Shown piece after piece: positions 1-45,630 of a DNA stretch of 45,630 nt. The number at the start of each line of letters is the position of its first letter. Position 1 is the stretch's first letter. The notes beneath the pieces were generated by a model that made no database searches, was not told the origin of the DNA, and was given only the letters and a program-made list of their open reading frames with translations. Source of the stretch: a virus. The translations under genes and the position numbers were made by a program. The stretch spans positions 1-45,630 of the IMG/VR virus record IMGVR_UViG_3300027985_000472; one strand, 5' to 3'.

Positions 1-48
1 AGTACACTCATGGTGCCGCGCTTCCAGACTCACAGCCCCCTCGACAAG

Positions 49-76
49 TTGACAGTTTTGAGCATATATCTATATA
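49..76 (+). promoter_or_regulatory. sigma70-type promoter for the terminase genes
   Basis: A consensus TTGACA at 49-54 is followed after 16 bases by TATATA at 71-76, and terS starts at 124. Its downstream part (gcatatatctatat, 62-75) is identical to the last 14 bases of three other rightward promoter elements in this window. Unlike those, it has a real -35 box and lacks the upstream CTATACAAAA box. It may therefore be read by host polymerase earlier than its relatives. Confidence 0.7.
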
Positions 77-123
77 TGCCTATCCACAAAAATTGTAAAC
101 GTCAACCGCGCCATGAGGACTAA

Positions 124-831
124 ATGCTAGTAAAAAAATCAGCATTCGGAAAACTCGCCAACGTCTCGCGACAAATCGTCTACCGCCTCTGCGACGATGG
201 CCAGCTCATAGCCAACGCCGACGGCCTCCTCGATACCGATAATCCGATCAATCAATCCTATATCCTCCGCCACAACCCGAGCGCATCACAACACCTGGCG
301 ACCGGATCAACCGATCAACAAAATACCACCGAGCCGACACCGAATCGCAAGCAACCAAAACCCACCACAAAAAAACGACAGATAAAAGACGCCGACTCAT
401 CCACCATTCTCTCTCGGATATCAGAAGCGCAAGAATTGGCTGATATACCGGATGGATTATCGCCATCGGAAATGCGTGTTGTTCTCAAGCGCGCCTATTA
501 CGAAACAGCAAAAATAAAGAACGACGCCGAAAAACGCGCCATCGAAATCGACCGACTAAACGACCTCCTCGTCGAAAAAGAAATCATAGTCGAATATCTC
601 ACCGAAATGGCGCAATCCATCCAGCGTAATTTTCTGGACTCATGCACCAAACAGGCCGTCACCATCTGCGCCGCTCTCGGCATGATCGGTCACGAGAACG
701 AAGTTATAGAAATACTAGCCAACGACAATGGACGACGTCTCGAAGAGGTCAAGCGTCTAGCTGAGAAAGCGGTCAGGAAGAAGCATAATGTGGTGAAGAG
801 GGATGAACAGGAAGAGGCCATAGAAGAATGA
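124..831 (+). CDS. small terminase subunit (TerS)
   Basis: This 235-residue protein lies directly upstream of the large terminase and overlaps it by ATGA (4 nt), the usual TerS position. The N-terminus (about residues 5-35, with the stretch VSRQIVYRLCDDGQL) looks like a helix-turn-helix that would bind the packaging site. A charged Thr/Pro/Gln-rich linker follows at about 60-90, and then a long helical region (about 110-235) fits oligomerisation and TerL contact. The start ATG has GAGG five bases upstream. The assignment rests on position, length and the HTH, because TerS sequences diverge strongly. Confidence 0.75.
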   Translation: MLVKKSAFGKLANVSRQIVYRLCDDGQLIANADGLLDTDNPINQSYILRHNPSASQHLATGSTDQQNTTEPTPNRKQPKPTTKKRQIKDADSSTILSRISEAQELADIPDGLSPSEMRVVLKRAYYETAKIKNDAEKRAIEIDRLNDLLVEKEIIVEYLTEMAQSIQRNFLDSCTKQAVTICAALGMIGHENEVIEILANDNGRRLEEVKRLAEKAVRKKHNVVKRDEQEEAIEE

Positions 832-2810
832 ACCACCGTAGCAAGTACGCCAGCAATAGACCAGCCGCGATAGTCAAGCTAGCGGTGGCCTATGTCCTCG
901 AGGCCGCGCAAGAACTAATACCCACAAAATTAATCCGCGATAAATGTTCCGAATGGATCGAGCAACACGTCATCATAACCGAGGGTGTCGCGCCAGGCCC
1001 GTACTCATTCCGCCTCACCCCATACCTCCAGGAAATAGCCGACAATTTTTCCGTCATGTCGAATTGCCAAGAGTTCGCCGTCATCAAAGCGAACCAGCTA
1101 GGATTCTCCATCGTCTCCATGGGCGCCATCCTGTACTATATTGCCCACGGTCTAGGCCCGCAATTATTCGTATCCGGCGATGCGAGCATGGCCGAGGAGT
1201 CATTCGAGAAACGTCTCGACCCAATGATCGAAGCGGCAGGCATGCGCGAGTCCATAAAAAGCGTCGTAGCCAAAAAACACGGCCATACGACCGGTGATAC
1301 GAAAGGTGTCAAATCATACGCCGGTACATTTATCCGAGCTGTCGGCCCAAACAGCGAGGGCAAGCTCAGATCTTTTCCTAGCCGCATCAATATCATCGAA
1401 GAGCTAGACGTATTCCCGCAGTCGCTCAAGGGCACCGGAAACCCAGTCGAGAAAGTAGTCCGCCGCGCAGATTCTTTCGGCCCTCTTAAGCGCATATATT
1501 ACAACTCAACCCCGAAACAAAAAGCCACCAGCCAGATATTGCCACTCATCGAGCAAGGCGATTGGCGCCTCTATATGTGGACATGCCCACATTGCGGCAA
1601 GCAACAGCCATTTATTTGGGACGGCTTCGGATGGGATGTCGACGAGCACGGCGCCCCCGATATCCAGATCGAAGATGGCGTCGTCGTAAAAGACCCAGTA
1701 TACTACGAATGCCAAAACGAGCAATGCCGCCATCGCTTCACCAACGCCGACAAATTCCGCCTATTAAAAAACCGTCAGCAAGGCGGCACCGCCGAATGGG
1801 TACCGACGCGCAAAGCCACGCGCCCCGGCCTACGTTCCTACCAGCTCCCGGCATGGTATTCTCCGTTTCGATCATGGCATGAAATCATCGCTCAATACTG
1901 GCGCGTCAAAGACGATCCGATACTATGGCCCGATTTCGTCAACGACGTCAAAGCCGAGTGTAGCGAGGAGACCATATCCAAACCCGAGCCGCATTATCTA
2001 GCCATGCGCTCCCTCCACGAGCATAGCCAACAGGATAGCAAGCTACCACGGGAAGTCATATTCGTAACGCTAGCAACCGACGTTCAGGCCGACCGCCTCG
2101 AAACCTGCCTCATGGGATGGGGAAAGAATCACGAGGCATGGGTACTAAAATATTGGACATTCGACGGCCATACCGATGACGTCGACGACCGATGCTGGAA
2201 ACAACTAGCCGAGGTAACCGAGACCGAATACGAACGCGAAGATGGCCGATATCTAATAACAAAGGTAGCCATCGTCGATAGCGGATTTAATACTCAAGCC
2301 GTCAACGCATTTTGCGCCAACTATCCACCGCAACACAACGTACTAACCGGCGTATATCCAGCCGAAGGCATGCAGACCATGCGTGAGAAATATTATAAAC
2401 TATTCGATACCGATATAGCCAACAAAAAAATAGCCTTCCACGACCAGAACTTCAAAAAGATGGTCTACCACTATATTTCCCGCGAACGCGTCGGCCAGTC
2501 CATCGATTACCCCCGCGGCTATATCCATTTCGCCCGCGACCTGCATGAAGACTTTTACAAACAACTCCTCGCCGAGGACATATACAAAGAAATATCTCGC
2601 TCAGGTAATGTCACCATCAAAATCGAAAACCGCAAGCAACGCCGCAACGAAGCCCTCGACGTTGTCAAAATGAACTACCTAGCCATGTACTATCTCTTCC
2701 TCGGCTACTTTGAGTCGCTCAACGCATCCCGCCGCAGAAATAAGCGAGCCGAGGTAGAAAAAAACATCGATACCTTTATGGACATGATGGAGGCCGCCAA
2801 TGCCCAGTGA
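828..2810 (+). CDS. large terminase subunit, gpA family
   Basis: This is the 660-residue packaging motor of the lambda gpA/GpA family, which cuts concatemers and pumps DNA into proheads through the portal. An atypical Walker A (KANQLGFS, about 87-94) resembles the KSARVGYS form of lambda gpA. A Walker B-like RINIIEEL lies at about 186-193. A zinc ribbon is visible (CPHC at 253-256, CQNEQC at 295-300). Acidic positions in the C-terminal RuvC-like nuclease include D418 (LATDVQ) and D484 (AIVDSG). Length is typical. It starts inside the terS stop codon, implying translational coupling. Confidence 0.93.
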   Translation: MNHRSKYASNRPAAIVKLAVAYVLEAAQELIPTKLIRDKCSEWIEQHVIITEGVAPGPYSFRLTPYLQEIADNFSVMSNCQEFAVIKANQLGFSIVSMGAILYYIAHGLGPQLFVSGDASMAEESFEKRLDPMIEAAGMRESIKSVVAKKHGHTTGDTKGVKSYAGTFIRAVGPNSEGKLRSFPSRINIIEELDVFPQSLKGTGNPVEKVVRRADSFGPLKRIYYNSTPKQKATSQILPLIEQGDWRLYMWTCPHCGKQQPFIWDGFGWDVDEHGAPDIQIEDGVVVKDPVYYECQNEQCRHRFTNADKFRLLKNRQQGGTAEWVPTRKATRPGLRSYQLPAWYSPFRSWHEIIAQYWRVKDDPILWPDFVNDVKAECSEETISKPEPHYLAMRSLHEHSQQDSKLPREVIFVTLATDVQADRLETCLMGWGKNHEAWVLKYWTFDGHTDDVDDRCWKQLAEVTETEYEREDGRYLITKVAIVDSGFNTQAVNAFCANYPPQHNVLTGVYPAEGMQTMREKYYKLFDTDIANKKIAFHDQNFKKMVYHYISRERVGQSIDYPRGYIHFARDLHEDFYKQLLAEDIYKEISRSGNVTIKIENRKQRRNEALDVVKMNYLAMYYLFLGYFESLNASRRRNKRAEVEKNIDTFMDMMEAANAQ

Positions 2811-3531
2811 TATCAAGTTCGAGACCAATATCGACGAGGTAATAAAACAACTCCGCCGAGCCGGTATCGCTATCCAGGAAGCCGGAGCCGACGCCATGAA
2901 CATGGGCGCCGCGCATGTTGCCGGACGATACAAGAAGGATCTTAAAAACAAAAAGCGCCTCCGCAATCAAAAGTTTTCCCTAGGATCAGTCGCCATCCTC
3001 AAGGCACATGCCAAACGCTCCGATCAAACCACCATCCGCAAAATGGAGGACATTAACGCCATCGTCGGAATCCGCCAGCTCCGCAACGGCATGCACTATC
3101 TAGCCACCATGGAGATAGGCGGTCAAAAGCGCGGCAACAGTAAAACTGGCCGCAAGGTTCCGATTCCTATGACCAAGGCCCGCCAGTCCGGCAACATCGA
3201 TAAACCCATCGCCTCGAAGTATCGCTTATCGGGTAACACCCAGGTCAATCAATATCAAAGCATCCTCCGCAACTCAACTAACGTCCGCCAGCAATACGCG
3301 ATCCTCAACAGCCTAGCCAGGTCAGGCCGCATAAAATCCGGCATGTATCAATCAGACGACTATATCTATAGCGTTACGCCGAAACAAGTTACCATGATCC
3401 GCCGCGTCAAAGAAAATGTTACCATCAAGCCATCGCCACTATTTGAAGGCGCCACCGGAACTGTAAGTCAAGCCATGTTGGACCGTTTCTTCCTCATATC
3501 CTCCAATAAAAGAATCCGCGCCATCAAGTAA
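2800..3531 (+). CDS. possible head-tail completion protein (HK97 gp10-like)
   Basis: This 243-residue basic protein overlaps the terL end by 11 bases, with GGAGG just upstream of its ATG. The N-terminal amphipathic helix (IDEVIKQLRRAGIAIQEAG) followed by a Lys/Arg-rich segment resembles the HK97 gp10 / tail-completion layout. The C-terminus ends with a short helical segment after SPLFEGATG. No catalytic motif is visible. Its place between terL and the gpW-like joiner is unusual for gp10, which normally follows the connectors, so the role is tentative. Another late structural or accessory role is possible. Confidence 0.4.
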   Translation: MPSDIKFETNIDEVIKQLRRAGIAIQEAGADAMNMGAAHVAGRYKKDLKNKKRLRNQKFSLGSVAILKAHAKRSDQTTIRKMEDINAIVGIRQLRNGMHYLATMEIGGQKRGNSKTGRKVPIPMTKARQSGNIDKPIASKYRLSGNTQVNQYQSILRNSTNVRQQYAILNSLARSGRIKSGMYQSDDYIYSVTPKQVTMIRRVKENVTIKPSPLFEGATGTVSQAMLDRFFLISSNKRIRAIK

Positions 3532-3535
3532 AACG

Positions 3536-3571
3536 CTATACAAAAATCCGCTTTAGCGCATATATCTATAT
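3536..3571 (+). promoter_or_regulatory. late promoter element, copy 1
   Basis: CTATACAAAA (3536-3545), 12 unconserved bases, then gcatatatctatat (3558-3571) form a 36-base module repeated with identical spacing at 9419 and 16616. The TATAT end fits a -10 box. There is no TTGACA-like -35, and the conserved upstream box sits where an activator or an alternative sigma factor would bind. It precedes the joiner/portal unit. An ATG inside the element (3570) would lie upstream of the transcript start, which supports initiation at 3588. Confidence 0.75.
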
Positions 3572-3587
3572 GACGGGAGATCGAGCG

Positions 3588-3839
3588 ATGACAGCCTACG
3601 ACATAGCCGAGTGCTACACCCTCGAGGAGATAGATACTCAAATCGCATCCCTCAAGGACGCATATACCGGAGCGGCCGGAGGCGGCTATACTCTCGACAC
3701 CACCCAGGGCCGCCAGTCAGTAACGGTATCATCGGTCAAGGACGTTTCCAGGGAACTCGGATTATGGCTCAAGGCCCGCCGAATTAAAACCGGAACATAT
3801 ACCGGAACCCAGATAGTATACGGCAACTACACCCCATAA
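3588..3839 (+). CDS. gpW-like head-tail joining protein
   Basis: This 83-residue protein lies just upstream of the portal. The pattern (helix LEEIDTQIASLKDAYTG, then a Gly-rich turn, a beta hairpin with GRQSVTVSS, and a second helix ending LWLKARR) matches the small gpW/DUF6148-type joiners of gpA-terminase phages. The ATG at 3588 is chosen because GGGAG lies 8 bases upstream; an ATG at 3570 lies inside the promoter. This protein would plug or extend the portal before tail attachment. Confidence 0.65.
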   Translation: MTAYDIAECYTLEEIDTQIASLKDAYTGAAGGGYTLDTTQGRQSVTVSSVKDVSRELGLWLKARRIKTGTYTGTQIVYGNYTP

Positions 3840-3852
3840 GGAGCCGACCCGG

Positions 3853-5523
3853 ATGCAATTTCCCGATATTTTCGGACGCCGAGCGGCCCGCGAATCCGCC
3901 GAGCGCATAGCCAAATATAACGCCGATGCCGCCCGCGCCAAAGCCGATCGCGCCAAGTTCGCCACGACTGCCCGCATATTTTCGCAAATGTCGAAGGTGG
4001 CCCCGCAAGCCAGCCTATCCGGCCTATCTAACGAGCTGTATCCCGAGTCGGAAAAATCGCTCGGATCAATGCGCCGCTACTCCTCGGTATATTCCAGCAA
4101 CAACGAGCGCATCCGCCGCCTTTCCCGCATAGCAATTTTCGAGTCCCCCGCCGGCTCCGCCATGATGGGCCGCCTAGCCGAAACAGTAATCGGCCAGGGC
4201 CTACGCCTGCGCTTACAGCCATATTGGGACATCATCGATCCCAGCGGCACAAAGAGCCAAGAGGCCCGCGCATCATGGGTTCACAACGTCGAACAGCGCT
4301 ATCGACTATGGTCTAACTCATACGCCCCCGAGTACAACACACGCCGCAATCTTCCACAGCTATCGCGGGCCGCCTTTGAATACCTCCTCCAAGATGGCGA
4401 GTATTTCGTACTCCTCCGCTATTCCAATACCAGCAAAGCAAATCCGCTCACCATCCAGTTAATCCCCCCGGAAAACATCCAGGGTGGAACTACCGACATC
4501 CCCGGCAATACCATCGTCAACGGCATCGAGTACGATTCTTATGGTCAGGAAACAGCATATCACGTCCTCGACGATAAAACCGGCCAGACCACCCGCATGT
4601 CCAGATTCGGCCCACGCTCGGGACGCATATACATGATCCATACGTTCCTATCTACCAACGAAAAACAGTTACGCGGCGTCCCATACTTCGCCAACTGCAT
4701 CGAGGAATTCGCCAAGCTCGGCCAATATGAAAGCCTCGAAATCCAAGCCGCCATCATAAATGCGCTTTTCGCCATATGGGTCAAGCCTCCGCAGGATATT
4801 GACGGCGAGCCATCGGTAACAGGTGGAATCCAGCGCAAAGCACAGGGTGGAGACCAGCAAACAACGCCAACCGATCCGGCTACCGACGAGTACATATCCC
4901 GCGCTAATACCCTCGATTTTACCAAGGGTGGCGTAATCCTCGACGCCCTCCCAGCCGGCCACGAGGTGCAATCATTCGACGCCAAGCGTCCTAACGCCAA
5001 TTTCTCCGCCTTCTACGACGCCGTAGTTCGTAACATCTCCGCCTCTCGCGGCGAGCCGGTCAGCGCCGTACAGCTCAATTTTAATCAGTCATACACCGGA
5101 GCTCGTGGCGAGCTCCTCATGTTCTGGATGACCGTCAATCGTTTCAGGTCTAACCATGGATGGGATTTCGAGGATGACATATTCCAGGCGTGGATGGCCG
5201 GAGAAATAGACCGCCGCAAAATCGACGCCCCGGGATATTTCGACAATGACGAAATGCGCCTTGCCTATACTAACGCTATATGGCTCGGCAATCGCCAGCC
5301 AGACATTGACCCGGTCAAGAGCGTAACGGCCGCGATACTCGAGCACGATCGAGGATACCGCACCGGCGACGAAATAACCTCCGAGCGCTCTGGCGGCGAC
5401 TATAGTGAAAACGTCAAAACCATAACCCAGGAATTCGCCGCTCTGTCGGCTAGCGGATCGCCTGAGTTTAGCAAACAACAAACAACGCAAAATAATATCG
5501 CAAACGACGGAGGCAATCAATAA
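3853..5523 (+). CDS. portal protein, lambda family
   Basis: A 556-residue portal, forming the dodecameric ring at the head vertex through which TerL pumps DNA. Family features include the N-terminal segment around NERIRRLSRIAIFESPAGSA, then VIGQGLRLRLQP. The conserved late part around SAVQLNFNQSYTGARGELLM is followed by the WMAGEIDRRKIDAPGYF stretch, and a C-terminal DPVKSVTAAILEHDRG leads into a Gly-Asp segment. AAGGAG precedes the ATG. The order joiner-portal is standard, but the protease that usually follows directly is displaced by about 4 kb of other genes. Confidence 0.92.
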   Translation: MQFPDIFGRRAARESAERIAKYNADAARAKADRAKFATTARIFSQMSKVAPQASLSGLSNELYPESEKSLGSMRRYSSVYSSNNERIRRLSRIAIFESPAGSAMMGRLAETVIGQGLRLRLQPYWDIIDPSGTKSQEARASWVHNVEQRYRLWSNSYAPEYNTRRNLPQLSRAAFEYLLQDGEYFVLLRYSNTSKANPLTIQLIPPENIQGGTTDIPGNTIVNGIEYDSYGQETAYHVLDDKTGQTTRMSRFGPRSGRIYMIHTFLSTNEKQLRGVPYFANCIEEFAKLGQYESLEIQAAIINALFAIWVKPPQDIDGEPSVTGGIQRKAQGGDQQTTPTDPATDEYISRANTLDFTKGGVILDALPAGHEVQSFDAKRPNANFSAFYDAVVRNISASRGEPVSAVQLNFNQSYTGARGELLMFWMTVNRFRSNHGWDFEDDIFQAWMAGEIDRRKIDAPGYFDNDEMRLAYTNAIWLGNRQPDIDPVKSVTAAILEHDRGYRTGDEITSERSGGDYSENVKTITQEFAALSASGSPEFSKQQTTQNNIANDGGNQ

Positions 5524-5762
5524 TGGCCGAATGGATAATCGTCGGGCTTACCGCTCTCGGCATGATCGGGTCGATAGTTCTAGTTCTCGTCAAGGTATCG
5601 ACGGCCCTTACAAAAAACACCGACGCCATCGAGCGATTGACCGAGGTAATGGACAAGCAGGATGCCAGAATAAGAGATCTGGACGACGCCATTGACAACC
5701 ACGAGGGACGCATAGTTGCCATAGAGACCATCCACCGTATTCGAGGATGCGACGGCGAATAA
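5523..5762 (+). CDS. small membrane-anchored coiled-coil protein
   Basis: This 79-residue protein has one N-terminal membrane helix (about 4-25, IIVGLTALGMIGSIVLVLV) and a hydrophilic coiled coil (about 30-70). The start overlaps the portal stop by one base (TAATG), with GGAGG upstream. The layout suits an anti-holin, holin or inner-membrane lysis accessory. XhlA-like phage proteins have the reverse order, coiled coil then membrane helix. Function is not recognised from sequence alone, but it opens the block that includes the lysis genes. Confidence 0.6.
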   Translation: MAEWIIVGLTALGMIGSIVLVLVKVSTALTKNTDAIERLTEVMDKQDARIRDLDDAIDNHEGRIVAIETIHRIRGCDGE

Positions 5763-5778
5763 ATAGGAGCAAGCGCCC

Positions 5779-6819
5779 ATGATAACCCAATACACGATTA
5801 CCGATGCCGCATGGACTCCCATAACCTCCGCCGGTCAGTCGTGTATATGCTGGCTCGACGACGACAACGAGGACGCGGGGGATTCCGCAGATGTCAGGGT
5901 GTGGCACGACACCACGCCATCAGATTCCGCCATAGATATAGCTCGCCGCGTCATTCGCGCCAAGAACAATTCCGACGCCATTTCCCTTGTTGCCGCCCGA
6001 GAAGACGATATCTATTATGCCCGTTGCGCCAGGCCCAGTAGTACCGCCAAGCTCTGTGTCGATACTAACGGCGTCGGAATTCAAAAAATATCAGGAGACG
6101 TCAGCGTCCAAGATCAACATACAGAAATCGTTGATGTATATCTGTGTCGCGAGATATCTACGACGGCTCTGGCAAGCGAGGCGGTAGCTAATACGCGTAG
6201 CGTTACGCTAGCTACCGGCCATGGAGCCGTAGTAGGCAACGTCTTATGTATAAAAAATGGTACATGGTATCAGGGCAGGATATTAACCGTAGTCGGCGAC
6301 GTAATAACCGTTAACCAGCCATTCAACCGAACATATCCAACGGGATCAACGGCTCGTATAACTTCGAGCGACATGAACGTCAACGGCTCGGTAACTCCCG
6401 TCGTGTTTTCCATATATCCGCCGGCAACTCTTAAATGGGATATAACGCGCATCATCGGAGTAATACGCGACGATGCGGCGATGGATGATGGAAAGTTTGG
6501 CGGGCTTGCGCAGTTGGCTGTAGGTGTAATGTTCCGAGTCAAGATTGACGATACGCATTATAACAACCTGTTCAACGCCCGTAACAATGGCGAGTTCGCC
6601 GTCAGAACATACGACGTATCATACATCGATGCCACACTGGGGCCGTCAGGGCAATATGGCCTACGCTTCCGCCGCTCATTCAATGGCTTCGATAAAAACG
6701 GAGTCGTTGTTAGGCTATATCCAGGAGGAGATAACCGGTTAGAGGTGGTAGTACAGGACGATCTTACTGGGCTTGCATATTTTTCTGTTGTAGCCCAGGG
6801 CCATGTCGTGGAGGATTAA
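5779..6819 (+). CDS. hypothetical protein, possibly virion-associated
   Basis: This 346-residue protein has no recognised catalytic motif. It is Gly/Asp/Val-rich with many predicted beta strands. The C-terminal half (about 205-346, from VVFSIYPPATLKWDITRIIG to GHVVE) reads like the beta-rich module seen in uncharacterised structural proteins of environmental phages. That comparison is from memory and unverified. Gly-Thr turn motifs (TGHGAVVGNVLCI, about 150-165) suggest a fibre or decoration role. It is followed without a gap by the M23 endopeptidase, with GGAG upstream of its own start. Confidence 0.55.
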   Translation: MITQYTITDAAWTPITSAGQSCICWLDDDNEDAGDSADVRVWHDTTPSDSAIDIARRVIRAKNNSDAISLVAAREDDIYYARCARPSSTAKLCVDTNGVGIQKISGDVSVQDQHTEIVDVYLCREISTTALASEAVANTRSVTLATGHGAVVGNVLCIKNGTWYQGRILTVVGDVITVNQPFNRTYPTGSTARITSSDMNVNGSVTPVVFSIYPPATLKWDITRIIGVIRDDAAMDDGKFGGLAQLAVGVMFRVKIDDTHYNNLFNARNNGEFAVRTYDVSYIDATLGPSGQYGLRFRRSFNGFDKNGVVVRLYPGGDNRLEVVVQDDLTGLAYFSVVAQGHVVED

Positions 6820-7284
6820 ATGACATATACCGCAAGATTCGCCCACCTAGAAAAACTCCCCGAATATAAAGTCGGCGAGCAAGTTACCCGAGGCATGATT
6901 ATAGGCCGCATGGGCGATAGCGGCTCTGGAACAGGCGCGCATCTCCACCTCGACGTAGTAGAGGGCCTACAGACCTATCGATACAACCTTGCGGCCCTGG
7001 CGTCATGTCACCCCATGCCAAGCGCCAAGCAAGCGACGCTTTTCATCGACGAGGAACTATTCCGCATTAAGCCAATCGTCACGACATATTATTCAGACCC
7101 CGAATACTATAAGCGCTTCGCCAAAATCCACCCCGGATACGATTTAGTCCCCGAGGATCGCCACCGCACCAACGAGCATTTCAATATCCATTGGAACCGA
7201 TCCATGCCCGGCAAAATACTTCGCATGCTCGAAAACGACGTCGGCTATGGCAACTGCGTTTATATCGCTTTCGACGTTCTCTAG
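6820..7284 (+). CDS. M23-type peptidoglycan endopeptidase with permuted domain order
   Basis: This 154-residue protein has all the M23 zinc-peptidase signatures in swapped order. Residues 3-48 match the usual C-terminal half (AHL at 8-10, a Val/Gly-rich loop, then GSGTGAHLHLD with HLH at 41-43). Residues 102-150 match the usual N-terminal half (HPGYD at 104-108 as the HxxxD zinc site, then GKIL and GYGNCVYI). A linker with one Cys joins them. The start is firm because GGAGG is 5 bases upstream and the previous stop abuts. It would cleave cross-links in the cell wall as endolysin or virion lysin. If H104, D108 and H43 come together in the fold, the active site is complete. Confidence 0.8.
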   Translation: MTYTARFAHLEKLPEYKVGEQVTRGMIIGRMGDSGSGTGAHLHLDVVEGLQTYRYNLAALASCHPMPSAKQATLFIDEELFRIKPIVTTYYSDPEYYKRFAKIHPGYDLVPEDRHRTNEHFNIHWNRSMPGKILRMLENDVGYGNCVYIAFDVL

Positions 7285-7294
7285 GAGGTATCAC

Positions 7295-7561
7295 ATGTCC
7301 ATGTTCCGCGAGGCCCCACTTCCCGACGGCACGAAAGGCCCGGTATCATTTCGCCGCGTTGCCGCCGCCTGGTGCGCGCTCATATTCGGCATCGTAACAA
7401 TCCAGACCGTCCGCAATCTCCCAGCCATCATGGCACTAGCATCTCCAGCCGTAGGGGTCGTCGCCGTTCTGTGCGGCCTCCCTCTTGCCGGAATGCTCCT
7501 TCTCCTTTTTTTCACGACCTGGACGGACATAGCGTCGACAGCATCGGCGTTGAAGAAATGA
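7295..7561 (+). CDS. holin-like two-helix membrane protein
   Basis: An 88-residue protein with two strongly hydrophobic segments (about 18-38, and 45-72, which includes ILASPAVGVV-type residues and LPLAGMLLLLFF), a short charged N-terminus and a KK C-terminus, as in class II holins. AGGAGG lies six bases before the ATG at 7295. A longer reading from 7247 would overlap the endopeptidase and has no ribosome site. It sits between the endopeptidase and the spanin-like genes, as expected for a lysis cassette, and its stop overlaps the next start (ATGA). Confidence 0.65.
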   Translation: MSMFREAPLPDGTKGPVSFRRVAAAWCALIFGIVTIQTVRNLPAIMALASPAVGVVAVLCGLPLAGMLLLLFFTTWTDIASTASALKK

Positions 7562-7953
7562 GAGCGCGAGGATATGTACTCCTCTCGGCCATCTCCGCGA
7601 TTGTGGGCGCTGGTATTGCTTGTGGCATTATTCTGCCTATTCTCGGCGATGAGCGCGCACGGGCAGACGAGCGAGCCACCGCCTACAATGACGCTATCTC
7701 AACTATTGCAGACAACAGACGAGAGCTTGACGAGGCTAGAAGCGCGCTTGCAAGAGCGGAAAGCGCAAATATCGAGCTTGCAAGTCGACTTAGCGACGCT
7801 ACAAATACAACTAGCCGAGGCGTCGAGACTGGCCGAACAATCGCAATCGGAATTGACGGCGACCTCGATGAGCTTGGACTCGCTCGAGACTCGATACGAA
7901 GTGCTATCGAAACAGTTGGCCGATTATCGCTCAATGACGGAAAAACAGATTAG
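7558..7953 (+). CDS. inner-membrane spanin-like coiled-coil protein (Rz-like)
   Basis: This 131-residue protein has an N-terminal membrane helix (about 6-28, YVLLSAISAIVGAGIACGII) and then a long charged helix (about 32-85, with DERARADERA and ELDEARSALARAE). The C-terminal region is more Gly-rich. This is the topology of Rz-type i-spanins, which connect to an outer-membrane partner. It starts by ATGA overlap with the holin-like gene. Almost its whole length is also covered by another credible gene in the +1 frame (7574-8062). No lipobox is present in either protein. Confidence 0.65.
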   Translation: MRARGYVLLSAISAIVGAGIACGIILPILGDERARADERATAYNDAISTIADNRRELDEARSALARAESANIELASRLSDATNTTSRGVETGRTIAIGIDGDLDELGLARDSIRSAIETVGRLSLNDGKTD

Positions 7954-8062
7954 ATCCCTGGAGGCGCGCATTAAACTATATAAATCAAGCACTATAATCG
8001 TATCGACATCCCTAGCCGCTGCCGGAATATATATCTTAGGCGACAGATTGGAATGGTGGTAA
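7574..8062 (+). CDS. secreted coiled-coil protein with C-terminal membrane helix, overlapping gene
   Basis: This 162-residue protein is read one frame away from the gene at 7558-7953. It has a signal peptide (about 8-31, LWALVLLVALFCLFSAMSAHG, with a possible cleavage after AHG), a Pro/Thr linker, a long heptad-rich coiled coil (about 42-128, many Leu/Gln/Glu) and a C-terminal membrane helix (about 138-156). The last 109 bases lie beyond the partner gene, so the frame is constrained on its own. GAGG lies only two bases before the ATG, so translation may depend on coupling. It could act as a spanin partner or a one-protein spanin, though the expected lipobox is missing. Confidence 0.65.
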   Translation: MYSSRPSPRLWALVLLVALFCLFSAMSAHGQTSEPPPTMTLSQLLQTTDESLTRLEARLQERKAQISSLQVDLATLQIQLAEASRLAEQSQSELTATSMSLDSLETRYEVLSKQLADYRSMTEKQIRSLEARIKLYKSSTIIVSTSLAAAGIYILGDRLEWW

Positions 8063-9048
8063 TGCCTACAGGCAAAGAACGAGCCGCGAAAATAAAAAAC
8101 ATGGTAGACGATATTGGAGTAAGCGCCACGGCCGGATCACTCGGAATAAAACCCGAGACCGTCCGAAGAATTTGTCGCATGGCAAAAAGCGAGGCGCGCG
8201 ATGCACCAGAGCAACCAGTCGACAAATCGCCACGCGCCAAGCTATTAGAAAAACTAAGCGATAATCTATCCGACGATGAAATATACGCCCTAGTAAAAAA
8301 CAGCGAGAAGCGATTCGACAGCTCTCACTCGACGACTATCGATTTCTCTGGCGACTGGTTCCGCGTCGGCATATTGTCCGATATTCATGGTGGCGCTAAA
8401 TATCTCGATGATCGCAAGCTGGTATCCGCCATAGAGGAATGCAATCGCTCGAAATGCAAAGAGCTATGGCTCCCCGGCGACCTCACGGAAGGCATGAGTG
8501 GACGCGACGGTCACATCTATGAAATGCACCATATCGGCTACGAAGCCCAACGCGATTACATGGTCTCGCGCCTCAAGGGCTTTGCTGGACCGATCAAGGC
8601 AATCAGTGGAAACCACGATCTATGGTATTATTCCAAGGCCAACATGGGCGCGCTCATCGTCAAAGATATTTGCGACCGTATCGGAAGCCACGCCGAATAT
8701 CTTGGCGAGCATGAAGGCCGCATCTACCTCAACGGCGCCGCATGCGACCTATGGCACGGCGAGGACGGCGCAAGCTATGCGCTATCCTACCGCATCCAAA
8801 AAATAGTCGAATCGCTCGGCGAACAATCGCTTCCTCAACTAATCATCGCCGGCCATGATCACAAGGCTGAATTTATCCCCGACCTTCGCGGTATCATGGC
8901 AATCGAAGCCGGATGCCTCGAGGAGCAAACCCCATGGATGCGCCGCAAGAAGCTCAGGGCATTCGTCGGTTTCTGGATCGTTGATATCTGTGTTCGCGAC
9001 GAGAAGATCGTGCGGATTAAGCCAGAATGGGTTAGCTTGAAGGGGTGA
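8053..9048 (+). CDS. calcineurin-like metallophosphoesterase with N-terminal HTH
   Basis: A 331-residue two-metal phosphoesterase. The conserved blocks are visible in order: SDIHGG (109-114), GDLTEG (142-147), GNHD (186-189), a DLWHGEDG block, and GHDHKAEF near 275. Residues about 12-45 (including VSATAGSLGIKPETVRRI) form a helix-turn-helix, an added DNA-binding module. Substrates could be nucleic-acid ends or nucleotides; the sequence does not decide. It starts inside the stop region of the coiled-coil gene; an ATG at 8062 (TAATG overlap) is an alternative start three residues shorter. Its presence in the late cargo block is unusual. Confidence 0.85.
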   Translation: MVVMPTGKERAAKIKNMVDDIGVSATAGSLGIKPETVRRICRMAKSEARDAPEQPVDKSPRAKLLEKLSDNLSDDEIYALVKNSEKRFDSSHSTTIDFSGDWFRVGILSDIHGGAKYLDDRKLVSAIEECNRSKCKELWLPGDLTEGMSGRDGHIYEMHHIGYEAQRDYMVSRLKGFAGPIKAISGNHDLWYYSKANMGALIVKDICDRIGSHAEYLGEHEGRIYLNGAACDLWHGEDGASYALSYRIQKIVESLGEQSLPQLIIAGHDHKAEFIPDLRGIMAIEAGCLEEQTPWMRRKKLRAFVGFWIVDICVRDEKIVRIKPEWVSLKG

Positions 9049-9050
9049 TA

Positions 9051-9413
9051 ATGGATAGAGAAAGAAAGGTATTTGAATCCAAGGCATCTATAGAATCCCG
9101 AGATAGAGGCAATAGACAACATATTCATCCGTCAAGAAGTTCCACACAAAATAAAATATCCTCAGCATTTGATTCCATGCGCGATCTTGTTTTAGAAAAA
9201 AACAAGCGATATGGCGATAGCGCGCTTTCTCCTCTCGGCTGTTTTTCCAAACTCGACGGCGAGCAAGGCATACGTATTCGCCTTGACGATAAGCTCAAGC
9301 GCATATCGAATTCTGGCGAGTTACGCAAAAATGATATAGCCGACTTGATCGGGTATCTGTCGCTATTGTGTGTCGCTCGCGGCTGGACGGATTTTTCCGA
9401 CCTCATAGATTAA
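9051..9413 (+). CDS. DUF1599 / MazG-like nucleotide-associated protein
   Basis: A 120-residue protein. Residues from about 40 on (MRDLVLEKNKRYGDSA, then IRIRLDDKLKRI, then NDIADLIGYLSLLCVARGW) match the pattern of the 'nucleotide modification associated domain 1' (DUF1599). That pattern has a KNxxYG motif, a DKxxRI motif and a C-terminal Asp-rich helix. Relatives are thought to act on nucleotides. The ATG at 9051 has AAGGGG five bases upstream; a GTG at 9045 overlapping the previous stop is the alternative. It is the last gene before late promoter copy 2. Confidence 0.65.
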   Translation: MDRERKVFESKASIESRDRGNRQHIHPSRSSTQNKISSAFDSMRDLVLEKNKRYGDSALSPLGCFSKLDGEQGIRIRLDDKLKRISNSGELRKNDIADLIGYLSLLCVARGWTDFSDLID

Positions 9414-9418
9414 AAACA

Positions 9419-9454
9419 CTATACAAAACACAACTTGCGCGCATATATCTATAT
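9419..9454 (+). promoter_or_regulatory. late promoter element, copy 2
   Basis: CTATACAAAA (9419-9428), 12 variable bases and gcatatatctatat (9441-9454), with exactly the spacing of the copies at 3536 and 16616. It sits in the gap after 9413 and drives the protease/scaffold/capsid unit. The first start codon downstream is at 9484. Confidence 0.75.
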
Positions 9455-9483
9455 AGCGACTTTTGTAAATATCGGGAGGCGAC

Positions 9484-9579
9484 ATGGCGAATAAAAGAAA
9501 GCCCAAGACCTCGGATGAAAACATGGAGATATCAGACGATATTCTCATGAATCGTTTTAAGGATAAATATGGCCTATAA
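9484..9579 (+). CDS. 31-residue basic/acidic leader protein
   Basis: This short frame begins at an ATG four bases after GGGAGG and is the first gene after late promoter copy 2. The product begins MANKRKPKTSDE and ends FKDKYGL, with no membrane segment. It overlaps the protease start by 11 bases, so it may couple translation into the protease. No family was recognised. The strong ribosome site and tight overlap support it as a real gene. Confidence 0.6.
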   Translation: MANKRKPKTSDENMEISDDILMNRFKDKYGL

Positions 9580-10642
9580 AATAAATATCAGCGGCGAGAT
9601 AGGATGGGATTATACCGCCCAGAATATCCGCGACAGCCTCCGCGAAGCCAGCGGCGAAGATCTCGATATCGACATAGTCACCCCCGGCGGCTCGGTATTC
9701 GACGGTATCGAGATATACAACGCCATCCGCGATTACAAGAAGACCAACAAGAAGGCGCAGATACTCGGCACCCTCAAGGGGCTTGTCGCCAGCATGGGAA
9801 CCTACATAGCCAGCAATTCCGCATTCGATCTTGTTGCCGCTGAGGATAACGCCGTCTATATGATTCATAACCCATGGGCCGTAACGTGGGGCGATTATCG
9901 CGAGGCGCAGACCACCGCCGATATGCTCAAGGGCCTTGCCGATATTCTTTCCGATGCCTACGCCAAGAAAACCAAGAAATCGAAAGCCGACATCCGATCT
10001 ATGATGGATGCGACCACATGGATATTCGGCGACGACATTAAGGCGCAAGGCTTCGTCGACGAAATAATTCCGAGCGATTCCAGCGATGGCGATGGCGACA
10101 ACGATTCCAAGAAGTCGAAGGCTCTAGCACATGCCCGCGCTTCATTCGATGCCATGATTTCCGCCCAAGCCAAGCGCACCGATCCCAAGCAGGACGCCAA
10201 ACGCGCCGCCGCCATGGTGCGCGACATATCTGCATCCCTACCCGGCTTGACCGGGAGCAACAATATCGCCCCCAGTCAAGGAGGCAAGGAGGACACAGAA
10301 TTGAAGAACCTGACCGAGTTCATGGCGCAGGGAGCCGAAGCCCTCGCCGAAGTCGAAGCCCTCAAGGCCGACTCCATCAAGGCCGAGCGCGAGCGCGTTA
10401 AGATGCTCAACGACCAGCGCACCAAGTTCGCCAAGCTCGGCGCCGCAGTCGAGCTAATCGACAATGCCGTAGCGTCCGGCGAGTCGTGGAACGATATCGC
10501 GGCCAACGTAGCGTCCCTCGCTCTCGCGGCTCTCGATAGTCCCGGCCCTCTCGACGCCGGCCATCTCGATAGCGCGAGCGGCGAAGCCGATGCCGGCGCC
10601 AAGCCGAACGATTACCGGGCGCCCGCTATCATCGATAAGTAA
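9569..10642 (+). CDS. ClpP-like prohead protease fused to scaffold domain
   Basis: This 357-residue protein starts with a ClpP/S49-type serine protease (about 1-170). GGSVFDGIEIYNAI (41-54) is followed by the nucleophile S75 in VASMGTYIA, then H100 in MIHNPW and Asp at 155-156. A Ser/Asp/Lys-rich linker (about 167-235) leads to a helical scaffold region (about 245-325). As in lambda gpC and relatives, the protease would act inside the prohead and remove scaffold. An internal start at 10301 probably makes the scaffold alone. AAGGA lies upstream of the ATG. Confidence 0.9.
   Translation: MAYKINISGEIGWDYTAQNIRDSLREASGEDLDIDIVTPGGSVFDGIEIYNAIRDYKKTNKKAQILGTLKGLVASMGTYIASNSAFDLVAAEDNAVYMIHNPWAVTWGDYREAQTTADMLKGLADILSDAYAKKTKKSKADIRSMMDATTWIFGDDIKAQGFVDEIIPSDSSDGDGDNDSKKSKALAHARASFDAMISAQAKRTDPKQDAKRAAAMVRDISASLPGLTGSNNIAPSQGGKEDTELKNLTEFMAQGAEALAEVEALKADSIKAERERVKMLNDQRTKFAKLGAAVELIDNAVASGESWNDIAANVASLALAALDSPGPLDAGHLDSASGEADAGAKPNDYRAPAIIDK
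10301..10642 (+). CDS. nested scaffold protein (Nu3-like) from an internal TTG start
   Basis: In frame within the protease gene, two strong ribosome sites (GGAGG at 10280-10284 and 10288-10292) precede a TTG at 10301, with 8 bases from the second GGAGG to the start. The product would be 113 residues, beginning KNLTEFMAQGAEAL and made mostly of charged helix, which is the scaffold part of the fusion. Nested scaffolds are established for lambda C/Nu3. The TTG start is an inference from the ribosome site. Confidence 0.6.
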   Translation: MKNLTEFMAQGAEALAEVEALKADSIKAERERVKMLNDQRTKFAKLGAAVELIDNAVASGESWNDIAANVASLALAALDSPGPLDAGHLDSASGEADAGAKPNDYRAPAIIDK

Positions 10643-10655
10643 GGAGGACAAATAA

Positions 10656-11399
10656 ATGTCTATGACTGTATACGACTATAACTACGACCTTCGGTTCCCC
10701 GAGGTTGGCAACGAGATTGTCGTCACCAATAGCCTTGGCCGCACCGCGCTATTCGGTGAGATTGTAAATCTCGGCGGGTATCTTGGCATCGTCATGGAGC
10801 CCGACAATATCGCCAATGCCGCCAGCGGACGCATGGCTATTCTCAAGTCTGACTTCGAGGTATCTACCTCCCAGATCGAGACCACCGATACCTTCACCGT
10901 AGGCAACGTGCTGTATTTCGAGGGCGGCGGTTCTAGCGCCGCTGGTAAGCTCGTCGACGCCGCGACCGCTACCACTGTGCCTATCGGCAAGATTACCGGC
11001 GAGCAGGGTTCGGGTGGCGCGCAGACCGCCGTAATCTTCCGTCCCTACGACCAGCTCAATGCCAGCTCTGCCGCCGTTCTCGATGCCGCTATCAAGGTCG
11101 AGCGTGTCGTTATCGATGCCGCCACCGACTATAGCTCCACCGGCAAGGCCACGAGCATCCCTCTCGGCGCCGTCATAATCGATATGAAGGCCATCGCCAC
11201 AGCGACCAATTCCGGCGGTACCGCTCAGGTGCTTATGGGTGGAGCGGCCGTCCATACCGCTGTTGCCATGGCCGCCGATGGTGCCGTAGCCCGCATGGCC
11301 GCCGGCGTAGACGATACCAAGCTGACCGTCACCGGAGCCGTTACGGTACTCACCCATGCCCTCGGCGACGCTGGCCTCGTCGACATCTCGTACATCTAA
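10656..11399 (+). CDS. head decoration / capsid cement-like protein
   Basis: A 247-residue Ala/Gly/Thr-rich protein between protease and major capsid, where decoration proteins lie. The first ~130 residues have a DUF2190-like beta pattern (GYLGIVMEPDNIANAASG, then VGNVLYFEGGG and PIGKITGEQGSGG). A C-terminal domain (about 140-247) is again beta-rich and ends VDISYI. Synonymous codon use is strongly biased, as in the capsid gene, which suggests high expression. AAGGAGG precedes the ATG. No enzymatic motif is seen. Confidence 0.7.
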   Translation: MSMTVYDYNYDLRFPEVGNEIVVTNSLGRTALFGEIVNLGGYLGIVMEPDNIANAASGRMAILKSDFEVSTSQIETTDTFTVGNVLYFEGGGSSAAGKLVDAATATTVPIGKITGEQGSGGAQTAVIFRPYDQLNASSAAVLDAAIKVERVVIDAATDYSSTGKATSIPLGAVIIDMKAIATATNSGGTAQVLMGGAAVHTAVAMAADGAVARMAAGVDDTKLTVTGAVTVLTHALGDAGLVDISYI

Positions 11400-11413
11400 G
11401 AGGAGGATAGATA

Positions 11414-12658
11414 ATGTCCGATATCAAGGTATATACTAAGGCCGCGATGGCCGCCGAGCTGGCGAAGGCCGGCCCGAATTTCAGCGATCCGGTCGTCCTC
11501 GCGGATACCGTCATGGGCGGCAAGTACGCTGGCATGAACCAGGGCGCTCGCTATGACGCCGTTTTCAAGGCTCGCCCTCGCAAGCTCGGCCCCTCCGGCG
11601 CCGACTACTCCGCCCTCGCCCGCTATGGTGGCGCTATCCATGTCCCGCGCAAGTGGGCCGACGGTAGCACCTCTTCCCCCTTCGAGCGCGTCGCTTCCGG
11701 CTCGTTCATCAAGGATGCCAAGGGCGCCCTGACCGGGAACACCCTGCTCCCCGACTGGGCCGAGCTGTGGGATGCCATGCGCATGGACATCACTGTCCGA
11801 AAGAATGCGCTCCCGACCGTTCGCCAGTTCTTCTATAACGTGTACAACCGTCCCGACGCCGACCGCACCAATTCGCTCGTCGAGATGCTTCCGTATGGTA
11901 TCGTGTTTGCTGAGAATAATGGTTCTGGCCAGCCCGTACCCCAGGGTGACAAGGGCGAGGGCCAGAAGGGTACCGTCGATATCAGCATCTATGCCGCCGG
12001 CTTCATGTGGAGTCTTCTCGCCGAGATGTTCGACAAGTCGCTCGACATGACCATGCTGAACGATGCCGTCGCCATCGGCTATAATGCCAAGCGCGACGAC
12101 CTGGCCATGTCTCCGATCCTCGCGGATATCTATTCCACTGCTGGAACCGCCAAGCATACCGCCGCCGTTTCCACCTCTGGCCTCGGCCGCGAGGAGCTTC
12201 TCTATAAGACGCTCTCCAACGCCCTCGATGGCCTCGCCAAGCGCAAGGACCCCGTGACCGGCCGTTATATCGACGTCATGGGTTCTGTACTCCTGTGCTC
12301 GAGCAACGTAGCCCGCCACGCCCAGCAGGTAGTCAACGGCCTTCCGCAGAACTCCGGCAACACCCCGCTTCGCTCCCTGTCGGAAATCTCCTCGATCGTG
12401 GCCTACGATGGCGAGACCATCATCAACCGCGACGGTACGACCACCTATGCCGGCGTCGGCGACACGTATGCCTATCTCGTCAAGCCCAACCGCTACATGG
12501 ACATCATCGTCAAGCAGGGCCTGACCACCGAGATCGACATGAACCCCGACGTCAAGACGCTCGCCCGTGAGGAGCGCGCGTACTACTTCGCCGAGGGCGT
12601 GTACAACGCCGAGGGCCTCGCGAACTTCGTGCAGAAAATCACCCTTCCGACCTGGTAA
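11414..12658 (+). CDS. major capsid protein
   Basis: This 414-residue protein follows the protease and decoration genes and shows the most biased codon use in the window, as expected for the main head subunit. An HK97-fold capsid of this size (Mu gpT-like or related) fits. Visible traits are an N-terminal arm rich in Ala/Lys, a long helix-like segment around VEMLPYGIVFAENN, and a C-terminal part with YLVKPNRYMDIIV. No single motif is diagnostic, so the call rests on position, size and codon bias. AGGAGGATAG lies just upstream. Confidence 0.82.
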   Translation: MSDIKVYTKAAMAAELAKAGPNFSDPVVLADTVMGGKYAGMNQGARYDAVFKARPRKLGPSGADYSALARYGGAIHVPRKWADGSTSSPFERVASGSFIKDAKGALTGNTLLPDWAELWDAMRMDITVRKNALPTVRQFFYNVYNRPDADRTNSLVEMLPYGIVFAENNGSGQPVPQGDKGEGQKGTVDISIYAAGFMWSLLAEMFDKSLDMTMLNDAVAIGYNAKRDDLAMSPILADIYSTAGTAKHTAAVSTSGLGREELLYKTLSNALDGLAKRKDPVTGRYIDVMGSVLLCSSNVARHAQQVVNGLPQNSGNTPLRSLSEISSIVAYDGETIINRDGTTTYAGVGDTYAYLVKPNRYMDIIVKQGLTTEIDMNPDVKTLAREERAYYFAEGVYNAEGLANFVQKITLPTW

Positions 12659-12672
12659 GGAGATAGCCGCCG

Positions 12673-12891
12673 ATGAAAGCTAAGAGCAGAATCGAAGTCC
12701 TAATCGGCGGCGTCCTTCTCGTCGTTCCCGAAGGCGGCGTAGTCCATCCCGCGATTGTCGAGTCATGGCGCATATCTGGCAAGCTGGATCGCGCCATCGC
12801 TCAAGGCATAATCGAGGATGATGCGCCACCAGCCAAGGAACCAGTTAAAAAGTATCAGCGCCAGGAGCGAGCAAAGGACGCCGACGAATGA
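12673..12891 (+). CDS. small head protein, hypothetical
   Basis: A 72-residue protein between major capsid and the connector. The N-terminal half (IEVLIGGVLLVVPEGGVVHP) is hydrophobic and beta-like rather than a clear membrane helix. The C-terminus is strongly charged (KEPVKKYQRQERAKDADE). AAGGAGA lies before the ATG and the stop overlaps the next start (ATGA). By position it could be a connector accessory. No family was recognised. Confidence 0.6.
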   Translation: MKAKSRIEVLIGGVLLVVPEGGVVHPAIVESWRISGKLDRAIAQGIIEDDAPPAKEPVKKYQRQERAKDADE

Positions 12892-13274
12892 CACTATATG
12901 ACCGGGTAGTAAAAAACACCACGCGCATACTCACCCGCGCCGATGGCTTTACCGTCCCGGTCGTATTCACTTCTCCGGCTGGCGTCGAGTATTCAACGCG
13001 CGGATTCTTCATCGATGTGTCGCTCGATATCAATCCAGCAACCGGCCTACCAATGGTTGCTCGCAAAAGCGCATTCTCGTTTTCGCGCTATACTTCCGAC
13101 AATACCGACCTATTTCCAACAGAGAACCCCGCCGATACCGCCGGAACATGGAAAGCGACATTTTCCAATTCTCTAGGCGAATCGCAGGAATGGGCCATCG
13201 AATCCGTAATGCCAGATAGAACGCTCGGTATGTATACCGTGCTACTCAAGCGCAAAGTGACAAGGACAGTCTGA
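12888..13274 (+). CDS. head-tail connector / stopper-like protein
   Basis: A 128-residue beta-rich protein between capsid and tail-terminator genes. The pattern (VVFTSPAGVEYSTRGFFID, then a long loop, then IESVMPDRTLGMYTVLLKRK) resembles the small stopper proteins of the lambda gpFII / SPP1 gp16 type. It starts by ATGA overlap. The assignment is positional; the sequence itself carries no motif. Confidence 0.55.
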   Translation: MTLYDRVVKNTTRILTRADGFTVPVVFTSPAGVEYSTRGFFIDVSLDINPATGLPMVARKSAFSFSRYTSDNTDLFPTENPADTAGTWKATFSNSLGESQEWAIESVMPDRTLGMYTVLLKRKVTRTV

Positions 13275-13897
13275 TGGCCGTAGCGATGCCAGAATATTCG
13301 ACCCTCAAGGCTAACATCGTCACGGCCCTACAGGAAGTCGCAACCGCCGAAGCCGCAATCGACTCCGGCCGCAATTTTCTAGTAACAAAAGATAGATGGC
13401 GCCCATGGATCGAGAATCAACAAAATGTAGCGCTCGTCAATGTCCTTGTCGGAACAGTTACCAGCGCCGGCGGCGGCTCTCACTTTAACGTCACCGACCG
13501 CGTATCAGTAAATATCGATCTATACGTGCTCGGCACCTATGACGAGCAAGTCGACAGCGAAACCGGAGAAAAAACGCTCACGCCAGCCGATGAAATGGCC
13601 GCCGCTAGACTCGACCTATTAGTCGCTCAGGTCCGCCACGCGATCAGCAGGATGAAAAATAGTGATTTCGGCATGGGCGCCGGAACAATATCACGCAACA
13701 TCAGCGCCGATCTAACAATGTACAGCCAAGAACAGCAGGATAGCACCGGCCAGTACGCACCGGCTCGCTGGTCGCTCACGGTGGACATGGCCTACACTCC
13801 CGATGATGACGCGACGGTAACGGCAATAACCGAACTAAATTTGACTATGGAAGATGCGCTCGAATCATGGGCGATGAAATATACCTATGGCGATTAA
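13274..13897 (+). CDS. tail terminator / completion-like protein
   Basis: This 207-residue protein lies immediately before the sheath gene, the usual place of the tail terminator in Mu- and P2-like phages. It starts one base inside the previous stop (TGATG). Helix-strand layout is visible: an N-terminal helix (TLKANIVTALQEVATAEAA), central beta strands, and a long Asp/Glu-containing helix around MAAARLDLLVAQVRHAI. The late acidic tail (LNLTMEDALESW) is notable. It would cap the tube/sheath at the head end. The role is inferred from order. Confidence 0.6.
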   Translation: MAVAMPEYSTLKANIVTALQEVATAEAAIDSGRNFLVTKDRWRPWIENQQNVALVNVLVGTVTSAGGGSHFNVTDRVSVNIDLYVLGTYDEQVDSETGEKTLTPADEMAAARLDLLVAQVRHAISRMKNSDFGMGAGTISRNISADLTMYSQEQQDSTGQYAPARWSLTVDMAYTPDDDATVTAITELNLTMEDALESWAMKYTYGD

Positions 13898-13918
13898 CGA
13901 ACACAAGGAGGCTATAAC

Positions 13919-15436
13919 GTGGCGATAAGTTTTGATATCTTCCCGTCGTATAGGCGGGCAAGCATGCGCCAGGTAGAGCTAGTCGGGCAAAAGCGTTCGA
14001 CCAGCGGCGCGTATATCCCTGAAAAGATCCTCATTCCCGGCCAGTTCCTCGCGGCTAAAACCGGCGTAGTCGTCGGAGAAATCAAGCATTTCTATACTGC
14101 CGACGAAGTAGGCGACTGGTTCGGCTACGGCTCCGAGATTCACAGGCAGGCCGTATGGATTTATGCCGCTCTCGGCGGATTCTCCGAGAACGTCTATACC
14201 GTAGGCGTCACCGCCGCGACCGGCTCTGCCGCGACGCTCACCATCACAACCACCGGCGACGCGACCAGCTCCGGTTCGCTTTTCTTCTCGATAGCCGGCA
14301 ACCTGTATCAAATCTCCGTTGCCTCTGGCGATACCGATGACGAGATAGCCGCCGCTCTCGTTGCCGCGATAACCTCCGACATTGCCGCCCCATATACCGC
14401 CGCCGTCGGCGGTACTGGCTCAGAGAATGTCGTCACCGTCACCGCGAAAAATAACGGCCTTAACGGCAATAATATGTTCGCGATGATGGCTCCCGATGGC
14501 GTCAGTCAGTCCAGCCTCGCCCCTTCCGGCCCCGCGATTACCTTCTCCGGTTCAGGCTATTTCTCTAGCGGCACCGGCTCTATCGACATCGATGACGCGC
14601 TCTATGCGTCTGGCGTCGACCAGCTCGCCAACGAATGGATCACGTTCATAGCGGCTCCGTTCCAGGACAGCACCAATATCGGCAAGCTCAAGACGTATCT
14701 CGTCAATCGCCAGAATATGTCTCCGAATCGCCTTGCCGGCTCCGTAATCGGGTACGTCAAGAAGACCTATAGCGAAGCCGCCGCAATTCCCGCGACGATC
14801 AACTCGAAGCACATCGCCCCGATATGGGATGCCCGCTCGCTGGCCCCCGACCTAGAATTCGGAGCCGCCGTTCTCGGCATGTGCGCGTATGGCGCTACTC
14901 TCGACCCAGGCCGCCCATTCGTCACGCTCCCCCTCGGCGTTCCCGTCAAGGCTGGCATCTTCGATAACGACTACTCCCGCAATGACGCGCTTTTCCGCGC
15001 CGGTATTGGCTATTGCAAGCTCGACGCCTCCGGCGACATGGTACTTGGCGACGTGGCTCTATCCTATCGCCTCACCTCAGCCGGCGCCGCCACCGAGGAG
15101 TGGTTCGACCTAGTGTCGCTCACCCGCCGCCAGGTCAAGGCGTATCAATCCGAGCAGACGTTCCTATCCGACCCGTACACTCGCGGTATGGTGGGCTCCG
15201 ACGATATCGTAACCGCCAAGGATTACGTCATCAAGCCCAAGAAGGTACTCGCCGACCTCTACGCGCTCATCGACAACTGGGCCGCCGAGGGCTGGACGAA
15301 GAACCCCGCCGCCGTAAAGGCCAGCGCTCTTGCCGAGATCAACACGCTCAATCAGAGCCGCATCGATGCCAGCGTGGTAGACGACGAGGCCGCCGCGCTT
15401 CGCATCATAGCGATCCGGCTTGCGTTCCTGTATTAA
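13919..15436 (+). CDS. tail sheath protein
   Basis: This 505-residue contractile sheath protein shows the family layout: an N-terminal segment with PSYRRASMRQVE, a variable Thr/Ser/Gly-rich insertion (about 90-220), and conserved C-terminal parts including LAPDLEFGAAVLG, then RLTSAGAATEEWFDLVSLTRRQV and the terminal KDYVIKPKKVLADLYALID region. GTG is the start codon, with GGAGG 8-9 bases upstream. Its presence is the main evidence for a contractile (myovirus) tail. Confidence 0.9.
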   Translation: MAISFDIFPSYRRASMRQVELVGQKRSTSGAYIPEKILIPGQFLAAKTGVVVGEIKHFYTADEVGDWFGYGSEIHRQAVWIYAALGGFSENVYTVGVTAATGSAATLTITTTGDATSSGSLFFSIAGNLYQISVASGDTDDEIAAALVAAITSDIAAPYTAAVGGTGSENVVTVTAKNNGLNGNNMFAMMAPDGVSQSSLAPSGPAITFSGSGYFSSGTGSIDIDDALYASGVDQLANEWITFIAAPFQDSTNIGKLKTYLVNRQNMSPNRLAGSVIGYVKKTYSEAAAIPATINSKHIAPIWDARSLAPDLEFGAAVLGMCAYGATLDPGRPFVTLPLGVPVKAGIFDNDYSRNDALFRAGIGYCKLDASGDMVLGDVALSYRLTSAGAATEEWFDLVSLTRRQVKAYQSEQTFLSDPYTRGMVGSDDIVTAKDYVIKPKKVLADLYALIDNWAAEGWTKNPAAVKASALAEINTLNQSRIDASVVDDEAAALRIIAIRLAFLY

Positions 15437-15450
15437 CGAAAGGAGAAACA

Positions 15451-15822
15451 ATGGCCAACATTATACAAGGCCCGGCGCGAGAGCTGATCGTCGATAGCAT
15501 CGAGCTTGATCCCGCCGAGGGTAGCGAGCTGACCTATGCGACGCATGGCTATAGTGGTGCCGTCCATATTTCCGGCAATAGCAATGTATACGGCGAGTCG
15601 AATCCGCATGTCGGATATATTAACCAGGACGTAGCCGTCACGCCAGACATCTACGAGAAGCTCAAGGCGATCCAGAATGCCCGCCGCTTCGTGTCGGTAT
15701 CCTGTACCACCCCGGGCAACGAGTTACTTATCGGCCAGATGGCGATAGGCAACGACGGCGCCATCGAGAACGTCAACGGCATCGTGTCGCTCGAGTTACA
15801 GGGCAAGCTAGAAAAGGCTTAA
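15451..15822 (+). CDS. tail tube protein
   Basis: A 123-residue protein directly after the sheath, with the size and beta content of Mu gpM-like tubes. It includes ELIVDSIELDPAEGSELTYA near the N-terminus and VNGIVSLELQGKLEKA at the end. AAAGGAG precedes the ATG at 15451. A longer frame upstream is antisense-like noise inside the sheath gene and lacks a ribosome site. The tube forms the channel for DNA. Confidence 0.85.
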   Translation: MANIIQGPARELIVDSIELDPAEGSELTYATHGYSGAVHISGNSNVYGESNPHVGYINQDVAVTPDIYEKLKAIQNARRFVSVSCTTPGNELLIGQMAIGNDGAIENVNGIVSLELQGKLEKA

Positions 15823-15832
15823 TAAGGTGCCG

Positions 15833-15870
15833 GCGCGGCGGCAGTAAGGAGCAATCCACCGCGCATATTT
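15833..15870 (+). terminator. hairpin between tube and chaperone genes, possible attenuator
   Basis: Arms at 15833-15841 and 15856-15864 pair over nine positions with one C.A mismatch and are followed by ATATTTTTC. The U-run is short and the stem is GC-rich, so partial termination is plausible. It would let tube be made in excess of downstream tail proteins. Inferred from the sequence only. Confidence 0.5.
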
Positions 15871-15888
15871 TTCTCCAGGAGGTAGACA

Positions 15889-16287
15889 ATGGAAAAACTT
15901 AGCAAGGATGAGGCCATCGAGCTGATTAAGTCGTGGGCCGACGAGCTTCAAGTCAACGACGATACGGACGACTTCAACGAGGCCGTCGTCGCGCTTCTCC
16001 CCGCCGTTCGCAACAATCGCCTAAAGTTCGATAGCGATACCGAAACATTCTCGCTCGTCCTCTCGGCCCCGCTCGTGCTCTCTGCCAGTAAGCGCGAATC
16101 GATAGAGATACGCGAACTAACCCTTGACGAAAAGTCGTGCGTCGAGAAGTATCCCGAGAAGGAAAAGGTCTCGATGGTCACGGCTATCTATGCCAAAAGT
16201 GCCGGGCTATCTATCGCCGAGGCTAGCAAGATCAAGGGCCGCGACTTTACCGTCATCACCGCGATCAACTCGGTTTTTTTCTCGTAA
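15889..16287 (+). CDS. tail assembly chaperone, short form (gpG / Mu gp41-like)
   Basis: A 132-residue acidic helical protein lying between tube and tape measure, the position of tail assembly chaperones. AGGAGG lies seven bases before the ATG. A slippery TTTTTTC (16275-16281) occurs two codons before the stop, allowing a minority of ribosomes to continue in the -1 frame. The C-terminal region (AEASKIKGRDFTVITAINS) is helical. The chaperone would coat the tape measure during tube assembly and is not normally part of the virion. Confidence 0.8.
   Translation: MEKLSKDEAIELIKSWADELQVNDDTDDFNEAVVALLPAVRNNRLKFDSDTETFSLVLSAPLVLSASKRESIEIRELTLDEKSCVEKYPEKEKVSMVTAIYAKSAGLSIAEASKIKGRDFTVITAINSVFFS
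16275..16281 (+). other. programmed -1 frameshift site
   Basis: TTTTTTC read as T TTT TTC in frame is a canonical X XXY YYZ slippery heptamer. A shift there continues at CTC (16281) into the frame of 16281-16568 with no intervening stop. Lambda G/GT and Mu gp41/gp42 have the same arrangement. Confidence 0.8.
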
Positions 16288-16568
16288 CCGGCAATCTTCC
16301 ATGTCGAATCGTACCATACGAAATCGACATGGAGCTAGCCGGGCTACTAGCAAAACATTTCGGCGGGGGCCTTCCGTTCTCGGAACTCGAGAGAAAAACG
16401 CATCGACAAATCATGCGATATTATCGCGTCTATGAGCGCCAGGCCGTCGAGGAAGAAATACGTAACGAACACTTGCATCCATCGCAAGGCAAGCCGCGAA
16501 AGCTTCCGCCGCCATTAAAAATGCGCGAATTGGTAGACGAACGCATCGCCGAAATCCATAAAAAATAA
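16281..16568 (+). CDS. frameshift extension of the tail chaperone (GT-like)
   Basis: This 95-residue extension is reached by -1 slippage at 16275-16281, giving a fusion of about 226 residues with the 131 preceding codons. The extension has LAGLLAKHFGGGLPFSE near its start and a basic-acidic helical end (LVDERIAEIHKK). It has no ribosome site of its own at the first in-frame ATG (16329), which favours frameshifting over independent initiation. The fused form is expected to connect the tape measure to the tube. Confidence 0.78.
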   Translation, partial: LVTGNLPCRIVPYEIDMELAGLLAKHFGGGLPFSELERKTHRQIMRYYRVYERQAVEEEIRNEHLHPSQGKPRKLPPPLKMRELVDERIAEIHKK

Positions 16569-16573
16569 CACCG

Positions 16574-16606
16574 GCCGGGAGAGAATCGTACCTCTCCCGG
16601 CGTTTT
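16574..16606 (+). terminator. rho-independent terminator
   Basis: A perfect 10-bp stem (gccgggagag at 16574-16583 with its complement at 16592-16601), an eight-base loop and then GTTTTA. It lies just after the chaperone extension and just before late promoter copy 3, so it separates two transcription units. Confidence 0.85.
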
Positions 16607-16615
16607 ATTAAAATG

Positions 16616-16651
16616 CTATACAAAAAGGCGTTTTCGAGCATATATCTATAT
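16616..16651 (+). promoter_or_regulatory. late promoter element, copy 3
   Basis: CTATACAAAA (16616-16625), 12 variable bases, and gcatatatctatat (16638-16651), the third identically spaced copy. It lies directly downstream of a terminator and upstream of two tRNA genes and the tape measure gene. That position alone argues for promoter function. Confidence 0.78.
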
Positions 16652-16663
16652 AGTAGACTTTTT

Positions 16664-16735
16664 GCCGAATTAGCTCATCGGTAGAGCGGCCTCGTTGTAA
16701 GTGGCGGGTACTGGGTTCAATTCCTAGATTCGGCT
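16664..16735 (+). tRNA. tRNA-Thr (UGU)
   Basis: This is a 72-base cloverleaf with a seven-pair acceptor stem (gccgaat with attcggc), a four-pair D stem, anticodon loop gttgtaa with anticodon TGT, and a five-pair T stem around ttcaatt. The anticodon stem has one T.T mismatch. No CCA is encoded. It is read from late promoter copy 3. Confidence 0.85.
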
Positions 16736-16737
16736 AT

Positions 16738-16810
16738 GTGGCGGTAGCGCAGTTGGTAGCGCGTCGGGATGTGGCCCCGATGGTCGCGGGTTCAATTCCC
16801 GCCCGTCACC
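16738..16810 (+). tRNA. tRNA-His (GUG)
   Basis: A 73-base cloverleaf only two bases after the Thr tRNA. The acceptor pairs gtggcgg with ccgtcac (one G.T). Anticodon loop atgtggc gives GTG, and the T stem gcggg/cccgc is perfect. The discriminator base is C, as in bacterial tRNA-His. The base before position 1 is T rather than the usual G-1. No CCA is encoded. It ends 21 bases before the tape measure start. Confidence 0.88.
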
Positions 16811-16831
16811 AAATTTTCGGAGGTATTCCCA

Positions 16832-18499
16832 TTGGCGAAGAAATTCAGCCTTGAAACAGTTCTAAGCCTCAAAGATGGAATTACCGGGCCGATGGCTAAG
16901 GCCCAAGCCTCTATGACAAAATTCTCAAAAAACATTCAGCGCAATTTTGGCGGACTCAATAAAAGCATCATGCGCATTGACGGCGCCATAAATAAAGGCA
17001 TCAAAATAGCCGGTACCGCCGCTTTCGCCGCGCTCGGAGCCGGAATCGTCATTGCTACAAAACAATATATAGAGTTCGATCAAGCCATTACACAAGCCGG
17101 CGCCAAGTTCAAAGACCTAGATGTCACAAGCTCAACCTATGCCGCATCCCTCAAGGCGCTAGGAGCAGAAGCCCGCAGAGTAGCGAGCGTCACCGAATTC
17201 ATGGCCACCGATACCGCTGGCGCTCTCGACAAAATGGCCATGGCCGGCCTATCGAGCGAATTATCTATGGCGCTATTGGCCGGAACCACTAACCTTGCTA
17301 CCTCTGCTGGCACCGACCTAACAACAGCCGTCGATATCGCAACCGATGCGCTCGGAGCATTCGGCCTTATGACCGACGACGCCGCGCAAGCAACCATAAA
17401 CCTTACCCGCATATCCGACGTATTCGCTAAAACTACGACCACCGCTAATACCGATCTAACCATGCTATTCGAGGCCGCCAAATCAGGCGCCGCATCGTTT
17501 ACCGCCGCCGGACAGTCGATCGAAACGTTCTCGGCCCTAGCCGGAATCATGGCGAATTCCGGCGTTAAGGGCGCCGAGGCCGGCACGTCATTACGTAATG
17601 TTATGCTTAGGCTTGCCGATGCAACCCCAGAGGCGCAGAAGGTAATGAAAAAACTCGGCGTCCAAACCCAGGACTCCGAAGGCAACTTCCGCGACGTAGT
17701 AGATATTCTGGCCGACTTCGAGAGCGGCCTTAAAGGTATGGGTACCGCCCAGCGTACCGCCGCGCTGTCTACTGTATTCGGCGCCCGTGCAGTAACCGGA
17801 GTCAATATCCTCTTGCAGTCTGGAACCAAAGAGCTACGCCGATATCGCGGCGAACTAGAAGCATCGGCCGGAGCATCCGAAGCAATGGCCGGCGCTATGC
17901 GAAAGAGCGTCAAGAACCAAATCGAGGTATTAAAGTCCGGGCTAATGGAAAAGGGCCTACAGTTCGTCGAGGCTTTCTCTACTCGCGGATCGGAAGCACT
18001 ACAGCGCATAACAGATTACATACAAAATCTCGACATAGGCCCAATCATCGATACCGCCGAAAAAGTCCTCAATGTTTTAATCAACGTATTTACTTTTATC
18101 GGCAACAACTGGGAAACCATCCTCTTAATGGTTGGAGCATTCAAAGCTCTGACCGCAGTGATGACGATATTTAACGCCGTTTCTGCCGCTAGCCCATGGA
18201 TGCTTATAGCCGCAGGAATAGCCGCGATCGCCATTGCCATCAAGGCCGTTGTGGATAACTGGGACAAGATACGCAACTGGTGGAAGGGACAAGGCAATAA
18301 AGGCGGCGCCGCATGGGAGGAAATGTACGGCACCGACGCCACCTATGCCGAGCCATCCACCTTCGCCAGCGAGTCACGAAGCTATGCAGAGACCCGCTCC
18401 GTATCCGAGGTATTCGTCAGGCCAGATCGTGGCACCGAGATGTCAACCACTCGCGGCGGCGCCCCGGTTCCAGCCCTATCTCATGGCAATCTTCAATAA
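16832..18499 (+). CDS. tail tape measure protein
   Basis: A 555-residue protein whose start is set to TTG 16832, nine bases after GGAGG. An upstream ATG at 16769 would place coding sequence inside the tRNA-His gene. Family traits include the N-terminal LETVLSLKDGITGPMAKAQ, a PhageMin_Tail (TP901-type) core around GAEARRVASVTEFMATDTAG and MAMAGLSSELSMALLAG, and a hydrophobic stretch near 440-490. At the general ~0.15 nm per residue rule, the tail would be about 80 nm, short for a myovirus. Confidence 0.9.
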   Translation: MAKKFSLETVLSLKDGITGPMAKAQASMTKFSKNIQRNFGGLNKSIMRIDGAINKGIKIAGTAAFAALGAGIVIATKQYIEFDQAITQAGAKFKDLDVTSSTYAASLKALGAEARRVASVTEFMATDTAGALDKMAMAGLSSELSMALLAGTTNLATSAGTDLTTAVDIATDALGAFGLMTDDAAQATINLTRISDVFAKTTTTANTDLTMLFEAAKSGAASFTAAGQSIETFSALAGIMANSGVKGAEAGTSLRNVMLRLADATPEAQKVMKKLGVQTQDSEGNFRDVVDILADFESGLKGMGTAQRTAALSTVFGARAVTGVNILLQSGTKELRRYRGELEASAGASEAMAGAMRKSVKNQIEVLKSGLMEKGLQFVEAFSTRGSEALQRITDYIQNLDIGPIIDTAEKVLNVLINVFTFIGNNWETILLMVGAFKALTAVMTIFNAVSAASPWMLIAAGIAAIAIAIKAVVDNWDKIRNWWKGQGNKGGAAWEEMYGTDATYAEPSTFASESRSYAETRSVSEVFVRPDRGTEMSTTRGGAPVPALSHGNLQ

Positions 18500-18511
18500 G
18501 GAGGCGCAAGC

Positions 18512-19831
18512 ATGAGCGACGTTGTATCCATAAGCGCTTCCGATATCTCCGGCACTCTTCCCGCGCTATTATCTCGGCTCCGTCCTGGTCGGTTTACCTC
18601 CCCGAGCGGGGCGGAGCATTCTTTTCAATTCGATAGCCTAACGCGCTCGCGCTCAAAAAACGTCGTCGCCCATGCGATGCCCGATACCGATGACACAGTA
18701 CTCCAGGACATGGGATCAAGCCTCCAGGTATTTCCTCTTGACGTATATTTCATAGGCGAGAACTGCGACCAGGACGCCGACGCCTTCTTCGCGTCCTTGT
18801 TCGAGCGCTATACCCCGGACTCGCCGGGCGTTCTCCATCATCCACGATGGGGCGATGTTACCGTCATGCCATTCGGCGCACCCGAGCAGTCCGAATCGTT
18901 TTCTGGTGGCGGCGGCGGAATCTCTCGCGTTACCGTCGAATTCCGCGAGACCCGCTCACTATCGGCAACCGGCGGATCGAAGCTATCATCGGCCGGCATA
19001 CTCGACGACGTAAATGCTATCGACGCCAATGCTCTCGATCGCGCGCAATCCATGGTCGCCATGACCAAGGCGCAGTATGCCAAGTTCAAGCAATCGATCC
19101 GCAACAAGGTAAAAATCGTCACCGGATTTATCGATGGCGTAACCGACCTCACGGAAGACATAGCCGACGAGGTGGAAGCGTTGACTCAAGAGTTATACGC
19201 CCTCATCGACGAAGCCGCAAGTCCGGTGCTTATTCTCTCGCAGATTGGTACGATATTCTCAACCATTGCACAAATACCGTCGCAGGGCTTGTCGATGATA
19301 TCGGCATACGTCGACATGGCGACCGACATTATTGACAGCTATGGTTCCGATATCTCAGCCGCCGCTACCAACGACGAGCGCACCAATCTGGCGCTATCAT
19401 ATCAATATACCGGCACGATGGCGCTAGCCTGTACCGCGCTAGCCTCGACTAGTGCGACCTATGACATCCGCGATCAAGTAGCGGATGCCATCGACAATCT
19501 ATCGGCGCTCTATACCGAATACCTCGCCCAAATGGATGCGGCCGTCGATAGCCTCGACGATGGCATATCGAATATGTTCGTGCCCGACCACGATGTCGGA
19601 AGCGACCTACAAGGCGCCATATACGATACCCAGGCGCTCCTCATGGATCGCGCCTATTCGCTGGCAATCGCGAGGCGCTATATCCTTACTCACCCAACCG
19701 ACCCGCTCACGGAAACATGGACACGGTACGGCGATCTATCACGCCTCGACTTTTTCTGCATGACTAATAAAATAATCTCTGATGAGTTTATTGAGATACC
19801 TAGTGGACGGGAGATGGTGTATTATGCCTAA
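18512..19831 (+). CDS. Mu gpN-like DNA circularisation / tail protein
   Basis: A 439-residue protein in the slot of Mu gpN, the tail/DNA circularisation protein. The N-terminal domain is typical: LSRLRPGRFTSPSGAEHSFQ, then DVYFIGENCDQDADAF, HPRWGDVTV and RVTVEFRET. The rest is long and helical (about 150-439). AAGGAGG precedes the ATG. It probably belongs to the tail/baseplate hub assembly in this context rather than to DNA circularisation as such. Confidence 0.82.
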   Translation: MSDVVSISASDISGTLPALLSRLRPGRFTSPSGAEHSFQFDSLTRSRSKNVVAHAMPDTDDTVLQDMGSSLQVFPLDVYFIGENCDQDADAFFASLFERYTPDSPGVLHHPRWGDVTVMPFGAPEQSESFSGGGGGISRVTVEFRETRSLSATGGSKLSSAGILDDVNAIDANALDRAQSMVAMTKAQYAKFKQSIRNKVKIVTGFIDGVTDLTEDIADEVEALTQELYALIDEAASPVLILSQIGTIFSTIAQIPSQGLSMISAYVDMATDIIDSYGSDISAAATNDERTNLALSYQYTGTMALACTALASTSATYDIRDQVADAIDNLSALYTEYLAQMDAAVDSLDDGISNMFVPDHDVGSDLQGAIYDTQALLMDRAYSLAIARRYILTHPTDPLTETWTRYGDLSRLDFFCMTNKIISDEFIEIPSGREMVYYA

Positions 19832-20018
19832 ACAACAGCGCTATCCCCGGGGATTGCATAGACATAAATGCGATGAGTGCCAGAACTTCTTAAAAATAAA
19901 AAGCCTCGGAAGAGAACAAGCTCTCTGTGCTCATCTCGACGGAAGAACCGGATCGTCGCGCGCTGGAAGATGCTGGGCATTTAGGCCAATAGGCTATGAC
20001 AGGAAGCGAAATGCCTAA
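19824..20018 (+). CDS. small Cys-rich protein in the baseplate module
   Basis: A 64-residue basic protein with Cys at CDEC, ALCAH and GRCW (about 16-45), a likely zinc-binding site. The start at 19824 has GGGAG ten bases upstream; longer frames would overlap gpN-like coding. It overlaps the hub start by eight bases. A zinc-finger protein placed between baseplate genes is unusual. No family was recognised. Confidence 0.6.
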   Translation: MPKQQRYPRGLHRHKCDECQNFLKIKSLGREQALCAHLDGRTGSSRAGRCWAFRPIGYDRKRNA

Positions 20019-21360
20019 ACCCACAGAGGGCCAATGGTATACCGTCGTATATGGCGACACCACCCGCAACATATCGCGCCTCGCTTATGGTCGCGACCTC
20101 TCGGCGCAGATTGTTTCCGCAAATTATGATTTATTAAAAGATCGTGTTATTTCATCGGAGGGCCTATATACTCTCTACGGCGGCGACAAGCTATTTATTC
20201 CGCTCTATAAAAATCGCTATAACAACGAGCAAATAACCGCCGATTTTGACAATCAAATTATGGTCGACTTCAACGGCATTCGCTTTCCCGGTATTAACGC
20301 CTCGCGCATCGGCCGACAGATGAATCAAATTGCAAATGGCTTTCTTTTTGAGATACCATTCGATTATACAGATCGCAAAATGGTCGACCTCGTGCGCCCG
20401 TATACGTGGTATCAAGCCCGCCTATACATCGGCGGAGAACTATATATCACGGCCCTGGCGTCGAAATGGGATTATCAAGAATCCGACGCCGGGACGACGG
20501 CAGTCATAGAAGCCCGCTCTCTACCCGGCGAAATGCTCGATTGCATGGGCATGCGAAAAAGCATGGTATTCAAGAAGGGCTTAACGCTCCTCGATATCTG
20601 CCGAGAAGTAGCGGCGCCATATGGTATCACTTGCTATTCATCGAATGGATCAGGCGGAGTCGTCACGCAATCGCAAGTCGGCGACGCCTTTAATCGAGTC
20701 GAACAGGACATCATACAGACCGACGCCGATTTTATATCGAGCCTAGCTCGCCAGAAGGGCTTTTTGCTCAAATCGATGCCCGATGGTAATTTGCTTTTAT
20801 GCCGCGCCAATACCAACGACCGGCCGGTATGCTCGCTTATTTCCGGCCAATATCCAGTGCGTTCATTCAAGAGTTCTCATGATGGCTCGCGCCGATTCTC
20901 AAAATGGATCGCCACAACCGAAGAGGCCGGCGTATCGAGCATATCATCTACCCTCACGGATACGACTGTTCCGCGTAATCGTTCATTCGTCTTCAAGGCC
21001 AGTGAATCCGAAGAGGCCAACCTAAAGACCGCTTGCGAATGGCGCCGATCGAAGTCGATAGCCGAAGCCGCAACGTTCGACGTCGAGGTGTCAGGCTGGC
21101 GCAATCCCGATGGCGAGCTATGGACAGAAAATATGAAAGTTACCGGACTTGCACCTGGCGCGTTCGTTTTTACCGAATCGGAATTCATCATTGAATCTGT
21201 CGAGCTAACCAAGGATGAAGGCGGCGGCGACATAGCAACACTCAAGCTAGCAATTCCCGAGTCATACACCACTACGCAACCGAAGGCTCCATTTCCATGG
21301 GATGGCTACTATCGAAAAGGCGGCCCGCGAGGTGGTAGCGGAACATTGGAGATACTTTGA
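20011..21360 (+). CDS. baseplate hub protein with LysM domain (Mu gpP / gene D-like)
   Basis: A 449-residue hub. Residues about 7-70 (WYTVVYGDTTRNISRLAYG, then GGDKLFIP) form a LysM repeat that binds peptidoglycan. The rest resembles the late-control gene D / gp27 barrel (ARLYIGGELYITALASKWDY, then KKGLTLLDICREVAAPYGI, then QTDADFISSLARQKGFLL). Start 20011 is chosen for AGGAAG a few bases upstream; 19996 would add five residues. LysM fused to the hub agrees with tail tip contact with the cell wall. Confidence 0.82.
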   Translation: MPKPTEGQWYTVVYGDTTRNISRLAYGRDLSAQIVSANYDLLKDRVISSEGLYTLYGGDKLFIPLYKNRYNNEQITADFDNQIMVDFNGIRFPGINASRIGRQMNQIANGFLFEIPFDYTDRKMVDLVRPYTWYQARLYIGGELYITALASKWDYQESDAGTTAVIEARSLPGEMLDCMGMRKSMVFKKGLTLLDICREVAAPYGITCYSSNGSGGVVTQSQVGDAFNRVEQDIIQTDADFISSLARQKGFLLKSMPDGNLLLCRANTNDRPVCSLISGQYPVRSFKSSHDGSRRFSKWIATTEEAGVSSISSTLTDTTVPRNRSFVFKASESEEANLKTACEWRRSKSIAEAATFDVEVSGWRNPDGELWTENMKVTGLAPGAFVFTESEFIIESVELTKDEGGGDIATLKLAIPESYTTTQPKAPFPWDGYYRKGGPRGGSGTLEIL

Positions 21361-21911
21361 ACAGCGCTGACTATATAACCATCGCCAGCACCGATATCGA
21401 AACCCTAGACCGCGCCGACGGCCCGAGCGTAATAGCGACCGCCGCCGGAGACGCCGACCGCGATATCGATGCCGAGGTCTACGCCTCTCACGGCATCGTA
21501 TCAAGGCCGTCGAGCAAAACGCGCGCCATACGTTTTCGTATTGGCCGCCTATCAATCGTTATAGCCGCCTATACCTATGGAGTCGACCCGCCAGCCAATC
21601 CTGGAGCGACGAAGATCTATTCCACCGATTCAGACGGCTCCGAGCAAGGATCGCATCTAATCGATAGCGACGGAACGCATAAGATCAACGAAGGCACCAT
21701 CGAAGCCGCCCGCAAGGGTGATGCGGTACAATCGACGGCGACCGAGGATGCTACATTCTGGACGTGGCTCCCAGGATTCGTGGCTATCATTACCGCTACT
21801 CCATATGCTGGACTACAGGCCGCAATGGCGGCGTACATCGCGGCTAATCCTATACCAACCAGCCTAGCCGGTAAAATCACCGAAGGAACAAGCGAGGTGT
21901 TATTGCCATGA
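21357..21911 (+). CDS. baseplate spike-like protein (Mu gp45-like)
   Basis: A 184-residue protein with a Mu gp45-like layout: an N-terminal IATAAGDADRDIDAEVYASHGI segment, a RIGRLSIVIAAYTYGVD strand set, then a Gly/Asp/Ser-rich C-terminal part. TTG is the start, overlapping the hub stop (TTGA), with GGAG upstream. Order hub-spike-gp46-gp47-gp48 supports the call. In Mu gp45 the tip carries a metal-binding spike; no such motif is clearly visible here. Confidence 0.7.
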   Translation: MNSADYITIASTDIETLDRADGPSVIATAAGDADRDIDAEVYASHGIVSRPSSKTRAIRFRIGRLSIVIAAYTYGVDPPANPGATKIYSTDSDGSEQGSHLIDSDGTHKINEGTIEAARKGDAVQSTATEDATFWTWLPGFVAIITATPYAGLQAAMAAYIAANPIPTSLAGKITEGTSEVLLP

Positions 21912-22213
21912 AAGGGCGTAGAATTGAAAATCCCAATAACATCACGAGCGAGCCAGTACAGCCCGGAGATTACTGGAAAGATGGTTCTGGGCGATGGTAT
22001 GTTGCCGCCCCCGTCCCGCGTGATGAAGATGGTTTTCTGCTTATAGCCGACGTATCAACATGGAAATCGGTAATCGAGCACCAGGACGGTACCATCACGG
22101 TTAGCCCGTCGATATTCTGGGGATCTAGCGGATATCCAAATTCACCACGAGAATGGGCAGAAAAACACACCTGGCATGGATTTCTTGAGCACGGAATATG
22201 GAGACGGGTATGA
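21908..22213 (+). CDS. hypothetical baseplate-module protein
   Basis: A 101-residue protein with several Trp (about seven) and a Gly/Asp/Pro-rich N-terminus (PVQPGDYWKDGSGRWYVAAP). It overlaps both neighbours by ATGA, so it belongs to the spike-gp46 operon. Trp-rich beta content suggests a small structural adaptor or a carbohydrate-facing part. No family was recognised. Confidence 0.55.
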   Translation: MKGRRIENPNNITSEPVQPGDYWKDGSGRWYVAAPVPRDEDGFLLIADVSTWKSVIEHQDGTITVSPSIFWGSSGYPNSPREWAEKHTWHGFLEHGIWRRV

Positions 22214-22641
22214 CCTACACAGGCGACGTACTAATCAAGCTCGACCAGTCTACCGGAGAATACGACATCGAGTGGACGAACGGACAACCGACCATGACCG
22301 ATGGCCTTGAGACATGCGTACTCCTCGCGATATTCGGAGGCCCGTGCATACTTAATGGCATGACCGACGATCAGGGCGAAAAATATATATCCGAATTCCC
22401 CGCCGTAATAGATCGCGCCAAGGTAAACGATACCACTAGGCAAAATGGAATATCCGCACTCGAGCGAGCGCTTGCGTTTCTGGTTCGCGACAATATCGCA
22501 TCATCCGTTAGCGTTACCGGCCAGATTATCAACGCTTATGCTATCGGATGGGCAATCGATATAGCTGCGCCGACTGGTAATACGCGCTATTCGATCAACT
22601 GGGAAAAAGGCTCGCTCACAGCTGGATTCACAAATATTTAA
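22210..22641 (+). CDS. baseplate wedge protein (Mu gp46 / gp25-like)
   Basis: A 143-residue gp46-like wedge. It includes DVLIKLDQSTGEYDIEW near the N-terminus, a TMTDGLETCVLLAIFG motif, and IDRAKVNDTTRQNGISALERAL. Start 22210 has GGAG six bases upstream and overlaps the previous stop (ATGA); an ATG at 22198 lacks a site. It precedes the baseplate J gene as in Mu. The domain helps anchor the sheath to the baseplate. Confidence 0.8.
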   Translation: MTYTGDVLIKLDQSTGEYDIEWTNGQPTMTDGLETCVLLAIFGGPCILNGMTDDQGEKYISEFPAVIDRAKVNDTTRQNGISALERALAFLVRDNIASSVSVTGQIINAYAIGWAIDIAAPTGNTRYSINWEKGSLTAGFTNI

Positions 22642-22650
22642 GGAGGCATC

Positions 22651-23787
22651 ATGGCTTTACCGACTATCCCGACAGTCGCAGAAATAAAGGCACGCATACA
22701 AACCGATATCGAAGGCAAGATAGACCAGACAACTCCAGCGCTTCCGAAGTCGTTCGTCAAGGTACTGTCGGGAGCGATATCCGGCGTTGTTATTCTACTA
22801 TACGACTCGATCCTATGGGTATATCGCCAGATATTCCCCGAGACGGCAGATTATGCCGCGCTCGTATTGCTCGGAAAGCTCGTCGGTTTGTCTCCGACTC
22901 CAGCCATCAATGCCGTAATCACTGCGAATGTCTACGGCACGAATGGCGAATCGGTCGCAGTCGGTACCAACTTCCGCACGGCATCGAATTATCTCTACCA
23001 GGTAACAACCGGCGGAACAATATCGGGCGGCTATGCTCTCTGCACGCTTACGGCTGTAACTCCGGGCGATGCTCCAAATGTAGCCGACGGAGAAACGCTA
23101 TCGATACTCTCCCCTGACGTCGTGCTGACTGGAGCCGCGATAGTGGTATCGACAACCACGACGGGCGCCGACGCTGAAACCGAGGCGTCATTCCGCAGTC
23201 GAGTTATCGTCAGATACAAGCGCCGTCATACCGGTGGAAGCGTTGCCGACTACTACCTATGGGCGCTCGAGGCTCCGCACGTCATATGGGCCTCGCCGGT
23301 CGCTGGCGACGAACCGCTCGACGTGTATATCTATATCGAAGTCGATGATCAAGCAGATGGCATACCAACGGCTGGCGAGCTAACGACCGTCGAAAGTTAT
23401 GTCACCACCGATCCGGTAACCGGTATTCAGGATCGTAAGCCGATATGTGATATCGTGACCGCCCTACCAATCTCGCGGAAGACGTTCGACGTGATGATCG
23501 ATATAAAGGATGGAACGTCAGAAATAAAAGACTCGATTACTGCCGCGCTGACCGATTACTTCCTCGGACTATCGCCGTATAATGAAGGTATAACGCTCGA
23601 AAATGATAGTGCGATGACCGATACCGATGCAAGCGCCGTGGCTAGCGCCATCGCTCGTGAGGCCGGAGCGTCAATACTAGACCTCGTGATTTACGATGCC
23701 GATACGAGCTATCAGGTATCGTCGTATATATTGATCGGCGGAGAAAAGGCCAAGCTAGGCACGGCGACCTATGTTGATAGGACGTAA
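22651..23787 (+). CDS. baseplate J-like protein (Mu gp47)
   Basis: This 378-residue protein has the baseplate J layout: ADYAALVLLGKLVGLSPTPA (about 65-85), a VYGTNGESVAVGTNFRT beta region, a central TGADAETEASFRSRVIVRYK, and the C-terminal ITLENDSAMTDTDAS and AREAGASILDLVI part. AAGGAGG precedes the ATG. It joins gp46 and gp48 in the wedge. Domain order and length fit Mu gp47 and P2 gpJ. Confidence 0.88.
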   Translation: MALPTIPTVAEIKARIQTDIEGKIDQTTPALPKSFVKVLSGAISGVVILLYDSILWVYRQIFPETADYAALVLLGKLVGLSPTPAINAVITANVYGTNGESVAVGTNFRTASNYLYQVTTGGTISGGYALCTLTAVTPGDAPNVADGETLSILSPDVVLTGAAIVVSTTTTGADAETEASFRSRVIVRYKRRHTGGSVADYYLWALEAPHVIWASPVAGDEPLDVYIYIEVDDQADGIPTAGELTTVESYVTTDPVTGIQDRKPICDIVTALPISRKTFDVMIDIKDGTSEIKDSITAALTDYFLGLSPYNEGITLENDSAMTDTDASAVASAIAREAGASILDLVIYDADTSYQVSSYILIGGEKAKLGTATYVDRT

Positions 23788-23790
23788 TCG

Positions 23791-24639
23791 ATGGCAATAG
23801 CAGATAGCATCGCTAGAACCGCAAGGCGCATAGGTAGTATCAGACGATTATTGCTCGGTAGTGGGGTGCGCAAGCTCTACGAAGGAATAGCCGTCGAATT
23901 TGGACGCGTAGCGGACTATCGCGATATCGTCAAATGTGCTACGGTGCCATCGAGCGATCTATGCCCCGAGGCAATTGACGACCTAGAAGTAAAGTATGGT
24001 ATCGCGAGCTATGGAGACTCGACCGAGCAACAGCGTATCGATAGGATAGTCGAGCGCGCTACGTTGTTTGGTTCTGGTGGGCCGGGATGGCTAGAGGCGC
24101 AGATACAGGCGGCGGGATTTCCGCTATATGTCGTCGAGAATGTTCCTACGTATGGCATAGAAACGCAACTAGGCGCCGATACACAATTTGACGACGTAAC
24201 ACAATTCGGCACGCTACCATCGCGCATTGACCCGCGCACGGTTCCGGGCATTTTGATAACGAGTTCGCCGAATCGCAAGGGTGGCGGCGTCATAGCTCCG
24301 TCGTCGCAATTCGGATCATCGACGCAATTCGGATCGACAACGCTATTCGGTACGCTCGACGAGGATTATTCATATCCACAACCAGCAGAGCGAACGCTAC
24401 CAAATGATGCGACGCTATGGGGTGGAGTATTTTTCCTGTCCCCGATAGAGGGACGGCTAGCGACCGAAGATGAGATGCTCTATATATCAGACGAGCGTAT
24501 ACGATATTTGATTAAGCTAATCATGCAAATAAAATATCTCGGACGATGGTGCGTGGCCCAGGTGGCACAGAGAGTAGTACGTGTCACGAGCGATGGTTCG
24601 GTTCGCATAACGAGCGATGGAAGCACAAGGAGGGCGTAA
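23791..24639 (+). CDS. baseplate/tail protein (Mu gp48 / DUF2313-like)
   Basis: A 282-residue protein in the gp48 slot. The N-terminal half (LCPEAIDDLEVKYGIASYG, then a CVxL-type QRIDRIVERATLFGSGG) fits DUF2313-type proteins. The central part (about 125-200) holds five or so short repeats of the type TQFG/TQLG/TLFG separated by Asp/Ser/Thr, which is unusual. The C-terminus has tandem RVTSDGS and RITSDGS. It probably connects the wedge to fibres. Confidence 0.72.
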   Translation: MAIADSIARTARRIGSIRRLLLGSGVRKLYEGIAVEFGRVADYRDIVKCATVPSSDLCPEAIDDLEVKYGIASYGDSTEQQRIDRIVERATLFGSGGPGWLEAQIQAAGFPLYVVENVPTYGIETQLGADTQFDDVTQFGTLPSRIDPRTVPGILITSSPNRKGGGVIAPSSQFGSSTQFGSTTLFGTLDEDYSYPQPAERTLPNDATLWGGVFFLSPIEGRLATEDEMLYISDERIRYLIKLIMQIKYLGRWCVAQVAQRVVRVTSDGSVRITSDGSTRRA

Positions 24640-24642
24640 TAT

Positions 24643-25302
24643 ATGGCGGAAACTGTTTACAAAGATATCCCCGACCTATCGGCGGCGAGCGTGCCACTCG
24701 ATGGAACGGAATATATCGAGGTATCGGCGACTGGAACGACCGGAAAAGCGCAAGTACAACAGGCATTTGGTTCAGGCTGGTGGACGTGGCTCAAGGCGGC
24801 ATTCTCGGCATTCAAGGCGCCCGATAGCGACCATGCCGACGATGCGGATACTGTAGGCGGAGAGCTACCGGCGAGTTTGCACGATGCGACGCAGTTGACC
24901 GGGGCGGTTCCGTTGGCGAGTATACCGGAGGACTTGACTAGCAAATATGCGACGGCTGATGGTGGCAATGCTGATACGGTAGGTGGGTATTCGGTTGGTG
25001 TTGGAACTGGTGTATTAAATCCATATCATGGATATCTGCATGGAACATATACTGATGCTCAAGTATATTCTGAATTATCACCAATATTGCCCGGTGTTAA
25101 TGATGAATGCCCTATAAATGGGGGCTATTTTTCATCTACTGGAAATGTAATAGCAATATATTCTCGAGCCAAAAGGACATCTTCAACTCAAATAACATTA
25201 TATGGCATATTTTTTAATTCTAGCGGAGCAATAGGCGGAGTTGTTGAAGTGGTATTGTCATCTTCGGCTTCTACTTCGAGATCGGTTTCCATCACCTACT
25301 AA
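24643..25302 (+). CDS. tail fibre-like protein with divergent C-terminal third
   Basis: A 219-residue Gly/Ala/Ser-rich protein. The N-terminus (YKDIPDLSAASVPLDGTEYIEV) and the DADTVGGELPA repeats, including a second ADTVGGY, resemble fibre connector parts. From about base 25010 the DNA becomes clearly more AT-rich than any neighbour and the C-terminus turns to Ser/Val/Ile-rich beta. That is a mosaic junction expected of a receptor-binding tip. GGAGG lies about ten bases upstream. Confidence 0.65.
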   Translation: MAETVYKDIPDLSAASVPLDGTEYIEVSATGTTGKAQVQQAFGSGWWTWLKAAFSAFKAPDSDHADDADTVGGELPASLHDATQLTGAVPLASIPEDLTSKYATADGGNADTVGGYSVGVGTGVLNPYHGYLHGTYTDAQVYSELSPILPGVNDECPINGGYFSSTGNVIAIYSRAKRTSSTQITLYGIFFNSSGAIGGVVEVVLSSSASTSRSVSITY

Positions 25303-25311
25303 GGAGCACTC

Positions 25312-26322
25312 ATGTACAAGATAAGCGACATACAAACAAACTACGATGCGCCGACCTCGGGATTTTCCGAAGGTAAGATGCGCGATAATCCGGGAGATGA
25401 TACCGGGTCGGCCGCTCTGGCACAGTGGGCCAATGATCTGTATTATGGCCTCGCATCGACCATTAAGAAGTGGAAAAATAGCGGCGCCCTGTCATCGGCG
25501 GCAGAGAGCGAGAGCGCTAGCGATTTTCTCCAGGCTATAGAGGAGCTGACCGGTAACTACGTCGATGGCGTGTCGGCGTGGTCTGCGGCTACTACCTATA
25601 CCACTATAGGCGATCCGGTAATGCGATTCGGCATGCAGTTCGTCAATATATCGGCGAGCAACTTGAATCACGACCCGATAACAAGCCCGACGTATTGGAT
25701 GGCTGTACCGGATAAGCGGGAGATACTTACCGCGAGCCAGCAGGGGCGCATATATTGGGGCGATAGTTCAGCGCAGCATGATTATTCGAACGCGGCATAT
25801 GCGCAATATTTCTCGATGGGTCGGCATCGGTTCGGTGGGTCAGCTGGTGCTGTATATGAGGCGTATGCGGTGCACCTTGATGGGTCTGCGGTTGGATCTG
25901 GCGATCTGTCTGATATCATCGAGACGTGGCATCTCAAGGATGCGTTCGCGCCCGGTACGACTGGATCGAGGACGCTTAAAGATGGACGGAATTGCGTACC
26001 GAGAGCGGTATCGGCGTCTGGTGGGCTAAATCCGACGATTGGTGCTAGGTTGGAAGATGCGCTTCAAGGGCATGACCATAAGTTGTGGGTAAGCGATAAT
26101 TCAACGGGGGCGAGTGCTTTTGCCCCCTCAACAGCACGTGGTATTAGCGGCGTTATACCATCAACAGCAAATAGCTATCAAAACATATCGTCTAGTCAAC
26201 GCCTAATGTCTGGATATGCCGCAGATGATGTTCCAAACGGCACCCCTCGCACCGCTTCCGAAACCCGCGTCAAATCTATCGCGGTTGGCGTGCCGTATTT
26301 CTATGTGCTAGTAGCTGTTTAA
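25312..26322 (+). CDS. tail fibre / collar-type protein
   Basis: A 336-residue protein, the last late gene. A CBM-like Trp/Tyr segment (SAWSAATTYTTIGDPVMRFG, about 95-135) is followed by Gly-rich fibre sequence, a GHDHKLWVS motif near 245 that resembles metal-binding collar HxH sites, and the C-terminal ASETRVKSIAVGVPYFYVL, typical of tail-collar fibre ends. GGAG precedes the ATG. Host specificity is probably encoded here and in the preceding gene. Confidence 0.78.
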   Translation: MYKISDIQTNYDAPTSGFSEGKMRDNPGDDTGSAALAQWANDLYYGLASTIKKWKNSGALSSAAESESASDFLQAIEELTGNYVDGVSAWSAATTYTTIGDPVMRFGMQFVNISASNLNHDPITSPTYWMAVPDKREILTASQQGRIYWGDSSAQHDYSNAAYAQYFSMGRHRFGGSAGAVYEAYAVHLDGSAVGSGDLSDIIETWHLKDAFAPGTTGSRTLKDGRNCVPRAVSASGGLNPTIGARLEDALQGHDHKLWVSDNSTGASAFAPSTARGISGVIPSTANSYQNISSSQRLMSGYAADDVPNGTPRTASETRVKSIAVGVPYFYVLVAV

Positions 26323-26351
26323 TACCGCACGGGGCATAATGTAAAAATATA

Positions 26352-26383
26352 CCCCGGAGGGTTGCGAGCCTTCCGGGGTTTTT
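26352..26383. terminator. bidirectional terminator between late and early halves
   Basis: CCCCGGAGGG at 26352-26361 pairs with CCTTCCGGGG at 26369-26378 (one G.T), with a seven-base loop, then TTTTT. On the other strand the same stem is followed by TATATTTTT, so it can stop both operons. It lies in the only gap between the convergent halves. Confidence 0.88.
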
Positions 26384-26386
26384 GCA

Positions 26387-26536
26387 TCATGGGAACATGT
26401 CGTCTATGTCTATTGGATTCTCCCAATTTTTAATTATTCTATATATTGCCCAGACTATTCCGACGACGATAAGTGCCGATATGGCCACTAATATAGACAC
26501 TCCACAGAATGCGAGCACTGCCTTGGCGGTTATCAC
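26387..26536 (-). CDS. 49-residue single-pass membrane protein
   Basis: GTG start at 26536 overlaps the preceding lipoprotein stop (GTGA), with GGGGAGG eight bases upstream. One long hydrophobic stretch (about 7-33: VLAFCGVSILVAISALIVVG, then IVWAIY) is followed by a basic-acidic tail (IKNWENPIDIDDMFP). It is the last gene of the leftward operon and ends just before the terminator. Role unknown; membrane accessory to the neighbouring lipoprotein is possible. Confidence 0.65.
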   Translation of the reverse strand: MITAKAVLAFCGVSILVAISALIVVGIVWAIYRIIKNWENPIDIDDMFP

Positions 26537-27273
26537 TTCCACAACCTCCCCGGCTCGGTTATCTGATCGGCTGACAGCCTATTATTCGGGCAGAACTCGG
26601 CGCCGCTCGTTGACATCCATAGGATGCCGTTGTCGAGCACCACGAATCCCGTTACCATGTCGCGGATAATGGGGCCACAACCTTTGGCGGTCTTGGTATA
26701 TCCGCGAACGTCATGGCGATTGTATATATCGGTGCGCTCCTTTCCGTTGACGACTACGGTTTCGATGAGCCAATCGGGCGAATCGAGGATAGCGCGAGAC
26801 TCGATAGGAACAGCTGGGAAGTCGTCGATGATTTCGACCGTCTCGTCTCCGATAAGCTGGCGGTAGTAGTCGAAAATCTCGACGCCATCGACGATCTGGG
26901 ATCTAGAGATATAGAGGTATCCGGCCATCGAGAACAGTGACAGCTCGCTCGACGGTATCTCGGCGCCGTCTTCGGTGGATATGACGATGCGCTCCTTCTG
27001 GGTACAACCTTGTAGGTCGTGGGGAATTCCCCATATCGTGCCGCATTGGTCGACGATATAGGCTTCGTAGGGCGGGATGGCGTTAATCATTGGCGTAATC
27101 CTTTCTTGCGGTTCTTCCGCTGGTTCTTCTGGCTCTATCGGTTTTTCTTCCGATGCCGGCTCTGTTACCTCTGGTTCTTCTACAATCGCAGGAACCTCGA
27201 CGACTACTAGTTGCGGGTTAGTGCATGATAGCAACATAATAGCCGCGAGGATTGGTATTGCTCGTTTTAGTAT
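26533..27273 (-). CDS. lipoprotein of unknown function, probable ATA start
   Basis: Reading from ATA at 27273 gives LKRAIPILAAIMLLSC at the N-terminus, a textbook lipoprotein signal with lipidation at the Cys. GAAGGAGG lies nine bases upstream, inside the end of the recT-like gene. The first ATG (27237) would remove most of the signal peptide. The mature protein (246 residues in total) has an acidic Pro/Glu linker (about 20-60, including EEPEVTEPASEEKPIEPEE) and a globular domain of unknown type with Cys pairs (QCGTIWG, QGCTQKE, KGCGP, EFCPN). It could act at the surface, for example against superinfection. That is speculation. Confidence 0.65.
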   Translation of the reverse strand: MLKRAIPILAAIMLLSCTNPQLVVVEVPAIVEEPEVTEPASEEKPIEPEEPAEEPQERITPMINAIPPYEAYIVDQCGTIWGIPHDLQGCTQKERIVISTEDGAEIPSSELSLFSMAGYLYISRSQIVDGVEIFDYYRQLIGDETVEIIDDFPAVPIESRAILDSPDWLIETVVVNGKERTDIYNRHDVRGYTKTAKGCGPIIRDMVTGFVVLDNGILWMSTSGAEFCPNNRLSADQITEPGRLWK

Positions 27274-28532
27274 AACCCTAGCCCTCCTTCATCGTCGGAC
27301 GGCGCTGACTCGATCGGCTCCGGCTCTTTTTCTGGTGCGCTCTCTTTAGGTGGCGCTAGGTCTTCCGGCGGTTCTGATATGGCATTCTTCGACGGCTGGC
27401 GTTTATCTTCCTGGCTGGGATCGCTGGCCGGAGCGTCAGAAAGCGCGTCGAATGCCTGGTTAAGCGCGCTATCAAGTAGCGTGTTGACGTCGTCGGAATC
27501 TTCTAGCTCCTCGATGGCAGCCGTGCTATTGCGCGTCTTGATGTATGGGGCGAGGAATGACTTTCCGGCTAGCTTACGGAGCATCTCGGGGCGGTCTGGA
27601 CCATCGTAGGGGTTCGATAGTTCATCGAGGTATATTTTCTTGTTCCAGGTGCTACCGTCGCGCTTGGGGATGTTCTTCTCGATATACTCGCGGCCCCCAT
27701 CGCGCTTGACTTTCCCTTCCTGCTTCGCCACCTCGAATGCTTGCATATCCTGGAGGTATGATCGATACGACTGGCTATGCTGGCGGGCCTTTTCGATGAG
27801 GCGCGATACCGGATATACCTCGCCGACTTGCTTTCCGGCTCGCGTCGTGCCATATACGACAATCGCTCGAATGTCGCCACGTTCGGCTAGAATCGACGTG
27901 AACTCGAGCGAGAACTCGCCGTCCTTGCGGGTAATACGGTATTGATCCTTCTCGAATATCGCCTCTATTTCCAGATTGCGGAAAGGCGCCGAACTTCCGG
28001 TGGTCGCGGCGAATCGGTATGCTTCGACGTCGGGGATGAACTCGCATGACTCACCGAATGGAACCATGCAACCCATATCCGGGAGGGTGGCGCCGAGCAT
28101 GAAGGCATCATCCATGGCGTCCTTGATCGACTCGCGGCCGGATTCGCTGGACCATACTTTATCCCAGGAATTACCCGACAAGCCCATGACATAGCGCACG
28201 TTTTTCTTGACCATGCGATCGAACAGCGGTCGATCCGCCTTGACGAATGGGGCGACGATTCCAGACAACTCGACGGCATTCTCGGCGACGAACTCGGCGA
28301 CATGGGCGCTATCGAATTTCACCGGCGGACGATTGGGGGCGATCTTGTTTGGAGTAAGCGCCGTGGTAATCGGAGCGGAATTATCGAATGCGGCGCGGGC
28401 ATCTGCGGCAGTCGATCCACGTCCAATGCGTCCGCAATGATCGCACCATACGGCATACGTCATAGCTCCGTTGTCGTCTGCCTTCTTGCCGCTACGAGCA
28501 ACATATCCGCAACACTTGGGCATTGTGGTCAT
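27267..28532 (-). CDS. RecT-like annealing protein with N-terminal Lar-like zinc domain
   Basis: A 421-residue protein. Residues about 4-50 (CC at 7-8, CDHCG at 30-34, then STAADARAAF) match the pattern of the small Lar-type restriction-alleviation zinc domain. From about 75 the chain resembles RecT: a long helical N-part, DMGCMVPFGESCEFIPDVEAYR, LAERGDIRAIVVYGTTRAGK, SRLIEKARQHSQSYRSYL, and a KLAGKSFLAPYIKTRN helix near 330. The acidic tail (about 345-421) is Pro/Glu/Ser-rich. AAGGAG lies 5 bases before the ATG. With the exonuclease gene at 29633-30823 it forms a probable recombination pair. Confidence 0.78.
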   Translation of the reverse strand: MTTMPKCCGYVARSGKKADDNGAMTYAVWCDHCGRIGRGSTAADARAAFDNSAPITTALTPNKIAPNRPPVKFDSAHVAEFVAENAVELSGIVAPFVKADRPLFDRMVKKNVRYVMGLSGNSWDKVWSSESGRESIKDAMDDAFMLGATLPDMGCMVPFGESCEFIPDVEAYRFAATTGSSAPFRNLEIEAIFEKDQYRITRKDGEFSLEFTSILAERGDIRAIVVYGTTRAGKQVGEVYPVSRLIEKARQHSQSYRSYLQDMQAFEVAKQEGKVKRDGGREYIEKNIPKRDGSTWNKKIYLDELSNPYDGPDRPEMLRKLAGKSFLAPYIKTRNSTAAIEELEDSDDVNTLLDSALNQAFDALSDAPASDPSQEDKRQPSKNAISEPPEDLAPPKESAPEKEPEPIESAPSDDEGGLGLY

Positions 28533-28768
28533 TTTGGCTCCTTGGGGTCGACGCCGATATACTTTCTCTCAACCGGTATAGGGCAGTTTTTTTCGCCTAT
28601 GATCCGGCATATTTCGTTGGTGGCCACTGCCGCCATTCCAACGAGTTCCATTGCTCCAAATCCTATATTGGTACGGTATATATCGTCGCCATTACGAACG
28701 AATATCCACACCCGGCTGTCATCCTGGATATGTTCGCATACGACCCCTTTAATCTCTTCCGATTTCAT
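28529..28768 (-). CDS. hypothetical protein
   Basis: A 79-residue protein, AAGGAGG upstream, overlapping the recT start by ATGA. It has a beta-rich N-terminus (VVCEHIQDDSRVWIFVRNG) and a helical middle (FGAMELVGMAAVATNEICRII) with Cys residues that do not form a clear pair motif. No family was recognised. The tight operon position places it with recombination functions. Confidence 0.55.
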   Translation of the reverse strand: MKSEEIKGVVCEHIQDDSRVWIFVRNGDDIYRTNIGFGAMELVGMAAVATNEICRIIGEKNCPIPVERKYIGVDPKEPK

Positions 28769-28992
28769 TTCTCTACCTCCTTATATAACGAGCAAGCCAT
28801 CTTTGATGCACTTATAAAAATCGGTTCAGGCAATCCGTAGCAAAGCGTGTCTAGTTCTGTTTTGCTATCGCGAACCTCTATATCATACAACCCTAAAAAT
28901 CCAAGCATGCCATTCTTTTTAACTTCGACATATTCCTTGGACGGCCTACACCGAAAATATCTACACGTACCGCAATAATATTTTTCGCTCAT
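28765..28992 (-). CDS. small Cys-motif protein
   Basis: A 75-residue protein starting at 28992, with GGAGG upstream; a start 17 codons earlier would lack a site. YYCGTCRYFRCRP gives a CxxC and further Cys (C at 7, 10, 15), with more Cys near 50-70, which suggests zinc binding. It overlaps both neighbours by ATGA. Function not recognised. Confidence 0.6.
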   Translation of the reverse strand: MSEKYYCGTCRYFRCRPSKEYVEVKKNGMLGFLGLYDIEVRDSKTELDTLCYGLPEPIFISASKMACSLYKEVEK

Positions 28993-29207
28993 TTCTCCAC
29001 CTCCTTCCCGAAATTCACCGAAACCGCCAGCACGAACTTCCATACGCGAATATGGAATACCTGAAAATATCGCTCGCCAAAGCCGGCGTCGACATATTGC
29101 AATACAGATACCTCGGCTATGGCATTATCTCCCCATTCAAATGCGCCTCCGAAATATCCAGCCTCGAGGTAGACGCGGCCGATATGGTGATTGATGCGGG
29201 CGGGCAT
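28989..29207 (-). CDS. hypothetical protein
   Basis: A 72-residue protein rich in Phe/Tyr/Val (EAGYFGGAFEWGDNAIAEV, then RYFQVFHIRVW), mostly beta-like. AGGAAGG lies upstream of its ATG. It overlaps the zinc-motif gene downstream (ATGA) and the 58-residue gene upstream (TAATG). No family was recognised. Confidence 0.55.
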   Translation of the reverse strand: MPARINHHIGRVYLEAGYFGGAFEWGDNAIAEVSVLQYVDAGFGERYFQVFHIRVWKFVLAVSVNFGKEVEK

Positions 29208-29383
29208 TATGATTCCTTCCTCGGCCTACCAGGCCCGCGCTTATCGATGAAATATCCGCCGGTGCAGTGTGGCGATAGATATCCGCATGCTTCGTTATCC
29301 TTTGTACCGACGCACCTAGCACACGATCCTACTTGATCGTCATGGATGAATTGGTACTTCTTGCCGTTATATTCGATGAGCAT
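29207..29383 (-). CDS. 58-residue Cys4 zinc-finger-like protein
   Basis: This very short gene starts at ATG 29383 with AAGGAG six bases upstream, and its stop overlaps the next start (TAATG). Cys at 21, 24, 33 and 40 (SCARCVG and EACGYLSPHC) could bind one zinc. The basic tail GPGRPRKES resembles AT-hook-type ends. It fits a DNA-binding adaptor. Confidence 0.62.
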   Translation of the reverse strand: MLIEYNGKKYQFIHDDQVGSCARCVGTKDNEACGYLSPHCTGGYFIDKRGPGRPRKES

Positions 29384-29632
29384 TTATGACTCCTTGTTAC
29401 GCTCGGCGATCATGGCGTCGGCAATTAAATAAGCCGTTTCACCTATGTCAGAGGCAAACTGCCTGGCGCCAGCCTTTTCTTTTTCGGATGCTCCAGTAAA
29501 ATATGTATAAGCTACATTCGTTAGCCCAGCCAAAGCCTGTCCCGCGAACCAATCTCGCAGGGTCATCCCCTCAGGGTTGGTAGCCATTCCCATAAATTGA
29601 GGAAACGCCGGGCCGCCGTTGTCTTTTTCCAT
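29384..29632 (-). CDS. hypothetical small phage protein
   Basis: An 82-residue protein with pattern MTLRDWFAGQALAGL and, at the end, AYLIADAMIAERNKES. That pattern recurs in uncharacterised proteins of phage recombination operons. AAGGAGG precedes its ATG. It lies directly between the exonuclease and the Cys4 gene. No motif shows a function. Confidence 0.62.
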   Translation of the reverse strand: MEKDNGGPAFPQFMGMATNPEGMTLRDWFAGQALAGLTNVAYTYFTGASEKEKAGARQFASDIGETAYLIADAMIAERNKES

Positions 29633-30823
29633 CTAGTCCTCCTTCCACTTCACCGAAACATACCGCGAGCCTTCACCTTGCTTTATTAGGCCCTTGCGGG
29701 TCAGGTACTTCTCTATCGTCGACCCGCCTTCCATGGCGCGGATTTCTTTTAGTCCTATAATTCTTTCTGCTCCTTTCTTTTCTGTCCATGCGGCTACGGG
29801 CACAATCGATCCGTCGCGTTCTACGCGGAGTTCTTTCGTGTCCTTGAGGTAGACGGCGAGCGCGTCGGTGGCGTCCTTCTTTTTTTGCTTGCCGATCTTT
29901 TCGAGTTCGTCGCCTTCTTTCCACGCGGTGGCGGCTTTTACTATGGACTCGGCGTCATCGCCGGATACGATGGAGAAATCTTCCGCGAGAGTTGGATACA
30001 TAGCCGCGATGTCATCGGCATTCATGGCTAGTTCTTTCGGCTCGATATCCTTGTGGATATAGTACGCCAGTTTTGCGGCTAGGTCAATGAGGCGGTCTCC
30101 GGTTTTGCGGTCGCGGCGTATTTCCCATGCGTGGAAGCTGGCGGAATCGTAGAGCAGTGGAAGATAGCAAACTTCGACATCGAGGCACGCTAGCTGAAAC
30201 TGGATTTGCACGTAGTGCTTTAGTGGGATTCCTTGCCATGTGCGAAGGTCGAAGTCGTAGCCATGGACGACAGAACCGGGGCGTCGCTTGGCGGCCCAAT
30301 AACTGGCGGTCTTGGCTTCGATGAGGAATGGCTTGTCGACAACTATACGATATCCATGAGCGACCATCTCCCCGATTAGTGCATACCCATTGTCAATAGA
30401 TTCGTCGGGATGCCATATACCATCGGGATGCACAATGAAATCGTCATTGTACCACTGGCAATTATGGCGAAATGGCGTGGTCTGATAGTCCTCGGCGCGG
30501 GTCTCGGGAAATTGCTCCGATAGGCGTTCGTACTCTAGGCGGGATCGACGGTATTCACGGGCCATGTCGGGATTGATACCACGGATAAATAGCTCGATGG
30601 CTTTTACTTCGTTCCAGTGGCCCATCTCTGCGGGGAGTCCCGACGGGTCGCGCGGCTTGCGGCCGGTTTTCTCTTGCCATACCGTCAGGGCGGTGCGGTC
30701 ATATCCGGCTAGCGATTGTCCGGGGTGCTCTGGATCGGGAATCGCGGCGGATATTTCGGAGGCGCCGACGCGCGTCGAGCGCTTCGAGGTAAAGTCGTTG
30801 TGGATGTACCAATAGGGAGTCAT
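29633..30823 (-). CDS. YqaJ-type / lambda-exonuclease-like nuclease
   Basis: A 396-residue exonuclease that would resect double-stranded ends and load the RecT-like protein. Motifs in order: MGHWNE (67-72), HPDG (132-135, with D134), IEAKTAS (168-174, E169 and K171), and the conserved HYVQIQFQLA (203-212). The C-terminal part (about 230-396) is longer than lambda exonuclease and is rich in Lys/Glu. Gene order exo-...-recT matches lambda Red-type or RecE/T modules, with four small genes between. Confidence 0.85.
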   Translation of the reverse strand: MTPYWYIHNDFTSKRSTRVGASEISAAIPDPEHPGQSLAGYDRTALTVWQEKTGRKPRDPSGLPAEMGHWNEVKAIELFIRGINPDMAREYRRSRLEYERLSEQFPETRAEDYQTTPFRHNCQWYNDDFIVHPDGIWHPDESIDNGYALIGEMVAHGYRIVVDKPFLIEAKTASYWAAKRRPGSVVHGYDFDLRTWQGIPLKHYVQIQFQLACLDVEVCYLPLLYDSASFHAWEIRRDRKTGDRLIDLAAKLAYYIHKDIEPKELAMNADDIAAMYPTLAEDFSIVSGDDAESIVKAATAWKEGDELEKIGKQKKKDATDALAVYLKDTKELRVERDGSIVPVAAWTEKKGAERIIGLKEIRAMEGGSTIEKYLTRKGLIKQGEGSRYVSVKWKED

Positions 30824-31002
30824 AGGCCAAACATCTTTCCGAGTCCACCGAGTGGATCGTTTTTCTTCATTGATTCCATGGCGGCTATTACCGCCCGGAG
30901 GCTGGAGTTTTCTTTTTTGAGCCTTTCAATCTCGCGCATCGCCGCAGTTGGCTCTATAGAAAACCGATGCGAGCATTTAGGGCACTCGATTCTAATGACC
31001 AT
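30820..31002 (-). CDS. zinc-ribbon coiled-coil peptide
   Basis: A 60-residue protein, ECPKCSHRF near the N-terminus (a CPxC half-ribbon, residues 7-10) and a long charged coiled coil (MREIERLKKENSSLRAVIAA). AAGGAGG lies upstream, and it overlaps the exonuclease start (ATGA). It is too short for an enzyme and may dimerise and bind nucleic acid or a partner. No family was recognised. Confidence 0.6.
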   Translation of the reverse strand: MVIRIECPKCSHRFSIEPTAAMREIERLKKENSSLRAVIAAMESMKKNDPLGGLGKMFGL

Positions 31003-31004
31003 CG

Positions 31005-31280
31005 CTACACCTCCTTATTCGCCACGCCAAAGCGCTCAACCATGGCGCGCACTTTTTTGATTATCTTATCTGGGCCAATATTGGCGATCGTAGCCTTGGC
31101 CGATTCTATGGCCTCTGATTCTGTTTTTCCATAGCACAGATCTAGCCCGCACGATGATTCAGTGACGCACCAATCAGCAAGCAAATCATATTGTGTAAAT
31201 AGCTTAATACCACTAACTTCAAATTCCGTCACGGCTTCGACTGGCCTTATGCCTTCTCCGGTCATTATGTTGCGGGTCAT
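31005..31280 (-). CDS. hypothetical protein
   Basis: A 91-residue protein overlapping the next upstream gene by ATGA. It contains FEVSGIKLFTQYDLLADW and a Cys pair (SSCGLDLC). The C-terminal helix has IIKKVRAMVERFG. No family was recognised. Confidence 0.5.
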   Translation of the reverse strand: MTRNIMTGEGIRPVEAVTEFEVSGIKLFTQYDLLADWCVTESSCGLDLCYGKTESEAIESAKATIANIGPDKIIKKVRAMVERFGVANKEV

Positions 31281-31480
31281 TTGGCGGCGTCCTTGTTTTT
31301 TATAGCATCCAATACTTCATTTATTTTCATAAGTATCAGGTGACATGAAAACAATATCATCCCGAATGTTAGGCAATCTCTAATATTATCAGGAATGTCT
31401 CGAATTGATATCGCTGGTATCGCAGAGAATACCAGTGCCCATAGCATTTTGCCAATAGAAGAAATAATCGCGTCTTTCAC
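31277..31480 (-). CDS. small membrane protein
   Basis: A 67-residue protein with two hydrophobic segments (about 10-25 with WALVFSAIPAI, and 37-52 with LTFGMILFSCHLILM) and a Lys-rich end. It overlaps the helicase stop and the next gene by ATGA. Early operon membrane proteins of this size often affect host envelope functions, but nothing here identifies the target. Confidence 0.55.
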   Translation of the reverse strand: MKDAIISSIGKMLWALVFSAIPAISIRDIPDNIRDCLTFGMILFSCHLILMKINEVLDAIKNKDAAK

Positions 31481-32928
31481 TTCAACCCCCTTATGGCCTC
31501 TTCAAAATTAGGCCGGTTCCTTGCGAATAGTTCGCCTCGGAGTATACCAGATCGCTCCTCTCGTGTCAATATGGTAACGGGGCGCTTTTCATCCTCTCTA
31601 CCCGACTCCTCGCGGATTTCTTCGGCGCGGTTGTGTAATTCGCGGGCCTGTCCGTCGCTCGTAACGGCTATCAACTCGCCGTCGATCATGGCGGGGAGGT
31701 GGCGGGCATTATCCTTGCGGGCCTCGTTGGCCTCCTCCCCTACCAATGGGCGATTGCAGAAATGGCATACGGTGTTGCTCGTTGCGTTATAGGTTCCGCA
31801 CCATGGGCATTCAGTCATCGTTGGAACGTCTGGATTCTGCTCCACTGGATCGATGCCATCGAGCGACCAGTTGCGCGGGATATCGGGGAAACCATGGATG
31901 AATAGATTGCCGACTGGGTCGAGAATGACGCCGTATTTTTTACCAGATAGCGGACGGAGGACGCGGCCGATGAACTGGAGATAGATCGTCAGGCTCATTG
32001 TACGCCGTAGCCATATGAGGCCGTAGAGACCGGGGATATCCATTCCCTCGATGCCGATACCGACGGTGCATAGACCGTTAAGTTTTCCGGTGCGGATATC
32101 TCGTAGCATCCTCGATCGCTCGCGGCTCGGAAGGTTGCTATGGATATGCGCCCATTTCCAGCCGGAATCATTGAATGCGGTGGTCATCATGTCGGCGTGT
32201 TGGAATGTGGAACACGCGACTAGCACCGGAAGGCCGGCGAATATATCGGTATAGCGCCCGATTACGTCGCCGATTATTTGCGTCTCGCCGAGCGCGGCGG
32301 CCTGTCGCGCTAGGCCTTCGGGAGTATCGATATCGATTCCGGGCACCTCGAGACGCTTGTGGTAATCCTTCGGGACGATGACCAGCGGGCGGGCTAGATA
32401 TCCTTGCTCGATAGCTTCAGATTGCGTGATGGTCTGGACGATATCGGTATAGATCGGCGATAGTGGGCGGCGATCGGTACGGCGGGGCGTTGCGGTTAGT
32501 CCGATACGTGAGGCTGCGGGAAAGAAATCATAGATCGATTGCCATGTCGTCGCGGCGGAATGGTGGCACTCGTCGGTAATGATTTCATCGGGCCACAGAT
32601 GCTCGGGGATGCGATGGAGCAAATTGACCGCCGATAGTGGCATAACGATATAGAGCATGCGGTCGCGGCCCTGGATGCCTTTGTCGTTTATGGTGCCGGG
32701 GTTTAGCCCATTTGCGGCGGCGTCGATTAGCCACTGGTCGAATATCTCGGTTTGTGGCGTCAATACCCATATTCGCTTACCGATGGCGACGCGCTCGGAA
32801 ATCAGCGCGATGGCGGTTTTTGTCTTTCCGGTTCCGGTAGGGTTGGCAAGTATCGGATGGCGGCCGGCGTTTATGAGGGTATGGAGCTGGTAGTTTGCGT
32901 CGCGCTGGTATGGGCGGAGAGTTAGCAC
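31477..32928 (-). CDS. SF2 DEAD/H-type helicase
   Basis: A 483-residue ATP-dependent nucleic-acid motor. Motif I PTGTGKT (30-36), motif II DECHH (119-123), motif III-like GLTATPRR (143-150) and the motif VI region QFIGRVLRP are all visible. A four-Cys zinc ribbon (ECPWCGTY and CHFCNRP) lies in the C-terminal part. Type III restriction/UvsW-like enzymes share this layout. It probably unwinds or reanneals replication forks. Near its end (31541-31569) the coding sequence also contains a strong leftward promoter. Confidence 0.9.
   Translation of the reverse strand: MLTLRPYQRDANYQLHTLINAGRHPILANPTGTGKTKTAIALISERVAIGKRIWVLTPQTEIFDQWLIDAAANGLNPGTINDKGIQGRDRMLYIVMPLSAVNLLHRIPEHLWPDEIITDECHHSAATTWQSIYDFFPAASRIGLTATPRRTDRRPLSPIYTDIVQTITQSEAIEQGYLARPLVIVPKDYHKRLEVPGIDIDTPEGLARQAAALGETQIIGDVIGRYTDIFAGLPVLVACSTFQHADMMTTAFNDSGWKWAHIHSNLPSRERSRMLRDIRTGKLNGLCTVGIGIEGMDIPGLYGLIWLRRTMSLTIYLQFIGRVLRPLSGKKYGVILDPVGNLFIHGFPDIPRNWSLDGIDPVEQNPDVPTMTECPWCGTYNATSNTVCHFCNRPLVGEEANEARKDNARHLPAMIDGELIAVTSDGQARELHNRAEEIREESGREDEKRPVTILTREERSGILRGELFARNRPNFEEAIRGLK
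31541..31569 (-). promoter_or_regulatory. internal leftward promoter candidate
   Basis: TTGACA (31564-31569 on the other strand), a 17-base spacer and TATACT (31541-31546). It lies in the helicase coding end and could raise expression of downstream exonuclease and recT-like genes. The match to sigma70 consensus is close, but the element is also coding sequence, so chance is possible. Confidence 0.5.
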
Positions 32929-33218
32929 GCGGTGGCCTTCCGTACTGTATATCTATCGCGAATAGCTCGGCCGTTTTTTAACTTGTCGGCTATCGTTCCG
33001 GTATTTACCTCGAGTAGTCGAGCGGTGGCACATAATGATGGCTCCTCATGTTCGGTGCTGGTTTTTATGTCGGTGATGATTATTGGAGTAGGTGGGCCGA
33101 ACTTTTTACCAGAGCCGCAGATGCGCCGCATTTTATCCCATGGATTGTCGTAGTTTTCACAATGCTCGGTTATGCGAGGATTCCAGGACAGGAAGGATAG
33201 ATCTGTGGCGCCGGTCAT
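32922..33218 (-). CDS. HTH-containing hypothetical protein
   Basis: A 98-residue protein. Its C-terminal part (SLCATARLLEVNTGTIADKL, then NGRAIRDRYTVRK) looks like a helix-turn-helix of the NUMOD type. The N-terminal part has SFLSWNPRITEHC. It overlaps the helicase start by seven bases. It may bind DNA, perhaps as a co-factor of the helicase. Confidence 0.55.
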   Translation of the reverse strand: MTGATDLSFLSWNPRITEHCENYDNPWDKMRRICGSGKKFGPPTPIIITDIKTSTEHEEPSLCATARLLEVNTGTIADKLKNGRAIRDRYTVRKATAC

Positions 33219-33673
33219 TTTTTAGCCTCGGCATTGGAGATGGCGGTGCGGGCTGTCTGTATACATTTATGCATATTTCCGCTAAGCCATTTCTGTATTT
33301 CATTAACGGTGTATCTAGCATTTCCAGGAAGAGATTCCCATCCTTTAACCACGGTCTTCGCCGCCGCCAGCAACTCGTCGCGCTGGGCCCTGGCCTCGTC
33401 AAGTTGGCAAGATACATTTTGTATATCCTCAACTATCGACTGAAGCATCGCCGCGTTTTTCTCTAGCCAGCCGGTGCCTATACCTTCGCACGCATTGACG
33501 CAAGCGACGATGCGGCGGGCGTTAGCGTGGAAAAAATCAACACCTTGCTCGTAGGGAACTGAGCATATATGCTGATATCCCATTCCGTTCCACTCTGCCG
33601 GATCATTACGAATATAAAAATGCCCAAAATACGGCCCCACAACCTTCCACGGCTCTTTCGTATGCTCGCTCAT
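33215..33673 (-). CDS. hypothetical phage protein with long helices
   Basis: A 152-residue protein whose ANARRIVACVNACEGI segment and following coiled coil (QLDEARAQRDELLAAAKTV) recur in phage early operons. Its N-terminus HTKEPWKVVGP is part of the same pattern. No catalytic motif is seen. It overlaps both neighbours by ATGA. Confidence 0.62.
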   Translation of the reverse strand: MSEHTKEPWKVVGPYFGHFYIRNDPAEWNGMGYQHICSVPYEQGVDFFHANARRIVACVNACEGIGTGWLEKNAAMLQSIVEDIQNVSCQLDEARAQRDELLAAAKTVVKGWESLPGNARYTVNEIQKWLSGNMHKCIQTARTAISNAEAKK

Positions 33674-33828
33674 TTCTTCCCCTCCTTCTTCATCTCCGCC
33701 AGTATCGACGACAATCTGTCGCGCAATTCCCTAGCGGCCCGCTCAGTAAAATACAGTTCGCCGATGTTTAATTCGACGATGATCTCGAATTCGCCATGAT
33801 CCTTACGGGTGTTTCGGAATACTCGCAT
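33670..33828 (-). CDS. 52-residue hypothetical protein
   Basis: A short gene from ATG 33828 whose stop overlaps the next start (ATGA). It is an acidic-basic helical protein (ELYFTERAARELRDRLSSIL), ending EMKKEGKK. The ribosome site is weak (AGGGA nearby). It lies in a continuous operon. No family was recognised. Confidence 0.52.
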   Translation of the reverse strand: MRVFRNTRKDHGEFEIIVELNIGELYFTERAARELRDRLSSILAEMKKEGKK

Positions 33829-33830
33829 GG

Positions 33831-34061
33831 CTAATCCCTAATCGCCCCGGCTATTTTCGCTCCGGGTACAAAATGGTATATGCTCCTCTGATGATCGACC
33901 ATCGTTAGAATAGCACCCGATAGATCGCAATACTCGCGGGCGTATTGTAGTAGCGTGGTTGGATAATTGTAGCCGTCCATCATGGAGAATAATTGCCATC
34001 CTGATATATCGCGCTCGGGGAGATTGTCGAGGATGGTGAATAGCTGTTGCTTGGCGGTCAT
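33831..34061 (-). CDS. hypothetical protein, winged-helix-like
   Basis: A 76-residue protein from ATG 34061, overlapping the VRR-NUC stop (ATGA). It includes AKQQLFTILDNLPERDISG, then YPTTLLQYAREYCDLSG and a beta tail, a possible winged-helix layout. A start 9 codons upstream lacks a ribosome site. Function unknown. Confidence 0.5.
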   Translation of the reverse strand: MTAKQQLFTILDNLPERDISGWQLFSMMDGYNYPTTLLQYAREYCDLSGAILTMVDHQRSIYHFVPGAKIAGAIRD

Positions 34062-34420
34062 GGTATGATCCCCCATTCCTTCATCCAATATGCAACATCA
34101 TCGACCGACCGAACCACCACATATGGAATACCACATCGCAGGCACCATGCTTCAAAAAGTAGCTGGTCGGTCGATTGTTCGCCGCGCTCGTTCTTCACCT
34201 CGAGGCAGTATATACGTCCGTTGTGCCCGATAACTAGATCGCTTGCACCGGGGCGCATACCCATTTTTTTTAGCACCGCCAGGCGGGCGAATTGGTCGCC
34301 GCCTTTTCTTCCGCCGTATAGCGTGGCCTCGTTCGGCACGGAAAAATACACGAATCCATATCGAGAGGATAGGGCCGATAGATAGTTGGCTATTTGCTCT
34401 TGGATGATGGATTCGCGCAT
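34058..34420 (-). CDS. VRR-NUC domain nuclease
   Basis: A 120-residue PD-(D/E)xK nuclease of the VRR-NUC type. Visible residues are D61 (PGASDLVIG), E74 and K76 (CLEVKNE), and Q82 in the following helix. Single-domain phage forms are thought to cut branched DNA such as Holliday junctions. It lies beside the recombination genes. RBS is moderate (AAGGG nearby). Confidence 0.85.
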   Translation of the reverse strand: MRESIIQEQIANYLSALSSRYGFVYFSVPNEATLYGGRKGGDQFARLAVLKKMGMRPGASDLVIGHNGRIYCLEVKNERGEQSTDQLLFEAWCLRCGIPYVVVRSVDDVAYWMKEWGIIP

Positions 34421-34432
34421 TGGATGGCCCTT

Positions 34433-34669
34433 CTAATACACCGGCTCTATCCCGCGACGCCGCAGGCTCTTGACCTTGCAGCTCGTACGCTTGCACTTGG
34501 TCGAGTCGTATGCTAGCGGGCAGTTGCCGCAGATGCGAGGGACGGGAAGCCATATCGTGCGCGGCTTGCTGGGAGACCCCAAGTCCCACGGATCGATGCC
34601 GATAGCATCACCCTCGTGTTCGTATACCTCGTTCGGATACACATTCCTATCGTTCGGGCGCTTCTTCAT
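34433..34669 (-). CDS. small Cys4 protein
   Basis: A 78-residue protein starting at 34669 (AAGGA upstream; longer frames lack a site). CGNCPLAYDSTKCKRTSC gives four Cys in a zinc-finger spacing, with a basic C-terminus (KSLRRRGIE). The N-terminus is acidic-polar. No family was recognised; nucleic-acid binding is plausible. Confidence 0.6.
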   Translation of the reverse strand: MKKRPNDRNVYPNEVYEHEGDAIGIDPWDLGSPSKPRTIWLPVPRICGNCPLAYDSTKCKRTSCKVKSLRRRGIEPVY

Positions 34670-34914
34670 ATTCTTTTTCCTTTCGGGGTCGCCATGATGG
34701 CCTCTAGGTCGGCGTGCATTTCGGAGATTATATCCGAGCACTTTTTGTCGTCGTCGAGTAGCTTCGTTGCTATGTCGATGAGCCATCGTGCTTCCACTGC
34801 TGGTATCGGCGCTCCGTGGTCGGCGATATGGCGTAGGGATTCGATATGGTGCCTCGTCTCGTCGAAGTCGCCAGCCTTGCCGATATAGGTGGCCTTGAGG
34901 GTCGGGGTGGTCAT
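34666..34914 (-). CDS. hypothetical protein
   Basis: An 82-residue helical protein (FDETRHHIESLRHIADHG, then LDDDKKCSDIISEMHADLEAI), overlapping neighbours by ATGA. No motif was recognised. Confidence 0.5.
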   Translation of the reverse strand: MTTPTLKATYIGKAGDFDETRHHIESLRHIADHGAPIPAVEARWLIDIATKLLDDDKKCSDIISEMHADLEAIMATPKGKRI

Positions 34915-35210
34915 TTGGCGCTGTCTTTCTTGGCCATATGCTGGCGGAATACCTTTTTGCGGGTAGCCATGAACGCTCTGGTGTCGGGGTCGCGATCTAT
35001 GGTGGCGATCCTGTGGGCTTCTTTCTTGAGCCAGCGCTTATACCACCATCCGATGGCGCGATCGTATCGCTTGCGTCTGCCCGGGAATATGGCGGCAATG
35101 AGCTTGCGATACCACTTCATAAAGCCGCGCGCTCCGATGGCGAATACGTTGTTGCGCTTGGCGTTCTGGTTGGCGGCGGCCCTATAGAGCCTCGACTTGC
35201 GGCCGCTCAT
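34911..35210 (-). CDS. very basic hypothetical protein
   Basis: A 99-residue protein starting at 35210 (the stop of the previous gene overlaps, TAATG). It is highly Lys/Arg-rich throughout (RKSRLYRAAANQNAKRN, FPGRRKRYDRAIGWWYKRW). Its charge suggests binding to nucleic acid. A longer frame in the same register reaches further upstream but lacks a ribosome site. Confidence 0.5.
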   Translation of the reverse strand: MSGRKSRLYRAAANQNAKRNNVFAIGARGFMKWYRKLIAAIFPGRRKRYDRAIGWWYKRWLKKEAHRIATIDRDPDTRAFMATRKKVFRQHMAKKDSAK

Positions 35211-35419
35211 TAGTGCGCCCAGTTCCGGCGGTGCGCCGCGTGCTTCGGATCGGATATGGCATAGAAAGCCATGCGGCCCATGCCCTTGCACCCCCTGGTG
35301 TGGTGCGAGCGATACACGTCGTCGTCGCGTCGCTTCTTGAAAATCTTGGTCACGGGTGCCAGCATCTTAGCCAGCGCGGCGAACATTCCGATTTTCCGTC
35401 CGTTCTTCATGGTAGCCAT
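35210..35419 (-). CDS. basic hypothetical protein
   Basis: A 69-residue basic protein (KMLAPVTKIFKKRRDDD, then RSHHTRGCKGMGRMAF). GGAGG lies seven bases upstream. It forms a pair with the next basic protein. The 90-base gap before it holds a CCCC/GGGG hairpin. No family was recognised. Confidence 0.55.
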   Translation of the reverse strand: MATMKNGRKIGMFAALAKMLAPVTKIFKKRRDDDVYRSHHTRGCKGMGRMAFYAISDPKHAAHRRNWAH

Positions 35420-35508
35420 ATAGCCACCTCCATACTATTGCTATCATCCCCATACGGGGAGATTTTCACTATTCGGTCGTCGCAATTTTTAGCGACTCGT
35501 CAGGGTGG

Positions 35509-35661
35509 TTAATATCCGTTTTTTTCCGCCTCGTCTAGCTTGGCATATATCCATTTGGATACTGCTAGCATCCCGTCGTCTTGTATCAATTTGTCTAAGT
35601 ATTCCTTGTTAGTTGATGCTAGTACTTCCGATTCGTCGGAAACAATTTGTATATGCAGCAT
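35509..35661 (-). CDS. 50-residue hypothetical protein
   Basis: It starts at ATG 35661, with GGGAGG five bases upstream. The product is mixed helix (SEVLASTNKEYLDKLIQDDG, then SKWIYAKLDEAEKNGY). A 10-residue longer reading would use a start without a site. No family was recognised. Confidence 0.5.
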   Translation of the reverse strand: MLHIQIVSDESEVLASTNKEYLDKLIQDDGMLAVSKWIYAKLDEAEKNGY

Positions 35662-35699
35662 ATAATCCTCCCAAAGCCGACGCCTTATCACGTCCGCGC

Positions 35700-36176
35700 T
35701 TAATTACAACCCGCGACCACTTCGCGGATATCGACAGTATCTATTATAACGCCGTCATTGTCAAGCCCCTTGTGGTTCGCTCCGCAGAGAGACATGACGG
35801 TATCATATGACAGTGTCCACAGCGGCGATCCGCCAGACCAGCCGTAGCCGTATGCTTGCGGCTCGATTAGGCTACCATCCAATAGCTCGATGACGGCATG
35901 GAAACCGCGATCGGGGAGGAATAGCACGGCCATCGATGCGCCAGAGTCTGGCCCGACGAGGTATAGGAAATAGGTGGAGAAGTCCTCGCAGTCACCACCG
36001 CCATCGGATAAGAACTCGCTCGGGCTTTTCCAGTAGTCGCCGTCGTCGGGAGTATACTCGAATGACGACACCTCGCGCCAGGCGGTATTGATGTCGAGGT
36101 ATGGCGAAGGAAGGATTGCGGAAGAGCACGATACCGCCAGGATGGCGAAAATTATGATAGCGGTTAGCCTGCGCAT
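35700..36176 (-). CDS. transglutaminase-like lipoprotein
   Basis: A 158-residue lipoprotein. Signal peptide MRRLTAIIIFAILAVSC ends in a lipobox with Cys17. The mature part has GGGDCEDFSTYFLYLVG (Cys63), FHAVIELLDG (His93), and an acidic residue around D100/E105, which together match the papain-like Cys-His-Asp set of bacterial transglutaminase-like cysteine peptidases. It would sit in the envelope and cleave or cross-link a host surface protein. GGAGG lies five bases upstream. A phage early gene with this function is unusual. Confidence 0.75.
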   Translation of the reverse strand: MRRLTAIIIFAILAVSCSSAILPSPYLDINTAWREVSSFEYTPDDGDYWKSPSEFLSDGGGDCEDFSTYFLYLVGPDSGASMAVLFLPDRGFHAVIELLDGSLIEPQAYGYGWSGGSPLWTLSYDTVMSLCGANHKGLDNDGVIIDTVDIREVVAGCN

Positions 36177-36230
36177 GGTTGCCTCCGTGGTGGAGGATTG
36201 GTAGCCACTCTATCGCTACCCAACAGTAAG

Positions 36231-36259
36231 ACTATACACCCCATCGCCCACCATTACAA
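36231..36259 (-). promoter_or_regulatory. leftward promoter candidate for the lipoprotein gene
   Basis: TTGTAA (36254-36259) and TATAGT (36231-36236), 17 bases apart on the minus strand, precede the transglutaminase-like gene. The -35 is weaker than in the other leftward promoters. The 150-base gap is the largest within this half outside the ends, so a separate promoter is plausible. Confidence 0.5.
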
Positions 36260-36281
36260 CCCCTAAATACAAAAAATGCGC

Positions 36282-36319
36282 AAAAATCGCAAAATAAATA
36301 CGAAATTTGCGCGATTTTT
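36282..36319. repeat. inverted repeat, terminator or operator
   Basis: AAAAATCGC (36282-36290) and GCGATTTTT (36311-36319) are perfect inverted 9-base arms 20 bases apart; GCGCAAA/TTTGCGC make a second overlapping pair. The AT-rich spacer and flanking T-runs would also make a terminator on either strand. A CTATACAAAC (36321-36330) adjoins, close to the late promoter box. Confidence 0.5.
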
Positions 36320-36329
36320 ACTATACAAA

Positions 36330-36575
36330 CTACTCAACATCGGCGGGCGGTGGTCGGCGCCATGCCTCCACGATCTCGCCATTAAAAACGCGCTTGACTA
36401 AATGCACCGATAGCGATATCTCTAGGCCGGCATCCGATAGGCGCTGAATCTCCGATGGGCTATATCGCACCCTGTCGGCGGTCATTACTTCGTATCCTAT
36501 TCCGACGGGTGATCGGCGATAGGCATAGTCCATGGATAGGGCGTCGCTATGTGAGTATGTCCAGGGGTTAGGCAT
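36330..36575 (-). CDS. hypothetical protein
   Basis: An 81-residue protein, overlapping the next gene by eight bases. It has YEVMTADRVRYSPSEIQRLSD and a Pro/Arg-rich end (EAWRRPPPADVE). Ribosome site is weak. No family was recognised. Confidence 0.5.
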   Translation of the reverse strand: MPNPWTYSHSDALSMDYAYRRSPVGIGYEVMTADRVRYSPSEIQRLSDAGLEISLSVHLVKRVFNGEIVEAWRRPPPADVE

Positions 36576-36768
36576 CTGGCGGCGGTGGTAGCGGCATCCA
36601 ATGGGTGACAGATATATCTATATTGTCGATGTCAGAACACCATTCAATATCTCCACCGTACGGGCTTTCTCTACAAAATCCAGTTAATATTTCATCGCAA
36701 AAACTCCACGTCAATACTGAATGATTTAGTTCCGGCAACCTATCCTTAACACTAATCCATTCGCTCAC
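36568..36768 (-). CDS. DUF551-like protein
   Basis: A 66-residue protein from GTG 36768 (GGAGG five bases upstream). SEWISVKDRLPELNHSVLT and the final THWMPLPPPPDA match the conserved ends of DUF551, a small phage early protein family of unknown function. Confidence 0.8.
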   Translation of the reverse strand: MSEWISVKDRLPELNHSVLTWSFCDEILTGFCRESPYGGDIEWCSDIDNIDISVTHWMPLPPPPDA

Positions 36769-36777
36769 AACATCCTC

Positions 36778-37215
36778 CTAAAATGGTATATCATCGCTAA
36801 AATCCTCGGAGCTAGCGGCAGGCGCCCCCGCTTCACCCTTGAGGCTATCTGGCACAAAATCACCGCCGCTAGCGGACGCCTTCGCCCCATCAACGCGGAT
36901 AAAATCGACTTGCACCTGATATCGCGAGCGCTTGGCGCCCTCGCTATCCGTCCAGGTATCTTGATCTAGGTGACCGGATATTGTGATGCGGGCGCCCTTG
37001 AGGAGCTTGGACGCCATGCTTTCGGCGCGCTTGGCCCATAGTTGGCAATCGACGAAGGTTGCTTTGTTTTTCCATTCTCCGCCGTCCTCCCGGGGCGGAA
37101 TTGATCTGTTGATGGCTACGGAAAAATTGCATACTGCGGTGCCAGTCGTTAGATACTTCAGCTCGGCATCGCGTGTCAGTCGTCCCTCAAAGGTGAAAAT
37201 GTTTAGGTCGGTCAT
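36778..37215 (-). CDS. ssb: single-stranded DNA-binding protein
   Basis: A 145-residue SSB with the OB-fold pattern (FEGRLTRDAELKYLTTGTAV, then FVDCQLWAKRAESMA, KGARITISGHLDQDTW, then YQVQVDFI) and an acidic C-terminal tip (DFSDDIPF) that binds partner proteins. AAGGAG lies upstream. It covers displaced single strands during replication and recombination, beside the primase-helicase gene. Confidence 0.93.
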   Translation of the reverse strand: MTDLNIFTFEGRLTRDAELKYLTTGTAVCNFSVAINRSIPPREDGGEWKNKATFVDCQLWAKRAESMASKLLKGARITISGHLDQDTWTDSEGAKRSRYQVQVDFIRVDGAKASASGGDFVPDSLKGEAGAPAASSEDFSDDIPF

Positions 37216-37229
37216 TTAGTTCGCTCCTT

Positions 37230-37625
37230 TCAAAGCTCGGGGTTTTCGTGGATGTTGCCGATGACTTCGGTGTTCGAGCACTCCCAATTATTACCATCTT
37301 GGTCTGCCCATACAAAATCTGCATTTTGACTTATTGGTTCAACATAGAATGACCATCCGCTATTTTTTACCACCGCAAGCCCATCTCCGTATCGGTTTTT
37401 AGTATAGAGTATATCCCCCTCGTAAATCTCCTTCCCATTCTTGTCGCGGAGGCCAGTGAATTGTTCGAGTTTGCAACCCTGGTCTATTAAAACCTGTATA
37501 TTACCAAGCATTATTACATTATGACGTTCGCGATCTGACCTTACTTGAATAATATTATTTTTTATAAAATTATAAAAAAATACTTTCTCATGATCATCCC
37601 ACGCCCTAAACTTAATCCCCCTCAT
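37230..37625 (-). CDS. YopX-like protein
   Basis: A 131-residue YopX-family protein. The conserved start (MRGIKFRAWDDHEKVFFY), LEQFTGLRDKNGKEIYEGDIL and VIGNIHENPEL are all present. The molecular role of the family is unknown; it is common in phage early operons. AGGAGG lies upstream. Its DNA is somewhat AT-rich compared with flanking genes. Confidence 0.88.
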   Translation of the reverse strand: MRGIKFRAWDDHEKVFFYNFIKNNIIQVRSDRERHNVIMLGNIQVLIDQGCKLEQFTGLRDKNGKEIYEGDILYTKNRYGDGLAVVKNSGWSFYVEPISQNADFVWADQDGNNWECSNTEVIGNIHENPEL

Positions 37626-37635
37626 CTTCTACCTC

Positions 37636-40452
37636 CTAAAATGGCAATGTTTCCAGTCCATCGGAATTAAAGAACCGAGCTTCCAAATCCGTCCACCTGA
37701 ATAGCATGGCGCTTTGATTTACTCCGCCGATATTTACGGTATCGGTGCCGATAAATGAGTAGTGGCGCTTTAATACCTCCTTGTAGTTGGGGCCGAGCGA
37801 TGCGCCCTCTAGCATCTCGCGGATATCCTTATTGCTTTGACTAATCGCTAGGCTATTTGCGTGTTTCCCCTCGTCGATATTATAGCGACGGATGCCGCGC
37901 TTGCCTAGCGCCTCGGAATGGCGCAATCGGCCCATGTCGTCTTTTTCGGTCAGCATCTCGGCGACGGTTTTTTCTTCTCCGGCCTCAAGGCGTGCGCGAT
38001 ATTGGAACAGGGCCTGAAACAGGGACTCCTCGTCGCTGATATTTTCGGCGGTGGAAGATATCAGCTCCCACGATTCCTTCATTTTGTCCATCATCCGAGC
38101 GTCGTCGTTGGTTCCATTATTTCCAAAATCAGATTCTGACAACAGTCTCCAAAATCCAGCATATAGCGGAGCATGGGTATCACAAACACGTTGCTCGTGC
38201 CCAAAGGCAAGCATCATATTTGTGCACTCTTGCACATCATCAATCAATCTGTCGAGATGCAAAAACATCCTGGCTCGCATTCCGTCGGGGTTTTTTGGCG
38301 GAGACGCTATTCCGTTGCTATTATCCATGCGGCATATTACGATTCGACTTTTATCGGCGGCATTGTTTATATTGACGTTGATTGAACCGAAGCAGAACAT
38401 ATTCTTAGTAGAAAAAGATATTCCGTTGTGGTTTGCCGTGCCCTTAAATATTCTTTCTCCAGAATATGAAGATCGGGAAAGCCGCAACACTCCGTCTATA
38501 ATACCCTTCTCATACCTAGCGGTTCCACTATCACCATCGCCACCCGAGCCGATTTCAAACTCATCGAGATATATCGATCGATTGTCCTTCTTCGTCTCCT
38601 GCCTTATTGCCGCTTCGGTTGTTACGTTTTCAGAAAATAGTGATGATGTTTCTCCGGTTAATGGCCGCATTATTTCTTTCATTAACCAGCTTTTACCAAC
38701 TCCCTTTTTAGCGGTAATCCAAATATGCGGGCGACGAAATAATATGGAGGCGAATGGAGATACGGCGCACCATCCGGCAACGGCATAATACGCTATGTTG
38801 CTTTCAAAGGTAAACGTTTTTAGTTGCTTGATAAAATATGCAGAGTCGTCTCGGCTCCATGGCTCTCCGTCTACTTTTAGCTCTATGTGCGATCGGCAAT
38901 AAGCGTTGTCGCCCTCGTAGTCATCATACGATACGGCCTTTTGTCCTGGTCTCACAACAGCCCGGCCGGTATTTACTATCGCGTGGCCATTGTCGAGATG
39001 GGCGCCAACGCCAAGTATTCTATCGTCCGTAAAAACACCGTGATTTTGAGACGTTGATGAAAACCATTCCATGGCAGCATTCTTATCAAGAGCTATCTTT
39101 ATACCTCCGCTGTCTTTATCTACAACTTCCCTATCAAAGTTTGCATGCCACCATTCGGCTGGTGCAAATTCTATCAGCTTATCCTTTATCGCCTTTTCAC
39201 CCCTGGCAATCCTAAGCGCTATATTTTGGTTACGTGGGAGGACGTAGTGCGCTTGGTCGTCGAAGCCGAGAAACTGGAAAGGCGGCCGAGTTTGAACATC
39301 TGCCTTACTCGATCCATTCGGTGCCATGCCGCCAGCTTTGCGGCCCCCGTCCACTTTCTCCACGGGTAATCCCCCAGAATACCTAGCGCTATGCTCCAGA
39401 TTGTCGTCATTCCTTCCTCCTTCCGGCACCTCTGCCGCATTGAAAATAGCTTGCTTGACTTCCTCGATACGGCTACCTTTAACCGCGTCGTCAATATCCT
39501 TGCATCCTTCGGGAATGGCGGCGTATCTGATCGAGCCAGAGTATCCGACCGATCGCAAAAGTTGTGGTACCGTCGTATATCGGCGCTGTTTCGGAGGCAT
39601 GAGTCCAGAGGCGATTTTTCCGGCGTCGTCGTTATCGAAGGCTAGGATTATTTCTAGGTAGCCGCGAGTGGATATCTCCCGAGCGTCGTCTGCCGAAAGC
39701 CCATTCGTTCCACCAATAGCGCGGGTCTCATCAAATCCAGCATATCTGGCCGATAGCTCGTCTAGTTCGCCCTCGACTAGAATTAGACGGTCGCCGCTTG
39801 GTAGATCGTCGGGATTAAAGGTATGACCTCCGCGTGATTCGCGCTTGATCGTCTTTCCTTCGCGGTCGATATAGTGGAGCTTGAATCCGACTCCGCATAG
39901 TACGACAGCGCCTGCTGGAGTCCACGCTGATCGGGGCTTAGTTGGATCGATAATGCCGGCGGGTTCGAGATCGTCACGGATAGGATAGGATTGCGCGACT
40001 TTTAGACCGGGCCACCATAAGAGCGGGTCGGCGTAGTCGGAGTCGTAGCCGCGGGCATTGGCGAACTCGGCAAGCTTGTCGGCGTATGGTTGGCGGATCG
40101 ATCGGAGCCATTCGGTAACACGCTCGATGGCCGCGGGGTCTGGGGCGAATGACGGGGTGGCAGGCTGTCGCACTATTGGTGCTGCTGGCGATCCTCCGAA
40201 GTGTTCGGCGATGCGCCTATATTGCTCGCTCCTATCTGTTATGCCGTCAAGTTCGCCGCATACGTCATAGATGTCGCCGTCGAAGCCGCAACCGTAACAG
40301 TGGAGGCGATCTCCGCGTAGCGCCATGCTCGCGGTGGTATCGTCGTGACCCGGCAGGATACACGAGAAATTATGGCGCGTGTCGATATTGATGCCGCGAG
40401 AGGATAGGTATTCTAGGAGGCGCGGGCGATATGCCTGATAGTCGTTTTGCAT
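37636..40452 (-). CDS. primase-helicase
   Basis: A 938-residue replication protein. Residues about 28-58 carry a CHC2-type zinc site (C31, H36, C52, C55). A Toprim domain follows (LILVEGELDE, 223-232; DNDDAG, 273-278). Residues about 430-640 form a helicase/ATPase with Walker A TAKKGVGKS (580-588) and Walker B SIYLDEFE (626-633), as in D5/DUF927-type phage proteins. A single large primase-ATPase would open and prime the origin. It starts at TAATG overlap with the methyltransferase. Confidence 0.88.
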   Translation of the reverse strand: MQNDYQAYRPRLLEYLSSRGINIDTRHNFSCILPGHDDTTASMALRGDRLHCYGCGFDGDIYDVCGELDGITDRSEQYRRIAEHFGGSPAAPIVRQPATPSFAPDPAAIERVTEWLRSIRQPYADKLAEFANARGYDSDYADPLLWWPGLKVAQSYPIRDDLEPAGIIDPTKPRSAWTPAGAVVLCGVGFKLHYIDREGKTIKRESRGGHTFNPDDLPSGDRLILVEGELDELSARYAGFDETRAIGGTNGLSADDAREISTRGYLEIILAFDNDDAGKIASGLMPPKQRRYTTVPQLLRSVGYSGSIRYAAIPEGCKDIDDAVKGSRIEEVKQAIFNAAEVPEGGRNDDNLEHSARYSGGLPVEKVDGGRKAGGMAPNGSSKADVQTRPPFQFLGFDDQAHYVLPRNQNIALRIARGEKAIKDKLIEFAPAEWWHANFDREVVDKDSGGIKIALDKNAAMEWFSSTSQNHGVFTDDRILGVGAHLDNGHAIVNTGRAVVRPGQKAVSYDDYEGDNAYCRSHIELKVDGEPWSRDDSAYFIKQLKTFTFESNIAYYAVAGWCAVSPFASILFRRPHIWITAKKGVGKSWLMKEIMRPLTGETSSLFSENVTTEAAIRQETKKDNRSIYLDEFEIGSGGDGDSGTARYEKGIIDGVLRLSRSSYSGERIFKGTANHNGISFSTKNMFCFGSINVNINNAADKSRIVICRMDNSNGIASPPKNPDGMRARMFLHLDRLIDDVQECTNMMLAFGHEQRVCDTHAPLYAGFWRLLSESDFGNNGTNDDARMMDKMKESWELISSTAENISDEESLFQALFQYRARLEAGEEKTVAEMLTEKDDMGRLRHSEALGKRGIRRYNIDEGKHANSLAISQSNKDIREMLEGASLGPNYKEVLKRHYSFIGTDTVNIGGVNQSAMLFRWTDLEARFFNSDGLETLPF

Positions 40453-41252
40453 TATGGCCTTTCAAATAGGTCGGCGTCCTTATATATGGCTTGTGGGGCA
40501 TCTATCAATCGTGGTTGCTTTGCAAATTCCTTTACTCGCCTCACGGCCGCATCGTAGTAATCTTCATCCTTTTCGATCCATGTTATTTGATAGCCAAGGT
40601 CGATACAGGCGATGGCGCTAGATCCGCTCCCGCCGTGGGTATCGAGGATGCGGTCGCCGGGTTTAGCGTAGCGGGAGAGAAGCCACTTGTATAGGGCGAC
40701 TGGTTTTTGGGTGGGATGGATGCGCGGGTCTTTCGAGTTACCTTGTGGTGCGCCTTCAAAAAAACTCGAGTTTCCATCAAAGCTTACCCAGGCATATTCG
40801 CACATTGCCATTGTAAACTTTTCCGATACGCTTGTTTTGCGCCATACAGCAAACCCTCTACTTGGTGGTAGTACAAAATAATTTCCACCCCATATTATTT
40901 GATGCCGTGATATTCTGAATAATTCTTCAAAGTAATCTGGTGGTGGACTTACATTAACCTCTTCAAATGATCGAATAGTTTCTTTGCTTGTCTGTGCATG
41001 AACAACCTCAACTTTGTTCATTTGGCGTGTGTTTCCATCAATTACCGCTTGCGTAATTTCTATTTTGTCAAAAAAACCGCCATGCGCCTTGATTCTTCCT
41101 TTTGAAACATAAGTCACTCCACCATAACCATACGGCGGATCAACAATCGCCAGATCGAAGACCTTGTCTGGAAGGTCGCGCATCAAGTCCATGCAATCCC
41201 CGAGAATCATGCGGGCGGATTCTATAGTCTCGTCGCGCTTCCATTCCGTCAT
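40452..41252 (-). CDS. DNA adenine/cytosine-N4 methyltransferase
   Basis: A 266-residue class-beta MTase. The catalytic DPPY motif (38-41) precedes the SAM-binding DTHGGSGSSA (204-213), the beta order. A HPTQKP motif near 179-184 is typical of N4/N6 MTases. No restriction partner is present in the window, so it is probably an orphan enzyme that protects phage DNA from host restriction. RBS is GGAGG, and it overlaps the sigma-like gene stop (ATGA). Specificity cannot be read from sequence. Confidence 0.9.
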   Translation of the reverse strand: MTEWKRDETIESARMILGDCMDLMRDLPDKVFDLAIVDPPYGYGGVTYVSKGRIKAHGGFFDKIEITQAVIDGNTRQMNKVEVVHAQTSKETIRSFEEVNVSPPPDYFEELFRISRHQIIWGGNYFVLPPSRGFAVWRKTSVSEKFTMAMCEYAWVSFDGNSSFFEGAPQGNSKDPRIHPTQKPVALYKWLLSRYAKPGDRILDTHGGSGSSAIACIDLGYQITWIEKDEDYYDAAVRRVKEFAKQPRLIDAPQAIYKDADLFERP

Positions 41253-41809
41253 ATGCGCTTCCTCCCAACATTCCCCGCCATTTCCTTGACGCCATGTTCC
41301 TTAATCTGGAATATCCTCCCCCTCGTTACGCCATGGTCAGCGCCGATCGATGCCATTGTTTCGCCCTGGCTTACTCTCTCGACTATAGCACGGCGCTCAG
41401 GATCTTGTATAGAGGCTATCGCGGCATCGAGCTGTATGCGTGCCGGAAGGTCGGGGGAATAGCCCTCTAGTTCATCCTCGAGGGTTGAGCGTCCGTCGAA
41501 TGTTGGCGAGGACAGGGAGATTGTGCTGTCGTTAAACTTGGCGCGCTTTCGGGTTTTAATGTCCATGTATCGAGATATAGCCTTACGGATATAGAAATAG
41601 ATGAGCGTCTCGATTTTGGCTCCCGATGGATGATCTGGAATGTATGCATCGATGGCGCAAAAAATAGCGGCTAGGCAATCGGATTCTAGCTCCTCGTAAT
41701 CCTCTGGCGATAATATCTTGCCGTAATTTGCTCCATTGCGGCCATTAAGTGCATGGCCTACGAGTCCACGATATTTCTGTAGTGCTTGATATTGCTCTTT
41801 TGGGGTCAT
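41249..41809 (-). CDS. sigma factor-like transcription regulator
   Basis: A 186-residue protein starting at 41809 (AGGAGG upstream). Residues about 38-82 resemble sigma region 2 (DYEELESDCLAAIFCAID, then LIYFYIRKAISRYMD), and 135-176 carry a region 4-type HTH (DPERRAIVERVSQGETMASI, GVTRGRIFQIKEHG). It would redirect RNA polymerase or act as an activator at the late promoter elements (3536, 9419, 16616). This link is an inference. The only other candidate regulators are small zinc or HTH proteins. Confidence 0.72.
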   Translation of the reverse strand: MTPKEQYQALQKYRGLVGHALNGRNGANYGKILSPEDYEELESDCLAAIFCAIDAYIPDHPSGAKIETLIYFYIRKAISRYMDIKTRKRAKFNDSTISLSSPTFDGRSTLEDELEGYSPDLPARIQLDAAIASIQDPERRAIVERVSQGETMASIGADHGVTRGRIFQIKEHGVKEMAGNVGRKRI

Positions 41810-41828
41810 TATGGCGTTGCCCTCCTGG

Positions 41829-42320
41829 TCACAAATACATATTCCGATATACCCGCTCAATATACCACATCGTAGGCCCATCCGTAAAGACGCCTACTGC
41901 TCCTTGCCGATGCGCGGCTATGGCTAATTCCGGGGTTCCGAGAAAGGCGAGCGAGTCCTGATATTTGCGACCGGCTATAACCGCAGCGCTATATGGATCG
42001 GTCGGATCGTACTCGCCGTATTTCTCTACTCGCCAATCGCGGAATGTCTCGTTAATCTGGAATCGCCCGAGTGAGATTCCGCCGTCGCCCGGTACGTCGT
42101 CGCGCTCGTTCGATTCGGTGCGCGCGATGGCCTGAAGGATGGTTGCGGGCGCCCCGGTTATTGCCTCCGACCATTCGTAGGGAGTCATGTCTGGGCGCTT
42201 GTATTCTTGCTCCAAGGCTATCGGTATCGGATCGTCGAGACGCTGAACGAACGGCGTAGATGATATGACCAGCGCGGCGATGATGGATGGGAAAAGCCTG
42301 TTAATCGATACCGCCGTCAT
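41829..42320 (-). CDS. lytic transglycosylase-like protein with N-terminal signal/anchor
   Basis: A 163-residue protein. The N-terminus (about 8-24, RLFPSIIAALVISSTPF) is a signal or signal-anchor, and the catalytic segment has E69 in IARTESNERDD, GGISLGRFQI, and the late AAHRQGAVGVFTDGPTMWYIERV. It would cut glycan strands, making it a second lysin away from the M23 lysis block. The start at 42320 has GGAGG eight bases upstream. It lies in the early operon, so it could also have an envelope role in takeover. Confidence 0.78.
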   Translation of the reverse strand: MTAVSINRLFPSIIAALVISSTPFVQRLDDPIPIALEQEYKRPDMTPYEWSEAITGAPATILQAIARTESNERDDVPGDGGISLGRFQINETFRDWRVEKYGEYDPTDPYSAAVIAGRKYQDSLAFLGTPELAIAAHRQGAVGVFTDGPTMWYIERVYRNMYL

Positions 42321-42390
42321 CCGAATCTCCTCCGCCAAGACATATCATTAACAATGCTATAGCAATGGCTATATATCCCCATGTAGGCAT
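42301..42390 (-). CDS. 29-residue membrane peptide
   Basis: From ATG 42390, with AGGGGG four bases upstream, this tiny gene encodes MPTWGYIAIAIALLMICLG and an acidic GGGDSDDGGID tail. It ends inside the transglycosylase gene, and its codons supply the latter's ribosome site, so translation is probably coupled. Single-pass peptides of this size can be anti-holins, holin-like or toxin-like. Function unknown. Confidence 0.6.
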   Translation of the reverse strand: MPTWGYIAIAIALLMICLGGGDSDDGGID

Positions 42391-42391
42391 A

Positions 42392-42949
42392 CTACCCCCT
42401 ATCGTCCACGTCGGACTTGTAGAGCAGGCCATCGCGGGTGCCGCCATGGACTCGCGTGATATCCTGTATCGCTATCTGCCGAGCGAGCACGCGGCAATTT
42501 TTCCATCCGATACCGCCGCGCATATAATACTCGCCGTTGTGATGGAGGCTTAGTAGGCCGACGTCGTATTCGATCCCGTAGCCCCTTTCACCCCAGAACA
42601 GGCACGCGTCCCCAACCTGCGGCCCCTCCGCCTCGCGCTCCTTCGGCTCGTCGGCGAAAATGGCGGCGCATAGTGTTTCGCATTCATTAGTGGCGTCATC
42701 GTCGTGCTTAGCGTCCATAAATCCGTGCGGACCAGTGGGCCTAAAAAATGAAGCCCGCAACTTATCCACCACATCCTTAAGCGCCTCGGCCCGAGCTTCG
42801 GCGCGGATGCGGTCAAGTTCTTTATTCGCCTCTCCTTCCGTCGCGTGAAAACGTACATGGCTGGTTTCGTCTTCTTCATCATAAAAAACCGAGCATGAGC
42901 GAATGCTGGATATAACGTTATGAGATAGGTCGTTTATCTTACCGTCCAT
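42392..42949 (-). CDS. hypothetical protein
   Basis: A 185-residue protein. Its middle is a charged helix (EANKELDRIRAEARAEALKD), while the C-terminal part (GERGYGIEYDVGLLSLHHNG) is beta-like. No motif was recognised. It overlaps the next upstream gene by 11 bases. Confidence 0.55.
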   Translation of the reverse strand: MDGKINDLSHNVISSIRSCSVFYDEEDETSHVRFHATEGEANKELDRIRAEARAEALKDVVDKLRASFFRPTGPHGFMDAKHDDDATNECETLCAAIFADEPKEREAEGPQVGDACLFWGERGYGIEYDVGLLSLHHNGEYYMRGGIGWKNCRVLARQIAIQDITRVHGGTRDGLLYKSDVDDRG

Positions 42950-43181
42950 CCTCCACCTCCATAATCTTCATTGCCGCATAATCGGCTATCGATCGCGAAT
43001 TGAATAACGCGCTGGTTGCATCAACATCGCCGATGGTTATTGTGTAGTCGCTGAAATATCCACCTTCTGGTGGGCGGCTTTCTAGTGGATCGGCGCGCAG
43101 TACGGCGGGCTGAAATGGTATCCATTCGCCGCTCACGTTCATCGGTACTTTGTGGTAGATGATGTCGATAGATTTCTTCAT
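42939..43181 (-). CDS. hypothetical protein
   Basis: An 80-residue protein, start overlapping the membrane peptide stop. It has GEWIPFQPAVLRADPLE and FSDYTITIGDVDATSALFNS, mostly beta-like. No family was recognised. Confidence 0.55.
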   Translation of the reverse strand: MKKSIDIIYHKVPMNVSGEWIPFQPAVLRADPLESRPPEGGYFSDYTITIGDVDATSALFNSRSIADYAAMKIMEVEDGR

Positions 43182-43324
43182 ATAGCACCACGCCTACTCG
43201 ACCAATGGCGGTCGGCATAGTGATTCATGGTGCGATTGATATTGCGGCGTAGTTCGTCATCGCGGACGAGCGGGTAGAAAATTAGCGATGCGATGGCTCC
43301 GATGATGATTCCGATGGTGGGCAT
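43178..43324 (-). CDS. 48-residue membrane protein
   Basis: From ATG 43324 (GAGG seven bases upstream, TAATG overlap with the P-loop gene stop) it encodes one N-terminal membrane helix (about 3-18, TIGIIIGAIASLIFYP) and a basic tail with His/Arg (RTMNHYADRHWSSRRGAI). The stop overlaps the following start by ATGA. Role unknown. Confidence 0.6.
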   Translation of the reverse strand: MPTIGIIIGAIASLIFYPLVRDDELRRNINRTMNHYADRHWSSRRGAI

Positions 43325-43731
43325 TATTTGGCCTCGATATTATGAGTTACTAATTCTGATGGCGTGGCTTGCCTAAAATATTTATAGCATATACCATGAG
43401 TCTCGAATGGATATTCACTGTTTGGTTCAAAACTCGTGAGCTTTGATATTTTACCAATATCTGGACAATCTGGATTATGATCAGATAGAAATCCCCACTT
43501 TCCGATCCAGTCATTGCGAGTATCAGGCTTGTTTTCTTCATCGACGTTCATTATCACGTCGGATTCTATAATAACAAGCCGATTGATTTTTACTAGTGGA
43601 ATGAATTTGCCGAAATATCCATATTTTATGTCGAGATTATTCAGGGCTGGTATAAGAACTTCATTAATAAAATGCGTCTTCCCGCTTCCACTAGGCCCGC
43701 TAACTGTGATACTAATTTTCTCGTAAGCCAT
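43324..43731 (-). CDS. P-loop nucleotide kinase/ATPase-like protein
   Basis: A 135-residue protein with Walker A GPSGSGKT (12-19), then a helix. Later parts (VIIESDVIMNVDEE, possible Walker B; DWIGKWGFLSDHNPDC) are unlike common kinases. It could be a small nucleotide kinase or a regulatory NTPase. GGAGG lies upstream. DNA here is more AT-rich than most of the genome. Confidence 0.6.
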   Translation of the reverse strand: MAYEKISITVSGPSGSGKTHFINEVLIPALNNLDIKYGYFGKFIPLVKINRLVIIESDVIMNVDEENKPDTRNDWIGKWGFLSDHNPDCPDIGKISKLTSFEPNSEYPFETHGICYKYFRQATPSELVTHNIEAK

Positions 43732-43758
43732 TGTATACCTCCTAAAACCAAAAACCTA

Positions 43759-43830
43759 TTAGCGCGGCTGGATTTGAACCAGCGAATACCGGTATCAAAA
43801 ACCGGTGGCTTGCCTCTTGCCGACGCGCTA
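43759..43830 (-). tRNA. tRNA-Gln (UUG)
   Basis: A 72-base cloverleaf: acceptor tagcgcg with cgcgcta (U1-A72 as in bacterial Gln tRNA), a three-pair D stem, anticodon loop ttttgat giving TTG, T stem gctgg/ccagc and loop ttcaaat. No CCA is encoded. Confidence 0.9.
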
Positions 43831-43835
43831 GTGTT

Positions 43836-43853
43836 GCCGGGACGAATCCCGGC
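43836..43853 (-). other. UUCG-capped hairpin before tRNA-Gln
   Basis: GCCGGGA, TTCG loop, TCCCGGC on the minus strand: seven perfect pairs with an extra-stable tetraloop. No U-run follows, so it is probably a processing or stability element rather than a terminator. Confidence 0.55.
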
Positions 43854-43859
43854 GTGGTT

Positions 43860-44198
43860 CTACTCCTCCACCACCGGCGCTTCGCCCCTGAGCTTCTCGA
43901 GCCACTCGCTCGCCGTCTTGCTGTTGATCCTGGCGGCGTCGAGGTCTACTAGGAGCGATAGTCCTGCGTCGATAAGATAATCCATCGAATCCTCGTCGGC
44001 AGTGAGGAGCTGGCGCTCGATGTCGAGAATCTTCTCGGAGGTCTGCGCTTCGATCTCTTCGAGTCGGTCGGCCTTCTTAGCGAATGCTCGATCGATGCGC
44101 CGACTCTGCGCGGGCCACTTGACCGCCGTTACGACGTCGTCGGTCAGCTTGCGAAGCCAATCGAAATAGCTCGTCGGCTTCTTGTTCTCGTTCTTCAT
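43860..44198 (-). CDS. hypothetical helical protein
   Basis: A 112-residue acidic-basic protein. It has YFDWLRKLTDDVVTAV near the start and a long helix (KADRLEEIEAQTSEKILDIERQ). AGGAGG lies upstream, and a near-consensus promoter lies 30 bases before that. No family was recognised. Confidence 0.55.
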   Translation of the reverse strand: MKNENKKPTSYFDWLRKLTDDVVTAVKWPAQSRRIDRAFAKKADRLEEIEAQTSEKILDIERQLLTADEDSMDYLIDAGLSLLVDLDAARINSKTASEWLEKLRGEAPVVEE

Positions 44199-44227
44199 AC
44201 AATACCTCCTATGATTTCTTAAAGCCG

Positions 44228-44256
44228 AGCATACACCCGGCGTTAATGCCTGTCAA
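44228..44256 (-). promoter_or_regulatory. leftward promoter
   Basis: TTGACA (44251-44256) and TATGCT (44228-44233) with a 17-base spacer on the minus strand. It lies in the gap between two genes and would serve the run from 44198 leftwards, including tRNA-Gln and the replication genes. Confidence 0.7.
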
Positions 44257-44259
44257 GGA

Positions 44260-44712
44260 CTAAATACTGGAATGCAACATCCGCTTGCGACGATCTGATA
44301 TGGTTTCGTGGTGGTTATAGATGCGCTTCATTTTTACCGGCGCACCCTCTACGGTTACTATTGGAGAATAATCCATGATTGATGGATGCGTGGATTTCAC
44401 AACTCGCGTCATACCGCATACCGCATCCGAAGCGGTTGCGCTACTTGGCATCGAATGCCAATGTCCTTGCATTTTATCGCTTCGCGGCTCATATTTCTCG
44501 ACAAATGCGCGGAACCATTCGGGATTATCTATTGTATCGATATCATGCCGCTTGCATTTATCTTCCAAGTCATCGTGGAAGCCACAATCTGCTGGGCAAT
44601 TTTTACAATTAAATTGATGGCACGATCCACATTCCGAAATCTTCCTCGCCGTCTCCAACAACTCGGGCATCTTTTCCGCAGGATAGTCGCCTGATACGTC
44701 GATATCGCTCAT
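44260..44712 (-). CDS. Cys-rich hypothetical protein
   Basis: A 150-residue protein starting at 44712 (GGAGG upstream). Its N-terminal third has a cluster of Cys (CGSCHQFNCKNCPADCGF), six within about twenty residues, a probable zinc or iron site. The C-terminal part is polar. An early-operon protein, perhaps binding nucleic acid or a host protein. No family was recognised. Confidence 0.6.
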   Translation of the reverse strand: MSDIDVSGDYPAEKMPELLETARKISECGSCHQFNCKNCPADCGFHDDLEDKCKRHDIDTIDNPEWFRAFVEKYEPRSDKMQGHWHSMPSSATASDAVCGMTRVVKSTHPSIMDYSPIVTVEGAPVKMKRIYNHHETISDRRKRMLHSSI

Positions 44713-44731
44713 ACTTACCTCCAATCCCTAT

Positions 44732-44804
44732 TCAGGACAGCGGGATTTGAACCCACGTTCTCTTGCTCCCAAAGCAAGCGCCTTGCCAACTAGGCTATAT
44801 CCTG
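44732..44804 (-). tRNA. tRNA-Pro (UGG)
   Basis: A 73-base cloverleaf with acceptor caggata/tgtcctg (one U.G pair), D stem gcct/aggc, anticodon stem cttgc/gcaag and loop tttggga giving TGG, and T stem gtggg/cccgc (one U.G). No CCA is encoded. Confidence 0.9.
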
Positions 44805-45051
44805 CTGTCCCCTACTATCGCTCGGGGAGTCGCGGAGTTCTACCCGCTCAAGGGCGCCGCTTCATTCCTTCGGTGGCGAACCTTTAGCCGACTAATCTCG
44901 CCGGCCATATCCGGTGTACTGCCCGCCGGTAGACAGCCAGGTGGTCAAGCGCTGGCGCTTCCCGGTTGCCTGGACTTAGAAAGGATGCCCCGTATCGCCG
45001 GAGCAACGCGGCCATCCGCCACAAGGTAAAGTTATGGGCGGCAGGACTTCT
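44805..45051 (-). other. gene-free, GC-rich, probably structured RNA region
   Basis: No credible protein gene is present. By eye the stretch is more GC-rich than the surrounding sequence. Stems include CCAGG/CCTGG (44937-44941 with 44969-44973) enclosing AAGCG/CGCTT around CTGG (44947-44960), and TCCCC/GGGGA (44808-44812 with 44824-44828). It lies between two tRNA-type genes downstream of a strong leftward promoter, so it is probably transcribed. Confidence 0.45.
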
Positions 45052-45161
45052 TGGGAGCGGCGGGAGTCGAACCCGCAAAGTGTCCATGGTCGCCTTTTAG
45101 ATATCCATGTTTTCTAGGGTTGCGACCCCCGCGATGCGTATACCAATTCCGCTACGCTCCC
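45052..45161 (-). tRNA. tRNA-like element with Leu-type D and T arms, unresolved anticodon arm
   Basis: It has acceptor gggagcg/cgctccc, a D arm close to bacterial tRNA-Leu (gcggaattggtatacgc), and a perfect T arm gcggg/cccgc around ttcgact. The element is 110 bases, about 25 longer than a normal tRNA-Leu. The only U33-compatible hairpin in the middle has four pairs and would read CGC; a CATGG/CCATG stem follows. It may hold an insertion, an intron or a novel RNA. It is the first product of the promoter at 45230-45258. Confidence 0.5.
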
Positions 45162-45229
45162 ATGTCGCGGCAATCTCGGTGTCGCTCCTAGTGTCTTTCC
45201 ACCGTCATCATAAAAACGCTTGCATATAC

Positions 45230-45258
45230 TATATACCACACTCGCGCCATTATGTCAA
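45230..45258 (-). promoter_or_regulatory. strong leftward promoter for the tRNA/early operon
   Basis: TTGACA (45253-45258) and TATATA (45230-45235) with a 17-base spacer on the minus strand. The start of transcription would be near 45223, about 60 bases before the tRNA-like element. Closest match to sigma70 consensus in the window. Confidence 0.78.
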
Positions 45259-45407
45259 CTGGTTTACAGGCCATTTGGTGCGATTTTTTAAAAATAGTTT
45301 TATAATGATAGCGCCATCGAGCCACCAGCGACCCCATAGCCGACTGCAAATAATAGCCGCAAGAACATGAATAGCGATTCATAATATCGTCAATTCGCTT
45401 ACACTTT

Positions 45408-45436
45408 ATTTTAACAGTTTTTTATATTGTGTCAAA
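45408..45436 (-). promoter_or_regulatory. second leftward promoter
   Basis: TTGACA (45431-45436), a 17-base T/A-rich spacer and TAAAAT (45408-45413). It lies 178 bases upstream of the first leftward promoter with no gene between, so a leader RNA or tandem control is implied. Confidence 0.68.
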
Positions 45437-45474
45437 TTGGCGTTGTTTTGTGCCGATAGCGCTGTGAAATAGGT

Positions 45475-45502
45475 TGACTATTGCTCATAATTCATTATAC
45501 CA
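45475..45502 (+). promoter_or_regulatory. rightward promoter candidate
   Basis: TTGACT (45475-45480), 16 bases, TATACC (45497-45502). It diverges from the leftward promoter at 45408-45436. It reads toward the window end and, if the genome closes on itself, toward terS. Confidence 0.45.
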
Positions 45503-45630
45503 TAACGATAAGTGCTCAATTATCCATCAATTATCCAAAGTCGTCTTGTAAATCTATATACTAAAACTACTTACTTACTATCATAATTAAATCATTAAAT
45601 AATTAAGATAGATATATATATATGTGTATT

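Follow-up and report, generated by a model that had tools for sequence, protein, structure and literature searches.

A viral gene family encoding M23 endopeptidases with circularly permuted domain halves, probably phage endolysins

The locus and the start of the gene

The window analyzed here is a 45,630-nucleotide stretch of viral DNA (IMG/VR record IMGVR_UViG_3300027985_000472), and the gene under study is a complete open reading frame of 154 codons on its plus strand (Table 1). The first 50 residues of the protein contain motifs of the C-terminal half of an ordinary M23 domain (YxxxFAHL, followed by GxxGxGTGAHLHLD). By the columns of a local profile of canonical M23 domains, they carry H9 and H41, both of the general-base type, and the putative zinc ligand H43. 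Motifs of the N-terminal half are found in residues 85 to 154 (PIVTTYY, HPGYD, G(K/T)(I/V), and GYGNCVYI, in that order), where H104 and D108 are further putative zinc ligands. A preliminary description of this DNA had placed AHL at residues 8 to 10, GTGAHLHLD at 37 to 45, HPGYD at 104 to 108, and GYGNCVYI at 142 to 149; these positions, together with the coordinates and reading frame given for the gene, were found to be exact.

The start codon is tightly delimited. Directly before the ATG stands the TAA stop of the preceding gene, in the same frame, and a GGAGG lies five bases ahead of the end of that TAA; in three relatives (L135, L136, and L138) the ATG likewise follows an in-frame stop without a gap. 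The earlier claim that the start is fixed and that no upstream exon has been missed is upheld by these features. A missed exon or read-through of the stop was considered and rejected, since the upstream gene in the same frame has no M23 match and other genes occupy that place in relatives.

Downstream, the holin-like gene has its own AGGAGG at 7283 to 7288, and the 162-residue protein encoded in the second of two overlapping frames has a signal-like N terminus, a coiled coil, and a hydrophobic C terminus. The holin-like and spanin-like assignments in the window rest mostly on hydropathy.

Table 1. Features of the permuted M23 gene and the genes that follow it
Feature	Position	Strand	Basis
Circularly permuted M23 endopeptidase gene, 154 aa, probable endolysin	6820..7284	+	
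Residues 1-50, canonical M23 C-terminal half	6820..6969	+	Pfam PF01551 positions 45-88; local-profile columns H82, H113, H115
Residues 51-84, linker from old C terminus to old N terminus, motif Q...FID.ELF	6970..7071	+	Invariant residues (13 sequences); DSSP of model
Residues 85-154 (about), canonical M23 N-terminal half	7072..7281	+	Local-profile columns H33, D37 after rotation
Ribosome-binding site GGAGG (6810-6814) and in-frame TAA of preceding gene (6817-6819), abutting ATG	6810..6819	+	Sequence
88-aa protein, holin-like, two predicted membrane segments	7295..7561	+	Sequence, hydropathy; no family match
131-aa protein, N-terminal membrane segment, inner-membrane spanin-like	7558..7953	+	Hydropathy; no family match
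162-aa protein, other frame over same DNA, Rz-like spanin	7574..8062	+	PHROG 739 Rz-like spanin, E = 3.9e-5; hydropathy

Evidence for the permuted order

In its native order, the protein was matched by the Pfam M23 profile (PF01551; curated cut-off, 28.7 bits) over residues 3 to 47 only, on profile positions 45 to 88 (34.0 bits; E = 3.4e-8), and the same profile matched all 13 members of the family described below. When residues 56 to 154 were placed first, one match was obtained on profile positions 22 to 88 (40.5 bits; E = 3.2e-10), spanning the junction between the old C and N termini. A profile search in permuted order had been proposed in the preliminary description as a check of its claim that the M23 halves are swapped; the single match through the junction, together with relatives that are all in permuted order, bears that claim out. 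Searches of phage genomes with tblastn behaved similarly, with a best E value of 0.07 among the matches listed for the native order and 4e-8 for the rotated one, and no record in the phage collection was covered over more than 80% by the native-order search.

The gain upon rotation was further measured against the local profile, which had been made from 16 M23 domains, all in canonical order. Scores rose from 43.9 bits for the native sequence to 68.2 bits for the best rotation, and none of 200 versions with a shuffled second half exceeded 51.5 bits. Each of the 13 family members gained 16 to 31 bits on rotation, in every case exceeding its own shuffled maximum. This profile is slightly biased, as some of its canonical domains were retrieved with a rotated query; the Pfam result is free of that bias. 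Profile-profile comparison gave a score of 97.7 (E = 2e-16) with a separate second-half match in native order and a score of 132.0 (E = 1.2e-22) in one piece in rotated order. Residues 130 to 151 matched canonical positions 52 to 72 by profile-profile comparison. The HxxxD stretch was not joined into the rotated profile-profile match and had no significant score alone (probability, 0.5% or less), unlike in the sequence-profile alignment, where it was joined in. The assignment of this stretch is supported by its position, its spacing, and its invariance.

The catalytic set of M23 enzymes comprises an Hx3D motif, a histidine about 30 residues before HxH, and the HxH motif itself (PMC9662197). 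Here, Hx3D corresponds to H104-P-G-Y-D108, whose H and D are invariant in 13 sequences and fall on profile columns 33 and 37, HxH corresponds to the invariant H41-L-H43, and H9 lies 32 residues before H41. Once rotated, each of the 14 permuted sequences aligns H104, D108, H9, H41, and H43 with the profile's H, D, H, H, and H columns, respectively. The candidate zinc ligands named earlier (H104, D108, and H43) are thus present on M23 catalytic columns, metal binding itself being inferred. Along the chain, HxH (41 to 43) precedes Hx3D (104 to 108), opposite to the order in ordinary M23 proteins, and this reversal is seen in every relative; the protein is therefore a permuted variant and not an ordinary M23 member. 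As judged from sequence comparison, residues 1 to 50 and about 85 to 152 are the M23 halves in reverse order, and the permutation is confirmed.

A structure prediction, also among the checks proposed earlier, gave one confident domain for the 154 residues (AlphaFold2 on the family alignment; mean pLDDT, 90.0; pTM, 0.87). Halves that do not share one metal site, a refuting outcome named in the preliminary description, are weighed against by this single domain and by the catalytic columns, the shared site itself being inferred. The model has strands at residues 2 to 10, 27 to 32, 41 to 48, 85 to 89, 106 to 111, 131 to 140, and 144 to 152, and the linker (51 to 84) is modeled as three short helices by DSSP. 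Identified by their sequence motifs, the predicted strands are those expected of an M23 fold that starts in mid-fold. Foldseek, which searches in chain order, returned only local matches of 44 to 49 residues to phage lysins (1.3 to 2.2 Å; best probability, 0.87); 44 residues of the model superposed at 1.3 Å on an Arthrobacter phage lysin A, where the sequential match ended. No whole-chain match to BFVD or the PDB was found in native order, which is expected of a permutant and is not proof of one. Profile searches and chain-order fold searches share this blind spot, in that they see only half of a permuted protein, and permuted lysins are therefore probably annotated as fragments.

Relatives, origin, and known systems

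A single-sequence search of viral contigs for relatives returned no match. Viral contigs were scanned for HLHx(D/E) followed by HxGxD, and among the matches listed, those on L119 and L072 were full-length permuted homologues (44 to 45% identity), while that on L080 was more distant. Further permuted types may exist beyond these matches. Widening from these three yielded a family of 13 distinct proteins on 14 contigs, the window included; the 12 further proteins, from 13 other viral contigs, share 41 to 62% identity. Chance matches accounted for 4 of 15 in a widening search and for most of the motif-scan matches. Relatives with the halves in normal order, the outcome that would have refuted the preliminary description, were looked for; in all 12 further proteins the halves are permuted, with start and end points in common, and no canonical-order relative with the family motifs was found in the searches made. 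A scan of GTDB genomes recovered ordinary M23 halves and proteins only and no permuted gene, and the phage isolate collection gave half matches only, with no cultured phage of the family found.

Family members end with YGN..(I/V).(F/Y)E. and start with M.YT.R.AHL or a near variant. The 13 proteins share 27 invariant residues, including the five catalytic ones and W125-N126-R127; those in the linker are Q71, F75, I76, D77, L80, and F81. In four close pairs, dN was much lower than dS in each half as well as in the linker, and the family is under purifying selection in the pairs tested. In a tree of the rotated family and canonical domains, the 13 proteins formed one clade (support, 100/99), and L080 was left unplaced.

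The L080 gene (1727 to 2218, minus strand, on the same contig as L167) encodes a distant permuted M23 protein of 164 residues that has the same order and breakpoint and none of the family motifs; a C39-like peptidase gene comes next, its start overlapping the stop of the L080 gene. The protein scored 53.5 in native order and 76.8 when rotated, against a shuffled maximum of 60.8. With no family motifs and no assigned place in the tree, L080 leaves either one or two origins possible.

Circular permutations usually arise when a gene is duplicated in tandem and the outer halves are then lost. The same route is inferred here, and it would need the gain of only one start and one stop. In structural classifications, the M23 fold is a duplicated hybrid motif made of two similar half-motifs (SCOP b.84.3), and the break falls between them. 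In duplicated hybrid motif and barrel-sandwich hybrid folds (EIIA-Glc and LytM), such half-motifs would make a break at this joint structurally cheap; the known members of these folds are, to our knowledge, in canonical order. It is conceivable, though we consider it rather doubtful, that two or more permutations of M23 took place in phages at one and the same joint (one in the 13-protein family and one in L080), that the half-motifs are freely swappable modules, and that selection favored the new termini, perhaps so that activity could be controlled before lysis.

The closest known systems are the M23B or lysostaphin-type (LytM) endopeptidases (PF01551), including phage endolysins such as those of 2638A and EnpA, which have the same two halves and five catalytic residues in a single domain. 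The window family differs from these in its reversed halves, its new termini between the VxI and YxHL strands, its new linker (Q...FID.ELF), and a conserved W-N-R before the G-K-V strand. A precedent for natural permutation in a peptidoglycan-hydrolase fold is provided by permuted NlpC/P60 enzymes (YaeF/poxvirus G6R and LRAT-like families; cited in PMC6403190), which are cysteine enzymes of an unrelated fold and not M23 proteins. No permuted M23 protein was found in the open-access literature searched, where a natural circular permutant of M23 is apparently unreported; subscription papers were mostly outside the search. M23 enzymes, which find use as antibacterial agents, are among the commonest cell wall hydrolases, and the family provides natural, selected evidence for where their fold may be opened. 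It is also relevant to the proposal that M23 originated by fusion of two half-motifs.

Probable role in lysis

The permuted gene sits within the head gene cluster, between the genes for the portal and the head protease. In a relative (L161), it is directly followed by a recognized holin gene (PHROG 3427, E = 7e-22; Pfam GTA_holin_3TM PF11351, E = 8e-14), and small membrane proteins and spanin-like genes follow it in other relatives. No signal peptide, membrane anchor, or hydrophobic segment was detected in the 154-residue protein by hydropathy. A portal search returned one related phage, L002 (portal, about 66%), in which a C39-like, peptidase-looking gene (7328 to 7960, plus strand) occupies the slot of the window's permuted M23 gene; this difference in gene content is consistent with lysis modules having been exchanged.

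We consider it very probable that the gene encodes a tailed-phage endolysin, a zinc-dependent peptidoglycan endopeptidase of circularly permuted M23 fold. Zinc binding, bond specificity, and the lysis role are inferred, there being no data on activity or active-site geometry. The endolysin assignment rests on the holin-like and spanin-like genes that the gene precedes and on the recognized holin in L161; open reading frames of the window were only partly checked for another lysin. In the proposed mechanism, a linker of about 35 residues would join the old N and C termini, and new termini would open between the strand ending in GYGNCVYI and the strand leading to the catalytic HL, so that the chain could fold into an ordinary M23 barrel. 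Zinc would be bound by H104 and D108, now near the C terminus, and by H43, now near the N terminus, while H41 and H9 would activate the water that attacks the cross-link peptide bond. Since it has no signal peptide, the protein would accumulate in the cytoplasm; it may then cross the membrane through the neighboring holin and cut peptidoglycan, leaving disruption of the outer membrane to the neighboring spanin. With Gram-negative targets, the usual cut would be D,D-cleavage, which is an inference only.

In phages, many M23 domains belong to tail or tape-measure proteins, and the location of this gene within the head cluster, between portal and head protease, could likewise point to a virion-associated or nonlytic peptidoglycan hydrolase acting in entry or in capsid or tail assembly. 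This reading is improbable, as the protein is free-standing, about 150 residues long, and not fused to a structural protein, as holin and spanin-like genes follow it in several phages with different neighbors, and as the slot holds a different peptidase-like gene in the nearest related phage, as lysis modules do. The permutation could also have cost the enzyme its activity, leaving a decayed protein kept as a scaffold or regulator in the manner of degenerate LytM factors, and degenerate M23 proteins are known (PMC9662197); against this, the 13 members, with identities as low as 41%, do not vary at any of the five catalytic positions, and L080 has the same five residues, making such decay very improbable. 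An artefact, in which unrelated M23 fragments were joined by assembly error, frameshift, or a missed upstream exon, has nothing in its favor beyond the unusual order and is scarcely credible: the relatives refute it, with the halves arranged alike in 13 other contigs drawn from many data sets, and the in-frame stop directly before the ATG and an upstream gene without an M23 match also speak against it. An endolysin of permuted M23 fold remains the preferred reading.

Several features of the adjoining genes were also observed. Two long overlapping frames follow the holin-like gene in the window (7558-7953/7574-8062), in L119 (3656-3273/3658-3179), and in L072 (2610-2215/2612-2112). The same arrangement is seen in relatives, one product having an N-terminal membrane segment and the other a signal-like N terminus, coiled coil, and hydrophobic C terminus, and the starts are 2 bases apart in two relatives; it resembles a spanin pair whose genes overlap almost completely. 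At the same place in L164, a gene (8678 to 9196, plus strand) encodes a protein with a lipoprotein signal and, at its C terminus, a membrane segment, as in the layout of a one-piece spanin (u-spanin). Finally, a calcineurin-like phosphoesterase gene lies inside the head gene cluster of the window (8053 to 9048); it is conserved in L002 and adjoins the lysis cassette in L163 too.
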